From the NCBI GenBank assembly GCA_016287095.1, contig JAEEVK010000003.1, forward strand, positions 21,965 through 85,964: a DNA stretch of 64,000 nt, in the 5' to 3' direction. Both the position numbers and the translations under genes were made by a program. Below the pieces are notes generated by a model that was given only the letters and a program-made list of their open reading frames with translations, made no database searches and was not told where the DNA came from. The stretch comes from Lachnospiraceae bacterium. Lineage in GTDB: Bacteria > Bacillota > Clostridia > Lachnospirales > Lachnospiraceae. This document shows, one piece after another, positions 1 through 64,000 of this stretch (its first letter is position 1; each line of letters begins with the position of its first letter).

Positions 1-80
1 TTCCGGAAACTTATTTTGACTTCCCGGTTTCAGTCAGTGTACTTAAAAGATAATTAATTAAGAAAGGACATAAAGACAAT

Positions 81-968
81 ATGAAAGGTATAGTATTAGC
101 AGGCGGTTCAGGTACAAGACTTTATCCTTTGACAAAGGTAACCAGCAAGCAGCTTCTTCCGGTGTATGACAAACCTATGATTTATTATCCTCTGTCAACT
201 CTGATGTTAGCAGGGATCAAGGAGATACTTATCATATCTACTCCGGATGATACTCCTAGATTTGAAGCCCTGCTTGGTGACGGATCACAGTTCGGTATAC
301 ATTTGGAATACAAGGTACAGCCGAGTCCTGACGGACTTGCACAGGCATTTATCCTTGGTGAAGAGTTTTTAGGCGGCGAGGCCGGAGCTATGGTGCTCGG
401 TGATAATATCTTTTATGGAAACGGGTTTAGACGATTGTTAAAGGCAGCAGTTGCCGATGCTGAGGAAAACGGAAGGGCAACAGTATTCGGGTACTATGTA
501 AATGATCCGGAGCGTTTCGGTGTAGTTGCTTTTGATGAAAACGGCGTAGCCACCAGCATAGAGGAAAAGCCGAAGGAGCCTAAATCAAACTATGCAGTAA
601 CTGGTCTATATTTCTATCCTGCCGGAGTCAGTGCAAGAGCTAATCAGGTAAAACCTTCAGCCAGAGGTGAGCTTGAGATCACAACCCTAAATGAAATGTA
701 TCTCAAAGACGGACTTCTTGATGTACAACTGCTCGGACGCGGGTTTGCATGGCTTGATACAGGTACCATGAGCTCACTGCTTCAGGCAGCTCAGTTTGTA
801 GAGATGGTACAGTCAAGACAGGGTATCACTATATCAGCTCCGGAGGAGATAGCATTTATCAATGGATTTATAGATAAAGAAAAGCTTATGGAATCTGCCA
901 AAAACTATGGTAAGAGTCCTTACGGCGAGCATCTGCGTTCAGTGGCAGAAGGTAAGGTAAGATATTAA
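81..968 (+). CDS. rfbA: Glucose-1-phosphate thymidylyltransferase
   Basis: [46 protein letters not shown]: diagnostic RmlA/RfbA N-terminus; full length 295 aa. Confidence 0.97.
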
Positions 969-987
969 AGTCAAAGAAGGTTATAAT

Positions 988-1836
988 ATGGTCAGGATTT
1001 TATCAGACAGCACCTGCGATTTATCGCCGGAGCTCGTAGAAAGATATAATATAGAGATAATACCTCTTCATGTTTCTTTGGGAGAAGAGGAATATCTGGA
1101 CGGAGTAAATATCAAACCTCAAAGGATATATGAATGGTCTGATGCTACAGGCTCCACTCCTAAAACATCGGCTCCTTCAATGGAGGATGTGATAGGGGTT
1201 TTCAGAAAATATATTGAAGCAGGAGACGAGCTTGTAGTTTTTACTATCTCAGCCTCGATGTCTGCAAGCAATAATGTTTGCAGACTGGCAGCGGAAAATC
1301 TGAATGCTTTGGACAGGATAGTGGTTATAGATTCCGAAAATCTGTCTACCGGTATAGGGCATCTTGTAGTAGAAGCAGCAGAAATGGCGGCTAAAGGCAA
1401 AGGTATCAGGGAAATAGAGACTGAGATACTGAATCTCAGACCGCGTGTCAGAGCCAGTTTTGTGGTGGATACATTGGTTTTCCTGCACAGGGGCGGCAGA
1501 TGTTCGGGACTTGCAGCCATGCTTGGATCCGTATTAAAGCTGCATCCGAGGATAGTTGTGGAAAAAGGAGCCATGCATTCTGATAAAAAATACAGAGGTA
1601 AGATCGAAAGGGTGATCCTTGATTATACAAAGGATTTATTTGAGGCACTGAAAAGAGCAAAGCCCGACAGAGTATTCATCACCCACTCCGGCTGTACCGA
1701 GGCTATAGTTTCCAAGGTAAAAGGTATCCTCGAAGGACTCTCATATTTTAAGGAAGTACTGGTAACACATGCAGGCTGTGTAGTTTCGGCACATTGCGGA
1801 CCGGGCACCCTGGGAGTGTTGTTTATTGAAAAATAA
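988..1836 (+). CDS. DegV family fatty-acid-binding protein
   Basis: MVRILSDSTCDLSPELVERYNIEIIPLHV start and full-length DegV-like organisation. Confidence 0.93.
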   Translation: MVRILSDSTCDLSPELVERYNIEIIPLHVSLGEEEYLDGVNIKPQRIYEWSDATGSTPKTSAPSMEDVIGVFRKYIEAGDELVVFTISASMSASNNVCRLAAENLNALDRIVVIDSENLSTGIGHLVVEAAEMAAKGKGIREIETEILNLRPRVRASFVVDTLVFLHRGGRCSGLAAMLGSVLKLHPRIVVEKGAMHSDKKYRGKIERVILDYTKDLFEALKRAKPDRVFITHSGCTEAIVSKVKGILEGLSYFKEVLVTHAGCVVSAHCGPGTLGVLFIEK

Positions 1837-1837
1837 A

Positions 1838-1875
1838 AATATAAGCGGCAAGCCGGATGGTTTGCCGCTTTATCT
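1838..1875. terminator. Hairpin between convergent genes (AAGCGGCAAGCC...GGTTTGCCGCTT)
   Basis: Inverted repeat followed by T-rich sequence between convergent CDSs. Confidence 0.7.
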
Positions 1876-3689
1876 TACCATGATCCCCAATAAGCCAGCT
1901 GGCAGTTTTTACAATATCTGCTGTTGGCAGTCTCAGTGAATTTCATTATTTTACCGCACCCGGGACATTTTAGGCGATAACCTTTTATATCCCTGGTCAG
2001 AAGCTCATTTATCTTTTTACTAAGTCGTTCTCTTTCGTCATAGCAGCCTGCATCGATGCCGACACGGCGGAGCACCTGATTGTAGCAGTCATAGCCCTTG
2101 TATTGGCGCTCGCAAGCTTCCAGTGTATCCTCGCCAAATCCGGGTTTGGGTACCAGTTCGGGATGACCGGTCAATACCATGACAGCACAGTCGAGCCAGT
2201 ATTCCACGAGCTCCGGACTGCCTATGTCGACGGGACATGTGATAAGGCTGTAGATGAGCCTGCGGTCCGCATCCTTGGGGATTTCGGGTTCCAACAGTTT
2301 GTACAGCTTTTGCATATCCTTTATGTCTTCCTTTACAGCCAGCTTTGAACCGGAGGGAGAAAAACTCCACTCATCAAAAAGGTCTCCGAAGTCATGACCG
2401 GATTCGGCCAGTTCCTCGGGGAAAGGAATAGTATATGTGTTAATCCATGACGGGCTCTTATCGAGTCCGTTTTTTATAAGGTCTTCGTCCTTTATGGCGG
2501 CCACTTCACCTACATCATATATGCCGTATCTGCCGGCGCGTCCGGCTATCTGACGGATCTCGGTATAGGTTAACTGTCTTGTGACTTTACCGTCAAACTT
2601 CGAGGTTTCCATAAATACGATACGCTTTATCGGGATGGAGACTCCCATGCCGATGGCATCCGTGGCTACTACTACCTTGGTTTCTCCGCTTGTGAATTTC
2701 CGGACTTCTTCTCTGCGGGAGGTAGGAGGCAGGGCACCGTAGATCACACTGGTTTTTATCCCTGCATCAGCCAGTTCTGCTGATAAGGACAGTACGGAGC
2801 GTCTTGAGAAAACTATCAGACAATCACCGTTTCTGACATCCTTTAGGGACTTGAATTTCCCGGTATATTCCAATGGAGCCAGACGATAGTGTTTTCTTCT
2901 GGTAAACTGTCCGCCGAATTCTGTTATTATTGAACGTATGATCTGTAAAGCTTCCGGGGCCAGACAGATATGCACTTCTTCGGCATCGACCATACAGATG
3001 GCCTTTGTCCACTGGGCTCCGCGGTATTTATCAGCTATCATCTGGGCTTCATCTATAACAGCTACCTTATAGTGTCTGGTATAATCGCAGAGTTCGATGG
3101 TGGAGGATATGACATTTGCTCCGGGGACCTCTTCGTGTTCCTCACCGGTCAGCAGATCGCAAGGGACACCGTTGCGGTTCATCTTATCAAACATCTCCAG
3201 AGCAAGCAGTCTCAATGGTGCCAGGTAGAGTCCGTCCTTTTCCTGCATCAGGCGTTCGATGGCTTCATGTGTTTTACCACTGTTTGTGGGACCTACATGA
3301 AGGATGAATTTTCTGTCAAGCTCGCCGGCTCGTGCCATATAGTAGGCGGCGGTATAGTGGCTGAACAGTTCATGTATATCGGAAATATCCCTGGCTTTTG
3401 CGAGAAAGGCCGAGGATTTTATCATGGTGCTGAAATGGGGATCATCGAGAGCTCTGGCTATGTCGGCTCTGGAATACAGGATTTTGTCTTTCTTAGGCTG
3501 GATGGCAGAGGGCTTAACGTATTTTTTTACAAGGTCGATCTTTACACCGAGCATGGAGCTTACTCCAAAATCGGTGTACCAGGTTACGCCATCGATATTT
3601 ACGTTTTGAGGCTTTGAATAAAAATGCCGATTTGAGCCTCTTTGTCTTGATCTTTTATAGCTGTTTCTTGCTCGTCCCATTGTTTTCAC
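1875..3689 (-). CDS. SUV3-like superfamily 2 RNA/DNA helicase with C-terminal zinc ribbon
   Basis: HVGPTNSGKTHEAIERL, YLAPLRLLALEMFDKMN, LLTGEEHE, VAVIDEAQMIAD, QIAGRAGRYG motifs as in mitochondrial Suv3; C-terminal CPGCGK...CKNC zinc ribbon. Confidence 0.9.
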   Translation of the reverse strand: MKTMGRARNSYKRSRQRGSNRHFYSKPQNVNIDGVTWYTDFGVSSMLGVKIDLVKKYVKPSAIQPKKDKILYSRADIARALDDPHFSTMIKSSAFLAKARDISDIHELFSHYTAAYYMARAGELDRKFILHVGPTNSGKTHEAIERLMQEKDGLYLAPLRLLALEMFDKMNRNGVPCDLLTGEEHEEVPGANVISSTIELCDYTRHYKVAVIDEAQMIADKYRGAQWTKAICMVDAEEVHICLAPEALQIIRSIITEFGGQFTRRKHYRLAPLEYTGKFKSLKDVRNGDCLIVFSRRSVLSLSAELADAGIKTSVIYGALPPTSRREEVRKFTSGETKVVVATDAIGMGVSIPIKRIVFMETSKFDGKVTRQLTYTEIRQIAGRAGRYGIYDVGEVAAIKDEDLIKNGLDKSPSWINTYTIPFPEELAESGHDFGDLFDEWSFSPSGSKLAVKEDIKDMQKLYKLLEPEIPKDADRRLIYSLITCPVDIGSPELVEYWLDCAVMVLTGHPELVPKPGFGEDTLEACERQYKGYDCYNQVLRRVGIDAGCYDERERLSKKINELLTRDIKGYRLKCPGCGKIMKFTETANSRYCKNCQLAYWGSW

Positions 3690-3938
3690 GTCCTGTATCG
3701 TTCTTAAATCTGCTAATATGAGATTGTAGCTTTAATGACGGGTATTGTCAACTGCTGTATGTATTATATTATAAAAATAATAGATTTTCTTATTAAATAC
3801 GGCGAATGCTATATACATGACCGAAGAAATCTGTTATATAGTAAAATATAGATTTTACACTGAACTGAAGAAGTTTAAAAGATATAGTTATATAAGAATT
3901 TAAAAACGGAAGAAATAATGCAAAGAAAAGGAGTAGCC

Positions 3939-5702
3939 ATGAATACTACAACACCTTCAAAAATAAGAGTAAATATGCTGGGATACTTACCCGGATTATC
4001 TAAAAATGTAGTAGTTTTATCAGATGATGATTTAACCGTGTTCGATGATAAAGGTTATGAAGTTAAGTCATTTAAAAACTTAAACCTTAAGTTCGACGAT
4101 GCATCAGGTGACAGTGTGGCTTCAATAGATCTCGGTGATCTTCCGGAGGGAAAATATTTATTAAAAAGCGGAGATACCGAGCGTAAAATAAGTGTTCAAA
4201 AGAAAGCATACAGTGATGTGACAAATGCTCTGATAAAAGGTCTGTATTATCAGAGATGCGGATGTGCCCTGGAAGAAAAGTATGCCGGGATATATACTCA
4301 TGCAGCATGTCATACAGCGCCGGCTATTGAGTGGGATGACAGTATCATGCATGTCAGTGAGAACGGGGTCTGCTTTAAGGAAGGTGCTGAACCCTTGAAA
4401 AAAACCGTGATAGGTGGATGGCACGATGCAGGAGACTACGGAAAATACGTGGGACCCGGAGCAGTAACAGTGGCACATATGTTATATGCATATCTTTTAT
4501 TCCCTGATGGATGCTCCGATGCTCTGAATATCCCCGAGACCGGAAACGGTACACCGGATATATTGAACGAAGCACGTTGGGAGCTCGAGTGGATACTCAA
4601 GATGCAGAAGGATGACGGTTCATTTTATCATAAACTGACCAAGGCAAGATTTGCCCCTTTTATCATGCCTGAGGATGATAAGGAACAGGAATATCTTATA
4701 CCTGTGTCACATTGTGCTACAGAGGCTGCGATAGCTGCATTGGCTCTTGCGTATAGAGTTTATGAGAAGTTTGATAAGGACTTTTCAGAAAAGATGCTCG
4801 AAGCAGCATTAAAAGGCTGGAAATGGGTGGAGGCAAATCCGGAGTTTAAGCCTTATATACAGCCTGAAGGTGTCAGGACCGGTTATTATGGTGACTGGAA
4901 TGACAAGGATGAGAGATTCTGGGCTGCATGTGAGCTGTATGCCGCTACTTCGGATACAAAATATAAGGTAGCAGCAGAAAAGATTTATAAGGATGCAAAG
5001 GATTCTGAGATCATAAAGAAGGAACTGGAAAACAATCCTTTTTTTGAACGCATGAAGAAGTGGAACCCTGATTTTAAGCCGCCTGTAGGACTTAATGTTA
5101 CACAGTACGGCTGGGCAGATGTAGCCGGTCTGGGGGCATTATGCTGTCTGTTTGAAATTGGCAAAAACGGAAACGGAACAACTGCGGGTGAAGTACTCGG
5201 AGAAGAGTTAAAGAAGGATTTCCTTGAAAAAAGCAAGGAAGCATTAAATCTCGTAAAAATCTCGGGATATGGTACAGCTAACGAGCATGACAAGTATGTA
5301 TGGGGCTCGATACTTACCGTCATGAGCAATGCGATGACTATGATCGTTGACTGGAAGCTGACAGGAAATACTGAGATGAGGGATGCTGCACTTAATCAGC
5401 TTAATTATGCATTGGGTCTCAACGCTCTTGACATATCCTTCATCACCGGTTTTGGAGAAAGAAGAGTTATGAACCCTCATCACCGTCCTTCAGGTGCTGA
5501 CGGTATAGAGGAACCTGTGCCCGGCCTTATATCCGGAGGTCCTAACAGCGGTATGAATTATCCGGAGACAAAGGAAAAACTGAAAGGGACTGCTCCTGCA
5601 AAATGCTATCTGGATGAACTGCCTTCAGCCGATACCAATGAGATTGCTATTTACTGGAACTCACCTGCAATATTTGTAGCAGCATGTTTTAATGCAATTT
5701 GA
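3939..5702 (+). CDS. Glycoside hydrolase family 9 (CelD_N Ig-like + GH9), no signal peptide
   Basis: GGWHDAGDYGKYV (DAGDY), NPHHRPSGAD and SADTNEIAIYWNSP motifs; start set at ATG 3939 after AAAGGAG RBS (ORF extends to 3918). Confidence 0.92.
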   Translation: MNTTTPSKIRVNMLGYLPGLSKNVVVLSDDDLTVFDDKGYEVKSFKNLNLKFDDASGDSVASIDLGDLPEGKYLLKSGDTERKISVQKKAYSDVTNALIKGLYYQRCGCALEEKYAGIYTHAACHTAPAIEWDDSIMHVSENGVCFKEGAEPLKKTVIGGWHDAGDYGKYVGPGAVTVAHMLYAYLLFPDGCSDALNIPETGNGTPDILNEARWELEWILKMQKDDGSFYHKLTKARFAPFIMPEDDKEQEYLIPVSHCATEAAIAALALAYRVYEKFDKDFSEKMLEAALKGWKWVEANPEFKPYIQPEGVRTGYYGDWNDKDERFWAACELYAATSDTKYKVAAEKIYKDAKDSEIIKKELENNPFFERMKKWNPDFKPPVGLNVTQYGWADVAGLGALCCLFEIGKNGNGTTAGEVLGEELKKDFLEKSKEALNLVKISGYGTANEHDKYVWGSILTVMSNAMTMIVDWKLTGNTEMRDAALNQLNYALGLNALDISFITGFGERRVMNPHHRPSGADGIEEPVPGLISGGPNSGMNYPETKEKLKGTAPAKCYLDELPSADTNEIAIYWNSPAIFVAACFNAI

Positions 5703-5746
5703 CAGAGAAAGTTATGTATATGTTTACTTACGGAAAGGAATAGAAT

Positions 5747-6343
5747 ATGAAAATATATGATATATCCCAAGAAGTATTTAACTGTGCAGTATACCCCGGA
5801 GATCCTCAGCCTATACGTGAGGTTAAGCTGAAGATAAGCGAGGGTGCGGTATGCAATCTGACGGCATTTGAAATGTGTGCACATAACGGAACACATGTGG
5901 ATGCACCTTATCATTTTATAGATGGAGAAGAGACAATAGACAGAGTGCCTTTGGATAAGTTTATCGGATATGCTTATGTGGCAGAGCATGATGGTGATAT
6001 AACCGCAGAGGTAGCTGAAAGGATATTAAAGGATGCAAAAAACGCAGATGAGCGTGCAAGTGAGAGAATCCTTGTAAAAGGAAATGCTGTAATGACCAAG
6101 GAAGGAGCCGAGGTTTTTGCAAAGGGCGGGATAAAACTGTTCGGAAATGAATCCCAGACAGTCGGACCTCTCGATGCTCCCATGGAAGTGCATTTGGTAA
6201 TGCTTGGTGCAAAGATCGTGCTGCTCGAAGGTATTAGACTTGCCGAAGTACCTGTAGGTGTGTATCTGTTAAATGCCGCACCCATTAACCTGGGCGGTTC
6301 AGACGGAGCACCATGCAGGGCAGTGCTTATGGATTTAACCTGA
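5747..6343 (+). CDS. Cyclase family protein (kynurenine formamidase-like metal hydrolase)
   Basis: HNGTHVDAPYHF metal-binding motif; YPGDP N-terminal motif. Confidence 0.88.
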   Translation: MKIYDISQEVFNCAVYPGDPQPIREVKLKISEGAVCNLTAFEMCAHNGTHVDAPYHFIDGEETIDRVPLDKFIGYAYVAEHDGDITAEVAERILKDAKNADERASERILVKGNAVMTKEGAEVFAKGGIKLFGNESQTVGPLDAPMEVHLVMLGAKIVLLEGIRLAEVPVGVYLLNAAPINLGGSDGAPCRAVLMDLT

Positions 6344-6390
6344 CTGATGAGGTGTGTCAAAAACTATGGTTTTGACACATCTTTTTTATT
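6344..6390 (+). terminator. Intrinsic terminator
   Basis: GATGAGGTGTGTCAAAAACTATGGTTTTGACACATCTTTTTT hairpin plus T-tract. Confidence 0.8.
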
Positions 6391-6503
6391 TATCGCAATT
6401 TTTTATAAGCAGGTTGATATTATTTAGATAGACAAATGACCAATAAAAATGGTATTCTAAACATAAAGGAATACTATTAAAATAAAAGCAAGGGGTATAG
6501 AAC

Positions 6504-8540
6504 ATGGGAAATTACGCAAAACTTTGGTTAAACTACTCTTCAAAGAAGAATAATAAGGATTGTAAAGTATTAAAGAAAATAGTATTTAGTGGGTCTTTTG
6601 CTGATGATAAAATCCTGGAGAACGCTAAAAAAGAGCTTTCTTTAGGATTAAAAGACATGCTCGGGATAGAGCCTCAGATAATAATATCATCTGACGGTAA
6701 TACTCAAAGCTGTGCCGCCAAAAGAGAATTGACCAGTGGAAAGGCAATAGCTGACAGTGAAGTATATACAATCTCTATAAAGGATGGAAGCATAGATATC
6801 TCAGCGGTCAGCAGCACCGGTATTCTTTATGGTGTGTTTAATTTACTTAGGACTGTAGGCTGCGAAAAGGATGTTGAAAAAGAATATGCTTCAGCCAAGA
6901 CTTTCAGACCTTCCAATCCTTTAAGAATGCTCAACCATTGGGACAATATGGATGGCAGTATCGAGCGCGGATATTCCGGAAGATCATTTTTCTATGAAAA
7001 TGACGAGATCATCATAAACAACCGTACAGTGGACTATGCGAGACTTATTGCGTCAGTCGGCATTAACGCTGTAGTAATAAACAATGTAAATGTTAAGCAG
7101 GCAGCATCATACATGATAACAGACAGATATTTTGAAAAGCTGGCTCAACTCGGAGAAATATTTGCAGGCTATGGTATAGGGTTATACCTGAGTCTTAACT
7201 ATGCATCTACTATAGAAATCGGTGGCATGGACAGCGCAGACCCGCTGGACGAAGGTGTAAAGGCCTGGTGGAAGGAAAAGATGGCAGAGGTATTTGCCAA
7301 GATACCTACACTCAAAGGCTTCCTGGTAAAGGCTGACTCTGAGGGACGCCCCGGACCTTTCACTTATGGCAGGACTCAGGCTGACGGTGCAAATATGCTT
7401 GCTGATATCGCCAAAGAACATGGTGCCATCATTATCTGGAGATGCTTTGTTTATAACTGCCGTCAGGACTGGCGTGATAAAAAAACCGACCGTGCTAGAG
7501 CCGGATATGATAACTTCAAGCCTATGGATGGTGACTACCATGATAATGTCATCCTGCAGATAAAGAACGGACCGATGGATTTCCAGATAAGGGAGCCGAT
7601 ATCACCTCTGTTTGGCGGACTTACCAAAACAAATCAGATGCTTGAAGTACAGATAGCACAGGAGTACACCGGACAGCAGATAGATGTATGTTATCTTATC
7701 CCTATGTTTAAGGAAATTCTTGGATTTAAGACTTATGCCAAGTCAGGAAAAGATATCGGAAACGGGGATGATACCGTAGCAGACATCATCAGCGGAAAGA
7801 CCTTTGACAGCCGTTTTTCAGGGATAGCAGCCGTCACCAATACAGGAAATGATTTCAACTGGACAGGTGATTATCTGGCAGGAGCCAACCTTTTCGGATT
7901 CGGCAGACTTGCATTTGATACAGGACTCGAGAGTGATGAGATAGCGGAAGAGTTTATCAGAATGACCATCTCAAATGAAGACGGTGTGGTTGATACCATA
8001 AAAGAAATACTCCTGCCTTCAAGAGCTATCTATGAGAAATATACATGTCCACTGGGTATCGGTTGGATGGTAAAGCCGGCTACTCACTACGGATGCAGTG
8101 TGGACGGATATGAGTATGACAGATGGGGCACATATCACAGGGCTGACCATCTCGGACTTGGTGTGGACAGGACGGATAAGGGAACAGGATATGCACTTCA
8201 GTATAACGAGCCGAATGCGTCAATATACAACTCACCTGCTGCTTGTCCTGATGAGTTGGCACTTTTCTTCCATCACCTGCCTTATACGCATGTGCTCCAT
8301 AGCGGAAAAACAGTGATACAGCATATCTATGACGCTCATTTTGAAGGATATGATGAGGCTGTAAAGCTTGCAGAAAAGTGGGAAACCTTGAAGGGCAAGG
8401 TAGATGACGGAATATTCGAAAATGTAAGCGAGCGTTTTAAACGCCAGTTATATAACGCAAAAGAGTGGTGCGACCAGGTAAATACCTACTTCCATCGTAT
8501 AAGCGGAATAGAGGATGAGAAGGGCAGAGAAATCTGGTAG
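6504..8540 (+). CDS. aguA: Alpha-glucuronidase, GH67
   Basis: Full-length GH67-like protein (SNPLRMLNHWDNMDGSIERGYSGRSFFY; YLSLNYAS; GLGVDRTDKGTGYALQYNEP); no signal peptide. Confidence 0.94.
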   Translation: MGNYAKLWLNYSSKKNNKDCKVLKKIVFSGSFADDKILENAKKELSLGLKDMLGIEPQIIISSDGNTQSCAAKRELTSGKAIADSEVYTISIKDGSIDISAVSSTGILYGVFNLLRTVGCEKDVEKEYASAKTFRPSNPLRMLNHWDNMDGSIERGYSGRSFFYENDEIIINNRTVDYARLIASVGINAVVINNVNVKQAASYMITDRYFEKLAQLGEIFAGYGIGLYLSLNYASTIEIGGMDSADPLDEGVKAWWKEKMAEVFAKIPTLKGFLVKADSEGRPGPFTYGRTQADGANMLADIAKEHGAIIIWRCFVYNCRQDWRDKKTDRARAGYDNFKPMDGDYHDNVILQIKNGPMDFQIREPISPLFGGLTKTNQMLEVQIAQEYTGQQIDVCYLIPMFKEILGFKTYAKSGKDIGNGDDTVADIISGKTFDSRFSGIAAVTNTGNDFNWTGDYLAGANLFGFGRLAFDTGLESDEIAEEFIRMTISNEDGVVDTIKEILLPSRAIYEKYTCPLGIGWMVKPATHYGCSVDGYEYDRWGTYHRADHLGLGVDRTDKGTGYALQYNEPNASIYNSPAACPDELALFFHHLPYTHVLHSGKTVIQHIYDAHFEGYDEAVKLAEKWETLKGKVDDGIFENVSERFKRQLYNAKEWCDQVNTYFHRISGIEDEKGREIW

Positions 8541-8560
8541 AAATATGGCAATAATATAAA

Positions 8561-8606
8561 AAATAAGCGTGCAGAAACTGTATGGTATCTGCACGCTAAA
8601 ATTTTT
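8561..8606. terminator. Hairpin between convergent GH67 and GH120 genes
   Basis: AGCGTGCAGA...TCTGCACGCTAAAATTTTT. Confidence 0.75.
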
Positions 8607-10599
8607 ATTGCCAGAGCACGCTCTTTGCTGCTTCACCGTCTGCGAAAGGTCCGGGGATGGTGGAGAGACCTCTGTGGTTTCCGAGGAAGTCGCTGTCAAA
8701 TGTGATAGCTGTTCCGTCGGGATTCTCAAATCTCTGCTCGGGCTCGAATGCACATCCTAAGATATCACTTGTGATGATGCCGTCCCGGAAGTCCTTGAGA
8801 TATGTATAGAGATTGGTCTTTAAGGTATATTTGCCGTTTTTCTCAACAAGCTCAACCTTTATCTTGTTCTTCTTATTTTCAAAACCGTCTGTCTCATGCT
8901 TGCCGACTGCTGCTCCGTTAAAGTAAGCATTACCCTTAACCCATACAGGCAGATGTCCAAAATGAGCGGTAGCGAGTTTGCCCATATCAGGCTCCTTGGT
9001 CATATCGAACTGGCCGATCCACTCATCATATGAAGGGAATATGTCAAAGCAGGATGTACCAACTACTTCGTAATCGCTGGCCTGAGCGGTTCTCTTCTTA
9101 TCTGTAATAGGATAGTTCTGGACAAATATATTGTTGTAGATCCTGTCATCTCCGTGAAGTATGGTCATAAAGCCTGCAACCTCTGTCCTGTGACGGATAT
9201 GATAAGGTGTATATCTGGGTTCTCTCTGTCCGTTTACTATGCTGTCAACACCGGAATTGATAAGTCCGAATGAGCCGAGCATAAGGTTATGAACACATGC
9301 GATACCTTCGCTGGGGATAACAACTGATACCTTTGAAAGGAGTACATTGTTGTCGATAAGTGTGGGACCATGTCCAACCTCGATAAAGATATCGTTGGAA
9401 AACATAGCACCCTGTGCAGGCTTCCTGCCCTCAGGACGGAAGTTGTCATGCATAAGGTTCTGAGTGATACGTGCGCCCTGTGCTTCCCAGTCAAGCCATA
9501 CACCCATGATACAGTTGTGGATGTGGTTTCTCCTGATGGTTACATCTATAGCCGCATGGAGTTTTATACCTGCGGTTTCGGCTCCGCCTAACTGCTGGGA
9601 ATTACATACGTGGTGGATATGGCAGTCCTCGATAGTAGAGAAGACTCCGCCCATACGGCCTACGATACCTGTCTGCTCGCAGTGGTGAACCTCACATCTT
9701 CTGATAATATGACTCCCTACACGCTCCTTGAGCCAGCCGTGGAACTGACCGCGGCAAACAGCGTCACGCTCCATCTGGGTAGGGCTCTTAACCTGCTTTG
9801 TATAGAAGTACATATCATTTTCGGGATCCTTATATTTTCCGAGAGAGATACCGCAGCATCTGCTGTTGGAAACTTCACAGTCTTCGATGATCCAGCCCTT
9901 GCTCCAATGAGGTCCGATGAGACCGTCCTGGTAAGCAGCGGGAGGAGCCCATGTGGTAGCACCCTTAGTGATCACAAAGCCGGATACGGTGATATATCCC
10001 TTGCCGGGCTTATCGGGCATAAAGCAGTTGCGCCTTGCACTGATCTCAACCTTTTCCTTTGTGGGATCCATGCCCTTGAAATTAGCATAAAGTATGGTCT
10101 TGCCATCCTTCTGCTCGGTATACCATTTATACTTGGACTCTTCAAGGTTATATGCACAGGGATCTGACTCGCCTGCAAGACACTCTTTAAGAGATACGGT
10201 CTCATACATCATGAGGTCGTTAATAAATACGGCACCTGTATGTCTTACGGTAGGAGCGAAATACCAGTCACCGCAAACGAAAGTGGTGTATGGATTATAT
10301 GCTCCGAAGACTCCGTTATCAACCTCGGCTACCCAGGTATCACCTTTATATTTCTTCCAGTTTGAAAGTACTTCTGCACCTGTGATGATAGCACCCTTGA
10401 TCTTTTCCGAACGATAAACGATACGCTTGTCGGGAGTACCGCCGTTTACAGGGTTAACATACTCTCTGTAGATACCGGGAGCGACGATGACTTCATCACC
10501 GGGTCTTGCAACCTTGGCTGCATCGTTGATGTGACGGAAGGGCATATCTTTTGAGCCGTTACCATCCTTTGACGCATTTGCGTTTACATAAAAAATCAT
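8605..10599 (-). CDS. GH120-like beta-xylosidase (right-handed parallel beta-helix)
   Basis: Resembles Thermoanaerobacterium XylC: ATTWAPPAAYQDGLIGPHWSKGWIIEDCEV, GIKLHAAIDVTIRRNHIHNCIMGVWLDWEAQGARITQN; start at ATG 10599 after GGAAGAAGGT RBS (ORF track starts at 10635). Confidence 0.88.
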   Translation of the reverse strand: MIFYVNANASKDGNGSKDMPFRHINDAAKVARPGDEVIVAPGIYREYVNPVNGGTPDKRIVYRSEKIKGAIITGAEVLSNWKKYKGDTWVAEVDNGVFGAYNPYTTFVCGDWYFAPTVRHTGAVFINDLMMYETVSLKECLAGESDPCAYNLEESKYKWYTEQKDGKTILYANFKGMDPTKEKVEISARRNCFMPDKPGKGYITVSGFVITKGATTWAPPAAYQDGLIGPHWSKGWIIEDCEVSNSRCCGISLGKYKDPENDMYFYTKQVKSPTQMERDAVCRGQFHGWLKERVGSHIIRRCEVHHCEQTGIVGRMGGVFSTIEDCHIHHVCNSQQLGGAETAGIKLHAAIDVTIRRNHIHNCIMGVWLDWEAQGARITQNLMHDNFRPEGRKPAQGAMFSNDIFIEVGHGPTLIDNNVLLSKVSVVIPSEGIACVHNLMLGSFGLINSGVDSIVNGQREPRYTPYHIRHRTEVAGFMTILHGDDRIYNNIFVQNYPITDKKRTAQASDYEVVGTSCFDIFPSYDEWIGQFDMTKEPDMGKLATAHFGHLPVWVKGNAYFNGAAVGKHETDGFENKKNKIKVELVEKNGKYTLKTNLYTYLKDFRDGIITSDILGCAFEPEQRFENPDGTAITFDSDFLGNHRGLSTIPGPFADGEAAKSVLWQ

Positions 10600-10870
10600 T
10601 TTAAATACCTTCTTCCTGCAGGCCTTTGTACGCATCTGCGATGTGCCTGCTTCATCACAGAAGAAAAGAAGAGATAGGGGTTGTTCCTATCTCTCTTATT
10701 ATAATATGTAAGTTAAGGGTTTTGCAATAGAAATGAATCATTATTACAATATAGCACATTGATTAAACATTATATTTTTGCGTATGTAGAATTGTATTGA
10801 CAAACCTTTGGACCATGACTAAAATTGTATTTGTATAAGTTGATTTAAGTATTAGGAGGAGAGTTAAAAC

Positions 10871-11212
10871 ATGCCGTTTATAGATTCGAAAATAACTGTA
10901 GCTGTTGATGCAGCAAAGAAAGAAGAACTTAAGGCCGAGCTGGGAAAGCTCATGGCTACTTTACATAAGAGCGAGACTTATCTCATGGTAGGTATCGAGG
11001 ATAAATATGACCTCTGGTTAGGCGGAAAAAAACTTGAAAAAGGTGCTTACGTATCGGTAAGTCTGTATGGTAGTGCAGCTCCCAAGGATTTTTCTACCAT
11101 GACCGGACAGATATGTGAGGTATACAGCAGACTTCTCAGTATTCCCGGGGATGCTATCTATGTAACCTATCATCCGATAACCGACTGGGGCTGGAACGGG
11201 AGCAATTTCTAA
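10871..11212 (+). CDS. MIF/tautomerase superfamily protein
   Basis: Pro2 after Met (MPFIDSKITV), MIF-like length and C-terminal ...DAIYVTYHPITDWGWNGSNF. Confidence 0.88.
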   Translation: MPFIDSKITVAVDAAKKEELKAELGKLMATLHKSETYLMVGIEDKYDLWLGGKKLEKGAYVSVSLYGSAAPKDFSTMTGQICEVYSRLLSIPGDAIYVTYHPITDWGWNGSNF

Positions 11213-13804
11213 GTGGAAGTAAGTAATGAAGTAAAAAGAGTTGAATTATCCGTCAGAGATCTGGTTGAGTTTGCAGAGCGGAGCGGAGATATAGATAACC
11301 GTACTGCTCATACCGATCCGGATGCTATGCAGGAGGGGGCAAGGCTCCACCGCAAGATACAGAAGGAACAGGGAGCAGGTTACAGTGCTGAGGTTACCCT
11401 AAAATTTGAAAAGCAGGAAGAATATGATGGCGAGCAGATGATATTCGCCATCGAGGGACGTGCTGACGGTATATTTGAAGATCCGTTTGAAAATGCGGTT
11501 GCCAAGTTCTCAAAGGAATCTGTGATCCTTAAAGGACCGGACTCGGCAGACAGTTTATTCAACCTAAATACAGATTTTGACATAAATATCAGTTTCATTG
11601 ACGAAATAAAGACCACCTACAGAGATGTGGAAAAACAAACAGAGCCTGTGAAGGTACATCTTTCACAGGCTAAATGTTATGCTTATATATATGCAGGGCA
11701 GAATGATCTGGATAGGATTGGCGTAAGGATGAGCTATGCCAATCTGGAGGACGAGAAGAAAAAATATTTCTTTTATATATTTAAATATGAAGAACTGAAG
11801 GACTGGTTCGAGTCCATGATACACGAGTATGCCAAATGGATAGCATGGCAGATGAAATGGGAGAGAAAGAGAAATGCGAGTATAAAGCAGATTGATTTCC
11901 CGTTTGATTACAGGGAAGGACAGAAGGAACTGGCAGCAGGTGTATACAGGACCATTCTCAGAAAAAAGAAGCTCTTCCTGGAGGCTCCGACAGGTGTAGG
12001 AAAGACTATATCCACGGTATTTCCTGCAGTAAAGGCGATGGGCGAGGGCATCACATCAAAACTGTTTTACGGGACGGCCAAAACCATAGCAAGGACTGTG
12101 GCAGAGGAAGCCTTTAATATACTTATGGGGAAGGGCATGCAGTTTAAATGCGTGACTATTACCGCCAAGGAAAAGGTATGTGTACTGCCTAAGCCGGCAT
12201 GTAACCCCGATGACTGCCCGAGAGCCAAGGGTCATTTTGACAGGGTAAATGCCTGTGTATATGATATGCTTAACAACGAGGGCAGTATAACGAGGGAGCT
12301 TATCTTAAGCTATGCTGAGAAATATAATGTATGTCCTTTTGAGATGTGCCTTGATGTAACAACATGGGCGGATGCTGTCATATGTGATTATAACTATCTG
12401 TTTGATCCGAACGTATACCTGAGGCGTTTCTTTGCAGAAGGTATTGAAAAGGACTATGTGTTTCTGATCGATGAGGCACACAACCTGGTTGAGCGTGCCA
12501 GAGAGATGTACAGTGCAAGGCTGAAAAAAGAGGATTTCCTGTCAGTTAAAAAGATGGTCGGCAATGACGACTACAACCATAAAAGGCTGTCCGGAGCATT
12601 GGACAAATGTAATAAATACATGCTGGAGATAAAACGGCAGTGCGATGATTTTACAGTATGGGAGGATGTTGACTCCTTAGTGGATGTACTGCAGAAATTC
12701 ATGGGCATATACGAAGCTATGCCTGTGGGTTTTAAGGTTGATGACCAGGAGATGCTGTCGACGCTGTATCTTGATGTGAGGCATTTTATAAATATGTATA
12801 CCATAATGGACGGTAACTACAGCATTTATTCCGACTATTCGACGGATCAGACCTTTAACGTGACTTTATGCTGCATGGACCCTTCTAAGCCTTTAAAGGA
12901 TTGCCTGAAAAGGGGAAGAAGTGCTATTTTCTTTTCGGCTACCCTGATACCGGTTAAGTACTATATGGGACAGCTGGGCGGTTCGGATGAGGATTATGCG
13001 GTATATGCACCGTCTCCGTTTGATAAAAACAACCGCCTGATCATGGTAGCGAGAGATGTCAGCACAAAGTATACCAGAAGAAATAAGGCGGAATATGAGC
13101 GGATAGCCGGATACATCAGGGATTTTTCGACAGCTAAGCCCGGTAACTATATGGTATTTTTTCCTTCTTATAAGATGATGCTTGATGTGGCGGACTCTCT
13201 GAAAGAACTGATGGGAGACAAGCTGCAGGATATAAATATCCATCCTGAAGATACTCCGGAAAATGAAGATGATCTGTCTGAACATAAAATCTATCAGGCA
13301 ATGGAAGAGGAGATGTCAGTAAATCTGGAATCCGGCAAGTCTTACCTCTTACTCCAGATGCCCGGGATGGGTGAAAAAGAAAAAGAGACCTTCCTTAAGT
13401 GCTTTGATGAGGCAAATGAAGGTACGCTGATAGGTTTCTGCGTGATGGGCGGTATCTTTGGTGAAGGTATCGACTTGAGGGCTGAGAGGCTTATAGGTGC
13501 GGTCATCGTTGGGACCGGATTGCCTCAGGTATGCAATGAACGAGAACTCTTCAGAAACTATTTTGATGAAATAAACAACTCGGGGTTTGAGTATGCATAT
13601 CTTTATAACGGGATGAATAAAGTGTTGCAGTCAGCAGGGCGTGTTATAAGGACTTCTGATGACAGGGGGGCTATACTTTTGCTTGACGAACGCTTTGGCA
13701 CAGAGCAGTACAGAAAGCTCTTCCCCCAGGAGTGGTATCCTTTTGAGTACACTGATTCCGGTCAGATTGCTAAACAGCTTGACAGGTTTTGGAATAATGT
13801 GTGA
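11213..13804 (+). CDS. XPD/DinG-family Fe-S DNA helicase with N-terminal PD-(D/E)XK nuclease domain
   Basis: GTG start; EGRADGIF...IDEIKTT nuclease signature; EAPTGVGKTIS Walker A; Cys cluster C..PKPACNPDDC...CPFEMC; LIDEAHNL DEAH box; QSAGRVIRT motif VI. Confidence 0.92.
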   Translation: MEVSNEVKRVELSVRDLVEFAERSGDIDNRTAHTDPDAMQEGARLHRKIQKEQGAGYSAEVTLKFEKQEEYDGEQMIFAIEGRADGIFEDPFENAVAKFSKESVILKGPDSADSLFNLNTDFDINISFIDEIKTTYRDVEKQTEPVKVHLSQAKCYAYIYAGQNDLDRIGVRMSYANLEDEKKKYFFYIFKYEELKDWFESMIHEYAKWIAWQMKWERKRNASIKQIDFPFDYREGQKELAAGVYRTILRKKKLFLEAPTGVGKTISTVFPAVKAMGEGITSKLFYGTAKTIARTVAEEAFNILMGKGMQFKCVTITAKEKVCVLPKPACNPDDCPRAKGHFDRVNACVYDMLNNEGSITRELILSYAEKYNVCPFEMCLDVTTWADAVICDYNYLFDPNVYLRRFFAEGIEKDYVFLIDEAHNLVERAREMYSARLKKEDFLSVKKMVGNDDYNHKRLSGALDKCNKYMLEIKRQCDDFTVWEDVDSLVDVLQKFMGIYEAMPVGFKVDDQEMLSTLYLDVRHFINMYTIMDGNYSIYSDYSTDQTFNVTLCCMDPSKPLKDCLKRGRSAIFFSATLIPVKYYMGQLGGSDEDYAVYAPSPFDKNNRLIMVARDVSTKYTRRNKAEYERIAGYIRDFSTAKPGNYMVFFPSYKMMLDVADSLKELMGDKLQDINIHPEDTPENEDDLSEHKIYQAMEEEMSVNLESGKSYLLLQMPGMGEKEKETFLKCFDEANEGTLIGFCVMGGIFGEGIDLRAERLIGAVIVGTGLPQVCNERELFRNYFDEINNSGFEYAYLYNGMNKVLQSAGRVIRTSDDRGAILLLDERFGTEQYRKLFPQEWYPFEYTDSGQIAKQLDRFWNNV

Positions 13805-13879
13805 TAAAAAACAGTTGTAATATACTTATGTTCAAGATATAATAAAGTTATTATAAATTTATAAACATGTGGGGCGAAT

Positions 13880-15706
13880 ATGTACAAAAAAGTATTGGTA
13901 GCACTTACGGCAGTGATACTGCTTGGCTTACTTGCTGCGGTAGGAGTTTTTATATATGGGATGATTGCTGAGAAATATAAGGAAAGCGAAGTGAAGATGG
14001 AGCTTTCAAATTATTATAACGTGCCGGATGGTGAGGCACTGCTCATATTTGATGAGAAGATATTTGAAAAAACGGCTCTGTTTGTCGATGGGGAGCCTTA
14101 TCTTGACTTACCTACGGTAATAGATAAATATACCACATTGTTTATGTGGAGCCAGGAAGAGTATCGGATGTACTATACTACAGCATCCAAAGAGTATCTT
14201 ATAACTCCCGGAGATGTAAATATACTTGTTAACGAAGAAAGAATAACGACTTCGGTACCGGCAGTTATAATACAGAATGATACCATATATATATCGATGG
14301 AATTCCTCAAAGAATGCAGTAACATAACTTATAAGGTGTTTAATGATCCTGCCAGAGTACTTGTGACATACAGTCCCGATGAGTTCCTGTGTGTGACGGT
14401 TAATGAGGAGACCTCTATCAGGGTCAGCCAGGATATCAAGGCCGATTATCTGGAAAAGCTGCCTGCTGGAAGTGTAGTAAGGATAATAGAAGGCGGCGGC
14501 ATCCAGCAAAAGGGCTTTATAAAGGTAATGAGTGAGGATGGCGTAAGAGGCTATATCCTTCAGGAAAAACTGGACTGGGCTAACAGATATAATGTAGCTC
14601 CGACATTTAATGAGTTTACTGAAGAAGAGTATACACATATTTCATTACCGGAAAAGATTTTTCTTGTATGGCAGCTGGTATACAGCACCGGACATATCGA
14701 TGAGATGGTTTCATACATAGAAAAGAATCCCGAGGTTAATGTTGTTTCACCTACCTGGTTTTTTATGAACGGAGATAAGGGTGAGATTACATCCTACGGT
14801 GATCCGGATTATGTGACTGCGGCACATGAGCGAAGGGTAAATGTCTGGGCAGTATTAAAAAATGATACCATAGAGGGATCGTTTGACTGTGCAGAGGACA
14901 GCCACAAGGTATTCGCTACATATGAGACCAGACAAAGGCTGATACGTAATGTTATAGAAGCTGTAAAGAAATGCGGTGCAGACGGTATCAATGTGGATGT
15001 GGAAGGCCTGAATGTTGAGACCGGTATATACTTTGTCCAGTTTATAAGGGAACTGGGCTTTAAATGCAAGGATTACGGCATTGTTTTATCCATAGATAAT
15101 TATATCCCTGAGGATTATAATGCATTCTACAATATCCCTGAGCAGAAGAAAAATGCTGATTATATAGTCATTATGGGTTATGATGAGCATTATGCAGGCT
15201 CCGATGCGGGTTCTGTAGCTTCTCTTTCATGGTTTAAGTATGCCGCCGATCTTTCTCTTAAAAAATGCGGAGCCGAACAGATTATAATGGGTGTTCCTTT
15301 TTATACAAGGCTTTGGAAGGAAGTACCTGACGGGGACAGTGTAAAGACCTATTCCGAGAGGACTATGAACCTTATTGAGCAGGATGCTTTTGTGGCAGAA
15401 CTCGGTATAGAGCCTGAATGGAAGGAAAAGGTAGGCCAGTATTACTACGAATATAATAAAGAAGGTGCTACTTATAAGCTTTGGGCTGAGGAAAAGAAGT
15501 CACTTGCCTTAAAGGCTATGGTGATCGGTGAGAAAGAATTTAGCGGTACAGCTGCCTGGATGATGGGCGGAGATACCGATGGTCTGTGGACTGTGATCAA
15601 AAATGCGGTAAACGGTGATGTCACAGCTCTTATGGAGGATGAAAAGGAGATCGGTGTAAGTGATGATTCGGGAGATGACCTGGATCAGGATAATATAGGA
15701 CCTTGA
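13880..15706 (+). CDS. Membrane-anchored GH18 protein with SH3-like and copper-amine-oxidase-like N-terminal regions
   Basis: N-terminal TM/signal anchor; DGINVDVEGL GH18 catalytic motif; YaaH/SleL-like C-terminal barrel. Confidence 0.88.
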   Translation: MYKKVLVALTAVILLGLLAAVGVFIYGMIAEKYKESEVKMELSNYYNVPDGEALLIFDEKIFEKTALFVDGEPYLDLPTVIDKYTTLFMWSQEEYRMYYTTASKEYLITPGDVNILVNEERITTSVPAVIIQNDTIYISMEFLKECSNITYKVFNDPARVLVTYSPDEFLCVTVNEETSIRVSQDIKADYLEKLPAGSVVRIIEGGGIQQKGFIKVMSEDGVRGYILQEKLDWANRYNVAPTFNEFTEEEYTHISLPEKIFLVWQLVYSTGHIDEMVSYIEKNPEVNVVSPTWFFMNGDKGEITSYGDPDYVTAAHERRVNVWAVLKNDTIEGSFDCAEDSHKVFATYETRQRLIRNVIEAVKKCGADGINVDVEGLNVETGIYFVQFIRELGFKCKDYGIVLSIDNYIPEDYNAFYNIPEQKKNADYIVIMGYDEHYAGSDAGSVASLSWFKYAADLSLKKCGAEQIIMGVPFYTRLWKEVPDGDSVKTYSERTMNLIEQDAFVAELGIEPEWKEKVGQYYYEYNKEGATYKLWAEEKKSLALKAMVIGEKEFSGTAAWMMGGDTDGLWTVIKNAVNGDVTALMEDEKEIGVSDDSGDDLDQDNIGP

Positions 15707-15726
15707 CGGATAGGAGGGTGGATTAT

Positions 15727-16530
15727 ATGCAGAACTTTTTAGAGTATTTAAAACAGCTGGGTACTGATGTAGGACTAAAGATTCTCTTCGGCCTGGTAGT
15801 ACTGTTTGTCGGTATGAAACTGGCAAAATGGGTGGTTAAGCTGGTATCTAAAGGCAAAGGCTTTGGTAAACTGGAAGTAAGTGTTCAGAGTTTTCTGCTC
15901 AGTTTCATAAAGATTATCCTTTATGCGCTTGTTATAGCCAGCGCTGCTATCATCTGGGGTATTCCTACCACTTCGTTCCTTACTATTTTCACCTCGGCAG
16001 GCGTGGCTGTAGGTTTAGCTCTGCAGGGCGCATTAAGTAACTTCGCCGGCGGTCTGATGATCCTGATCTTTAAGCCTTTTAAGGTTGGGGACTTTATCGA
16101 GAACGGTGCAGTTATGGGTACGGTAAAGGATATTACTATCATCTATACCATACTTTATACTGTGGATAACAAGGTGGTTACGATACCGAACGGCACCTTG
16201 ACCAATTCTAATGTTATAAACTATTCTACTCTTCCTTCAAGACGTGTGGATATCAAGTTTAGTGCAGGGTACCATGATGATATTGAGAAGGTTAAGAGTG
16301 TGCTTATGGGCGTGGCTGAAGCTCATGAGAAGGTCTTAAAGGATCCGGCGCCTTTTGTAAGGCTTACCGCACAGGGTTCCAGCAGTCTTGATTATACCTT
16401 CAGAGTATGGTGTGCAGGTCCTGATTACTGGGATGTGTATTTTGATATGATGGAGCGTGTGAAGATGGCGTTTGATGAAAACGGTATCTCGATTCCGTTC
16501 CAGCAGGTGGATGTTCATATGGACAAGTGA
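15727..16530 (+). CDS. mscS: Small-conductance mechanosensitive channel (MscS family)
   Basis: GVAVGLALQGALSNFAGGLMILIFKPFKVGDFIE, VTIPNGTLTNSNVINYS; ATG 15727 after AGGAGGG RBS. Confidence 0.95.
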   Translation: MQNFLEYLKQLGTDVGLKILFGLVVLFVGMKLAKWVVKLVSKGKGFGKLEVSVQSFLLSFIKIILYALVIASAAIIWGIPTTSFLTIFTSAGVAVGLALQGALSNFAGGLMILIFKPFKVGDFIENGAVMGTVKDITIIYTILYTVDNKVVTIPNGTLTNSNVINYSTLPSRRVDIKFSAGYHDDIEKVKSVLMGVAEAHEKVLKDPAPFVRLTAQGSSSLDYTFRVWCAGPDYWDVYFDMMERVKMAFDENGISIPFQQVDVHMDK

Positions 16531-16551
16531 TTTTAGGTAACATTAGATAAC

Positions 16552-16838
16552 GGCTGGGTGGAGTACCCGGTATGTTCTAAAACCCATTACCGCTTAGCAG
16601 GGATATACTAACGGTCATACTCTTATTACGGCTGCGGACGCTTGCAATCACTGCTGCTTCACAGCAGGTCATAAGGAATCTTCCCACTACTTCATAGTGG
16701 GCCCCTCCTTACGACATAGCATCGTATCAAAAATCAGTTTGGTAAACTGATTTTTGCCTTGCCTTCATATTCGTCTGACCGAAGTATATCCGCTGCACGC
16801 TTTATGGTTTTAGCCCATACCGGGTACTCCACCCAGCC
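16552..16838. repeat. Large imperfect inverted-repeat element / candidate structured RNA
   Basis: Perfect 23-nt terminal arms GGCTGGGTGGAGTACCCGGTATG (16552-16574) / CATACCGGGTACTCCACCCAGCC (16816-16838); further paired blocks CTAAAACC, GGATATACT, CGGTC; internal hairpins at 16651-16667, 16683-16701, 16728-16756. Confidence 0.85.
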
Positions 16839-16880
16839 TTGTTACTCTCTTTGTTATTCAATATACATTTTATATTTAAT

Positions 16881-16920
16881 TTTGAGGGTGAAACTGTCTG
16901 CGATGCAGACTGGTGAGGTG
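16881..16920 (+). repeat. Degenerate copy of a short dispersed hairpin repeat
   Basis: TTTGAGGGTGAAACTGTCTGCGATGCAGACTGGTGAGGTG; similar to 53823-53870. Confidence 0.75.
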
Positions 16921-17041
16921 TAAAAAGAGTAATATTCAGTATTGATAATAAAAATCAATGGAAAAATGCAAAAAAAACTTGTAAAATCTTGAAAAGGTGG
17001 TATTATTGTACTATCTTTTTTTTATCAGGAGGTATAGTTTT

Positions 17042-18427
17042 ATGAGGACAAAAATCAAACAATTGTTTAGAAACACAGCAGAGTATGCTTCAAAAGATGT
17101 GACTGTATGTGCATGGGTACGTACTAATAGGTCACAGGCACAGTTTGGCTTCCTGAATATAAATGATGGTTCGTTTTTTGAAAACCTGCAGGTTGTTTAT
17201 GAGGCAGGATTAGAGAATTTTGAAGATATATCAAAGATCAGAGTTGGTATGAGTGTTAAGGTTGTGGGTACTGTTGTACTTACTCCCGAAAACCAGCAGC
17301 CTTTCGAGGTTAAGGCTAAGTCTGTTGAGGTACTTGGTGATTGTCCTGAGAGCTATCCTATACAGCCCAAGCGTCATACTAGGGAGTTCCTTCGTACAGT
17401 GGCTCATCTTCGTCCACGTACAAACCTGTTCAGTGCTGTATTTAGAATAAGAAGTGTAGCAGCTATGGCTGTTCATACCTATTTCCAGGACAGAGGATAT
17501 CTTTATGTACATACTCCTCTTATCACCTGTGCCGACTGTGAGGGTTCGGATCAGATGTTTAAAATCACTACCTTAAACATGAACGATCTGCCTCTGACCG
17601 AGGATGGAAAGGTTGATTTCAAAGAGGATCTGTTTGGCAAGCAGTCATTTATTACCGGATCAGGTCAGCTTCAGGGTGAGACCTTTGCTATGGCTTTCGG
17701 TGATATTTATACATTTGGTCCTACTTTCAGGACTGAGAACTCTAATACCCAGACTCACGCAAATGAGTTTTGGATGATCGAACCCGAGATGGCTTTCTGT
17801 GATCTTGAAGGTCTGATGGATATCGAAGAGGAAATGCTTAAGTTTATTGTGAAGTATGTTTGTGAGAAGTGTCCTGAGGAGATTGATTTCTGCGACAAGT
17901 TTGTGGCTAAGGGACTTAAGGATAAGCTGAACGGCATTATCAATGCTAAGTTTACCAGAATCTGTCATCATGATGCCATCGATCTTTTAAAGAAGGCTGA
18001 TGTGAAGTGGGAGTTCCAGCCTGATTATGGTGAGGATATTGCTAAGGAGCATGAAAAGTACCTGGTTGACTACTTTAACGGCCCTGTTTTTGTTACTAAC
18101 TGGCCAAAGGAGATCAAGGCATACTATATGAAGGTTAACCCTGACAATGCTACTGTGGCTGCTGTTGACCTTTTGGTACCTCAGGCAGGTGAGCTTATGG
18201 GCGGTAGTCAGCGTGAGGAGAATCTGGATAAACTGCTCGAGAGAATGGATGAGATGGGTGTTGACAAGAGCGGTATCGACTGGTATCTGGATACTCGTAG
18301 ATACGGCGGATGTGTTCACAGCGGTTTCGGTATGGGATTTGAGAGACTTATCATGTACTTAACAGGCGTAGAGAATATAAGAGACGTTATACCTTATCCC
18401 AGAACACCTAAGAATTGTGAGTTCTAA
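17042..18427 (+). CDS. asnS: Asparaginyl-tRNA synthetase
   Basis: Class II aaRS; TFGPTFRTENSNTQTHANEFWMIEPEMAF, GFGMGFERLIMYLTGVENIRDVIPYPRTP; ATG 17042 after AGGAGG. Confidence 0.97.
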   Translation: MRTKIKQLFRNTAEYASKDVTVCAWVRTNRSQAQFGFLNINDGSFFENLQVVYEAGLENFEDISKIRVGMSVKVVGTVVLTPENQQPFEVKAKSVEVLGDCPESYPIQPKRHTREFLRTVAHLRPRTNLFSAVFRIRSVAAMAVHTYFQDRGYLYVHTPLITCADCEGSDQMFKITTLNMNDLPLTEDGKVDFKEDLFGKQSFITGSGQLQGETFAMAFGDIYTFGPTFRTENSNTQTHANEFWMIEPEMAFCDLEGLMDIEEEMLKFIVKYVCEKCPEEIDFCDKFVAKGLKDKLNGIINAKFTRICHHDAIDLLKKADVKWEFQPDYGEDIAKEHEKYLVDYFNGPVFVTNWPKEIKAYYMKVNPDNATVAAVDLLVPQAGELMGGSQREENLDKLLERMDEMGVDKSGIDWYLDTRRYGGCVHSGFGMGFERLIMYLTGVENIRDVIPYPRTPKNCEF

Positions 18428-18428
18428 G

Positions 18429-18971
18429 ATGGATTTGAATGAAAAAACGATAAAAATCAATCCGATTTTTGATGGAAAGATTATCCATGTACATGTGGAT
18501 GATATAGAGCTTGCAAACGGAAAGCCGGGATACAGGGAAGTAGTTGAGCATCCGGGCGGAGTATGTATAGCAGCTCTGACTAAGGATAATGAGCTCCTGT
18601 TTGGCAGACAGTTCAGGTATCCGTTTAAAGAGGTGCTGTTGGAGCTTCCCGCAGGAAAACTGGAAAAGGGTGAGGATCCGTTTGTGGCAGCCCAAAGAGA
18701 GCTTAAGGAAGAGACCGGTTGCACAGGTAAGGACTGGATATCTATGGGCAATATGTATCCGACCCCCGGTATCTGCAGTGAGATAGACCGCCTGTATTTC
18801 TGTCATGTGGACAAGGAGTCCGGTGAACTGGAGCTTGACGAGGATGAGTTTATTGAACCTGAGCGTATCCCGCTGGATAAGGCTGTTGAGATGGCCATGA
18901 ACGGTGAGCTCCCCGATGCCAAGACACAGCTCATGGTACTCAAGGTGGCAGGATATTTTAAACTGATTTAA
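18429..18971 (+). CDS. NUDIX hydrolase (ADP-ribose pyrophosphatase-like)
   Basis: Nudix box GKLEKGEDPFVAAQRELKEETGC. Confidence 0.92.
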   Translation: MDLNEKTIKINPIFDGKIIHVHVDDIELANGKPGYREVVEHPGGVCIAALTKDNELLFGRQFRYPFKEVLLELPAGKLEKGEDPFVAAQRELKEETGCTGKDWISMGNMYPTPGICSEIDRLYFCHVDKESGELELDEDEFIEPERIPLDKAVEMAMNGELPDAKTQLMVLKVAGYFKLI

Positions 18972-19096
18972 TAAAAATATAATGATTTCCGGAACTATAC
19001 TATCTTGTTTTTTGGAAAATTCTATGGTAGTATAACATTAGATATAAATTGGACAGGGAATAATTGTGTTCGTAATGACTACAAGGAGGTAGCGAT

Positions 19097-19291
19097 ATGG
19101 ATGTTGGCAGCGTTTTAACAGTAACTTTATCAGATGCTAAGACACGTAACGATATAGGCATGGCTATACTTGCAAAGCAGATGGATACCGAAAACCAGGC
19201 CGGTGCTGCCATGATCGATATGATGAACAGAACGTTTATGGAGACCAGTGTAAATCCTAATGTCGGAAGTAATATTGATATAAGTGTTTAA
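19097..19291 (+). CDS. YjfB-family putative motility protein
   Basis: 64-aa protein with ...AILAKQMDTENQAGAAMIDMMN, YjfB-like; AAGGAGG RBS. Confidence 0.7.
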   Translation: MDVGSVLTVTLSDAKTRNDIGMAILAKQMDTENQAGAAMIDMMNRTFMETSVNPNVGSNIDISV

Positions 19292-19299
19292 TATGATTT

Positions 19300-19335
19300 A
19301 TGATGCCCCTTGCATTTATGGCAAGGGGCTTTTTG
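19300..19335 (+). terminator. Intrinsic terminator
   Basis: GCCCCTTGCATTTATGGCAAGGGGCTTTTTG. Confidence 0.85.
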
Positions 19336-19415
19336 TTTTGGAAACCTGTAAAATTGTCAGAATATTTTATAAAAATAATGTTTGTGTCGGAAATAAAAAT
19401 TTTTTAAAAAAGTAC

Positions 19416-19444
19416 TTGATTTTTTTAAAAGACGGGTATATAAT
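19416..19444 (+). promoter_or_regulatory. Sigma-A-type promoter for tRNA-Lys
   Basis: TTGATT (19416-19421), 17-nt spacer, TATAAT (19439-19444). Confidence 0.75.
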
Positions 19445-19473
19445 ATCGCTTGTGCTTGTGAAAAACAAGAAAC

Positions 19474-19546
19474 GCACCTTTAGCTCAGTTGGTAGAGCAC
19501 CTGACTCTTAATCAGGGTGTCCAGGGTTCGAGCCCCTGAAGGTGCA
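19474..19546 (+). tRNA. tRNA-Lys (anticodon CTT)
   Basis: 73-nt cloverleaf GCACCTTTAGCTCAGTTGGTAGAGCACCTGACTCTTAATCAGGGTGTCCAGGGTTCGAGCCCCTGAAGGTGCA; CCA not encoded. Confidence 0.96.
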
Positions 19547-19608
19547 TAGTGGAGAAGCCTTGAAACGTTGGTGTTTCAAGGCTTTTCATTTATATTTTTT
19601 AGGGAGTT

Positions 19609-22266
19609 TTGGCAATGATATGGATATTAAATAATTGCGCATTGCTTATACTTGGAACAATTGCCGGTGTTATGGGTGTAAGTTTCTATTTGAGAAACAA
19701 CAGTTCTGCCGGTAATATTCGTCGTTATATACTTTTTTATGGTGTGTTTTCAGCAATCTGGTGTCTGAGTTATGCTTTGCTTGGAGTGATGCCGGATATA
19801 TCACTATGCCCATATATAAGGATCATTGGTCTTGCTTCCATATGCAGTTTCCTTATGAATGAAGTTTTCCTTGGAACAGAGATGGCCGGTATAAGTAAAC
19901 GTGCATCTATTATAATTCGCATTTCTGCAGCCATAGCATCTTTGATCGATATTTTACTGTTTTCCAACAGAGCTTTGGATATATTTGTACGTGAGGACGG
20001 TTATACCAGATGGTATGCTAATCCTCAAGTATATATGGGACGATATATTCACTATGTCTATGAAATCTTAATGTTTTTGTTGTTGTTTATATTAGCCATT
20101 ATCTGGCTTAAAAAGATCAGGTTAAAACGCTCAAGGAAATTTATGGCTTTTCTTTTTATGGCAAATTTCTCTTTGCTCTTTTTTTCCATCCCTGACACTG
20201 TTTTTCCAAATTTCGGTCTTCCGGGTGTTGCAACATCAGGTATTGGTGGAGCTGTCTGTACTATAGTAATCTGGTATGGTGCTATTGTAGCCAATTCATT
20301 TAATGTCAGTGTTGGCAATATCACACACAGACTGTTTGATTTTATAGAGGCAGGCGTAATAGTATTTGATACTGACAGGCACATAGCCATCATGAATGCT
20401 TATGCGGAAAATCACCTCTCCGGGGAAAAGAGCGGTAAGCTTAATGATCTGTTCAACATAAGTGAAGCCGATATCAACAATATGTTTGAAAAGGGCGCAA
20501 ATGAGATTTACTCCACACGTTTATGGGATAAGAAAGGCGAAAAGGCGTATTCAGTAAAGCTTAATTCTGTTAAGGATACTTATGGGGAGCCGTACTGTAT
20601 CCTGATGGTGTTTGCGGATATTACCGAGGAAATAGAGCTGGCGGATAAGTTTGCGGTCGCCAGTCAGGCAAAGAGCCAGTTCCTGGCGAATATGTCCCAT
20701 GAGATACGTACTCCTATCAATGGTATCATGGGTATGAATACTATGCTTATTGACGAGCTTGATGACGGTAATGTCGAAGATGCACGTAAGTATGCGATGA
20801 ACATTACCAGTGCAAGTCAGACCCTTCTTTCGATAATTAATGATATTCTTGATATTTCCAAGATAGAATCGGGTAAGATGGAGCTTATACCCGTGGAATA
20901 TGAAATCTTCTCGGTACTTAATGACTGTTATAACATGACTCTGTCAAGAGCAGAGGAAAAAGGACTGAAATTTGAGATAGATATTGACAGCAGCATCCCT
21001 TCGGTACTCTACGGTGATGAGGTGCACATCCGTCAGATCATAAACAACTTCCTATCAAATGCCGTGAAATATACCCGTGCCGGAAAGATATCATTGTGCC
21101 TTAAGGAGCTGTCAAGAAAAGGTGATAATGTTGAGTTATCCATTGAAGTAACAGATACAGGCATCGGTATAAAGAAAGAGGATGTAAGTAAACTCTTTAA
21201 GAATTTTACAAGACTGGATGAACAGAAGAACCGTAACATAGAAGGAACCGGACTCGGACTTTCTCTGACAGAAAAGCTTGTAAAACTCATGGGCGGAGAG
21301 ATAAATGTGGAGAGCGAATACGGTAAGGGCTCGACATTCAGTGTGAAATTGTCTCAGAAAATAGTAAATGCGGCACCTGTCGGTAATTTCTCCAATCAAT
21401 ACAATGAGTTTGTAAGCCAGAAAAAAGAGAATACCAGCGTGCTCGACATCCATGGGGCTTCCTTACTTGTTGTCGATGATGTCGAGATGAATATCCAGGT
21501 TGTAAAGGGTATGCTTAAAAAGACTCGTGCCAATATAGATACTGCGTACAGCGGCATGGAATGTCTTGAAAAGATCGCTAAAAATCGTTATGACATAATA
21601 TTCCTTGACCATATGATGCCGGAAATGGATGGTATCGAAACCCTGGAGAGAATGAGAAAACAGGATAATCCCAATACAGATACACCTGTAATAATTCTTA
21701 CTGCGAATGCTGTTGTCGGGGCAAAGGAGATGTATCTTGAAAAGGGCTTTGCTGATTATCTGTCAAAGCCGATACGACGTGATGATCTGATAGATATGCT
21801 GTGCAGGTATCTTCCTAAAACGATGGTAAATGTGCCTTCTATAGAAAATCCTGAGGGAAATACGGACGATAATGCCGTAAGTATTGAGGCGGAATCCGAG
21901 ACAGTTCATATAGGTAACCCCAAAAACCTTGAAGAAAGATTCCCCATGCTTGATACCAAGATGGGGATGAATTACTGCATGAATGACGAGGAGTTTTATG
22001 TCGAAATAATAGAAACATATGTGCAAAATGATAAAAGGCAGTTGATAGCTGATGCATTTGCTGCCGAAAACTGGAAGGACTATGAAACATATGTCCATGC
22101 ATTGAAAAGCACATCCTTAAATATAGGTGCCGTTGAACTTTCGGAACATGCGAAAGCACTTGAATTAGCTGCAAAAGAAGGCAATTACGGTTACATCAGG
22201 GAAAACCATAAAAAGGTTTTTGATGAGTATAGTGAAATGCTTAATAAGATAAAAGAGAATATCTAA
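19609..22266 (+). CDS. Hybrid sensor histidine kinase (7TM-like N-terminus, PAS-like, HisKA, HATPase, REC, HPt)
   Basis: SHEIRTPINGIMGMN; GTGLGLSLTEKLVKLMGG; FLDHMMPEMDGIETL; HALKSTSLNIGA (HPt). Confidence 0.9.
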   Translation: MAMIWILNNCALLILGTIAGVMGVSFYLRNNSSAGNIRRYILFYGVFSAIWCLSYALLGVMPDISLCPYIRIIGLASICSFLMNEVFLGTEMAGISKRASIIIRISAAIASLIDILLFSNRALDIFVREDGYTRWYANPQVYMGRYIHYVYEILMFLLLFILAIIWLKKIRLKRSRKFMAFLFMANFSLLFFSIPDTVFPNFGLPGVATSGIGGAVCTIVIWYGAIVANSFNVSVGNITHRLFDFIEAGVIVFDTDRHIAIMNAYAENHLSGEKSGKLNDLFNISEADINNMFEKGANEIYSTRLWDKKGEKAYSVKLNSVKDTYGEPYCILMVFADITEEIELADKFAVASQAKSQFLANMSHEIRTPINGIMGMNTMLIDELDDGNVEDARKYAMNITSASQTLLSIINDILDISKIESGKMELIPVEYEIFSVLNDCYNMTLSRAEEKGLKFEIDIDSSIPSVLYGDEVHIRQIINNFLSNAVKYTRAGKISLCLKELSRKGDNVELSIEVTDTGIGIKKEDVSKLFKNFTRLDEQKNRNIEGTGLGLSLTEKLVKLMGGEINVESEYGKGSTFSVKLSQKIVNAAPVGNFSNQYNEFVSQKKENTSVLDIHGASLLVVDDVEMNIQVVKGMLKKTRANIDTAYSGMECLEKIAKNRYDIIFLDHMMPEMDGIETLERMRKQDNPNTDTPVIILTANAVVGAKEMYLEKGFADYLSKPIRRDDLIDMLCRYLPKTMVNVPSIENPEGNTDDNAVSIEAESETVHIGNPKNLEERFPMLDTKMGMNYCMNDEEFYVEIIETYVQNDKRQLIADAFAAENWKDYETYVHALKSTSLNIGAVELSEHAKALELAAKEGNYGYIRENHKKVFDEYSEMLNKIKENI

Positions 22267-22372
22267 AAATTGAACCACCTGGCTTTATGCAGGTGGTTTT
22301 ATTCTATGTATATTGGTTGTTTAATTCAACTGTTTTTAACTATTCCTGGATAATTATTCTTGTTGCATTCAC

Positions 22373-23179
22373 TTGGGAAATATGTCATTATTTAACTATA
22401 AAGCAAATAAGGAGAATTTGACGATTATGGATATCTGTTTCAATGAAACGCCTGCTATGTTTGGAATATTTCATATTGCAATGATGGTATTGTCAATAGT
22501 TGTTGTATGTGTATTTGTCATATTGGTAAAGAAGAGGTCAGAGGACAAGCATCTAAATATGATCAAATGGTTTGGTATAGGTATGGTGTTGGCTGAAATA
22601 TGGAAACAGTGGTTCTCATTGAAATACGTTTTTGACGGTACCTATAATATGTGGTTCTTTCCTTGGCAGCTATGTTCCATCGCCATGTATTGCTCGGTGC
22701 TCATCTCTTTTGTAAAGAGGAAACTACAAGACACTCTGCTTACATTTATGGCGACTTTCTCGTTACTTGCAGCCATTATGGCACTTTTATTTCCCCAGGA
22801 TATGCTGCGCCCGCAGATTCTTTTTACTGCACACGGATTCGCTTACCATATAGTTATGCTTTTGGAATCTGCGCTCTCCATACTAATTCTTTCAAAAAGA
22901 AAAAAGACGAGTTTTAAACCCGTCATAGTTATGTTCCTTATATTGTCAGTAATAGCTGAAATAGTTAATTCCTTTGGACATTTTGTCTTGTCAGACAGAA
23001 AACCGGAACCTAATATGTTCCAGATAACACCGTATTATCCCTCAACACAGGTGGTATTCTCATCGATAGCAAAAACCCTTGGAGTAATTCCTGAGATTAT
23101 CATTTACTTAGTACTTATCATTGCCATGTCCTATGTAATCTTTAGGATTGAGCAAAAAATCTTTAATAGAAAAAGATAA
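22373..23179 (+). CDS. Multi-pass membrane protein, YwaF/TIGR02206-like
   Basis: Six or more hydrophobic segments; PWQLCSIAMY and HGFAYHIVMLLESAL motifs. Confidence 0.55.
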   Translation: MGNMSLFNYKANKENLTIMDICFNETPAMFGIFHIAMMVLSIVVVCVFVILVKKRSEDKHLNMIKWFGIGMVLAEIWKQWFSLKYVFDGTYNMWFFPWQLCSIAMYCSVLISFVKRKLQDTLLTFMATFSLLAAIMALLFPQDMLRPQILFTAHGFAYHIVMLLESALSILILSKRKKTSFKPVIVMFLILSVIAEIVNSFGHFVLSDRKPEPNMFQITPYYPSTQVVFSSIAKTLGVIPEIIIYLVLIIAMSYVIFRIEQKIFNRKR

Positions 23180-23356
23180 AATGTTAAACCAATCCCTGCT
23201 TTCCATTTAGTGAAAAACAGGGATTTTAAATAACTGCTAGTTAAAAATTTAACTGATAATTAAGCTTATCTGTCCCGATATTATCTTCCATCTTCATGAA
23301 AATCTGCTATAATACAGTTACGACGTCGAAAATGATTACGGAAAGGATGATGATAT

Positions 23357-24211
23357 ATGGATATCTTGATCGGTGAAAATATAAAAAGATTACGTACCGA
23401 AAGCAACCTTACTCAGGAACAGCTGGCTGAGGCATTAAATGTGTCATCTGTAGCAGTGAGTAAATGGGAACGCGGCGATACTATGCCTGATATCTCAATG
23501 CTTCCGAGACTTGCATATTATTTTCGGGTATCGATTGATGAACTTATGAGTTATGATGCCTGTGCTGTTGACCTTGAGATAGGTGCCTTTATCACAGAAC
23601 ATACAAAAGCTGCGGAAGCATATAATGCAAAAGAATGCCTGCGCATTTCAAAGGCTGCATATAAGAAATATCCTCAGGATTATAGGGTTATGGAATTGTA
23701 TATGTGGGATCTTATAGGAGGATATGCGGATAATGATCCGAACGCCATATTAAAACACAAAACCGAACTTGAACAGCTTTGCGATAAAATTTTAAAAGGC
23801 TGTCAGGATGACTTTATCAGAAGGGATGCCTATGTGATGCAGGGGAAATTATTGCATGCATCGGGATATACAGATGAGGCTGTTGCACTATACCGCGAAA
23901 AGCTTCCTGACTGGTATCAGACCGCAGGTCAAAAAACTGAGCAGCTTTTTGAAAAGAACAGCCCCGAATTTGCTGAAAAGCTACAGGCTAACATCATGGA
24001 ACTTCTTAAGTTCGCCTTAAATAAGATATCAAAACAAATATGGTTCTGCAATGATTTAACCTTACAGGAAAAGGAAGACAAAGCACTTGAGATAAGCAGA
24101 TATCTGGAGAACTGCCCCATTATATCAGGTAGTGGCTGCGATGATATCAAAAAAGCTCTTATCTCATATTTTAAGACTGATTTTGAAGCAAAAAGAACGG
24201 TTCAACTATAG
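23357..24211 (+). CDS. XRE-family HTH transcriptional regulator
   Basis: IGENIKRLRTESNLTQEQLAEALNVSSVAVSKWERGDTMPDI. Confidence 0.92.
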   Translation: MDILIGENIKRLRTESNLTQEQLAEALNVSSVAVSKWERGDTMPDISMLPRLAYYFRVSIDELMSYDACAVDLEIGAFITEHTKAAEAYNAKECLRISKAAYKKYPQDYRVMELYMWDLIGGYADNDPNAILKHKTELEQLCDKILKGCQDDFIRRDAYVMQGKLLHASGYTDEAVALYREKLPDWYQTAGQKTEQLFEKNSPEFAEKLQANIMELLKFALNKISKQIWFCNDLTLQEKEDKALEISRYLENCPIISGSGCDDIKKALISYFKTDFEAKRTVQL

Positions 24212-24229
24212 AACCGTTCCACTAATCTG

Positions 24230-24682
24230 TTACAGTTTATACTGCATAAAGTTCCCATTCTTTACGAACCCAAAATCGGTATATAATAACACACCCATAT
24301 CGGATGCGGTGATCTGTACACACCCGCATCCGTATTTTTTTGCCTCATCCACTACTCTTGAAAGCAGTTCTTTTGCTATACCCATGCGGCGATAGGAGGG
24401 ATCGGTGAACATGCTGGAAAGAAGTCCAATCCTGCCTGTAGGGCAACTGAAATACGGCGGTTTTTCTACAAATGACATACCGCTGGTACCGACTATTTTA
24501 TCTCCGTCAATTGCCAGCCATGATACGAAAGTCCCGTCAGCCATATGCCTGCTATAATAATCTTTAAGTGCCGGTATAAGGTCTATATCTTCGGTTGCTC
24601 CTTCTTCTCTTAACTGTTTTATACGCATGGTTATGAAGGTATCCACATCAGCGGAGGTCATTTTCCTGTATTGTATATTCAT
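24230..24682 (-). CDS. GNAT family N-acetyltransferase
   Basis: MTSADVDTFITMRIKQLREEGA...LLSSMFTDPSYRRMGIAKELL; start MNIQYRK at 24682. Confidence 0.88.
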   Translation of the reverse strand: MNIQYRKMTSADVDTFITMRIKQLREEGATEDIDLIPALKDYYSRHMADGTFVSWLAIDGDKIVGTSGMSFVEKPPYFSCPTGRIGLLSSMFTDPSYRRMGIAKELLSRVVDEAKKYGCGCVQITASDMGVLLYTDFGFVKNGNFMQYKL

Positions 24683-24698
24683 AATCTTTTTCCAATCT

Positions 24699-25160
24699 TT
24701 AAGTATAAAGGTAATTTCTCGGCTTGGTAGTATTATAGGGAGTAAGCACCATACCACCATCTTTAACTGCAGCTTCTATCATTGTTTTTGTAAGTCCGGG
24801 GACGGTTTCATCCTTGAGTGCGTCTTGGATATCCATCCATATGACTTCACTGTTTTCGTCTCCGTCGGGTCTTGCTTCTCCTTTGATATATTCAGCAATA
24901 AAGACGCTGTACCAGTCTTTTTCATTGAACCGAATACCTATCAGCTTACCTGCTTTTACGGTAACTCCGGTTTCTTCCATGAATTCCCTAACCAGGGTTT
25001 CCTGCGGTATCTCTCCGAATTTCAGATAACCGCCGGGTATAATAAGCTTACCTTTACCTGCACCATATGTATGACGTCCCAGTAAAACTTTGCCATCTTT
25101 TATGCATACACCAGCTACTGACTGTGTCCAGTTCGTGCTTTTGATTTCTTCTTCTGTCAT
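24699..25160 (-). CDS. NUDIX hydrolase
   Basis: GGYLKFGEIPQETLVREFMEETGV Nudix box. Confidence 0.9.
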   Translation of the reverse strand: MTEEEIKSTNWTQSVAGVCIKDGKVLLGRHTYGAGKGKLIIPGGYLKFGEIPQETLVREFMEETGVTVKAGKLIGIRFNEKDWYSVFIAEYIKGEARPDGDENSEVIWMDIQDALKDETVPGLTKTMIEAAVKDGGMVLTPYNTTKPRNYLYT

Positions 25161-25313
25161 ATGCCTGTTCTCCTTGGGTTTTCTTGATGAGAATTACTCT
25201 TTTGATGTGAAGAGTATAGCAAATATGCATAGTATAGTCAAATAATGTTTGTATTATACATTAAGATAGTGTATAATTATATCAATTATTCTAACGGAGA
25301 GGGAAAAACTATT

Positions 25314-26000
25314 ATGATGGATATAATGCAGCTTAATGAAAACACCTATAGGGTTGAGGACGACAGAGTCCGTTACTTTATCATCGAAGGCACCGAAAAG
25401 GCTCTGATGATCGACAGCAGTATGAACAATCCGAATGCTATAGATGCTGCGAAGAAAGTGACAAACAAACCGATAGAGCTTATCAATACTCATGCAGACA
25501 GAGATCATATTGCCGGAAATATCGCTTTTGAAAAAGTATATATGCATCCTGCCGAGGAAGAAAACTACAGGAAAAACGGCGGACAGTGTACCATTATCCC
25601 GGTAAAGGGAGGCGACATCATCAATCCAGGAAACCGTCCTTTAGAGATAATAGATATGCCCGGTCATACTCCCGGAAGCATCGGCATCCTGGATATAAAC
25701 AATAGAGTCCTTTATTCCGGAGATTCCGTGCAGTCTGGTATTATTTTCATGTTTGGTCAGTACAGAAACCTTGAAACCTATATTGATAGCATGAAAAAGC
25801 TTAGAGAATACGAGGACAGATTTGATATTATTTATCCCTGCCATGATATGTGCCCTGTATATCCGGATCTTATACCGAAGCTTATAGAAGGTGCCGAGCA
25901 GATTCTTGCAGGTAAAGCAGAAGGCAGAGATATGGATATGTTCGGAAACAAGGTTAAAATGTATAAATTCGACTATGCAGGCTTTTTCTGTGAGCCATAA
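25314..26000 (+). CDS. MBL-fold metallo-hydrolase
   Basis: NTHADRDHIAGN, MPGHTPGSIGILD, YSGDSV motifs; start at ATG 25314. Confidence 0.9.
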   Translation: MMDIMQLNENTYRVEDDRVRYFIIEGTEKALMIDSSMNNPNAIDAAKKVTNKPIELINTHADRDHIAGNIAFEKVYMHPAEEENYRKNGGQCTIIPVKGGDIINPGNRPLEIIDMPGHTPGSIGILDINNRVLYSGDSVQSGIIFMFGQYRNLETYIDSMKKLREYEDRFDIIYPCHDMCPVYPDLIPKLIEGAEQILAGKAEGRDMDMFGNKVKMYKFDYAGFFCEP

Positions 26001-26002
26001 GT

Positions 26003-26055
26003 TTAAGGCCCAAGTCATATGATCTTTTTCATGTGGACTTGGGCCTTTCTTATTT
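26003..26055. terminator. Terminator hairpin
   Basis: GGCCCAAGTC...GACTTGGGCCTTTCTT. Confidence 0.8.
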
Positions 26056-26069
26056 AATTATTCAAATGT

Positions 26070-27095
26070 TTAATATACTACCTGACCGTTTTTATCTGTT
26101 ATAGAAAACTTATTGCCGTAGGTCATGATGCCACTTCCCTTTACTCTTTCAAATATCTGCTGATTTAAGGTATAGCCTTCCTCTGTGGTCAAAATCAATT
26201 TCATGCTCAAACTGTCATCACTATTTATATTGTAATCCTTATCAACCGGAATGCTGCCGTCTCCAAAAGTTTTATTCATATAAGACATAGCATCGATAGT
26301 ATCTAATTCTTCTCCGTTCTTTTCTACAACAAGCTTTGCGGAAGTAATATGATACTGCGCCTTGTGATACGAGAACAGATTGATAGTACCCACAGATATT
26401 CTGTCCGAAGTATAATAAATATCAAAGCCTGAAGCATCCAGTGAAGGAATAACCAACTGCCAGTACTCATCAGCATCATCGTTTTCGGGCTGTGGTAATT
26501 CTACATAGCTCAGATCACCTTCCTTAACAGAAAACGAAGTATTGCTTTCTATGCTTGCGAACAGATTTATTTTTGTCTCTGCTTCATAAATACCGGCTGC
26601 TTTTTTATGCATATCAAGCTGAGTCCCATCAGGCATAGTAAGCTTTACGGTAGTTGCGTCACTATAAGTTTTCAAGCGTATGGTATGCTTTATGGTACAT
26701 GTATTGTCTTCGGCGTTTACATCATATATATACCTTTTATATGACATAATCCTGTTGTTTGCTTCAGCAATATCATTCTTAAGCTGTGAAAGTTCAAATG
26801 ACAAAGACGAAAGCTCTGCCGAATTGCTTGACCGGAGATTAGCGATTTCCTGTTTTAAATCGGAAATACTCCCAAGACTTATAATTATCCATACAAGAAG
26901 AATTAATACTACTATCTTCATTATTCCACTAAAGGTGTCGGCCGGTGCCGGGACTCCGATATGAGCTCCGCTGGTCTCTCCTGCAAGTGCCTTATTTACC
27001 TTTGATTTATAAATCTTATATATAATTATTCCTACAATCAAAGCTACACAGATTAATATTGCTATTCCTGCGATTCTTATTCCTGCTACATTCAT
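26070..27095 (-). CDS. Two-TM protein with coiled-coil and C-terminal beta-rich domain, unknown function
   Basis: Two hydrophobic segments then LKQEIANLRSSNSAELSSLSFELSQLKNDIAEANNRI coiled coil; start MNVAGIR. Confidence 0.7.
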   Translation of the reverse strand: MNVAGIRIAGIAILICVALIVGIIIYKIYKSKVNKALAGETSGAHIGVPAPADTFSGIMKIVVLILLVWIIISLGSISDLKQEIANLRSSNSAELSSLSFELSQLKNDIAEANNRIMSYKRYIYDVNAEDNTCTIKHTIRLKTYSDATTVKLTMPDGTQLDMHKKAAGIYEAETKINLFASIESNTSFSVKEGDLSYVELPQPENDDADEYWQLVIPSLDASGFDIYYTSDRISVGTINLFSYHKAQYHITSAKLVVEKNGEELDTIDAMSYMNKTFGDGSIPVDKDYNINSDDSLSMKLILTTEEGYTLNQQIFERVKGSGIMTYGNKFSITDKNGQVVY

Positions 27096-27140
27096 TTTTG
27101 TGTTCCTTTCTATAATCAAAATAGGTTATAAACTATATCT

Positions 27141-27650
27141 TCAGATTCTCATGCGTTCTCTAAACGAATGATAGTATCCACGAGTAACATCTACCAATGA
27201 TTTATCCGTCATTTCAAGTACATATTTCATAGAAAGCGATGGCTTGATCCTTTTTATCTTCTTTTTGGAAATGATACATGAATTACTGACTCTTATAAAA
27301 TCCCTGCCGGCAAGTTCCTGTTCAAGGACATACATTCTTTCAGATGCTCTGAACACCTCTTGTTCGGTATGTACATCCATGTTCCTGCCGAAGCTTTCAA
27401 TAAAGACTATATCATCAACAGGTATCCTCATCCGGTCTCCGACATCATTTTTGACATTTAAGAACTCGGCCTGTCCAAACCTTTCTATAAGTTCGAGATC
27501 CGCATCGTCATCTATATCTATTCCGTGATCACAAAGTTCGGTTTTTATTTCATCATATCTGTTTTCACTTACTGAAAGTCTGACCTTCAAATTTATCGTC
27601 CTCCTATATTTTTTCTGCTTAAGCATTTCATCGATGATTTGATTATACAC
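27141..27650 (-). CDS. LytTR-type DNA-binding protein without receiver domain
   Basis: IPVDDIVFIESFGRNMDVHTEQEVFRASERMYVLEQELAGRDFIRVSNSCIISKKKIKRI: LytTR domain. Confidence 0.88.
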   Translation of the reverse strand: MYNQIIDEMLKQKKYRRTINLKVRLSVSENRYDEIKTELCDHGIDIDDDADLELIERFGQAEFLNVKNDVGDRMRIPVDDIVFIESFGRNMDVHTEQEVFRASERMYVLEQELAGRDFIRVSNSCIISKKKIKRIKPSLSMKYVLEMTDKSLVDVTRGYYHSFRERMRI

Positions 27651-27658
27651 ATAAACAA

Positions 27659-27695
27659 ATAAACTGCAACCCTTTTGTCATGGATTGCAGTTTAT
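27659..27695. promoter_or_regulatory. Perfect 11-bp inverted repeat upstream of lytTR gene
   Basis: ATAAACTGCAA (27659-27669) - 15 nt - TTGCAGTTTAT (27685-27695). Confidence 0.6.
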
Positions 27696-27708
27696 CTGTC
27701 ATACATTG
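27676..27708 (+). promoter_or_regulatory. Direct repeats at 21-bp offset, candidate LytTR boxes
   Basis: TGTCATGGATTG (27676-27687) and TGTCATACATTG (27697-27708), 10/12 identical. Confidence 0.5.
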
Positions 27709-27731
27709 ATGAAAAGGATATTCTTATCATC

Positions 27732-27760
27732 TTGACATAATATGGAATAATTAGTATAAA
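27732..27760 (+). promoter_or_regulatory. Sigma-A-type promoter of GH8 gene
   Basis: TTGACA (27732-27737), 17-nt spacer, TATAAA (27755-27760). Confidence 0.8.
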
Positions 27761-27798
27761 TATATTAAATGATTTTAATAATAAACAAGGAGAAGACT

Positions 27799-28953
27799 AT
27801 GGAATACCGCAATATTTTTAAAGAATTGGGTTATAATGAAGAGGCAATACAGAAAAGAGTACGTGAATGCTTTGATACTATCTACAACGGTCCGGAGGGC
27901 GTCAGGTTCTACGAAAATGTAGGAGATGATATGGGTTATATCACCGATACCGGAAATAATGATGTAAGGACCGAGGGTATGTCGTACGCGATGATGGTCT
28001 GTGTCCAGATGGATGAGAAGGAGAAGTTTGACCGTATCTGGAAATGGACCAAGACATATATGTGGATACCCACAGGGTATGATCAGGGATATTTTAAGTG
28101 GTCCTGTAACCTGGACGGTACGGTAAGAGGTAAAGGACCTGCTCCCGACGGAGAAGAATATTTTGCTATGGCTCTGTTTTTTGCTTCGCATCGTTGGGCT
28201 GACGGAGAGGGTATATATAACTACTCTTATGAGGCAAGGGAGATATTAAAGGCATGTATACATAATGGTGAGGGTGACCGTCAGGGACATCCTATGTGGA
28301 ATCATGATAACCACTATATTAAGTTTACTCCTGAGGTGGAGTATTCCGATACATCATATCATCTGCCGCATTTCTATGAGCTGTTTGCAAAGTGGGCAAA
28401 TGAAGAGGACAGGGCTTTCTGGAAAAAGGCAGCCGATGCCAGCAGGGAATATATCGTAAAATCCAGTCATCCCGTGACAGGCTTAAGCCCTGAGTATTCT
28501 GAGTATGACGGTACACCTACAAATTCCGCATGGGCTAAAAAATATAATCAGAGACATGACTGGTTCTTTAGTGATGCTTACAGGACCATAGCCAATATCG
28601 CCATGGAATCCTGCTGGTGCGGGGAAAATCCTGCTTTAGCCGATATAGCCGCTAAGATACAGCGCTTCTTTATAGAAGACAGAAACGGTGTAATGGACGG
28701 GATATATGAGATAGACGGAACCCTTGTGGAAGATCATGCTAAGCATAATGTCGGTCTGCTGGCAACAAATGCTGAAGGTTCGCTAGCGGTATTTATAAAT
28801 TCAAAGGCCGACAGCAAGAGCCTTGAATACGCTGAACGCTGTGTGAGATTACTTTGGGATACACCCATGCAGACCGGAAAACACAGATATTATGATAACT
28901 GCCTCTATATGTTTGCGATGCTTGCTCTCAGCGGAAATTATAAGATCTGGTAA
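27799..28953 (+). CDS. GH8 reducing-end xylose-releasing exo-oligoxylanase-like
   Basis: GMSYAMMVCVQMDEKEKFDRIWKWTKTYM, DGEEYFAMALFFASHRWADGEGIYNY; start ATG 27799; no signal peptide. Confidence 0.9.
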   Translation: MEYRNIFKELGYNEEAIQKRVRECFDTIYNGPEGVRFYENVGDDMGYITDTGNNDVRTEGMSYAMMVCVQMDEKEKFDRIWKWTKTYMWIPTGYDQGYFKWSCNLDGTVRGKGPAPDGEEYFAMALFFASHRWADGEGIYNYSYEAREILKACIHNGEGDRQGHPMWNHDNHYIKFTPEVEYSDTSYHLPHFYELFAKWANEEDRAFWKKAADASREYIVKSSHPVTGLSPEYSEYDGTPTNSAWAKKYNQRHDWFFSDAYRTIANIAMESCWCGENPALADIAAKIQRFFIEDRNGVMDGIYEIDGTLVEDHAKHNVGLLATNAEGSLAVFINSKADSKSLEYAERCVRLLWDTPMQTGKHRYYDNCLYMFAMLALSGNYKIW

Positions 28954-28992
28954 ACAGACCCGGCAACTATAAAGAGATTATGCTAAAAGAAA

Positions 28993-29045
28993 AAGGATGT
29001 TTCAAGCACCTTAACAGACTCTTGAAACATCCCATATTTTTATTT
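28993..29045. terminator. Hairpin between convergent genes
   Basis: GGATGTTTCAAG...CTTGAAACATCC with flanking T/A tracts. Confidence 0.8.
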
Positions 29046-29050
29046 TAAGA

Positions 29051-29728
29051 TCAGTGTCCGGTTGTGATAAATGGAGCAAGCGAACCTGCCATAGCAGAGA
29101 TAGGCATGGACTGGATCCAGATCCTGCCGGGACCGGTTACTACTGTGTTGAAGAAGCCTTCACCGCCGAAGAACTTATTCTTTAAACCGGGTACGCTCTG
29201 GATTTCCATGGTACAGGTGGATGACATAGCTGCCAGATAACCAGTATCAAGAACCATGGACTGGCCTGCCTGGAGATTGTACTCCTTGATATAGCCGTCA
29301 AATTCTACAAATGCAACTCCGTTTCCCGAAAGCTTCTGCATGATGAAGCCCTCACCACCGAAGAAGCCTGCACCAACTTTCTTGTTAAAGAAAATAGAGA
29401 GCTGAACATCAGAGGTAGAAGCAAGGAATGCTGATTTCTGACATACGAGCTCGTTTCCGGGAGAAATCTCAAATGCTCTGATGGAGCCGGGGAAACTGGA
29501 TGCAAATGCGATAAGTCCGGGACCGCCTTCTGCTGTATAGTGGTTCTGGAACATAGCCTCACCTGAGAATGCACGGCCGAACATTTTTCCGAGACCGCCG
29601 CCTACGGTTTCCATTTTCATGTTAGGTGACATCCATGACATTGCACCTTTTTCTGTGATCATCATTTCGCCTGCGCCAAGTTGACAGATGACAACCGGTA
29701 ACGGCTCGCCTTCGATTGAATACTGCAT
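29051..29728 (-). CDS. AIM24/TIGR00266 family protein
   Basis: MQYSIEGEPLPVVICQLGAGEMMITEKGAMSWMSPNMKMET...; start MQYS after AGGAGGT. Confidence 0.88.
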   Translation of the reverse strand: MQYSIEGEPLPVVICQLGAGEMMITEKGAMSWMSPNMKMETVGGGLGKMFGRAFSGEAMFQNHYTAEGGPGLIAFASSFPGSIRAFEISPGNELVCQKSAFLASTSDVQLSIFFNKKVGAGFFGGEGFIMQKLSGNGVAFVEFDGYIKEYNLQAGQSMVLDTGYLAAMSSTCTMEIQSVPGLKNKFFGGEGFFNTVVTGPGRIWIQSMPISAMAGSLAPFITTGH

Positions 29729-29814
29729 AAAATACCTCCTGTTTTTAGTCTTTATAAACTTTGTTAAAACCCCAAAAGTTCTATCAATTATAATAACATA
29801 AAGAGGGCTGTTTT

Positions 29815-30324
29815 TCAAGTCTTGTTCCTGACACGCAGATCTTTAAAAAATCTCTGCAGTATTTCTGTGCTTTCTGCTGCACATATATCTTTTGTGATCT
29901 CTACCTGATGGTTAAATTCGGGACGGTTTAAGAGATTTAGTATGGATCCGGCACAGCCCGCCTTGGGATTCATCGCACCTATCACTATGCGGTCAATGCG
30001 GGACTGGACTATGGCACCCGAGCACATCTGACAGGGCTCTAGTGTGATATACATGGTGCACCCGTCGAGTCTCCAGTCACCCAGCTTCCTGCAGGCCTGT
30101 GCTATGGCTGTGATCTCTGCATGAGCCAGGGCGGTCTTTTTGGTATTGCGCTTATTAAATCCCCTGCCTATGATTTTTTTATCGTAAACTATCACACAGC
30201 CGATGGGAACCTCGCCCAGAGCAAGGGCATGCTCTGCCTGTTTTAGGGCTTTTTTCATATATATTTTGTCTTCTTCGGGTGTGAGAGGAGTGTGTTTAAC
30301 ATTTTTCGCTGCTTCCGGTTTCAT
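29815..30324 (-). CDS. tadA: tRNA adenosine(34) deaminase
   Basis: HAEITAI and EPCQMCSGAIVQSRIDRIVIGAMNPKAGCAGS. Confidence 0.95.
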   Translation of the reverse strand: MKPEAAKNVKHTPLTPEEDKIYMKKALKQAEHALALGEVPIGCVIVYDKKIIGRGFNKRNTKKTALAHAEITAIAQACRKLGDWRLDGCTMYITLEPCQMCSGAIVQSRIDRIVIGAMNPKAGCAGSILNLLNRPEFNHQVEITKDICAAESTEILQRFFKDLRVRNKT

Positions 30325-30866
30325 TTTACCTCCAACACATACAAGAGTATATCCCTTGACATGGTACCAAATTCATGTGCATTCCGTATTACTTGCTCAA
30401 ATCGGAATCCCAGTTTTTCGATTAGGGCTTTTGAGGGTAGATTTTCAGGCAGGATCTCGGCTTGAAAACGTTTAAGACCATATTCTTTTGCTACTATAGG
30501 GATCATAAATGATGCAGCCTCATAGGCATAGCCCTTGCCTCGCTCGGCAGCGTCTGTTTTATAACCGATGATGCAGGAATGTTCGTCTTTGTTGTCTGTC
30601 AGGGCAAAACTGACATTCCCGATTACCCTGTGAAGATCATTTTTTAAAAACAGGTAATAGCGGGCACCTTCGGCCTTCATAAAGATCCGCTGTTCGGCTT
30701 GGACAGCCCTTATTTGATAATCCATAGTGAAATAACTGTCGTTCAGCTTCATATCCCACTTGGAGAAATCCTCACGATTACGGATCAGATATTCATTTAT
30801 TTTATCTGCGAACGCTTCATTCCCGATGGCGAGTATGAGATGTTCGGTTTCGTATCTGAGATGCAT
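30321..30866 (-). CDS. GNAT family N-acetyltransferase (RimJ/RimL-like)
   Basis: HSCIIGYKTDAAERGKGYAYEAASFMIPIVAKEYGLKRFQAEILPENLPSKALIEKLGF. Confidence 0.88.
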   Translation of the reverse strand: MHLRYETEHLILAIGNEAFADKINEYLIRNREDFSKWDMKLNDSYFTMDYQIRAVQAEQRIFMKAEGARYYLFLKNDLHRVIGNVSFALTDNKDEHSCIIGYKTDAAERGKGYAYEAASFMIPIVAKEYGLKRFQAEILPENLPSKALIEKLGFRFEQVIRNAHEFGTMSRDILLYVLEVK

Positions 30867-30890
30867 GGTATATTCTCCGGTAAGTGTTAT

Positions 30891-31604
30891 TTATACAACT
30901 CCGCGCAATTGGGTGTTAGGTATATTTGGTAAGAGTATTTCTTTATAATGCTCCATGGTCTCTACAGGGACGGTGCTGAGTCCTACCGGGTTTAACTGGT
31001 CCTCTGAGGTGCGGTAGCCCTGCAGAAAATATGCTTTTGCTCCTTTCAGCCATTTTCCGATCTTTATAAAATCATTTTCGGTATGGATGCCGCCTACTAC
31101 GGTTGTGCGGAACTCGTAATCAATAAGCCCTTTTGAGCCGCTTTCCATTATGAAGTCCGTACTGTCAAATATCACTCCCATGTCAAATGACGGGAGACCG
31201 ACGGCTGCTGCGTAATTGGCCGGTGCTGCTTTTATGTCCATGGCGATATAGTCTACAAGTTTTTCGCTGACCAGCGCCTTTACGACTTCGGGCAGGCTGC
31301 CGTTTGTATCCAGCTTGATAGAGAGGTTGAAATTTTCTTTGATCTTACGGCAAAATTCAGGTAGGTCTTTATTTAATGTAGGCTCTCCACCCGTGATAGC
31401 TATGCCTTCAAGCCGTCCTTCCCTGTTTTTCAGCAGGTCGAATAACTCTTCCTCTGGTTTTAGGGGCTGAGAGTCGGGATTTAGTACCAGGGTCCCATTG
31501 TGACAAAACGGGCATCTGAAGTTGCAGTGCCCGGTAAATATCGTGCAGGCCATCCTGCCGGGGTAATCAAGCAGGGAGAGGCCGTTTATTCCGTGTATTT
31601 TCAT
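30891..31604 (-). CDS. Radical SAM protein, anaerobic ribonucleotide reductase-activating-protein-like
   Basis: FTGHCNFRCPFCHNGTL (CxxxCxxC), AITGGEPTLNKDL. Confidence 0.88.
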   Translation of the reverse strand: MKIHGINGLSLLDYPGRMACTIFTGHCNFRCPFCHNGTLVLNPDSQPLKPEEELFDLLKNREGRLEGIAITGGEPTLNKDLPEFCRKIKENFNLSIKLDTNGSLPEVVKALVSEKLVDYIAMDIKAAPANYAAAVGLPSFDMGVIFDSTDFIMESGSKGLIDYEFRTTVVGGIHTENDFIKIGKWLKGAKAYFLQGYRTSEDQLNPVGLSTVPVETMEHYKEILLPNIPNTQLRGVV

Positions 31605-31699
31605 AAAGCAATCCTTTATTTGGTATAAAAAAACACTCGAAGGACCGTCTAAAGTACTCCGAGTGGTTATAACTTATCTCAAATCAAAATATAATTTTA

Positions 31700-31933
31700 T
31701 CAGAAAACCAACTCGACATCTCTGATAAGTACATCTGTATAACTAAAGGACAGGGTTTTCAAGTTATCTTCTTCACCAACCTTGATGCAGAAAACATGAG
31801 GATGCATCTCTTCGATAACGCCTTCCTCTTCATCGAAACGGTTACGTCCCTGGTTTGTTCTTACCAAAACTCTTTTTCCGATATTGTCCTGGATCATGTT
31901 GTAAACCTTACACATATTTGCCGGCTGTCTCAT
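31700..31933 (-). CDS. veg: Veg family protein
   Basis: NIGKRVLVRTNQGRNRF...HPHVFCIKV...LSFSYTDVLIRDVELVF resembles Bacillus Veg. Confidence 0.75.
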   Translation of the reverse strand: MRQPANMCKVYNMIQDNIGKRVLVRTNQGRNRFDEEEGVIEEMHPHVFCIKVGEEDNLKTLSFSYTDVLIRDVELVF

Positions 31934-32166
31934 TTGCGTCCTCCTCGTATTTTGGATTTACAGGAGCTGATGGATGATGAACGGAAAAACTCCGTGTTGG
32001 ATAAGCACTATATATAGTGTAACCCCTTAATCCGTCAAATCTTATCAGTTAACCTGTATGGTATACAATAACATTTGTACCACAATATGTAGTGTATTGT
32101 ATCACATTAATTTGATAAAGTCAAAAATTGTTTATACAATATTTTGTGGTAGGGTCCAAAATAAAA

Positions 32167-32210
32167 GTAAAACTGCACAAAATCCTTTGCAGGAAATTGT
32201 GCAGTTTTAC
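32167..32210 (-). terminator. Hairpin, probable terminator of the minus-strand gene at 32313
   Basis: GTAAAACTGCACAA-AA-TCCT-TTGC-AGGA-AA-TTGTGCAGTTTTAC; followed on minus strand by TTTTATTTT. Confidence 0.65.
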
Positions 32211-32312
32211 GAGGTCAAGGAAAATGAAAGTATTAAGAAAAAGTCTTGGTTGGTGGAAGTGCACAAAAACACTTCTTTAAAATTGTGAGTATTTCACAAA
32301 ATATTGGCTTTT

Positions 32313-32915
32313 TTAGCCCAATTCGTCAATCCATTTGTTAACTTTCTCAAGAGCAAGCTTCATAGTGTCCTGGCAAAGTCCGGGAAGATCTTCTCCCCAT
32401 GCCTTGCCGGCTTCTTCGAATCCCTGTTTGATGGCATTCAACATGTCCTGGGCAAGCTTGGGATCGTCTCCGGCCAGACCTTTTGCAAATTCGAGAATTC
32501 TCTCTGATGTCTGCTCGGCTCCCCAGTAACCATCCTCAGCTGTATCCTTCTGAGCCTGAAGTCTTGTCTCTTCGTCAACTTCGAGATTTTTAAAGATCTC
32601 TGCCAGATTGGTGCCGTTTTCAAAATCGAGTACACCCGACTCTGCTACGGTTTTGCCCTGCTTGGTCATCATTCTCTCTACTAAGGAGCGGAGAGAAGCG
32701 GTCCTTTCCTCGGCATCAGCCTTTAACCTTGCGATAGTCTCGCTGTCAACCTTGTTGTTAACTTTTGGAGCGGCAACGGTCTCATCACTTTTTTCGTACA
32801 CGGCAGCCTCGGAATATTCCGTTTTATTTGAATTTTTTGTAGTATCTGTCTTTTTTGCTGTGTATGTTTTCGCAGTGGTGAGTCCTGTGTTCGTAGTAAT
32901 TCCGTTTACCGACAT
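32313..32915 (-). CDS. Hypothetical protein, Thr/Ser-rich N-terminus, helical C-terminus
   Basis: MSVNGITTNTGLTTAKTYTAKKTDTTKN...; good RBS region; no recognised domain. Confidence 0.65.
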   Translation of the reverse strand: MSVNGITTNTGLTTAKTYTAKKTDTTKNSNKTEYSEAAVYEKSDETVAAPKVNNKVDSETIARLKADAEERTASLRSLVERMMTKQGKTVAESGVLDFENGTNLAEIFKNLEVDEETRLQAQKDTAEDGYWGAEQTSERILEFAKGLAGDDPKLAQDMLNAIKQGFEEAGKAWGEDLPGLCQDTMKLALEKVNKWIDELG

Positions 32916-33116
32916 AGTAACCTCCGTTCTGTGCAGCTAACGAATATTTAAAGAGAATCCGTTCACTTTGAATATCCGTATATCCATTGGTGACATATAT
33001 ATGAAGAAGGAGATAAATAGACGATATCCCCTACATTTTTTATATCGGATAAAACCGGTCGTTTCTTAACAGGACATTGAACGATATAAAATTAAAATTC
33101 TATAAACTCTTTTTGG

Positions 33117-33149
33117 TTGATTTTTTACCGGCGGTGTATTATAATACAC
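33117..33149 (+). promoter_or_regulatory. Promoter with palindromic -10 region
   Basis: TTGATT (33117-33122), 17 nt, TATAAT (33140-33145) inside perfect palindrome GTGTATTATAATACAC (33134-33149). Confidence 0.6.
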
Positions 33150-33221
33150 AGGATATTTATTATGTTGTTTGTCGTTTTTTTTGAATGTTGGTGCCTTAAC
33201 GGCAGCTTCAGAAAGGTATGA

Positions 33222-34010
33222 ATGATGAAAAAAAAGATTTTGATGCTTTTAGTGGTGCTTTCGGCTGTTATAAGTATAGTTTCGTTAACAGGACGTATCG
33301 GTGTAAAGGCAGCCGTAGCAAAGCTTAATAAAACGGAGCTTAATCTTGATGTAGAAGAAAGATTTAAACTGAAGGTTAAGAACACAAAGAAGACCGTTAA
33401 ATGGAAGTCTGATAACAGTGCGGTAGCGAGAGTCACCAAAAAAGGAAATGTTTACGGTGTTTCTGAAGGTGAATGTACAATCACTGCCAAAGTAGGTAAG
33501 AAAACTCTTACATGTAAGGTAGTTGTAAAAGATAGCGTACTTGAGACTCTTGATGCAAAAGTAGAGATTAAAAATGTGGAGATACCGATTAATTCAAAAT
33601 GGAAATTTGCAGGTATCGTAAAAGCGGATGATCTGTACCAGTTCAGTATCTCTGAAGACGAATTTAAATGGGTTTGTGCTCAGGTAGCTGAATTAAGCGA
33701 GGGCGAGAGTGAAATGATGACCGCATCCGATGAGAATTTTATGGATGCATGTCAGTTTGTCGCAGATTCACTGATGCAGGAATTTGAAACCAAGGATGCT
33801 GTATCTGAGGTTGTAAAGGTAGGGGACAATTATCTTGGAAAAGTATCCGGTATATGCCAGAGCAACGGAAATGATATACCGATCATTGTCTATATAAAGA
33901 TAACAGACAACAAGCTTGTTTTTGTTATGGGTATGGAGATTGGCGAGGCTGATGCCAATATGGACAGACTGGTACGTACAGTCTGCATGGCAGCAGAACC
34001 TAGGGAATAA
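33222..34010 (+). CDS. Secreted/anchored protein with BIG2 (Ig-like) domain
   Basis: Signal-like N-terminus; LNKTELNLDVEERFKLKVKNTKKTVKWKSDNSAVARVTKKGNVYGVSEGECTITAKVGKKTLTCKVVV. Confidence 0.85.
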   Translation: MMKKKILMLLVVLSAVISIVSLTGRIGVKAAVAKLNKTELNLDVEERFKLKVKNTKKTVKWKSDNSAVARVTKKGNVYGVSEGECTITAKVGKKTLTCKVVVKDSVLETLDAKVEIKNVEIPINSKWKFAGIVKADDLYQFSISEDEFKWVCAQVAELSEGESEMMTASDENFMDACQFVADSLMQEFETKDAVSEVVKVGDNYLGKVSGICQSNGNDIPIIVYIKITDNKLVFVMGMEIGEADANMDRLVRTVCMAAEPRE

Positions 34011-34034
34011 TCTAATAATCTTACGGGGGTTAAC

Positions 34035-34760
34035 ATGAAGAAGGACGGAGTTATAGAGTGGATCAGGGAATACTTTAAAGGAAATGATTCATTAAAGGCT
34101 GTTATCGGTATTTCGGGAGGTACGGATTCATCCGTGTGCGCGGCATTACTCTGTGAGGCCCTGGGTAAAGAAAGAGTAGTTGGTGTAATGATGCCTAACG
34201 GAAACCAACATGATATTGATGTATCACAGAGACTGGTTGATTATCTGGGAATTAAGCATTACACGGTAAATATCAAAGAGCCAGTATCTGCTCTCCATGA
34301 TATAATAGCTGAGGTAGTAGGGGTGGAGCCCAATGATACTGACGCTTACAAGACTAATACACCTGCACGTATCAGGATGACAGTGCTTTACGGTATCTGT
34401 GCTCTCGTAGGTGGCAGGGTTACAAATACATGTAATCTGTCTGAAGATTACGTCGGATATTCAACTAAGTTTGGTGATGCAGCCGGTGATTTCTCAATCC
34501 TTTCTTCGTTTACCAAGACTGAAGTCAGGGAAATAGGCAGGGAACTGGGGATGCCCGCGGAGTTTGTAGAAAAGATACCTGAGGATGGGATGAGCGGTAA
34601 GTCCGATGAAGAGAAATTAGGATTTACATATGAGATGCTTGACAAATACATCCGTACAGGAGAGATAGATGATTTAGCCATAAAGGAAAAGATAGACCGT
34701 ATGCACAGGGCAAACCTGCATAAACTGCTTCCGATGCCCGCATATAAATATGAGCCATAA
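34035..34760 (+). CDS. nadE: NAD synthase (ammonia-dependent type)
   Basis: VIGISGGTDSSVCAALL P-loop; NTCNLSEDYVGYSTKFGDAAGDFSIL. Confidence 0.93.
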   Translation: MKKDGVIEWIREYFKGNDSLKAVIGISGGTDSSVCAALLCEALGKERVVGVMMPNGNQHDIDVSQRLVDYLGIKHYTVNIKEPVSALHDIIAEVVGVEPNDTDAYKTNTPARIRMTVLYGICALVGGRVTNTCNLSEDYVGYSTKFGDAAGDFSILSSFTKTEVREIGRELGMPAEFVEKIPEDGMSGKSDEEKLGFTYEMLDKYIRTGEIDDLAIKEKIDRMHRANLHKLLPMPAYKYEP

Positions 34761-34997
34761 GAGTTGTTAAAAGCAAAAAAATGATTTTTGGACCTGTCCC
34801 CAATGGGCGGGTCTTATTTTTGTCCATAAAACCGTTTTTAGGTTAGTAATATTAATAAATTTATGCTTTCGGGGCGCCTCGGGGCATTTATTTCGTTGAC
34901 TTTACTAAAAAAAAATAATAGAATATACTCGTGTTAGTTTAACGTTTTATGGAAATGATACAAGTTATGTGTATGAGGAAGGGGAAAGACCTTTATC

Positions 34998-36941
34998 ATG
35001 GCTCAGAAAAAAGGCTTTAAGCATAAAAAAATTGATATAAGGATAAAACTTGGCGTCTCTCTTATTATAGGGTTATGCGTCTTTCTTATTATGCTCCCTC
35101 CGAGACCGTTCAGCACCTTCAATAATCAGTTAACAAACACTATTTACCAGTCTGAATCGGTAAGCGATCTGCCAATCACTGTTGTGAGGATGGACGAGAA
35201 AACACTTAATGCTCTGGGACAGCCCTCCGAGTGGAGCAGACAGGTTTATGCGGATCTTGTAGAAAAACTGGATGGGTCGGAAAACCCGCCGGCCGTCATT
35301 GTATTCGATTTACTTTTCACGGGTTATAAATATTCGATTGATGATATAATAGAAGCTGTGAAAGACGGTACTCTGACCGCTGACAATACAGATGATTATA
35401 AGAAAACTCTTTCACCCGGGGATGCTGCACTTGCTTCTGCGGCTGAAAAATACGGTAATGTGATCTGCGGGACAAATGCTTACTTTTCGGAGCATGGTAA
35501 CGGAAAAGAGACCCTTAAAAGTGGCAAAGATCTTATACATCTTGAGTATATAACAATGCCTTACGATGAGCTGGATGAAAATGTGGGTAACGGTCTTACA
35601 AACTGTGATCCGGATGAATATGATTACATCACAAAAGCCTATACAGGTATGTGGTACGATGGAAAATGGTATGACAGCTTATCAGTTAGCACATTGAAAA
35701 AGTTTAAAGAGTATATTGATAAAAATCCCGATTATGCGGAAAATCATCCGGAATATGCCGATTTCGAGCTTCCGGATTATTCCGAATATGAAAACAACTG
35801 GTACAGGTTTTCGTATTCCGAGGCAGCGGAAGGATTTGACGGTGTTTCTCTGATCGATATTCTCACAGGGGAAATACCTGCCAAAAACCTTGGTAATAAT
35901 ATAGTATTAGTGGGAGCATATGCTCCGGGGCTTCAGGATGATTATCTGGTCATGATGTCCAGCAACTCAAACCTTAAGAAAATGTATGGTGTTGAAATCC
36001 ATGCGAATATTATGGAAGCTTTGTTTGAGGGGCGTTTACAGACCGATGGAGATGCCTTTGCGTTAGCCATTGTATATGCTTTGGTTTCTGCCGCTTTGAT
36101 ATTTGCCATGATGAGCGTCACGATCATAAAGGGTATATGTTTGAGCGCGGCTACTTTGATCGTACATTTGGTAAGTTCAATCATTTTTTATAAAAATGGC
36201 ATTTATATTCCGTTACTTTATATGATGGGTGTCTGTGTTATTCTGACGATAGGCATCATCATATTCCACTATGTGAGAGTACGTGCTGAGAGAGTAAAGA
36301 TAAACAATGCTTTCAGAATGTATGTTGCACCTGAAATCGTTGATGATGTGGCAGAATCGGGTTCGTACCAGCTGTCTCTCGGCGGCAGAAACAAGGATGT
36401 GGCGGTGCTTTTCGTAGATATCAGAGGCTTTACCACTATGTCAGAGAATCTGGCGCCTGAAGAGGTAGTGGATATCCTGAATGAGTACTTTGGCGTAATT
36501 ACTGATGCGATCTTTAAGAATAAAGGAACACTCGATAAGTTTATCGGTGATGCGGCCATGGCTGTTTTCAACTCTCCTTTTGATCTCGATGATTATGTGT
36601 ACCGTGCAGTCATGACTGCATGTGATATAGCAAAGGCTTCAGAAACACTCGGAGAGAAGCTGATGGAGCGTTTTGGCAAGAAGGTCAGCTACGGTATAGG
36701 TGTAAATTGCGGACAGGCCATTATCGGTAACATAGGAAGTAACTTCCGTATGGATTATACAGCCATCGGAGATACGGTAAATACTGCATCGCGTCTGGAG
36801 TCGAATGCTAAAGCGGGTGAGATCCTCATCAGTGAAGAGGTAAAGAAGCGTCTGGGTGACAGGATAGAGACTGAGGATGTCGGTGAGATACCGTTAAAGG
36901 GTAAACATAACAAGATATTTGTTTACAGAGTAAAGATTTAA
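34998..36941 (+). CDS. CHASE2 domain class III adenylate/guanylate cyclase
   Basis: N-terminal TM + CHASE2-like periplasmic region, three TM-like segments, then VAVLFVDIRGFTTMSENLAPEEVVDILNEYF...FIGDAAMAVFNSP...DYTAIGDTVNTASRLES. Confidence 0.92.
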   Translation: MAQKKGFKHKKIDIRIKLGVSLIIGLCVFLIMLPPRPFSTFNNQLTNTIYQSESVSDLPITVVRMDEKTLNALGQPSEWSRQVYADLVEKLDGSENPPAVIVFDLLFTGYKYSIDDIIEAVKDGTLTADNTDDYKKTLSPGDAALASAAEKYGNVICGTNAYFSEHGNGKETLKSGKDLIHLEYITMPYDELDENVGNGLTNCDPDEYDYITKAYTGMWYDGKWYDSLSVSTLKKFKEYIDKNPDYAENHPEYADFELPDYSEYENNWYRFSYSEAAEGFDGVSLIDILTGEIPAKNLGNNIVLVGAYAPGLQDDYLVMMSSNSNLKKMYGVEIHANIMEALFEGRLQTDGDAFALAIVYALVSAALIFAMMSVTIIKGICLSAATLIVHLVSSIIFYKNGIYIPLLYMMGVCVILTIGIIIFHYVRVRAERVKINNAFRMYVAPEIVDDVAESGSYQLSLGGRNKDVAVLFVDIRGFTTMSENLAPEEVVDILNEYFGVITDAIFKNKGTLDKFIGDAAMAVFNSPFDLDDYVYRAVMTACDIAKASETLGEKLMERFGKKVSYGIGVNCGQAIIGNIGSNFRMDYTAIGDTVNTASRLESNAKAGEILISEEVKKRLGDRIETEDVGEIPLKGKHNKIFVYRVKI

Positions 36942-36960
36942 TTCGGAAAGAAGGCAGAAA

Positions 36961-37731
36961 ATGGTAGTTGAATGCATTCCTGATTATAAGCAGATAGAAA
37001 AATGGGCTGCATTAGCTTTGGAATATGGACTGAATTTCGAGTATAATGATTTTTTTAATCCGATGGTACTTGACAATACAAACCATCTGAATGAAATAAT
37101 AAGATCTTATGAAAGAATAGGCCGTGATACCTCTGATGATACGATGCACGGAGCATTTTATGATATCACGGTGAACAGTATGGATCCTCTTATCAAAAAT
37201 GCTTCGGATAAAAGAGTCCGTCAATGTATGGATATAGCGGAAAGATTAAAGGTCAGAGGCGTAGTATTCCATACCAATTACCTGACTGATTTTAAATCTG
37301 TTCCTTATAGGGATGGCTGGGTAGCCGGGAATACTGAGTATTGGGACAAAATCTGTTCTGAGTACAAGGGTATACAGGTATATCTTGAAAATATGTTTGA
37401 TGATACTCCTGAACTTTTGAGGAGAGTGGCAGAAAATCTTAAGGATGTAACTAATTTTGGGGTATGCTTGGACCTGGCACATGCTTTTTTATCAAAAATT
37501 GATTTAAAAGAGTGGGTGGATGAACTTTCACCATATGTAAAGCATATTCATATCAATGACAATGATAAACAGCAGGATCTGCATCTGCCGGTTGGCTCGG
37601 GACAGATGGACTGGAGCATTTTAGGATCAGAAAAGTTATTTGCATCATCACCTTCGGTTTTGATCGAGGTAAGCGGAAAGGAAAAACTGATCAAGTCAAT
37701 CGATTATCTTAAAGGTATAAACTTTTTATGA
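36961..37731 (+). CDS. Sugar phosphate isomerase/epimerase-like TIM barrel
   Basis: VYLENMFDDTPELLRR...FGVCLDLAHAFLSK...VKHIHINDND..QDLHLPVGSGQMDW: xylose isomerase-like TIM barrel motifs. Confidence 0.82.
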   Translation: MVVECIPDYKQIEKWAALALEYGLNFEYNDFFNPMVLDNTNHLNEIIRSYERIGRDTSDDTMHGAFYDITVNSMDPLIKNASDKRVRQCMDIAERLKVRGVVFHTNYLTDFKSVPYRDGWVAGNTEYWDKICSEYKGIQVYLENMFDDTPELLRRVAENLKDVTNFGVCLDLAHAFLSKIDLKEWVDELSPYVKHIHINDNDKQQDLHLPVGSGQMDWSILGSEKLFASSPSVLIEVSGKEKLIKSIDYLKGINFL

Positions 37732-37757
37732 CACCTATCCGATAAAAGGAGAGAATA

Positions 37758-39224
37758 GTGAATATAACCCCTGATTTACAAAGGATTTTAGATATAGCTG
37801 TAAGCCTGACCGCAGAGAAGAATTATTCAAAACTCTTGGAAAAGGTTATCAGCGAATGTATGGAGATAACGGGCTCGGATGCCGGAACGCTTTATATCAT
37901 AAAGGACAATAAACTGGAATTTATGATAATGCGTAACAATACCATGAAGGTGTATCTTGGCGGAAACGGTGAGCCTATAAACTCGATGCCTCCGGTAGAA
38001 CTCAAGGAAGAAGCTGTATGTGCATATGCGGCAATACATAAGAAGGTCATAAATGTCAGAGATGTGCACACTGATTCGCAGTTTGACTGGAAGGGCCCTA
38101 AAAAATATGATGAGATAACCGGATATCATACCGTATCGATGTTGGTTGTACCCCTTATCGATCATAAGGATAAGGTAATAGGAGTGCTGCAGCTCATCAA
38201 TGCTCAGAATGACAGTGGTGAAATAATCGGATTTTCTGAGGACGCCCAGAATATTGTCTTTTCCATTTCATCAGAGGCAGCTATTTCACTGTCTAACATG
38301 ATACTGGTAAAGCAGTTGCGGGACATGATCTATTCTTTCATATCAGCGCTTACAACTGCTATTGACCAAAGGACACCATATAATGCAAATCATTCCTATA
38401 ATGTAGCCAGGTATTGTGATGAGTTTGCCGAATATCTCATGCGTGAGGAAAAGGAAAGAACCGATTTTGAGCATATCACTGACAGTGAGAGAGAACAGTT
38501 GGTAATGGCGGCACTTGTGCATGATGTGGGAAAGCTTATTACGCCTTTGGAGATAATGAATAAGTCTGACCGCCTGGATTATAGGCTGCCAATCATGGAG
38601 ATGCGCTGGAAGTATTATAAGACTTTGCTTAAGCTGGATCTGACCGAAAAGAGGATCGGGACCGATGAATATATGGACCAGCTGCAAAAGGTCGAGGACG
38701 GAATAGAGCTTATAAAAGAGTGTAATACTCTGGGATTTTTGAATGATGACAGACTGGAAGCCATAAGGAAACTGAATGATCTGAAGATCGTAGACAGAGC
38801 CGAGAATAAACTTGTTGAGTTTATAACCGATGATGAACTGCATGAGATGCTGGTGGCAAGAGGTACATTGACGTCAGAAGAGAGAAAGATCATCCAGATG
38901 CATGCGGTATATACCGACAGGATCCTGTCTGAGATCAAATTCCAGGATGACTTTAAACTGGTACGCCGGTTTGCACGGGCCCATCATGAGTTACTGGATG
39001 GCAGCGGTTATCCTAACGGACTGAAGGCAGATGAGATCCCCTTGGAGGTACGCATCATGACTATAGCGGATATTTATGATTCGCTGACAGCTGATGACCG
39101 TCCTTACAAAAAGGCGATGCCGATGGAAAAGGCCATATCTATTCTTAAATCAATGGCAGAGGAAGGAAAACTGGATAAGGAACTGGTAGAGCAATTTTGT
39201 GAATATATCGGGGAAAGAGCATAG
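37758..39224 (+). CDS. GAF domain + HD-GYP domain protein (putative c-di-GMP phosphodiesterase)
   Basis: GTG start; GAF-like N-terminal half; [11 protein letters not shown]..., [41 protein letters not shown]-type HD-GYP core. Confidence 0.92.
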   Translation: [488 protein letters not shown]

Positions 39225-39287
39225 ATAATTGTCATCCCGAACGAATGTGAGGGTTTTTTACAGTCAATTAATTAAGAGGACGAGAGT

Positions 39288-41471
39288 ATGAATAAGAAAT
39301 TTTTGTTTGGTGGGATAGGAGCAGCTGTAGTCGTTATAGCAGTTATACTTATCATGGTTCTTCTGAGTGGTGATAAAGCCTACCGTTCCATCATAGTTGT
39401 AGAAGCAGAGGGAAATGTTAGTGTAAAAAGAGACGGAGATACTCTACAGGCTTATGCCAATATGAAGCTACGTTCCGGAGATGGAGTGGAAGTACCTGCA
39501 TCCGGTTTTGCAAGACTCAAGCTGGACGGAGATAAATATGTATATCTGGAAGAAAATACCATTATATCCTTGCAGGCCGAAGGTGATGAGAAAAATAGCA
39601 AAACCATCATCTATGTTGAGCAGGGAAATATGCTCACAGAGATAGAGAGCAAGCTCTCTGAGCAGTCAGCATTTAACGTAGTAACACCTAATACTACCAT
39701 GGCTATCAGAGGTACTGTAACATCTACATCTGTACGTAAGGGTTATGACGATGCTTCTAAGGCTATAACTGAGTATAGTGGTGATGGAGATTCACCTCTG
39801 TATGAGGGTGATGGAAACGGATCCGGAGAGCTCTGCTACATCACAGATAATTTTGTGTTTGAAGGCGAGACGGAGATAACTATCTACACCATCGAGGGCG
39901 ATGATGTTGTATATGAGAAGAGGATACTCACCGCAGGAAACGGTATACATGTTGTCACTCCTATAAAGACTACAGCCTTGACAGAATATGTGAAAAAAAG
40001 TCAGGTTAAGAATACCAAGGTATTCTGGGAGCCAAAGGATAAGCGTATTGACACAGGTATTGGAGAAGTAAGAGAAAAGAAAGATGATCCTATAAAAGGC
40101 GTAGCTACTATAGGTTTGGAATATGCAGTAGTAGAGATGTTCCCGAAGCGTATAAATCCTGAGGATATCAAAGGATCTGCAGGCCATCTTGATCAAGAGA
40201 CTGTAAACATGATAATAGAGGCTAGGACGATAACTCCCGGACCAACTCCTACCCCTGTGATCACAGAGGAACCTACAGATACTCCCAAGCCTACGGAAGA
40301 GCCAACAGATACTCCGGAGCCAGAAGTTACAGTTACGGAAGAACCTACTCAGGAGCCGGAGATTACAGTAACTCCTGAGGTTACAGGTGAAGCTGAACTT
40401 ACTACAACCCCGGATGTGACAGATATACCTGAGCCTACAACAACTCCGGATCCTGATTTAACAGTCACACCCGAACCTACATCTACACCGGTACCTACCA
40501 AGGCACCTACGAGTACACCCAAGCCTACGGCTACACAAAAACCTACGGCAACTGTAGCGCCTACTAAGGCACCTACAAGCACACCAAAGCCTACGGCTAC
40601 ACCGAAACCTACCAAGGCACCGAAGGCTACGGTAACACCGAAGCCTACCGTGACTCCGAAACCGACGTCGACACCTACACCGAGCCCGATGCCTACTGCG
40701 GTTATGGCTCCTACGATAACACCAACTCCGGTTCCTACAGCCACACCGAAGCCTACAGCTACACCGGTACCCACAGCCACACCGAAGCCTACAGTGACAC
40801 CGGCACCTACAGCAACACCTGAGCCCACTGCGACACCAAAGCCTACGGCAACGCCGGCACCTACAGCAACACCTAAACCTACAGCAACACCCGAGCCTAC
40901 AGCAACACCAAAGCCGACTGCAACACCGGAACCCACAGCAACTCCGGAGCCAACGGCTACATCTACGCCTACACCAAGTCCGACACCGACTGTAGCACCT
41001 GTACATTCGATAACATATAATCTGGATGGAGGTACCAATAGTGCCTCAAATCCCTCGTCCTTTACAGAAGGCAAAGGTGTAGAAAAATTTGAGGATGCAA
41101 CTAAAGAAGGATATGTATTTAAGGGCTGGTGGGACTCTGCATCAGGCGGAAGCGAGATAAGTTCGATAGACGAAAAAGAAAAATCTGATGTAACCTTATA
41201 TGCCAGATGGGCGGTTACATATAAGGTAACTTTCCTGGATCAGTATGGATATGCAATACCGGGTTATAATAAAAAACTGGTTGAATATGGATCGGGAGAT
41301 AAGGCGCCCAGTGGATTTCATCCGGTTTCGGATGTCGGTTATGTAGTGCCTGCCAACTGGGAAGATGGCGGCAACGGAGTAACCGTAGCTGCCGGAGGAG
41401 ATATAGATAAACTTACTGAAGAGCCCAATAAGGAATTCATTTTTGAGAGTAGTGGCTATACAATAAGTTAA
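39288..41471 (+). CDS. FecR-domain membrane protein with long Pro/Thr repeat stalk and Listeria-Bacteroides-type repeat
   Basis: N-terminal TM; FecR-like region (VSVKRDGDTLQAYANMKLRSGDGVEVP...NVVTPNTTMAIRGTV); ~250 aa PTATPKPTATP stalk; ITYNLDGGTNSASNPSSFTEGKGVEKF..GYVFKGWWDS. Confidence 0.85.
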   Translation: MNKKFLFGGIGAAVVVIAVILIMVLLSGDKAYRSIIVVEAEGNVSVKRDGDTLQAYANMKLRSGDGVEVPASGFARLKLDGDKYVYLEENTIISLQAEGDEKNSKTIIYVEQGNMLTEIESKLSEQSAFNVVTPNTTMAIRGTVTSTSVRKGYDDASKAITEYSGDGDSPLYEGDGNGSGELCYITDNFVFEGETEITIYTIEGDDVVYEKRILTAGNGIHVVTPIKTTALTEYVKKSQVKNTKVFWEPKDKRIDTGIGEVREKKDDPIKGVATIGLEYAVVEMFPKRINPEDIKGSAGHLDQETVNMIIEARTITPGPTPTPVITEEPTDTPKPTEEPTDTPEPEVTVTEEPTQEPEITVTPEVTGEAELTTTPDVTDIPEPTTTPDPDLTVTPEPTSTPVPTKAPTSTPKPTATQKPTATVAPTKAPTSTPKPTATPKPTKAPKATVTPKPTVTPKPTSTPTPSPMPTAVMAPTITPTPVPTATPKPTATPVPTATPKPTVTPAPTATPEPTATPKPTATPAPTATPKPTATPEPTATPKPTATPEPTATPEPTATSTPTPSPTPTVAPVHSITYNLDGGTNSASNPSSFTEGKGVEKFEDATKEGYVFKGWWDSASGGSEISSIDEKEKSDVTLYARWAVTYKVTFLDQYGYAIPGYNKKLVEYGSGDKAPSGFHPVSDVGYVVPANWEDGGNGVTVAAGGDIDKLTEEPNKEFIFESSGYTIS

Positions 41472-41490
41472 ACTCTGGAGAAATGGTAAT

Positions 41491-41538
41491 AAATCCACTA
41501 TATAGTAGGAGTTTCTTCCTATTTATATAGTGGATTTT
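41491..41538 (+). terminator. Intrinsic terminator-like hairpin
   Basis: AAATCCACTATATA (41491-41504) / TATATAGTGGATTT (41524-41537). Confidence 0.75.
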
Positions 41539-41555
41539 AACAACTCACAATGCTC

Positions 41556-41584
41556 TTGATTTTCCAGGCGCTCTATGGTACAAT
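41556..41584 (+). promoter_or_regulatory. Sigma-A-type promoter of BIG2 gene
   Basis: TTGATT (41556-41561), 17-nt spacer, TACAAT (41579-41584). Confidence 0.7.
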
Positions 41585-41660
41585 ATAACAAGATGGTAAG
41601 GTAAAAAGATCCTTTAGTTATCAGAAAGATAACGACTAAGGACGTGATATGGAGTAAAAT

Positions 41661-41716
41661 ACAGACATAATATGAGCATCAATTTGCCACTGATCGCTTA
41701 TAGTGTCTGTTTTTTA
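41661..41716 (+). terminator. Terminator-like hairpin inside the 5' leader of the BIG2 gene
   Basis: ACAGACA...GAGCATCA...TGATCGCTTATAGTGTCTGTTTTTT. Confidence 0.65.
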
Positions 41717-41829
41717 CACTCACTAACTATTTCGATTGCTGAAACCACCAATCGTATTGAAAGGAGATCGGAAGACTTTATATTACCAAAACACTTTTTT
41801 AACAAACATATAACGAGGAGGAGATTGAT

Positions 41830-42897
41830 ATGAAGAAGATTACAAAATTATTGCTTGCGATTGTACTTGTTATTACGATGATAATCCCGGTAAGAAACAT
41901 AGGGACTCAGGCGGCTTCTGTCAAACTGAGCAAGACGAAAGCTACCATGGAGGTGGACTCGATTCTGACACTGAAGGTGTCAGGTACCTCCTCAAAGGTC
42001 ACTTGGTCGACAAGTGATAAAAAGGTGGCTACGGTGACCAAGAAGGGTAAGGTTACTGCTAAGAAAGAAGGGAAAGCAACCATAACTGCAAAGGTAGGAA
42101 GTAGCAAATATGAGTGTATTGTGACAGTTGTCGATAGCAATAAGAAGAGTGGTAACTCGTATAACATTACATTTCCACAGGCAGACAAGGAAACCATAAT
42201 TACGTATGGTTCGGGAAGCACATTATACTGCGAGACAAAGATCAGTAAAATATCATATGAGATAAAAGATAGCTCACTAAATTTCTCTTTTGTTGCAGAA
42301 AGAACCAATAATTACGATTATGAATGGGAGTGGATGGAATTTTATTATGCAATTCAGGATTCTGATGGTGTTAATCTGAAAGAATATGAATATCTTGAAG
42401 AAACTACTCCTGGAACAAAAAAGAAAATATCAGAGACTATAAATCTAACCAAGCTAGGACTTGAAAAAGGGGAAGAGTATTCGGTGGTTTTTATTGATAA
42501 AGGATACATTCCCAAAAATAATACTGATAAAAATAAGAAGCAGAGTATCGAGATTTCACTTCCTGATGTACCTCAGACACTTCATAATTATAATTCTAAT
42601 GAAAAACTATTGTGTTCATTTAAGGTAACAGACATCTCATATGAATCATCAGGTACATCAGTCACACTGTACTTTACAGTTGAAAAAACTTATGATACCA
42701 ATGGGGATGGTCAAGGAAGGCAATGCTACATTGGTTGGACATTATATGACTCTGAAGGGTACATCATAGACAGTGGAGATGCTTATTCTGATTCTCTTAA
42801 GGTCGGGGATAAGCAGAAGAAGGTAGATGATGACATCTATGGTCTAGATAAGAATGAAAAATATAGGTTAGAGATCGTAAGTGTGAATGGAATATAA
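41830..42897 (+). CDS. Secreted protein: BIG2 domain followed by two related beta-sandwich-like units
   Basis: Signal peptide; KLSKTKATMEVDSILTLKVSGTSSKVTWSTSDKKVATVTKKGKVTAKKEGKATITAKVG; internally repeated ETKISKISYEI / SFKVTDISYES. Confidence 0.85.
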   Translation: MKKITKLLLAIVLVITMIIPVRNIGTQAASVKLSKTKATMEVDSILTLKVSGTSSKVTWSTSDKKVATVTKKGKVTAKKEGKATITAKVGSSKYECIVTVVDSNKKSGNSYNITFPQADKETIITYGSGSTLYCETKISKISYEIKDSSLNFSFVAERTNNYDYEWEWMEFYYAIQDSDGVNLKEYEYLEETTPGTKKKISETINLTKLGLEKGEEYSVVFIDKGYIPKNNTDKNKKQSIEISLPDVPQTLHNYNSNEKLLCSFKVTDISYESSGTSVTLYFTVEKTYDTNGDGQGRQCYIGWTLYDSEGYIIDSGDAYSDSLKVGDKQKKVDDDIYGLDKNEKYRLEIVSVNGI

Positions 42898-43171
42898 GTG
42901 GATGCAAGAGACTAAATCTTTCAAAAAGAGGTAAGTGTTATTACTGGCCCTATTTTATAGATTCAAGTTATAGGAAAGCAAAAAACTATGCGTAATTGCT
43001 ATGAAGCACAGATTTTTTCGATAATGCTTGATGGCAACAGTAATATACATAGGGTTATAGGTAATTATTTGCATATATTAGATAAGTAAGAATAAATTTG
43101 TGAAAATGGCATGACAAGTGCTTTTAACTAAAAATGAATTGATAGTATTTTTATAAGTATGGGAGATAAAT

Positions 43172-46100
43172 ATGAATAGGAAACTTGCAAGAAAATCGTT
43201 TTACATAATAATGATTGTAAATTTTTTGTTGTTGATAATGCCCATTATTCATTTAAAGGCATATACGACATATGAAGGAAAAATAGTTAAACGTGGAGAA
43301 GAATACTGGTTCCAGGGGGGCTATCAGTATGTATTAGATTTAGATAGTGATATGACTATTGACGGGAATTTCCATATGAACAATGGGTATTTGCGTACTA
43401 ATGGACATAAACTGACAGTTACTGGAAATTTGTATTTTGAAAAGCCATCTAGTAATATTAATGATAGCGATATATTCCTTCAACCGGGCATGTTGGAAGT
43501 TGGTGGTGATGTATACTTAGTCAGTGGCTCGGAAATAAGAATGAGTGGTAAAGGAACAAAGGTTACTATCAATGGAAATTTATATGTGAAAGGCGGAATC
43601 ATTAGTAATTCAGGAACAGAATCGAATCAGTTTATAGTAAAAGGGGATGCAGTATTTGCAGATAAAGATAGTTCTGGCAAGATATGTTTAATAGATTATT
43701 TTACTTTATCTGGCGGGTCGAACTTTGTTTTTAAGATTGGAGGGAATTTAATTACAGCGCTTAAAACAGGTAAGGATTATCAATCTACAAAAATATCTTG
43801 GAAATCAACTGTCGAGCTCGGTGGTAATTGGGAATATTATGGTGGAAATGTTACTGGTAATACTTTAGTGTTAAACAGTGATAAAACCCAAAAAATTATC
43901 AATTTAAATGGACTTAATGCTATGTCGGTACCGGCACTTGTTGTATCTTGGAACGAGGATAAGTATATCGAACTTGATGGGTCAAACTTTACATTGGAAT
44001 ATATTTATGCTCCTGTAAAATTTATTACCTCTTCCAATCCAAGTATAAGAGTACTAAAGTGTGACAAAGATATTTGTATTGGTGGAGATGCTGATATTGA
44101 GTTAAATACCTCTATTGAAAACAATATAATAATAGATGGCAACACAAGCATAAAGGGAAATGTTTCGGGAAATGTTAATGTTAAAGGAAATGCTAGTTTA
44201 ATAGGTAATTTCTCAGGAAATGTAACTGTTGAAGGCAATGCAGTTTTACAAGGCAAATGTACTGGAAAATTAGAGGCAAATGGAAATGTATCCGGTTCCG
44301 CAGAGATATCTAAGCTTATCTTGACAAGTGAAAATACACAAAGCCTAAAGGATGTAAATGTATCAGAATTGTTAGTGAATGATGGCAAGGATAGGAATTT
44401 AATCGTCCAAGGAGAAGTCAGCATAGGAAAACTACAAAATGTAGTGTCTGTTAAAGGAATATCAAGTCCTAAACTTACTATAAATGGTATTTCTGCTGAC
44501 AGATTTAAATTTGAAGGCGGTTATGAAAGTCTTGATTTCACAATCTCTAATGCTAAGGAGATAACTGTTGGAGAGGATATTTTTAAAAGCGAAAATGATG
44601 CTGAAGAAGGTTCTATAACTGTAAAGAGAGCTACATCAGGCTCTAAGGCTAGTTATCAGATAGACGGAGATGTGGTAGCATGTTTTACAAATTATGATGC
44701 TCCATTTGACGGGGATATTGTAGTTAATGGGAATGCTACTATACAAGGATGCATTTCTGGAAAATTAACAGTGAATGGTAACCTGAAGAATGAAGGCATA
44801 GACCTAAAAGGAGGAAGCCTTGAAGTAACAGGAAATGTTACTGACGGTGATGAAAAAATAACCAAAATTGTTTCAGGCAAAGAGGTCATAAGCAATACTG
44901 GAAAAGTGTTGAAAGTTTATGGAGGCAGTTTAACAATCCATGGAAACTATGATTCATGTTTAAAAACATATAAGTCTGAAGATGGGAAGGAATGTATTAT
45001 AAAGATAGATGGAGATTTCACACCAGTATCCTTTAGTACTGATGATGAAGCTACACAGTCTGAAATATCAGGCACGATGGAAATCGGAGGCAATGTATCA
45101 GGGAATGCATCTGGGTGCATCAGCATTGAAAAGCTCGTCCTGTCAGGAGATAAGACTCAGATTATAAAGGATGTTTCTGCTTCTGAGATGTCGGGAACTT
45201 CCGACACCATAAAGAATATTGAGGTGCAGGGCGAGGTCGCTGTTTCTAACATGTCGAATATAGCTTCTATCAAGGGAATCTCGAACCCTAAGTTGGCTAT
45301 AAAGAACTTTGTCGGAGACTTGACGATAGAAGGTGATTTCGAGAGCCTTGAAGCAGAGTCTTCTACTCAAGGAAATATCACGGTAAATGGATCCTGTGCG
45401 GGGGCAACTGTACTTAAGGGTATTGTAAGCCTGCAGGGAACATATGACGGAAATGTAACTATTAGTGGTGATGCTACTCTGAAGGGGACATACACCGGCG
45501 ATGTATCTGTAGATCAGAACCTAAAGAACGATGGCATAGAGCTTAAGGGAGGAAGCCTAGAAGTCAAAGGAAGCCTTTCAGATGGGGATGAAAAGGTTAC
45601 AAAGACAATTTCAGGTAGAGTTATCACCAGTAGCCAGGGTAAGGAATTAAATGTATATGGAGGAAATGTTATAGTAGACGGTAACTTTAGTTCCTGCCTT
45701 AAGACCTATAATGATGAAGTGAATGGAAAAGAATGCGCTGTAAAAATTGGAGGAGATTTTACCGCTGTCTCATTTTATAGTGATGATCCTGCTTTTGAAT
45801 CAAAAGTTACAGGTATAATGGAGATTTCAGGCAATGTGACCGGGGCCGCGACTATTAATAAACTAGTAATGGCTGGAGAAGAGACTCAGGTTATTAAGGA
45901 TGTAATCGTTACTGAAATGGAAGGAGCAAACGGAGGAAACAGATCCATAGAGGTGAAGGGAAATGTCACTATAATGGACATACGAAATATCGGTACTGTT
46001 ACAGGCACGGAAACCCCTAAGTTAACAATCAAAAATTCTTCTGAAAATATTGAGATAGCCGGTGATTTTGAACATATCGAGATAACATTACCTGAATCGG

Positions 46101-47578
46101 GAATAGCAACAATAAACGGACATAGTTTTATTAGAGATGATATGAGTAAAGGTGATAACATAGTTATCACAGGGGAAAATGTAACATCACAATCAATGAA
46201 CGATTTGGAGTCCGATGACACGGAAGTTGCTTTGAAAACTAGTATTCAGGTTGACGGTGATGTAGATATTACATTCAACCGTATTACTCCATTCGTGGGG
46301 AGTGTAACAGTAAATGGGGATGCTTTATTAACCGGAAACATGACAGGAAATGCAGTTGTTTCAGGTAACGCTGCTATGCAAGGAACATTTTCCGGTAATC
46401 TGACAGTAAATGGTGATTTAAAGAATGAAGGAATAAATATAGTAGACGGTAATCTGGTTGTTGATGGAAATATGTATTATTCTTATGGAGATACTAAAAT
46501 ATCAGATGGTAAAATATCAGTAAAGAAAGATGTTGTATTAGCAAAGAAAGAAAATGAAGGTGAATTTGAAACCGCTGAAGGATCACTGACCATGAATGGC
46601 GAAAATGCAACTATGGAAATCGGAGGTTCTTTGTATACATATCTAAATGCTGATATCACAGAAGGTATGATATTCATTGGAAAAGACTGGTACAACAGCG
46701 GGGACAGATTTATTCTGTCAGATGATGCGAAGATTGTGCTTAATGGGGAACAGGAACAGAATATTATCCAATATGACAAGAATTTGATAATACCGGAATT
46801 GAATGTTCTCTATTGTAAGGGAAGGAGCATTACGTATGATCCTGCGAAGGTTATTGTAACAAAGCGTAAGAATTACCCTGAAACATTTGAACAGGGCATG
46901 ATTGCCGTTGGAGATGTTAATACTGATGGTGACGTAAATGCCAAGGATGTGACACAACTAAGGCGATTCTTGGCAGGTGGCTGGAATGCAGAGATTGAGG
47001 AAAGTGCTGCGGACATAAATGGAGATAGTGAGATTAATGCTAAGGATGTGACTATGCTCAGACGGTATCTTGCCGGTGGATGGGGGATAGAGAGATCTGA
47101 GGATGGTGCATTTGTAACATCTTCAACAACGACTCCGACTAACACAGATACACCTTCTCCAACAGAGACACCTGAAACTCCTACACCAACAGAAAAAGCA
47201 GCAACTCCTTCTTTTACTGCACTTTTGGTTTATGGAGATACAGGATATGCGAATTTGGTTGGAGTTGGAATTAATAACTTAGGTGATAAGACTTTAAAAA
47301 TTGGTGGGGCTGATAATCTTAATGTAGCTTCTGTATATCCCATTGGGAAAAATGGTTATAACTTTAATGCTGTGCTGGTTAATCCGGAGAACCCGTTACA
47401 GGATTTGCAGTACACATTGGTAGAACCGGGAGCAGATGAACTGGTAATTTTTAGAATGAATGATAAACATTATTTTTCAAAAGGAGCATTGATAGGCTTT
47501 GCTTTTGAATATGATGGAGTGGCATACGTATGCGTTGTTGATGATAGTTGGAATAAGAAAATTGCGACACTTGATTGA
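43172..47578 (+). CDS. Giant secreted repeat protein (bactofilin/beta-helix-like GNV repeats) with dockerin-like module and C-terminal extra domain
   Basis: Signal peptide; repeated VxGNAxLxGxxxGN units; VGDVNTDGDVNAKDVTQLRRFLAGGWN...DINGDSEINAKDVTMLRRYLAGGWG dockerin-like pair; Thr/Pro linker. Confidence 0.85.
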   Translation: MNRKLARKSFYIIMIVNFLLLIMPIIHLKAYTTYEGKIVKRGEEYWFQGGYQYVLDLDSDMTIDGNFHMNNGYLRTNGHKLTVTGNLYFEKPSSNINDSDIFLQPGMLEVGGDVYLVSGSEIRMSGKGTKVTINGNLYVKGGIISNSGTESNQFIVKGDAVFADKDSSGKICLIDYFTLSGGSNFVFKIGGNLITALKTGKDYQSTKISWKSTVELGGNWEYYGGNVTGNTLVLNSDKTQKIINLNGLNAMSVPALVVSWNEDKYIELDGSNFTLEYIYAPVKFITSSNPSIRVLKCDKDICIGGDADIELNTSIENNIIIDGNTSIKGNVSGNVNVKGNASLIGNFSGNVTVEGNAVLQGKCTGKLEANGNVSGSAEISKLILTSENTQSLKDVNVSELLVNDGKDRNLIVQGEVSIGKLQNVVSVKGISSPKLTINGISADRFKFEGGYESLDFTISNAKEITVGEDIFKSENDAEEGSITVKRATSGSKASYQIDGDVVACFTNYDAPFDGDIVVNGNATIQGCISGKLTVNGNLKNEGIDLKGGSLEVTGNVTDGDEKITKIVSGKEVISNTGKVLKVYGGSLTIHGNYDSCLKTYKSEDGKECIIKIDGDFTPVSFSTDDEATQSEISGTMEIGGNVSGNASGCISIEKLVLSGDKTQIIKDVSASEMSGTSDTIKNIEVQGEVAVSNMSNIASIKGISNPKLAIKNFVGDLTIEGDFESLEAESSTQGNITVNGSCAGATVLKGIVSLQGTYDGNVTISGDATLKGTYTGDVSVDQNLKNDGIELKGGSLEVKGSLSDGDEKVTKTISGRVITSSQGKELNVYGGNVIVDGNFSSCLKTYNDEVNGKECAVKIGGDFTAVSFYSDDPAFESKVTGIMEISGNVTGAATINKLVMAGEETQVIKDVIVTEMEGANGGNRSIEVKGNVTIMDIRNIGTVTGTETPKLTIKNSSENIEIAGDFEHIEITLPESGIATINGHSFIRDDMSKGDNIVITGENVTSQSMNDLESDDTEVALKTSIQVDGDVDITFNRITPFVGSVTVNGDALLTGNMTGNAVVSGNAAMQGTFSGNLTVNGDLKNEGINIVDGNLVVDGNMYYSYGDTKISDGKISVKKDVVLAKKENEGEFETAEGSLTMNGENATMEIGGSLYTYLNADITEGMIFIGKDWYNSGDRFILSDDAKIVLNGEQEQNIIQYDKNLIIPELNVLYCKGRSITYDPAKVIVTKRKNYPETFEQGMIAVGDVNTDGDVNAKDVTQLRRFLAGGWNAEIEESAADINGDSEINAKDVTMLRRYLAGGWGIERSEDGAFVTSSTTTPTNTDTPSPTETPETPTPTEKAATPSFTALLVYGDTGYANLVGVGINNLGDKTLKIGGADNLNVASVYPIGKNGYNFNAVLVNPENPLQDLQYTLVEPGADELVIFRMNDKHYFSKGALIGFAFEYDGVAYVCVVDDSWNKKIATLD

Positions 47579-47611
47579 TAAACATTGTATGTGAGACGGT
47601 TTTCTAAAGCA

Positions 47612-47660
47612 GATAATTATGTAGGACTGTGGCATTTGCTACAGTCCTATTTTTCTTGAC
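47612..47660 (+). terminator. Intrinsic terminator
   Basis: AGGACTGTGGCATTTGCTACAGTCCTATTTTT. Confidence 0.8.
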
Positions 47661-47731
47661 AAAGAAAAATCGCTGTTGTAGTATAATTACAATAGTTTAA
47701 TTTTGGAGTTACGAAGGAGAGGTATGGACTT

Positions 47732-50323
47732 ATGCAAAAAAGAAGAAGTATCAAAGTGATGATAAGTGCATTACTGGGTATGGCTATGTTTATAGGTATG
47801 CTTGCAAGCACAAATCCGGTCACTGTTGCAGCTGCAACTGACCAAAATTCCCAAAACAAGAATAGTTACGATTTCTCGAAGGTAAAATCCGGAGATGTTA
47901 TAACTTTTGGATCGTATGAGCAAGACAATAATTTGGATAACGGAACGGAACCGATTGAGTGGATTGTACTGTCAGTTGAGAATGATAGAGCATTTTTAGT
48001 TAGTAAGTATGGTCTTGATTGCATTCAATATGATGATAATGAGGATTTAGGAGCTCAGTGGGATTATGATAATTTTCTTTCCTGGGAAAAATGTAGGATA
48101 AAGAACTGGCTGAACGATGATTTTTATAATACCGCTTTTAATACAACTGAGCAGAAATTGGTTATTGAGACTAATTTTTCGGAAGAAGGTTTCTGGACTA
48201 ATAAGCGTAAAGTATCCCTTTTGTCCTTGGAAGATATTCGGACCCCTGAATATGGTTTCAGTCAAAATCTTTATGAATGCGATATAGCGCGTATATGTAC
48301 ACCTACTGAATATGCTAAGGCACGAGGCGTAAAACTTTTTGAAGCAGACGAAGATGAAGAGGAAGAATATCTTACTAAGGATGGGGAGCCTTCATGTTCC
48401 TGGTGGCTTCGTTACCCGGGCTATAGTGGAAGATATACGGATGGTATAAGTTTTGATGGCAGTTTGAAAGTTCGATACTACGATGTGGCTGATAACAGTA
48501 TAGCGGTCCGTCCGGCTATTTACATATATATATGCCCTAATCTTAATTTATATCCTGATTTTGATCTGTCGTCTGCCAAAACAGGTGATGAGTTGCTATT
48601 TGGGTACTATGAACAGGATAATAACATAGAAAATGGGGCAGAGTATATAGAGTGGATTTTGTTATCAAAAGAGGATGATAGGGCACTCTTGCTAAGTAAA
48701 TATGGTCTTGACAACAAGGCTTATGATGATCTTGACGATGTTGGAAAAAGATTCCCCGGAGAGGAAGGGGATAATGCTTATATAGATAAAGATGGAGAAT
48801 TGAAGTATTATAAAAGCGAATTGATCAATGTTACCTGGGAGGATAGTACGCTTAGATCGTGGATGAACAATGATTTTTATAATGAGGTTTTCGATGATTC
48901 TCAAAAGAATAAAATAATTGAGACATTATTGGTCAATTCAGATAATCCCAATCCTGATTATGGGACAAGCGGTGGCAATGATACATATGATAAAGTATTC
49001 TTACTTACATCGGAGGATGTTACAAACGAAGCATATGGGTTCAATGAGGACCCTGCCGAACTTGACTTTGCCCGTAGATGCCTTCCAACCACATATGCAG
49101 CTGAAAAAGGTGTAGGTATGGAATGGATGACAAGTGGGATGGGCGGTCCGTACCCTGAAGATATGTCTGATTATCCGGAAGGTGGCTTTATTTGTAATTG
49201 GTGGCTTCGCTCTCCGGGTACAGATGCTGCACATAAGGAAAGTGTCAGATTTTATGGAAGAATTTTCGAGAATGAAGTATGTAGTGTTACTATAGCGGTA
49301 CGTCCTGCTATATACATTGATATCAGTGATAATATAGGCACCGGTTTATCTGAAGAAGAAAAGAAAACAGATTTTGAAAACATAAAAGTAGGGGATTTGG
49401 TTTATTTTGGATCATATGAGCAGGATAATGATCTTGAAAATGGAGCAGAGCCAATAGAGTGGATAGTATTATCAACGAATAAAGGTAAGGCACTTTTATT
49501 AAGTAAATATATACTAGACCACAGGTTTTATGATGAAAATGATTACTATGACGATTATTTAAAGGAAAGATTCCCGGATGGGGAAGGTGGCATTGATTGG
49601 GATTCTGTGAATATACCATGGGAGGAGTGCACTCTTAGTGTGTGGCTCAATACGGATTTTTATAATTCCGCCTTTAATAAGACAGAAAAAGAGTTAATGG
49701 CAGATGTCGAATATGAAGATGATCAATATACCATTTCAGGTGAAAATGCGGATCCGGATAAAGTATTTCTTCTTTCTGAAAAGGACATTACTAATCCTGC
49801 ATATGGTTTTAGCACTGATACCAATGCTTTAGATGTGACCAGGAGATGTTCACCGACAGCTTATGCTATAGCTCAAGGAGCAGAAACCCTGGAGCAGATG
49901 GCAGAGTATATTGATGTAGACTGGAAAGATCCGGTTTATCTTACCGGTGAAGGAAAGCCTGCCGGATGGTGGTGGCTTCGTTCTCCCGGATATCTTCTTG
50001 AAGATGGACCAAAGATGGTTTGGTATACGGGTGCAGTTGGTTGCAGTAATTATGCAGACGGTTCTTGCTATGGTATACGCCCGGCCATATATGTTTCACT
50101 GGATGATAGCACATCGGATAACATTGTACATATAGGAGATGTAAACGGAGACGGCGAGATTAATGCCAAGGATGTTACTCAACTTCGCAGGTATCTGGCG
50201 GGAGGATGGAATGCTGAGATACATGAAGAAAACTCAGATGTTAATGGAGACGATGAAGTAAATGCAAAGGATGTCACGATGCTGAGGCGCTTTTTGGCAG
50301 GTGGCTGGGGAGTTACTCTGTGA
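47732..50323 (+). CDS. Secreted protein with three DUF6273-like repeats and C-terminal dockerin-like module
   Basis: Signal peptide; three copies of FGSYEQDN.(L/I)(D/E)NG.E.IEWI(V/L)LS...WWLRSPG...AVRPAIYI; GDVNGDGEINAKDVTQLRRYLAGGWNAEIHEENSDVNGDDEVNAKDVTMLRRFLAGGWG. Confidence 0.88.
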   Translation: MQKRRSIKVMISALLGMAMFIGMLASTNPVTVAAATDQNSQNKNSYDFSKVKSGDVITFGSYEQDNNLDNGTEPIEWIVLSVENDRAFLVSKYGLDCIQYDDNEDLGAQWDYDNFLSWEKCRIKNWLNDDFYNTAFNTTEQKLVIETNFSEEGFWTNKRKVSLLSLEDIRTPEYGFSQNLYECDIARICTPTEYAKARGVKLFEADEDEEEEYLTKDGEPSCSWWLRYPGYSGRYTDGISFDGSLKVRYYDVADNSIAVRPAIYIYICPNLNLYPDFDLSSAKTGDELLFGYYEQDNNIENGAEYIEWILLSKEDDRALLLSKYGLDNKAYDDLDDVGKRFPGEEGDNAYIDKDGELKYYKSELINVTWEDSTLRSWMNNDFYNEVFDDSQKNKIIETLLVNSDNPNPDYGTSGGNDTYDKVFLLTSEDVTNEAYGFNEDPAELDFARRCLPTTYAAEKGVGMEWMTSGMGGPYPEDMSDYPEGGFICNWWLRSPGTDAAHKESVRFYGRIFENEVCSVTIAVRPAIYIDISDNIGTGLSEEEKKTDFENIKVGDLVYFGSYEQDNDLENGAEPIEWIVLSTNKGKALLLSKYILDHRFYDENDYYDDYLKERFPDGEGGIDWDSVNIPWEECTLSVWLNTDFYNSAFNKTEKELMADVEYEDDQYTISGENADPDKVFLLSEKDITNPAYGFSTDTNALDVTRRCSPTAYAIAQGAETLEQMAEYIDVDWKDPVYLTGEGKPAGWWWLRSPGYLLEDGPKMVWYTGAVGCSNYADGSCYGIRPAIYVSLDDSTSDNIVHIGDVNGDGEINAKDVTQLRRYLAGGWNAEIHEENSDVNGDDEVNAKDVTMLRRFLAGGWGVTL

Positions 50324-50361
50324 TACCCCTAAAAAATAACTACAATACCTTTATCTGAAAA

Positions 50362-50420
50362 AGAAAGAAAATGTCGGATGAAATTTTCTAATGACAGAAA
50401 ATTTGTCCGGCATTTTTGAG
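50362..50420 (+). terminator. Intrinsic terminator
   Basis: ATGTCGGATGAAATTTTCTAATGACAGAAAATTTGTCCGGCATTTTT. Confidence 0.8.
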
Positions 50421-50591
50421 TTTTCTAAATTGAACTAAAAATGATGACGCATACGCCTAAAATTTCTAACTCAAGTTTTGAATTTTTTTATTGAACACTT
50501 GACAAGAATGTGCTACTATTACTCTAATGGGCTTATGGGGGCTGAAGTACCTCATCCGTTGATAAATGAAGAATATTCTAGGAGGCAGATC

Positions 50592-53500
50592 ATGGGAAAG
50601 AGAAATGACATTAACAAAGTACTCATTATCGGTTCTGGTCCTATCATTATAGGACAGGCATGTGAATTTGACTATTCGGGAACTCAGGCTTGTAAGGCAT
50701 TACGCAAGCTGGGTTATAAAATTGTTCTCGTAAATTCAAATCCCGCAACTATTATGACCGACCCTGATACGGCCGATGTTACTTATATTGAGCCCCTTAA
50801 CGCAAAGAGGCTTGAACAGATCATTGCAAAAGAACGACCGGATGCTATTTTGCCCAATTTAGGTGGTCAGTCCGGTCTTAATTTATGCTCCGAGCTTGGT
50901 AAGACAGGCGTACTTGACAAGTACGGAGTAAAGGTTATCGGCGTACAGCTGGATGCCATCGAGCGTGGAGAGGATAGAATAGAGTTCAAGAACACCATGA
51001 ACAAGCTTGGTATCGAGATGGCAAGATCTGAGGTTGCTTACTCTGTAGATGAGGCACTTGCTATAGCTGACAAGCTCGGTTACCCGGTAGTTTTAAGACC
51101 TGCTTACACCATGGGCGGTGCCGGCGGCGGACTTGTTTATAACACCGAAGAACTGAAGCTCGTTTGTGAGCGTGGTATTCAGGCTTCACTCGTAGGCCAG
51201 GTACTTGTAGAAGAGTCCATCATGGGATGGGAAGAGCTGGAGCTCGAAGTTGTACGTGACGCTAAGGGACAGATGATCACAGTATGTTTCATCGAAAATA
51301 TTGATCCCATGGGCGTACATACAGGTGATTCATTCTGTTCCGCACCTATGCTTACCATCAGTAAGGAAGTACAGGCTCGTCTCCAGGAGCAGGCATATAA
51401 GATCGTAAATGAAGTACAGGTTATCGGTGGAACTAACGTACAGTTTGCACATGATCCCGTATCCGACAGAATTATCGTTATAGAGATCAATCCCAGAACA
51501 TCACGTTCATCAGCACTTGCTTCCAAGGCTACAGGATTCCCTATCGCTATGGTATCTGCTATGCTGGCATCAGGACTTACTCTTGATGAGATCCCTTGCG
51601 GTAAGTACGGATCACTTGATAAGTATGTTCCTGACGGAGATTATGTAGTTATCAAGTTTGCACGTTGGGCATTTGAGAAGTTCAAGGGCGTACAGGATAA
51701 ATTAGGAACCCAGATGCGTGCCGTAGGCGAGGTAATGAGCATCGGTAAGAATTACAAGGAAGCATTCCAGAAGGCCATCAGAAGCCTTGAGACCGGCAGA
51801 TACGGACTCGGCTTTGCAAAGACCTTCCACGATATGGATCTTAAGGAGCTCTTAAAGCTTTTAAAGAATCCTTCAAGCGAGAGACAGTTTATCATGTATG
51901 AGGCACTCCGCAAGGGCGCTTCAATAGATGAGCTCTATGCACTTACAAAGATAAAGAAGTACTTCATCGAGCAGATGTTAGAGCTTGTTAAGGAAGAGGA
52001 AGCTCTGATAGCTATGAAGGGTTCGGTTCCTTCAACAGACGTTTTAAGACAGGCTAAGCAGGACGGCTTCTCAGATAAATACCTTGCAAAGCTCCTTGAG
52101 GTTAGCGAGGATGACGTTAGAAAGGCAAGAGTCGATGCCGGTATCGTAGAGCGTTGGGAAGGCGTACATGTAAGTGGTACAGAAAACAGTGCATATTACT
52201 ACTCAAGCTACAATATCCCTGAGGGTAAGGGTGCAGAAGCAGTAGACAACGGAAAGAAGAAGATCATGATCCTCGGCGGCGGTCCTAACCGTATCGGCCA
52301 GGGTATCGAGTTTGACTACTGTAGCGTACATGCAGCTCTTTCACTTAAGAAGCTCGGATTTGAGACCATCATTGTTAACTGTAACCCTGAGACAGTTTCA
52401 ACAGACTATGATACATCCGATAAGCTCTATTTTGAGCCCCTGACACTCGAGGATGTATTAAGTATATATAATGAAGAAAAGCCCGTAGGCGTAATCGCTC
52501 AGTTTGGCGGACAGACACCTCTGAACCTCGCTTCACAGCTCCAGGCAAACGGAGTAAAGATTCTGGGTACCACACCTGAGGTTATTGACCTGGCTGAGGA
52601 CAGAGACAGATTCCGTGCCATGATGGAAAAACTGAACATCCCTATGCCTGAGGCAGGAATGGCAGTAAATGTTGACGAGGCTATAGAAGTAGCAGAGCGT
52701 ATAGGATATCCCGTAATGGTTCGTCCTTCATACGTACTCGGCGGACGTGGTATGGAAGTCGTATATGACAGAGATACTCTTAAGGAATACATGGCAGCAG
52801 CAGTAGGTGTTACTCCTGACCGTCCCATCCTTATCGACAGATTCTTACGTCATGCTACAGAGTGTGAAGCAGATGCTATCTGTGACGGACAGCATGCATA
52901 TGTACCTGCGGTTATGGAGCATATCGAGCTCGCAGGTATTCACTCAGGTGATTCAGCATGTATCATTCCTTCGCTTAATCTGTCACTTAAGAATATCAAG
53001 ACTATTGAGGATTATACAAGAAAGATAGCAGAGGAGCTGCATGTACAGGGACTTATGAATATGCAGTACGCTATCGAAAACGACAAGGTTTATGTTATCG
53101 AGGCTAACCCCAGAGCATCACGTACCGTGCCGCTCGTTTCAAAGGTTTGTGCTGTTAACATGGTACCTATCGCTACAGAGATCATCACAAAGGAGATCAC
53201 AGGCCGTCCTTCACCCATACATGACCTGAAGGAGCGTGATATCCCTTACTACGGAGTAAAGGAAGCAGTATTCCCGTTCAATATGTTCCCTGAGGTTGAC
53301 CCCGTACTCGGACCCGAGATGCGTTCTACCGGTGAGGTACTTGGTATCTCAGATAACTTCGGTGAGGCATTCTTTAAGGCTGAAGAGGCAACACAGACCG
53401 TACTTCCTCTTGAAGGAAAGGCACTGGTTAGCGTAAACGACAGAGATAAGACTGAGGTACTTGAGGCAGTCAGAGACCTGGCTGAAGCAGGATTTACATT

Positions 53501-53819
53501 TGTTGCTACAGGCAAGACCTACGAGCTCATCAAGGCAGCAGGCTTTACCGTAGAAAAGATTGACAAGCTTGGCGAGGGCCGTCCCAATGTGGAGGATATC
53601 ATCATCAACAAGCAGGTACAGCTCATCATCAACACCCCTGCAGGTAAGAAGGCAGGTAACGATGGCAGCTATATCAGAAAGTCAGCTATCAGAGAGCATG
53701 TACCTTATATCACAACTATGGCAGCAGCAAAGGCAGCAGCAAAGGGTATCCTTGCTGTAAAGCGCGGCCAGACATCTGAGGTAAGGTCACTGCAGGAGTT
53801 ACACGCATCTATTCGTTAA
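50592..53819 (+). CDS. carB: Carbamoyl-phosphate synthase large subunit
   Basis: Duplicated ATP-grasp halves; KVLIIGSGPIIIGQACEFDYSGTQACKALR; ATG 50592 after AGGAGG (ORF track starts upstream at 50478). Confidence 0.97.
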   Translation: MGKRNDINKVLIIGSGPIIIGQACEFDYSGTQACKALRKLGYKIVLVNSNPATIMTDPDTADVTYIEPLNAKRLEQIIAKERPDAILPNLGGQSGLNLCSELGKTGVLDKYGVKVIGVQLDAIERGEDRIEFKNTMNKLGIEMARSEVAYSVDEALAIADKLGYPVVLRPAYTMGGAGGGLVYNTEELKLVCERGIQASLVGQVLVEESIMGWEELELEVVRDAKGQMITVCFIENIDPMGVHTGDSFCSAPMLTISKEVQARLQEQAYKIVNEVQVIGGTNVQFAHDPVSDRIIVIEINPRTSRSSALASKATGFPIAMVSAMLASGLTLDEIPCGKYGSLDKYVPDGDYVVIKFARWAFEKFKGVQDKLGTQMRAVGEVMSIGKNYKEAFQKAIRSLETGRYGLGFAKTFHDMDLKELLKLLKNPSSERQFIMYEALRKGASIDELYALTKIKKYFIEQMLELVKEEEALIAMKGSVPSTDVLRQAKQDGFSDKYLAKLLEVSEDDVRKARVDAGIVERWEGVHVSGTENSAYYYSSYNIPEGKGAEAVDNGKKKIMILGGGPNRIGQGIEFDYCSVHAALSLKKLGFETIIVNCNPETVSTDYDTSDKLYFEPLTLEDVLSIYNEEKPVGVIAQFGGQTPLNLASQLQANGVKILGTTPEVIDLAEDRDRFRAMMEKLNIPMPEAGMAVNVDEAIEVAERIGYPVMVRPSYVLGGRGMEVVYDRDTLKEYMAAAVGVTPDRPILIDRFLRHATECEADAICDGQHAYVPAVMEHIELAGIHSGDSACIIPSLNLSLKNIKTIEDYTRKIAEELHVQGLMNMQYAIENDKVYVIEANPRASRTVPLVSKVCAVNMVPIATEIITKEITGRPSPIHDLKERDIPYYGVKEAVFPFNMFPEVDPVLGPEMRSTGEVLGISDNFGEAFFKAEEATQTVLPLEGKALVSVNDRDKTEVLEAVRDLAEAGFTFVATGKTYELIKAAGFTVEKIDKLGEGRPNVEDIIINKQVQLIINTPAGKKAGNDGSYIRKSAIREHVPYITTMAAAKAAAKGILAVKRGQTSEVRSLQELHASIR

Positions 53820-53822
53820 CAT

Positions 53823-53870
53823 AAGGCTTCACCTTGAGGGAAGCTGTCTGCGGAGCAGACTGATGAGGTG
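53823..53870 (+). repeat. Short dispersed double-hairpin repeat
   Basis: AAGGCTTCACCTTGAGGGAAGCTGTCTGCGGAGCAGACTGATGAGGTG; second copy at 16881-16920. Confidence 0.8.
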
Positions 53871-53896
53871 AAAATTACAAAATTACGGAGAACAGT

Positions 53897-55123
53897 GTGA
53901 AAAAACAAACAATCAGACAATACATATTAAAAGCATTGGCGGTTTTGCTTACAGTAGCATTATTGTTTGAGATCCCTTGTGTACATGTTAAGGCTGACGA
54001 AAATGAGATCGGCTTTAACTATACAACCAAGAAGATCTACACCGGTAAAAGCTTTAAGCTGGTACTGAACAATGCTCCTGCTAAGATCAAGTGGTTTGCA
54101 AGCGCCGATGAAAGTATCGCGACGGTAACCAAAAAGGGTGAAGTAACAGGTGTAGCACCCGGTACTGTCAAGATAAAGGCAAAGTGCAATGATGTAAAGT
54201 ATACCTGTGTGGTAACAGTCATCGATCCTTATATAAAGGTTGAGAAAAACTATTTCAAGGTTGGAACAACCATGACTGCGACCATGAAGGGCGCAAAGGT
54301 GCTTAGTTATGTATCATCAGCACCCAATATCGTTTCCGTAGATAAGGACGGTACACTTACAGCGAACGCAAAGGGTGTTGCCAATATTACAGCATATTGC
54401 AAAAACGGCAAAAACTACAGTGTAGAGATGCATGTGTATGAGGATATCAAGATTATCGAGAACCCTACATTTGATGATCTGGCACCCACTACTCACATGA
54501 CATTTGAAGAGCTGGTAGGCGATACCGGTGAGAGAGGATATCCGAAGGCTATGCCCACTCCCGATACATACAGGATCACAGTTGACCTGTACTGGAAAGT
54601 GGTTATGGTATATGCCAGGGATAAGGAAGGAAATTACACAGTACCTGTCAGATACATGATCTGTTCACCCGGTGCATCCGGACACAATACCCGTCAGGGA
54701 GTGTTCAAGATGAAGGGTACCAGAGTACGATTTGCAAGATTTAAGGGACTTACAGTATGGGCACAGTACTGGAGCCTGATAGTAAGTGCAACATATTTCC
54801 ATTCGATCCTGTATAACTCAGGCGATGCAAACGATTATACAACGGCATACAACAACCTGGGTAAGGCAGTATCGCACGGATGTGTAAGACTGACCGTACC
54901 CGATGCAAGATGGATATATTACAACTGTGCACCCGGTACCGAAGTAGAGATAAGAGCCGGCTCATCAAAGGATGAAGAGACCAAGGCCATCAGAGAGCAG
55001 CTGAAGCTCGCACCGATGCCTTCTAAGCGTACCAATATGAAGGCAGGAGAGATCCCGTGGACAGACAACTGGGAGATAGACGAAGTACCGCAGGATTTTG
55101 AGTACGTGTATGTACCGCAGTAA
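53897..55123 (+). CDS. Secreted L,D-transpeptidase with two BIG2 domains
   Basis: GTG start; BIG2 repeats; YkuD motif ...LGKAVSHGCVRLTVPDARWIY. Confidence 0.92.
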   Translation: MKKQTIRQYILKALAVLLTVALLFEIPCVHVKADENEIGFNYTTKKIYTGKSFKLVLNNAPAKIKWFASADESIATVTKKGEVTGVAPGTVKIKAKCNDVKYTCVVTVIDPYIKVEKNYFKVGTTMTATMKGAKVLSYVSSAPNIVSVDKDGTLTANAKGVANITAYCKNGKNYSVEMHVYEDIKIIENPTFDDLAPTTHMTFEELVGDTGERGYPKAMPTPDTYRITVDLYWKVVMVYARDKEGNYTVPVRYMICSPGASGHNTRQGVFKMKGTRVRFARFKGLTVWAQYWSLIVSATYFHSILYNSGDANDYTTAYNNLGKAVSHGCVRLTVPDARWIYYNCAPGTEVEIRAGSSKDEETKAIREQLKLAPMPSKRTNMKAGEIPWTDNWEIDEVPQDFEYVYVPQ

Positions 55124-55142
55124 AATGCAGATGTAAGGCTTA

Positions 55143-55190
55143 AAGACACTTTCTAAAAAGATTTTTTTAGAGGGTGTCTTTTTGTTTTTG
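55143..55190 (+). terminator. Intrinsic terminator
   Basis: AGACACTTTCTAAAAAGATTTTTTTAGAGGGTGTCTTTTTG. Confidence 0.75.
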
Positions 55191-55204
55191 GGGAGAAACA
55201 GAGA

Positions 55205-55360
55205 ATGCAGCCTGAAAAACAGTTTATGGTAGAGAAAATGATATACATTCCTGATAAAATGGATGATATCGGATGGAGTGAGGCTCTTGACATGATCAGG
55301 GTTTTAAGAAAGATGCATACTAAAATGACAGATACAGTTTCACCGGAAAGTGTAAATTAA
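55205..55360 (+). CDS. Possible small protein (51 aa)
   Basis: MQPEKQFMVEKMIYIPDKMDDIGWSEALDMIRVLRKMHTKMTDTVSPESVN; GGGGAGA upstream. Confidence 0.4.
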   Translation: MQPEKQFMVEKMIYIPDKMDDIGWSEALDMIRVLRKMHTKMTDTVSPESVN

Positions 55361-55495
55361 GCAACAGATTCCTACAAATGTGTAGCATAAGCGACATATC
55401 AGCGCTGTTCTGAATATTGAATCTGACGGTTTGCAGGAGTATTATAAAGTCACAACGAAGGAAGCAGAAAACAAAACGAAAGGCAGGGTACAACC

Positions 55496-55606
55496 ATGGA
55501 AGATATTTACTACTACGATGCAGACGATCAGGCTGAATATGATATGATGAGAAAAGACGAAGAAACTCATATGCTTTATCAGGATAGTACGGATTTTAGT
55601 TATTAA
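55496..55606 (+). CDS. Possible small acidic protein (36 aa)
   Basis: MEDIYYYDADDQAEYDMMRKDEETHMLYQDSTDFSY; followed closely by a strong terminator. Confidence 0.4.
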   Translation: MEDIYYYDADDQAEYDMMRKDEETHMLYQDSTDFSY

Positions 55607-55671
55607 ATCAGATTATAAATTAATTGAGGGATATAAGCGCTACTTGCGTTCGAAACAGATTACTGAAAGTA

Positions 55672-55711
55672 AGCGGAGGCTTAAGAGAAATCTTATCCCT
55701 CCGCTTTTTTG
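55672..55711 (+). terminator. Strong intrinsic terminator with GAAA tetraloop
   Basis: AAGCGGAGG-C-TTAAGA-GAAA-TCTTA-TC-CCTCCGCTTTTTT. Confidence 0.85.
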
Positions 55712-55825
55712 TTAACGGAGCAAAAACAGCTTGTCTGTATTTAAGTAAAATGAATTTAAACTTGAAAAAACAAGTGGTCAGACTGAAGATTCCTACATAA
55801 AATAGGAATCTTATAATAAATATTT

Positions 55826-56881
55826 TTAATACTCAAGGAACATTTTTTCAAGTGTTTCCTGATCTGCACTGTTCAATAATGCAAGTCTTAAAAGGATTGT
55901 TGCTTTCTGAGGTGAAAGGTTATCAGCTGCAACTGTATTCTTGCAAAGCAGATTATCCTTTGTAATAACACCGTCATCTATTCTTGAACTGATAACTACA
56001 GGAATTTTTAGCTTCTTAATGGCTTTAATCCATTTCTTACTGAACTCTCCAGCTCCTGCACCGGCAATAACCAATCCATCCGAATTTTTTGCTGCGTATT
56101 TAACAAGCTTAGGACTTGCATCAACAGAGAAATAAAGAATTGAAACCTTAGGAAGGTCTTTTAAACCGCTTACGTCAAATTCTGTTTCAGTTGTATGCTT
56201 CTTAGCCGGGCTTTCATAAATGAGTACTTCACCGTCACGAACTATACCGATCGCTCCGGTTTCACCTGAACTTATCGCAGTTACATGATAAGTACTTGTT
56301 TTTGTAACTGTTCTTGCGGCAAATATCCTGTCTGAAAATACTACAAGAACTCCCTGTCCTACAGCCTCCTCAGAAGCTGCAACACATACAGCCTCATATA
56401 GATTCATAGGACCGTCGGCTGAAATTGAAGTAGAAGGTCTCATTGAACCTGTAAGTACAACAGGCTTATCTGTTTTTACAGTAAGATTAAGAAAATATGC
56501 GGTTTCTTCTAAAGTATCGGTACCATGAGTGATAACAAATCCCTTTACTTCGGGATCTGCTGCTTTTTCGTTAATTGTATTTACAATAGTAAGCCATGTT
56601 TCCGCTGTAATATCATCTGAATTAACGTTACATATCTGTATTGCCTCTATTTCGGCGACATCGGCAAGCTGAGGGACAGCAGCAAGAAGCTCCTCTGCAG
56701 TCAATGAACCGGGCTTATATCCGGCAGTTTTTCCTGCATCACCGACACCTGCTATAGTACCGCCTGTGGCAAGAACAACAATTTTACCCTTAGAGCCGGG
56801 ATCTGTAGCTGCATTGGCATTTATCGGTACAATGTAAAGTACTAAAGCAATACAGAGAATAAAAGCAAGAATACCTTTCAT
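55826..56881 (-). CDS. Secreted L-asparaginase
   Basis: Signal peptide MKGILAFILCIALVLYIVPINANA; VVLATGGTIAG and GFVITHGTDTLEETAYFL motifs; start MKGIL after AGGAGG. Confidence 0.93.
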   Translation of the reverse strand: MKGILAFILCIALVLYIVPINANAATDPGSKGKIVVLATGGTIAGVGDAGKTAGYKPGSLTAEELLAAVPQLADVAEIEAIQICNVNSDDITAETWLTIVNTINEKAADPEVKGFVITHGTDTLEETAYFLNLTVKTDKPVVLTGSMRPSTSISADGPMNLYEAVCVAASEEAVGQGVLVVFSDRIFAARTVTKTSTYHVTAISSGETGAIGIVRDGEVLIYESPAKKHTTETEFDVSGLKDLPKVSILYFSVDASPKLVKYAAKNSDGLVIAGAGAGEFSKKWIKAIKKLKIPVVISSRIDDGVITKDNLLCKNTVAADNLSPQKATILLRLALLNSADQETLEKMFLEY

Positions 56882-57205
56882 AAACAACCTCCTGATTAAA
56901 ATATTTATATTTTTTTCGAGGAAAAACGCCGGACGCATCCGAGCGAGTTCCCGTATATCTATGAGCAATTAAGATTATTATATATCCCTAATATAAGTCT
57001 CTGATCAATCTTATCTATTATCTTAACATACTGTAAATTGTATTGCAACAAAGGATTACCATCTTAGTGGTTATTTTACAGTGGCAAATGCAAGATTTCA
57101 GATGAAAATACGGTTCTTTCATTTTTGAATTTAGTAATATTATTATTTACTTTCATCTGAATAGGTGGTAAAATTTGGTTATCTTATAAAAAGGAGAGGC
57201 AAAGT

Positions 57206-58384
57206 ATGAGCAAAAAGACTTTTAGAACATTTGGCAAACTTTTTATGGCTTTGGCAGTTGTTTTATTTGCAGTCATAGCGGCTAATACCATCCGTGTAAA
57301 GGCGGATAACGGGGAAACAGTACGTGTTTCTACTGCGAAAGAACTTAAAGCTGCCATGAAAAATGCAGAAGTAGGAACTATCATTTTTAGGACAAAGGCA
57401 TATCAGACCGTTACCATTAAGGCTGACAAGGCTGCTAAGAGCAAATCCCTGATAATTGATGCTCCTAATACTTCATTTACAAACAAGGCAGTATTCTACA
57501 ATATCAACATTCTCAATGCTAAGGCATATACCGAGGCAGCATCGGGAAATAATATTACATTATCGGACTGCTATTTATCCAACGGTATTATTGTAGCAAA
57601 GAAAAAGAAGGTTAAGAGTCTGACAGTGATTGATTCCTACGGGACATTCAGTATGGACTATACATTGAGAAAAGGCGCTAAACTGAATAAGCTGGAACTT
57701 GTTTATGCCGGTGAGCTTTTACCTGTGAAGAGCAGTTATAACAAGAGCAAGAAAACTGTTACTCTGGATTTCACAGATTATAATGAATGCCAGCGTAAAT
57801 TTACTATCAAGCTTGACAAGAATGGACGTGTATCAAAGTATTCATGCGTTTCTAACTGGGTTGAATATACATATGATTATACCTATAAGTATGACTCAAA
57901 TGGTAACCTTGTAAAGATGACCGGTACCGACAATGACGGCGGCAAATTTACAACCGAATACACCTACACCGGAAATGCATTAACGTATTATACCTATACA
58001 GCTGATTATGAGTCAGGTGAGAGAAGGTATAACCGTGACTCAGAGGGCAGAGTGCTCTATGATGAATACAATGGCAAGGGTAGCATGGATGGTATAGAAT
58101 ATACATATACCAATACCGAAGAATATGAGTATGACAAGGAAGGCAGAGTATCATATGAGAGATGGGAGTCTCCCGACAGCGGCTACTTCTCGGAGACAGT
58201 TTATACTTATGATTCAAAGGGATTTTTGACCGAAACCTGGACAAACAACTCCGGCAGTGAATCCATCAATACCTATAAGTATAACAAAGCAGGCGACCTT
58301 ATTAGTGAAACATATACTTCTGAAGGATATTCAGATACAACAAATTATACTTACGATGATTTAGGTTATCTTGTAGAAATGTAA
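57206..58384 (+). CDS. Secreted protein with C-terminal YD/RHS-like repeats
   Basis: Signal peptide; repeated YTYKYDSNGNLVKM / YEYDKEGRVSYERW / YTYDSKGFLTETW / YKYNKAGDLISETY / YTYDDLGYLVEM. Confidence 0.82.
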   Translation: MSKKTFRTFGKLFMALAVVLFAVIAANTIRVKADNGETVRVSTAKELKAAMKNAEVGTIIFRTKAYQTVTIKADKAAKSKSLIIDAPNTSFTNKAVFYNINILNAKAYTEAASGNNITLSDCYLSNGIIVAKKKKVKSLTVIDSYGTFSMDYTLRKGAKLNKLELVYAGELLPVKSSYNKSKKTVTLDFTDYNECQRKFTIKLDKNGRVSKYSCVSNWVEYTYDYTYKYDSNGNLVKMTGTDNDGGKFTTEYTYTGNALTYYTYTADYESGERRYNRDSEGRVLYDEYNGKGSMDGIEYTYTNTEEYEYDKEGRVSYERWESPDSGYFSETVYTYDSKGFLTETWTNNSGSESINTYKYNKAGDLISETYTSEGYSDTTNYTYDDLGYLVEM

Positions 58385-58397
58385 TCTTAGGAGGCAA

Positions 58398-59216
58398 ATG
58401 ATGCATATTACATTAACCGGTAATTTGGGAAGCGGAAAGTCGACTATTGCAAAGATTATGGCTGAAAAGTATGGATATGAGATATATTCTACAGGCAAGA
58501 TCCAGAGGGAACTCGCAGAGGAGAGAGGCCTTACTGTACTGGAGATGAATAAGCTTATGCAGCAGGATCACTCCTTTGATAACATTATCGATGAAAAGGT
58601 TACCCAGCTGTCCAAGGAGAGTCAGAAGGATCTGTTCTTTGATTCTAGACTTGCATGGCATTTTGCAGAAAATGCTTTTAAGGTATTCCTTACCGTCAGT
58701 ATAGATGAGGCGGCCCGCCGTGTGTATAATGATGACAAGCGTGGTGATGTAGAGAAATACAGCTCACAGGAGGAGGCCAAGGCAAATCTTATCGAGAGAG
58801 CTCATACAGAGGATGTAAGATATAAGGAAATCTACGGTCTTGATTATTTCAATCTGAACAACTACGACCTCGTGCTGGATTCTACATTTACCAAGCCTGA
58901 ACTTTTGGCAGAGATACTTGTAAGCGAGAAGAGAAGATACGAGGAGACGCTCAGTGCAAAAGGACTTTCCAACTTTGATAAAAACAAAACTGATGATCCT
59001 GACTTAAAGAATATGTTTTTACCCAGGATACTTCTGGCTCCTGCCAGACTCCTCGGAACATCAACGGGCAACACCAGGGATAATGATGAGATATTTGATT
59101 CTACAGTAGTTGTTAAGCGTGGCGCTGAGGATATTGAAGTTGTATCCGGCCTTGACCAGATAGATAAGGCTGCAAGGGAAGGATATGAGTTTATATCCGT
59201 AGGATATGCAGGATAA
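58398..59216 (+). CDS. Cytidylate kinase-like P-loop kinase with C-terminal extension
   Basis: MHITLTGNLGSGKSTIAKIMAEKYGYEIYSTGKIQRELAEERG P-loop; CMP-kinase-like DSRLAWHF region. Confidence 0.8.
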   Translation: MMHITLTGNLGSGKSTIAKIMAEKYGYEIYSTGKIQRELAEERGLTVLEMNKLMQQDHSFDNIIDEKVTQLSKESQKDLFFDSRLAWHFAENAFKVFLTVSIDEAARRVYNDDKRGDVEKYSSQEEAKANLIERAHTEDVRYKEIYGLDYFNLNNYDLVLDSTFTKPELLAEILVSEKRRYEETLSAKGLSNFDKNKTDDPDLKNMFLPRILLAPARLLGTSTGNTRDNDEIFDSTVVVKRGAEDIEVVSGLDQIDKAAREGYEFISVGYAG

Positions 59217-59248
59217 TGGGGTGGTCTGCAAAATACGAGGAGGTCAAA

Positions 59249-61135
59249 ATGGGAAAGTCAAAAACTAGGCATCACAGCCGTTTGCGTATGCTGAAAATCG
59301 CGGTTGTTTCTTTGATAGTCATGCTGAGTATCATTATCTCTGCGAAGTTCAACAAGGTATTTGCGGCATCCTATGCAAAGACCATAGAGGTTAAGCTGAC
59401 GGACGGACAGGATGCGACAAAGGAGATACAGGCTGCACTTGACGCTGCAGCAAAGGCCGGTACAAAAAAGAAGCAGGCTTTGGTTAAGGTGCCTGCAGGA
59501 ACCTATTATATAAGTAAGACCTTGGTCATAGGTTCAAATACATATCTGAAGCTTGACAAGAAAACATATATAAAGAAAAACAAGAATGCAAAGGATCCCA
59601 TCCTTCACATGCTTCATGCAAAGCAGGGTACGAAGGGTAAATATGCCGACAATGCGCGTATAACGGTTGAGGGTGGTGTATGGGATGCGGAGTATATCCT
59701 GTATAACAGCAAGACCAGTGGTTCGGTATTTATGTTTGCACATACCACTAAGCTGAAAATCATTAATGTTACGATGTGCAACAGCTTTGGTACCCACCTC
59801 TTGGAGCTCGGTGGAGTAAAGGATTGTACAGTAAAGAACTGTGAGTTTTATGGTTTCAAGGCGGCTGATGATAAGACTCAGAAAGAGGCTATACAGCTCG
59901 ATGTCTGCCATGACTCAACACTTCTTACTTACGGTGAGCCCTATGATGATACTCCCTGTCAGAAGATAACCATTACTGGCTGTAACATACATGATTATTC
60001 CCGTGGTGTGGGATCACATATCATGGTTGAAGGTATCTATCATAAGAATATTAAGATCACCGGAAACACTTTCAAGGATATACCCAAGGCAGGTATTTAC
60101 GGATATAATTATGTGGACCTTACCGTAAAGGATAACACGATGGTAAATGTTGGCTGTGGTATCCAGCTCAAGACCGATTCCACAGAAAAGAATACCAAGG
60201 TCTCAAGAAACAAGGGTGTAAAGGCTATGTCGGTATCGGGCGGTGACTTTAAGATAAACCTGACCGGTAACACCATAAAGCTCAATGAGGATGTTTCACA
60301 GACTGATAAGGACTATGGTAATTCAATAGGTATCTTTATTTATGGCTCAGATGTTTATCCCATAAAGAATGCAAGCATAAGCAACAATACAATCAGCTGT
60401 GCTTCATCAGGTGTATACCTGAGATATGTTGGCTCAGCTAATATTTCGGGGAATACTCTGGACAGATTCTCAAATACATATTCAAGCGAGGATACCAAGT
60501 TTGCAGAGGACGCTATAAAGCTTCTTGATTCAAGCAATGCAACAATCAGTGGCAATATCATTTCAGGTATAACCTCGACCAAGTTTGAAAACGGTATTGC
60601 ACTGCGTGAGGGCTGCAAGAATGTGACTATCAGTTCCAATACGATCAATGCAACCACAAAATCAGGCTTAGGCATATATGACGGCAGTACGGTATCGGGT
60701 GGCAGCAACAATACTATCTTAAATTCCGGACTCAACGGTATCACGGTTATGGGCTCCGAGGTTACTTTATCGGACAGCGTGATCAAAGGTGTATCACAGC
60801 ATGCTGTTTCCATACAGCAGAATTCAAAACTGAGTCTTACAGGTTGTACTATCAGGGAAAACCATGGTAATGCTCTTCAGTTAAAGGAAGCTGTGATTTA
60901 TATATCCGGTAATACATTTGCATATAACTGTCAGGATGAAGTGGACGGCAAGGCTGTTACCGTGCTTTCGGGTATTTCCGGAGAGATCAGTAACAACACA
61001 TTCTACAATCCCAATACAAAGAGCGAGCTATGGATATCATCTGATGCATCCTTGAGCCCTTATGTAAGCACCGTAAAGACAGCTAAAGCAGTTGGCAGTG
61101 ATGCGGCCGGCAATACATTTACATATTTAAGCTGA
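59249..61135 (+). CDS. Secreted right-handed parallel beta-helix protein
   Basis: Signal anchor; LVKVPAGTYYISKTLVIGSNTYLKLDKKTYIKK; repeated NTIS/NTI.GI.L beta-helix turns; start ATG 59249 after AGGAGG. Confidence 0.87.
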   Translation: MGKSKTRHHSRLRMLKIAVVSLIVMLSIIISAKFNKVFAASYAKTIEVKLTDGQDATKEIQAALDAAAKAGTKKKQALVKVPAGTYYISKTLVIGSNTYLKLDKKTYIKKNKNAKDPILHMLHAKQGTKGKYADNARITVEGGVWDAEYILYNSKTSGSVFMFAHTTKLKIINVTMCNSFGTHLLELGGVKDCTVKNCEFYGFKAADDKTQKEAIQLDVCHDSTLLTYGEPYDDTPCQKITITGCNIHDYSRGVGSHIMVEGIYHKNIKITGNTFKDIPKAGIYGYNYVDLTVKDNTMVNVGCGIQLKTDSTEKNTKVSRNKGVKAMSVSGGDFKINLTGNTIKLNEDVSQTDKDYGNSIGIFIYGSDVYPIKNASISNNTISCASSGVYLRYVGSANISGNTLDRFSNTYSSEDTKFAEDAIKLLDSSNATISGNIISGITSTKFENGIALREGCKNVTISSNTINATTKSGLGIYDGSTVSGGSNNTILNSGLNGITVMGSEVTLSDSVIKGVSQHAVSIQQNSKLSLTGCTIRENHGNALQLKEAVIYISGNTFAYNCQDEVDGKAVTVLSGISGEISNNTFYNPNTKSELWISSDASLSPYVSTVKTAKAVGSDAAGNTFTYLS

Positions 61136-61342
61136 TGTTCTGTAATTTCTGATCTATAAGCAGGTATGGTATGTTTTATAATGTACCACACCTGTTTTTT
61201 ATTGTATAATTTTCCCATTATTGTATTATTTTTACAAAAAGTATTGTTTTTTTTGAAAATTTCGTGTAAACTTACTCTGGGTATATGGCCTAAAGAATAC
61301 TTTAAATTTGTTTTATCGGTACAGAAGGAAAAGGTATTTCTT

Positions 61343-63811
61343 ATGGAAGAAAACAACAATTCTAATGAGACAATCGAAGACGGTTTTGAAATCATTGCTG
61401 CTTCTGAAGAGGAAGAGGAAAATGATATGCCCGCCGATAACCAGGTTTATTCCGGTTACAAGCGTCAGCGTGATATGGCCGAGAGAGTAGCGGCTGCGCA
61501 GGAGGCCGTAAAAAAGGATAAATTTGCTTCCGCTCCCGAGAGGGAAAAGGTAGAGGTTACGGAGGAGCAGACCCGTTCTCCTGAAGAAATATTTAACGAA
61601 AGTTATGCTATCTTAGGGGAGATAGGCTCAGGCGAGGGTACTGCCTATAAGGCACTTGACCGCAGGAGCTCCCGCCAGGTTGTAATAAAAAAGGTTCATA
61701 TGCAGATACAGAACCTTCGGGAAATGAAGCCTTTGGTGGAGAAAATGAAGAGCATGGACCATCCGTCTCTTCCTAAGGTGATTGATTATGTAATGTATAA
61801 CGGCTATGTTTATTCCGTTATGGAGTATATTGAGGGCCGGTCTTTGTTTAAGTCCATGGAGGAGGGTACCAGATACCCTGAAAAACAGGTGAAGGAGTGG
61901 GCTATCCAGATAGCAAGTGCTCTGAAATACCTGCATCATGCGTCTCCCAGGATCATCCATGGCGATATTAAGCCTTCAAATATCATACTTGCATCAAATA
62001 ACAGAGTGTTCCTTATCGATTTCAATATCGGTATCCAGGAGGAGGCCGGAGCTCATTCGATAGGATATTCCGACGGATATGCTCCTCCCGAGCAGTATGA
62101 TTTTATTTCCGCAAATCAGTATTCGGCAACAGGCAGATATGATGACAGATATGCAAAGACTATCGTGACTAACCCTGACAGTGTATATACATGTCAGTCC
62201 GGATATACCTATGATGCTTCTTCTAGGGCTTATGCCGTTATAGATGAAAGGTCCGATATTTATTCCTTTGGTGCCACCTTCTATTATGCCATGACAGGCA
62301 TGATGCCGGGTTCATCCATGGATAAGGTTACTCCGATTTCTGATACCGGAGTTCATATAAGTCACAAATTTAAGAAAATCATAAACCGTTGTATGGAGCG
62401 TTCATCCAAAAAGCGTTACCAGTCAGCGGGTGCTCTTCTGGATGCTTTAAAACAAAAGATAATTACCCTGCCTATGGTAGGGGCAGCAGCGGGAGTTCTG
62501 GTTTTGGTGGTCGGCGGCATCGTGCTGGGATCGTTACTGAAGGATAAGAAAAAGCCGAAACCGCAGATGCTTCCACCCGGAGCTGAATCCGTGGATGCCG
62601 GAGGCATGCCGGCACCGGTACTGGTTTCTGCTTCGGATGAGGTTATTTCTACTGATGTATTAGAAATAACAACAGAGCCTGTAGTTACTGAGGTGGCTGA
62701 TGTTACAGATGTTCCGGTAACACCTGAACCTACGGAAGAGATCACTCCTGACCTTACGGAAGAGGTAACACCTGAACCGACAGAAGAGGTTACGCCTGAG
62801 CCTACAGAAGAAGTTACTCCCGAGCCTACAGAGGATGTTACTCCTGAACCGACAGAAGAGGTTACACCGGCTCCTACAGCAACAGCGACGCCTGCACCTA
62901 CAGCAGGAGCAACACCTACACCTGCAGCTACAGCCACACCGATGCCTACATCGACACCTACACCTGTGCCTACATCGACACCTGTACCTACAGCAACTCC
63001 TGTTCCTACAGTAAAGGTTGATCCTTGGCAGGTATATAAGACTGCTAAGATTTATAAAGAGGGCGAGATCACCTTCGTTATGAGAAACGGTACCAAGACA
63101 ACAAAGAAGGTTTCCAATCTTGTGGATATGGATGCAAGCAAGGCTGTCTATGTTTACTTCGGAGGATATCCTACAACTCTTGTAACCGATAAGAATGTTA
63201 TTTCAGCATTGTCAAATGTATCCTTTAATTCAAGCGGAGTAGGAAAGCTGGATGGAGTAGAGTTTACAAAGGTTGAGTATAAAAACGGCAACGGAAGCAC
63301 AGAGACCATCTACTTCCTGAACGAGTCACTTAAGTGGAGAGTTCTGGGAGAAGAAGACGGTGTCCTGACTCTCATCTCTGAAGATATCATTGATTATGAG
63401 GCATTAAAGAAGTCAGGAACCAGCAGCTGGTCTAACAGCAAGTTGGCAGACTGGCTAAAGAAGGATATGGTTTCAACACTTCTTTCCGATAAAGAAAAGA
63501 AACTGTTATCCGGTGATCCGGATGTACTTAAGAAGTCAGACTGGAGCAATGCAAAACTGACAGGCGGAGCCCAGTTGACAGATTATGCTAAGATGAGATG
63601 TAATTACGGCAGCAAGTCATATACCGATAAGGCTTCAAGCGGATGGTGGATAAGAAACGATAACGCCTCCGATATGTCAAAATGTCCTTATATTTCAAAT
63701 GATGTAGTACTGTATACCGGTGCTGCAGAATCTGAGAAAAAGGGTGTAAGGCCTGTGATCAGGATCAAGGTTACACAATCTGCTTTTGACTGGATGAACA
63801 ATAATAAATAA
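61343..63811 (+). CDS. Transmembrane Ser/Thr protein kinase with Pro/Thr stalk and C-terminal DUF6273-like domain
   Basis: Kinase domain (LGEIGSGEGTAYKALD..VIKKV..IIHGDIKPSN..LIDFNIG..YAPPEQY..DERSDIYSFGATFYYAMTG); TM LPMVGAAAGVLVLVVGGIVLGSLL; PT repeats; WRVLGEEDGVLTLISEDIIDYEA...SGWWIRN; start ATG 61343. Confidence 0.9.
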   Translation: MEENNNSNETIEDGFEIIAASEEEEENDMPADNQVYSGYKRQRDMAERVAAAQEAVKKDKFASAPEREKVEVTEEQTRSPEEIFNESYAILGEIGSGEGTAYKALDRRSSRQVVIKKVHMQIQNLREMKPLVEKMKSMDHPSLPKVIDYVMYNGYVYSVMEYIEGRSLFKSMEEGTRYPEKQVKEWAIQIASALKYLHHASPRIIHGDIKPSNIILASNNRVFLIDFNIGIQEEAGAHSIGYSDGYAPPEQYDFISANQYSATGRYDDRYAKTIVTNPDSVYTCQSGYTYDASSRAYAVIDERSDIYSFGATFYYAMTGMMPGSSMDKVTPISDTGVHISHKFKKIINRCMERSSKKRYQSAGALLDALKQKIITLPMVGAAAGVLVLVVGGIVLGSLLKDKKKPKPQMLPPGAESVDAGGMPAPVLVSASDEVISTDVLEITTEPVVTEVADVTDVPVTPEPTEEITPDLTEEVTPEPTEEVTPEPTEEVTPEPTEDVTPEPTEEVTPAPTATATPAPTAGATPTPAATATPMPTSTPTPVPTSTPVPTATPVPTVKVDPWQVYKTAKIYKEGEITFVMRNGTKTTKKVSNLVDMDASKAVYVYFGGYPTTLVTDKNVISALSNVSFNSSGVGKLDGVEFTKVEYKNGNGSTETIYFLNESLKWRVLGEEDGVLTLISEDIIDYEALKKSGTSSWSNSKLADWLKKDMVSTLLSDKEKKLLSGDPDVLKKSDWSNAKLTGGAQLTDYAKMRCNYGSKSYTDKASSGWWIRNDNASDMSKCPYISNDVVLYTGAAESEKKGVRPVIRIKVTQSAFDWMNNNK

Positions 63812-63821
63812 GCATAATAAT

Positions 63822-63856
63822 AGGACGGTTCGAAAGAACCGTCCTGTTTTTGTGCT
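63822..63856. terminator. Hairpin between convergent genes
   Basis: AGGACGGTTCGAAAGAACCGTCCTGTTTTTG, GAAA tetraloop. Confidence 0.85.
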
Positions 63857-63859
63857 TTA

Positions 63860-64000
63860 TCAAGCACTGATGCTGTCTAGTACTTTGTCATACTTTTCTT
63901 CAAAATCTGAATGTAATTTCTTGTATTCTTCACTGTTGGCTTTGATATCCTTTGTGTAGGCATGCATATCAAAGATTTCTCCCGCACTGTGACGCTCGAT
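63860..64000 (-). CDS. Partial CDS running off the window end (C-terminus only)
   Basis: Minus-strand open frame ...IERHSAGEIFDMHAYTKDIKANSEEYKKLHSDFEEKYDKVLDSISA*; no start within window. Confidence 0.6.
   Translation of the reverse strand: MERHSAGEIFDMHAYTKDIKANSEEYKKLHSDFEEKYDKVLDSISA

Follow-up and report, generated by a model that had tools for sequence, protein, structure and literature searches.

An undescribed family of long, covarying hairpin repeats in rumen Lachnospiraceae that may work as folded DNA

Introduction

Between the genes mscS and asnS, at positions 16552–16838 of the window (the whole stretch of 64,000 nucleotides analyzed here), lies an inverted-repeat region of 287 nt. 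A first-pass annotation of this DNA suggested that it could be either an undescribed structured non-coding RNA or a non-autonomous MITE-like element. Does such a structure act as RNA or as DNA? Covariation is usually read as proof of a functional RNA. RNA-motif screens have also picked up structured single-stranded DNA, for example attC-like motifs (PMC8632094), and the roughly 100 copies described here combine near-ideal covariation with the pairing rules of DNA. The window hairpin is a real member of an undescribed, multi-copy and strongly covarying repeat family.

Structure of the window element

The 287 nt form one long multi-hairpin structure. Folding of positions 16530–16860 as RNA yielded −146.3 kcal/mol compared with a mean of −78.2 kcal/mol for shuffled sequences (z = −13.8, 0 of 100 shuffles). 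Folded as DNA, the two strands of the element reached z-scores of −16.3 and −13.7 relative to shuffles. Values this far below the shuffles exclude chance as the origin of the hairpin. The flanking genes belong to the Pfam families MscS and class II (D/K/N) tRNA synthetase, which backs their naming as mscS and asnS. On re-reading the window sequence we found all arms and hairpins where the first-pass annotation had placed them.

The left outer arm comprises 23 nt (16552–16574, plus strand) and the right outer arm (16816–16838, plus strand) is its perfect reverse complement. Every copy has an arm sequence of its own, which pairs with its partner. Further inward, and likewise given for the plus strand, CTAAAACC (16577–16584) pairs with GGTTTTAG (16806–16813) in helix 1, an A-rich/T-rich box conserved in the family. 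GGATATACT (16601–16609) pairs with AGTATATCC (16783–16791) in helix 4, the family-conserved GGATATGCT box. CGGTC (16612–16616) and GACCG (16777–16781) form a helix that is variable in the family. The conserved family box GGACGCTTGCA (16637–16647, plus strand) lies at the foot of the apical junction. The apical hairpin CAAAAATCAGTTT-GGT-AAACTGATTTTTG (16728–16756, plus strand; helix 9) is the most conserved one of the family, with 99.9% of its cells paired. The element as a whole (16552–16838) is assigned to the minus strand, which is the better-folding one and on which the mismatches are asymmetric, with G-A over C-U.

The remainder of the apex is occupied by a nested second repeat, module X (16651–16715, no strand). 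It consists of the hairpin CTGCTG-CTTCA-CAGCAG (16651–16667) and the GTCATAAGGAATCTTCCC..GGGCCCCTCCTTACGAC hairpin (16668–16715), which contains GTC..CCCACTA-CTTCA-TAGTGGG..GAC. The CTTCA loop is indeed shared by both window hairpins, as had been noticed; it is confined to the repeat module of a few copies and is not a family trait. In the window copy and in locus L002 module X takes the place of the hairpin with a GGTATCAAGC-type loop found in most copies. This nested insert explains why the window copy is 287 nt long in a family of about 250 nt, and why it scores only 126 bits with the covariance model R1 described below. Apart from L002, the module occurs in copy L255 (genome G019), adjacent to a locus resembling Clostridiales-1 (L012) and ahead of a tRNA-Leu gene (L013). 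It can be described as a small repeat GTCGTAAGGAGGGGCCC..GGGAAGATTCCTTATGAC to which a small hairpin is attached at the side, and at L013 it lies directly upstream of the tRNA-Leu. We also considered the window apex as a fragment of the Clostridiales-1 consensus, but the model alignment shows a separate module. Two copies in genome G001 carry other nested inserts (contig C14, 10120–10404, with the insert in the apex, and contig C35, 15024–15300). The apical loop thus seems to be a tolerated insertion site.

The element matched no Rfam 15 family, either in a scan of the window, which returned only a tRNA, or in searches of the copies at relaxed E-values. This agrees with its supposed undescribed status, and the scan confirms the reported lack of a T-box upstream of asnS. 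A further short dispersed repeat, GGGTGAAACTGTCTGCGATGCAGACTGGTGAGGTGT, is located between the element and asnS (approximately 16882–16929). Similar stretches were seen in several congeners and beside copy L255.

Copies and distribution

A DNA search of the same genome (G000) returned about two dozen diverged relatives, 18 of which were aligned (alignment A1) and used to build the covariance model R1. With R1 we detected 30 full copies and short remnants in G000. The copies are dispersed, but they are diverged rather than near-identical (median identity in G000 approximately 68%). Within the genus, nine of 24 genomes, one of them G000, contained copies, with 22 in G001, 22 in G003, 20 in G006, 15 in G022 and 12 in G012 (some partial matches included). 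R1 found no copies in 37 genomes outside the genus. Among about 250 sampled Lachnospiraceae genomes, weaker full-length matches (50–80 bits) with the same two-hairpin apex were present in three other genera. A scan of 85,462 species with the conserved hairpin gave matches in MAGs only, nearly all labelled Lachnospiraceae and, wherever the title states a source, from rumen or omasum. Phage and plasmid collections contained no match to the element.

The outer arm typically extends 19–24 bp past the core and differs in sequence among copies, with pairing kept in each. The inner stems AAAACC/GGTTTT and GGATATGCT/AGCATATCC are conserved together with their internal loops. The apex of the family is composed of a CAAAAATCGGTT..AACCGATTTTTG hairpin and the hairpin with the GGTATCAAGC-type loop. 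The consensus at the stem borders is ..A|GG on the left and CC|GT.. on the right.

Covariation and pairing rules

Covariance modelling, which had been proposed as a check, revealed very strong covariation. In an alignment of 101 distinct copies, which was fitted to the model structure and whose absolute counts lean towards that structure, 62 of the 65 core pairs showed double-sided changes and 96.0% of the core cells were paired. The covariation score was 0.474; shuffling lowered it to 0.159, and slid structures reached no more than 0.079. An alignment of the first 18 copies that used the sequence only led to the same result, with double-sided changes at 50 of 65 pairs. For the least diverged copy pairs, one-sided and double changes were counted at 21 to 7; in more diverged pairs the double changes prevail by about 3 to 1. 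The one-sided states precede the doubles, which indicates stepwise compensation, by selection or by later correction, and not single-event double changes alone. Instantaneous template switching as the sole source of the double changes was rejected on these grounds. Internal loops and loop sequences are conserved across genera.

The core pairs are 94.7% Watson-Crick, 1.3% G-U and 0.7% A-C. Counted in a like manner, RNase P RNA of the genus has 12.7% G-U and 0.41% A-C (276 to 9), and 6S RNA, which is also a long hairpin, 17.2% and 0.11% (155 to 1). In tRNAs of the genus G-U amounts to 8.4%. In RNase P RNA and 6S RNA G-U far outnumbers A-C, whereas the element family has 1.3% and 0.7% and so treats G-U almost as a mismatch. 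The outer arms have 5.2% G-U and 2.8% A-C, the G-U content being higher than in the core. Of the two alternatives in the first-pass annotation the MITE-like one is therefore the better fit, since the covariation avoids G-U and the frequency of A-C reaches about half that of G-U, which sets the family apart from the control RNAs. The low wobble content could partly reflect an unusually strong selection for stability.

With both G-U and A-C rare in the element, compared with 8–17% G-U in true RNAs of the genus, the ratio of G-U to A-C is a cheap test which could tell RNA genes and structured DNA repeats apart in catalogues built on covariation. If the DNA-structure reading is true, covariation-based "RNA" families such as Clostridiales-1 (RF01699) would conceal a group of structured DNA elements that can be told apart by their wobble content. 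Clostridiales-1 is wobble-poor as well (2.5% G-U, 1.5% A-C).

Mobility and the Clostridiales-1 precedent

The family has two properties of MITEs, namely many dispersed non-coding copies (30 full ones in G000; 59 loci among 102 copies) and terminal inverted repeats, here the 19–24 bp outer arms, although their sequence is not common to the copies. Target-site duplications, for which the first-pass annotation had suggested a search, were undetectable, with no excess over shuffled flanks. For this reason we name the family MITE-like and not MITE. It is possible that duplications were lost by decay, the copies being old. No autonomous partner was seen among the loci that were read. The sole sign of recent spread is two similar copy pairs in G001 (94.6% and 96.6%).

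The Y1 (RAYT) family PF01797, a candidate mobilizer, showed no correlation with the element: it is absent in the element-rich genomes G001 and G003, both incomplete assemblies, and present in the element-free genome G018. Contig C63 of G006 (L254, 3998 bp) was rejected as an autonomous element, as there is no transposase among its open reading frames. Both ends of this contig break within an element apex. Its reading frames resemble by sequence a putative cytosine methyltransferase and a restriction endonuclease, probably a restriction-modification pair, and a lipoprotein-like protein. At four loci of G001 (L155, L157, L158 and L162) the right flank holds a short repeat resembling GGTGACAAACGGAACCGTCCCC, approximately 9–13 nt away from the copy.

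Genome G013 contains nine Clostridiales-1 copies (L312–L320) of 205 bp each, which differ by only 0–3 bases. Eight of the nine are flanked by direct repeats of 5–6 bp (one of 16 bp), compared with 4 of 72 mismatched flank pairs used as a control. Near-identical copies with target duplications indicate that the Rfam Clostridiales-1 "sRNA" is recently transposed DNA in this genus. The mobility of Clostridiales-1 as DNA in turn supports the DNA reading of a wobble-poor structured repeat.

Comparison with known systems

Clostridiales-1 (PMC2864571) has several traits in common with the element: it is multi-copy and intergenic, has variable but paired stems and wobble-poor covariation, occurs in the same genus, and one such locus shares the nested module X. 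It differs by its three-hairpin layout of approximately 166–205 nt, without sequence or model match to the element, and by its recent mobility in G013 with 5–6 bp target duplications, which the element family lacks. The RF01699 covariance model matched neither the window nor the copies; only L012, the locus with module X, scored (45.2 bits).

Bacterial MITEs such as ERIC, NEMIS/Correia, YPAL and RUP (PMC2229807) are also short dispersed repeats without coding capacity; they form long stem-loops and lie mostly between genes and close to gene ends. Typical MITEs keep the sequence of their terminal repeats and leave target duplications, whereas the present family combines private arm sequences with a conserved architecture and no visible duplication. 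REP/REPIN palindromes, mobilized by RAYT transposases (PMC3116915, PMC3733652), are thought to act as folded DNA and carry a short unpaired motif by the stem, comparable to ..A|GG-stem-CC|GT.. of the element. REPs, however, measure 20–40 bp, have conserved stems and bear a tag, GTAG or CGTC, while the element is branched, about 250 nt long and has merely the A|GG..CC|GT flank consensus in place of a tagged short palindrome. Integron attC sites resemble it in that structure rather than sequence is conserved, and their folded strand is recognized as DNA, as that of the element may be. The element is much longer and was not seen in cassette arrays, and no RYYYAAC/GTTRRRY ends were noticed when its ends were read by eye.

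Proposed explanation

We propose that the repeats are an undescribed MITE-like family in rumen Lachnospiraceae which works as folded DNA and is mostly old and immobile, a reading to which we give an even chance. The relevant form would probably be the long hairpin that DNA, chiefly its minus strand, adopts when single-stranded or extruded. In an ancestor the copies may have been spread by a putative recombinase or transposase acting in trans on the folded strand, and insertions right after stop codons would have been tolerated. The present copies would be mostly immobile, and pairing in their stems would be preserved at the level of DNA, whether by selection for the hairpin, by template-switch correction during replication, or by both. 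In favor of this explanation we count the dispersed copies with their common architecture, the stepwise and wobble-poor covariation, the independence of the mismatch asymmetry from the transcription of the neighbors, the missing promoter enrichment, the Clostridiales-1 precedent and the sites, such as the one between mscS and asnS, that are occupied in some species and empty in others. We count against it the missing target duplications and autonomous partner, the lack of correlation with Y1 transposase genes, the loci shared between species, the inconsistent strand preference and the 5.2% G-U of the arms. The maintenance of pairing at fixed loci also weighs against it, as it suggests a function beyond past transposition.

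A second possibility, which we hold to be less probable, is a DNA-structure element in which the long branched hairpin is kept at fixed loci by Watson-Crick-only compensation, with selection on the folded DNA near gene ends, for example as a binding site for a recombinase, a replication factor or a nucleoid factor.

Strand preference

Within the genus, 99 of 101 copies have the minus strand as the better-folding one, although the copies share ancestry and are not 101 independent tests. Its mismatches comprise 120 G-A and 19 C-U, about half of the G-A cells being in one variable helix where the alignment is least certain. In remote homologues the strand preference is not uniform, and the choice of strand is therefore tentative. 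No enrichment of sigma-70-like promoters was found upstream of the copies.

These data bear on a multi-copy structured non-coding RNA which would be made from the minus strand and preserved because selection acts on its fold; this appears unlikely to us. The very strong covariation, the conserved loops and internal loops, the better-folding minus strand, the excess there of G-A over C-U and of G-U over A-C, irrespective of the direction of the neighbors, and the loci common to several species would all suit such an RNA. Evidence against it is provided by a G-U content of just 1.3% with A-C about half as common, so different from RNase P RNA, 6S RNA and tRNA of the genus, as well as by the missing promoter enrichment, the loss of strand preference in remote homologues and a terminator-like hairpin with a U-tract in the middle of the element.

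Genomic location and locus history

A stop codon faces the right end of the element (the minus-strand 3' end) in 78 of 102 copies, at a distance of at most 18 nt in about 47 of them. Only three copies are located between divergent genes. After merging the copies by locus, the order of the location classes remained unchanged (24, 15, 10 and 3). The neighbors are housekeeping genes, e.g. flhB-flhA, infB-rbfA and trpS, named from their sequence without a family search. The 102 sampled copies of the genus fall into 59 loci, 26 of which are common to two to five species, and for most sampled copies the same locus is occupied in another species.

This placement, the shared loci and a conserved AAAAATCGG..CCGATTTTT hairpin that is terminator-like in both directions would fit a cis-acting element at mRNA 3' ends with a role in stabilizing the upstream mRNA or in stopping transcription, perhaps from either side. 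We consider such a role quite unlikely. Structure and mismatches favor the minus strand even where the read-through mRNA carries the plus strand; the asymmetry of the mismatches does not differ between the two cases, and this indifference to the transcription of the neighbors argues against selection on host mRNA. The same genes lack the element in some congeners, a terminator needs less than 250 nt of conserved architecture, and REP and MITE repeats gather at gene 3' ends too without having such a role.

The mscS-asnS site itself is without the element in G009, G003 and G007; in G022 it retains a remnant that has lost the apex, and in G001 it is occupied by a full copy bearing a different nested insert. 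The arms of apex-deleted remnants are still nearly perfect. This persistence, the Watson-Crick-only pairs with both G-T and A-C rare, as DNA-level correction would leave them, and the known ability of template switching to create and maintain hairpins (PMC8794818) could speak for a dead MITE in which such quasipalindrome correction alone keeps the arms perfect, with neither function nor selection, but we hold this to be improbable, because correction should erase the internal loops, which are conserved across genera together with the loop sequences, because one-sided changes precede a gradual rise of doubles as selection too would give, and because the G-A/C-U asymmetry is not predicted.

The MITE-like reading remains the one that we prefer. 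A junction search for exact empty sites gave matches only in diverged intergenic regions beside rnpB. In G000 (contig C42), G006 (C28) and G022 (C42) the gene for RNase P RNA is preceded by an element that ends approximately 15–30 nt upstream of it, while other congeners have no element there. The arm of the element may overlap the rnpB promoter in these three species.
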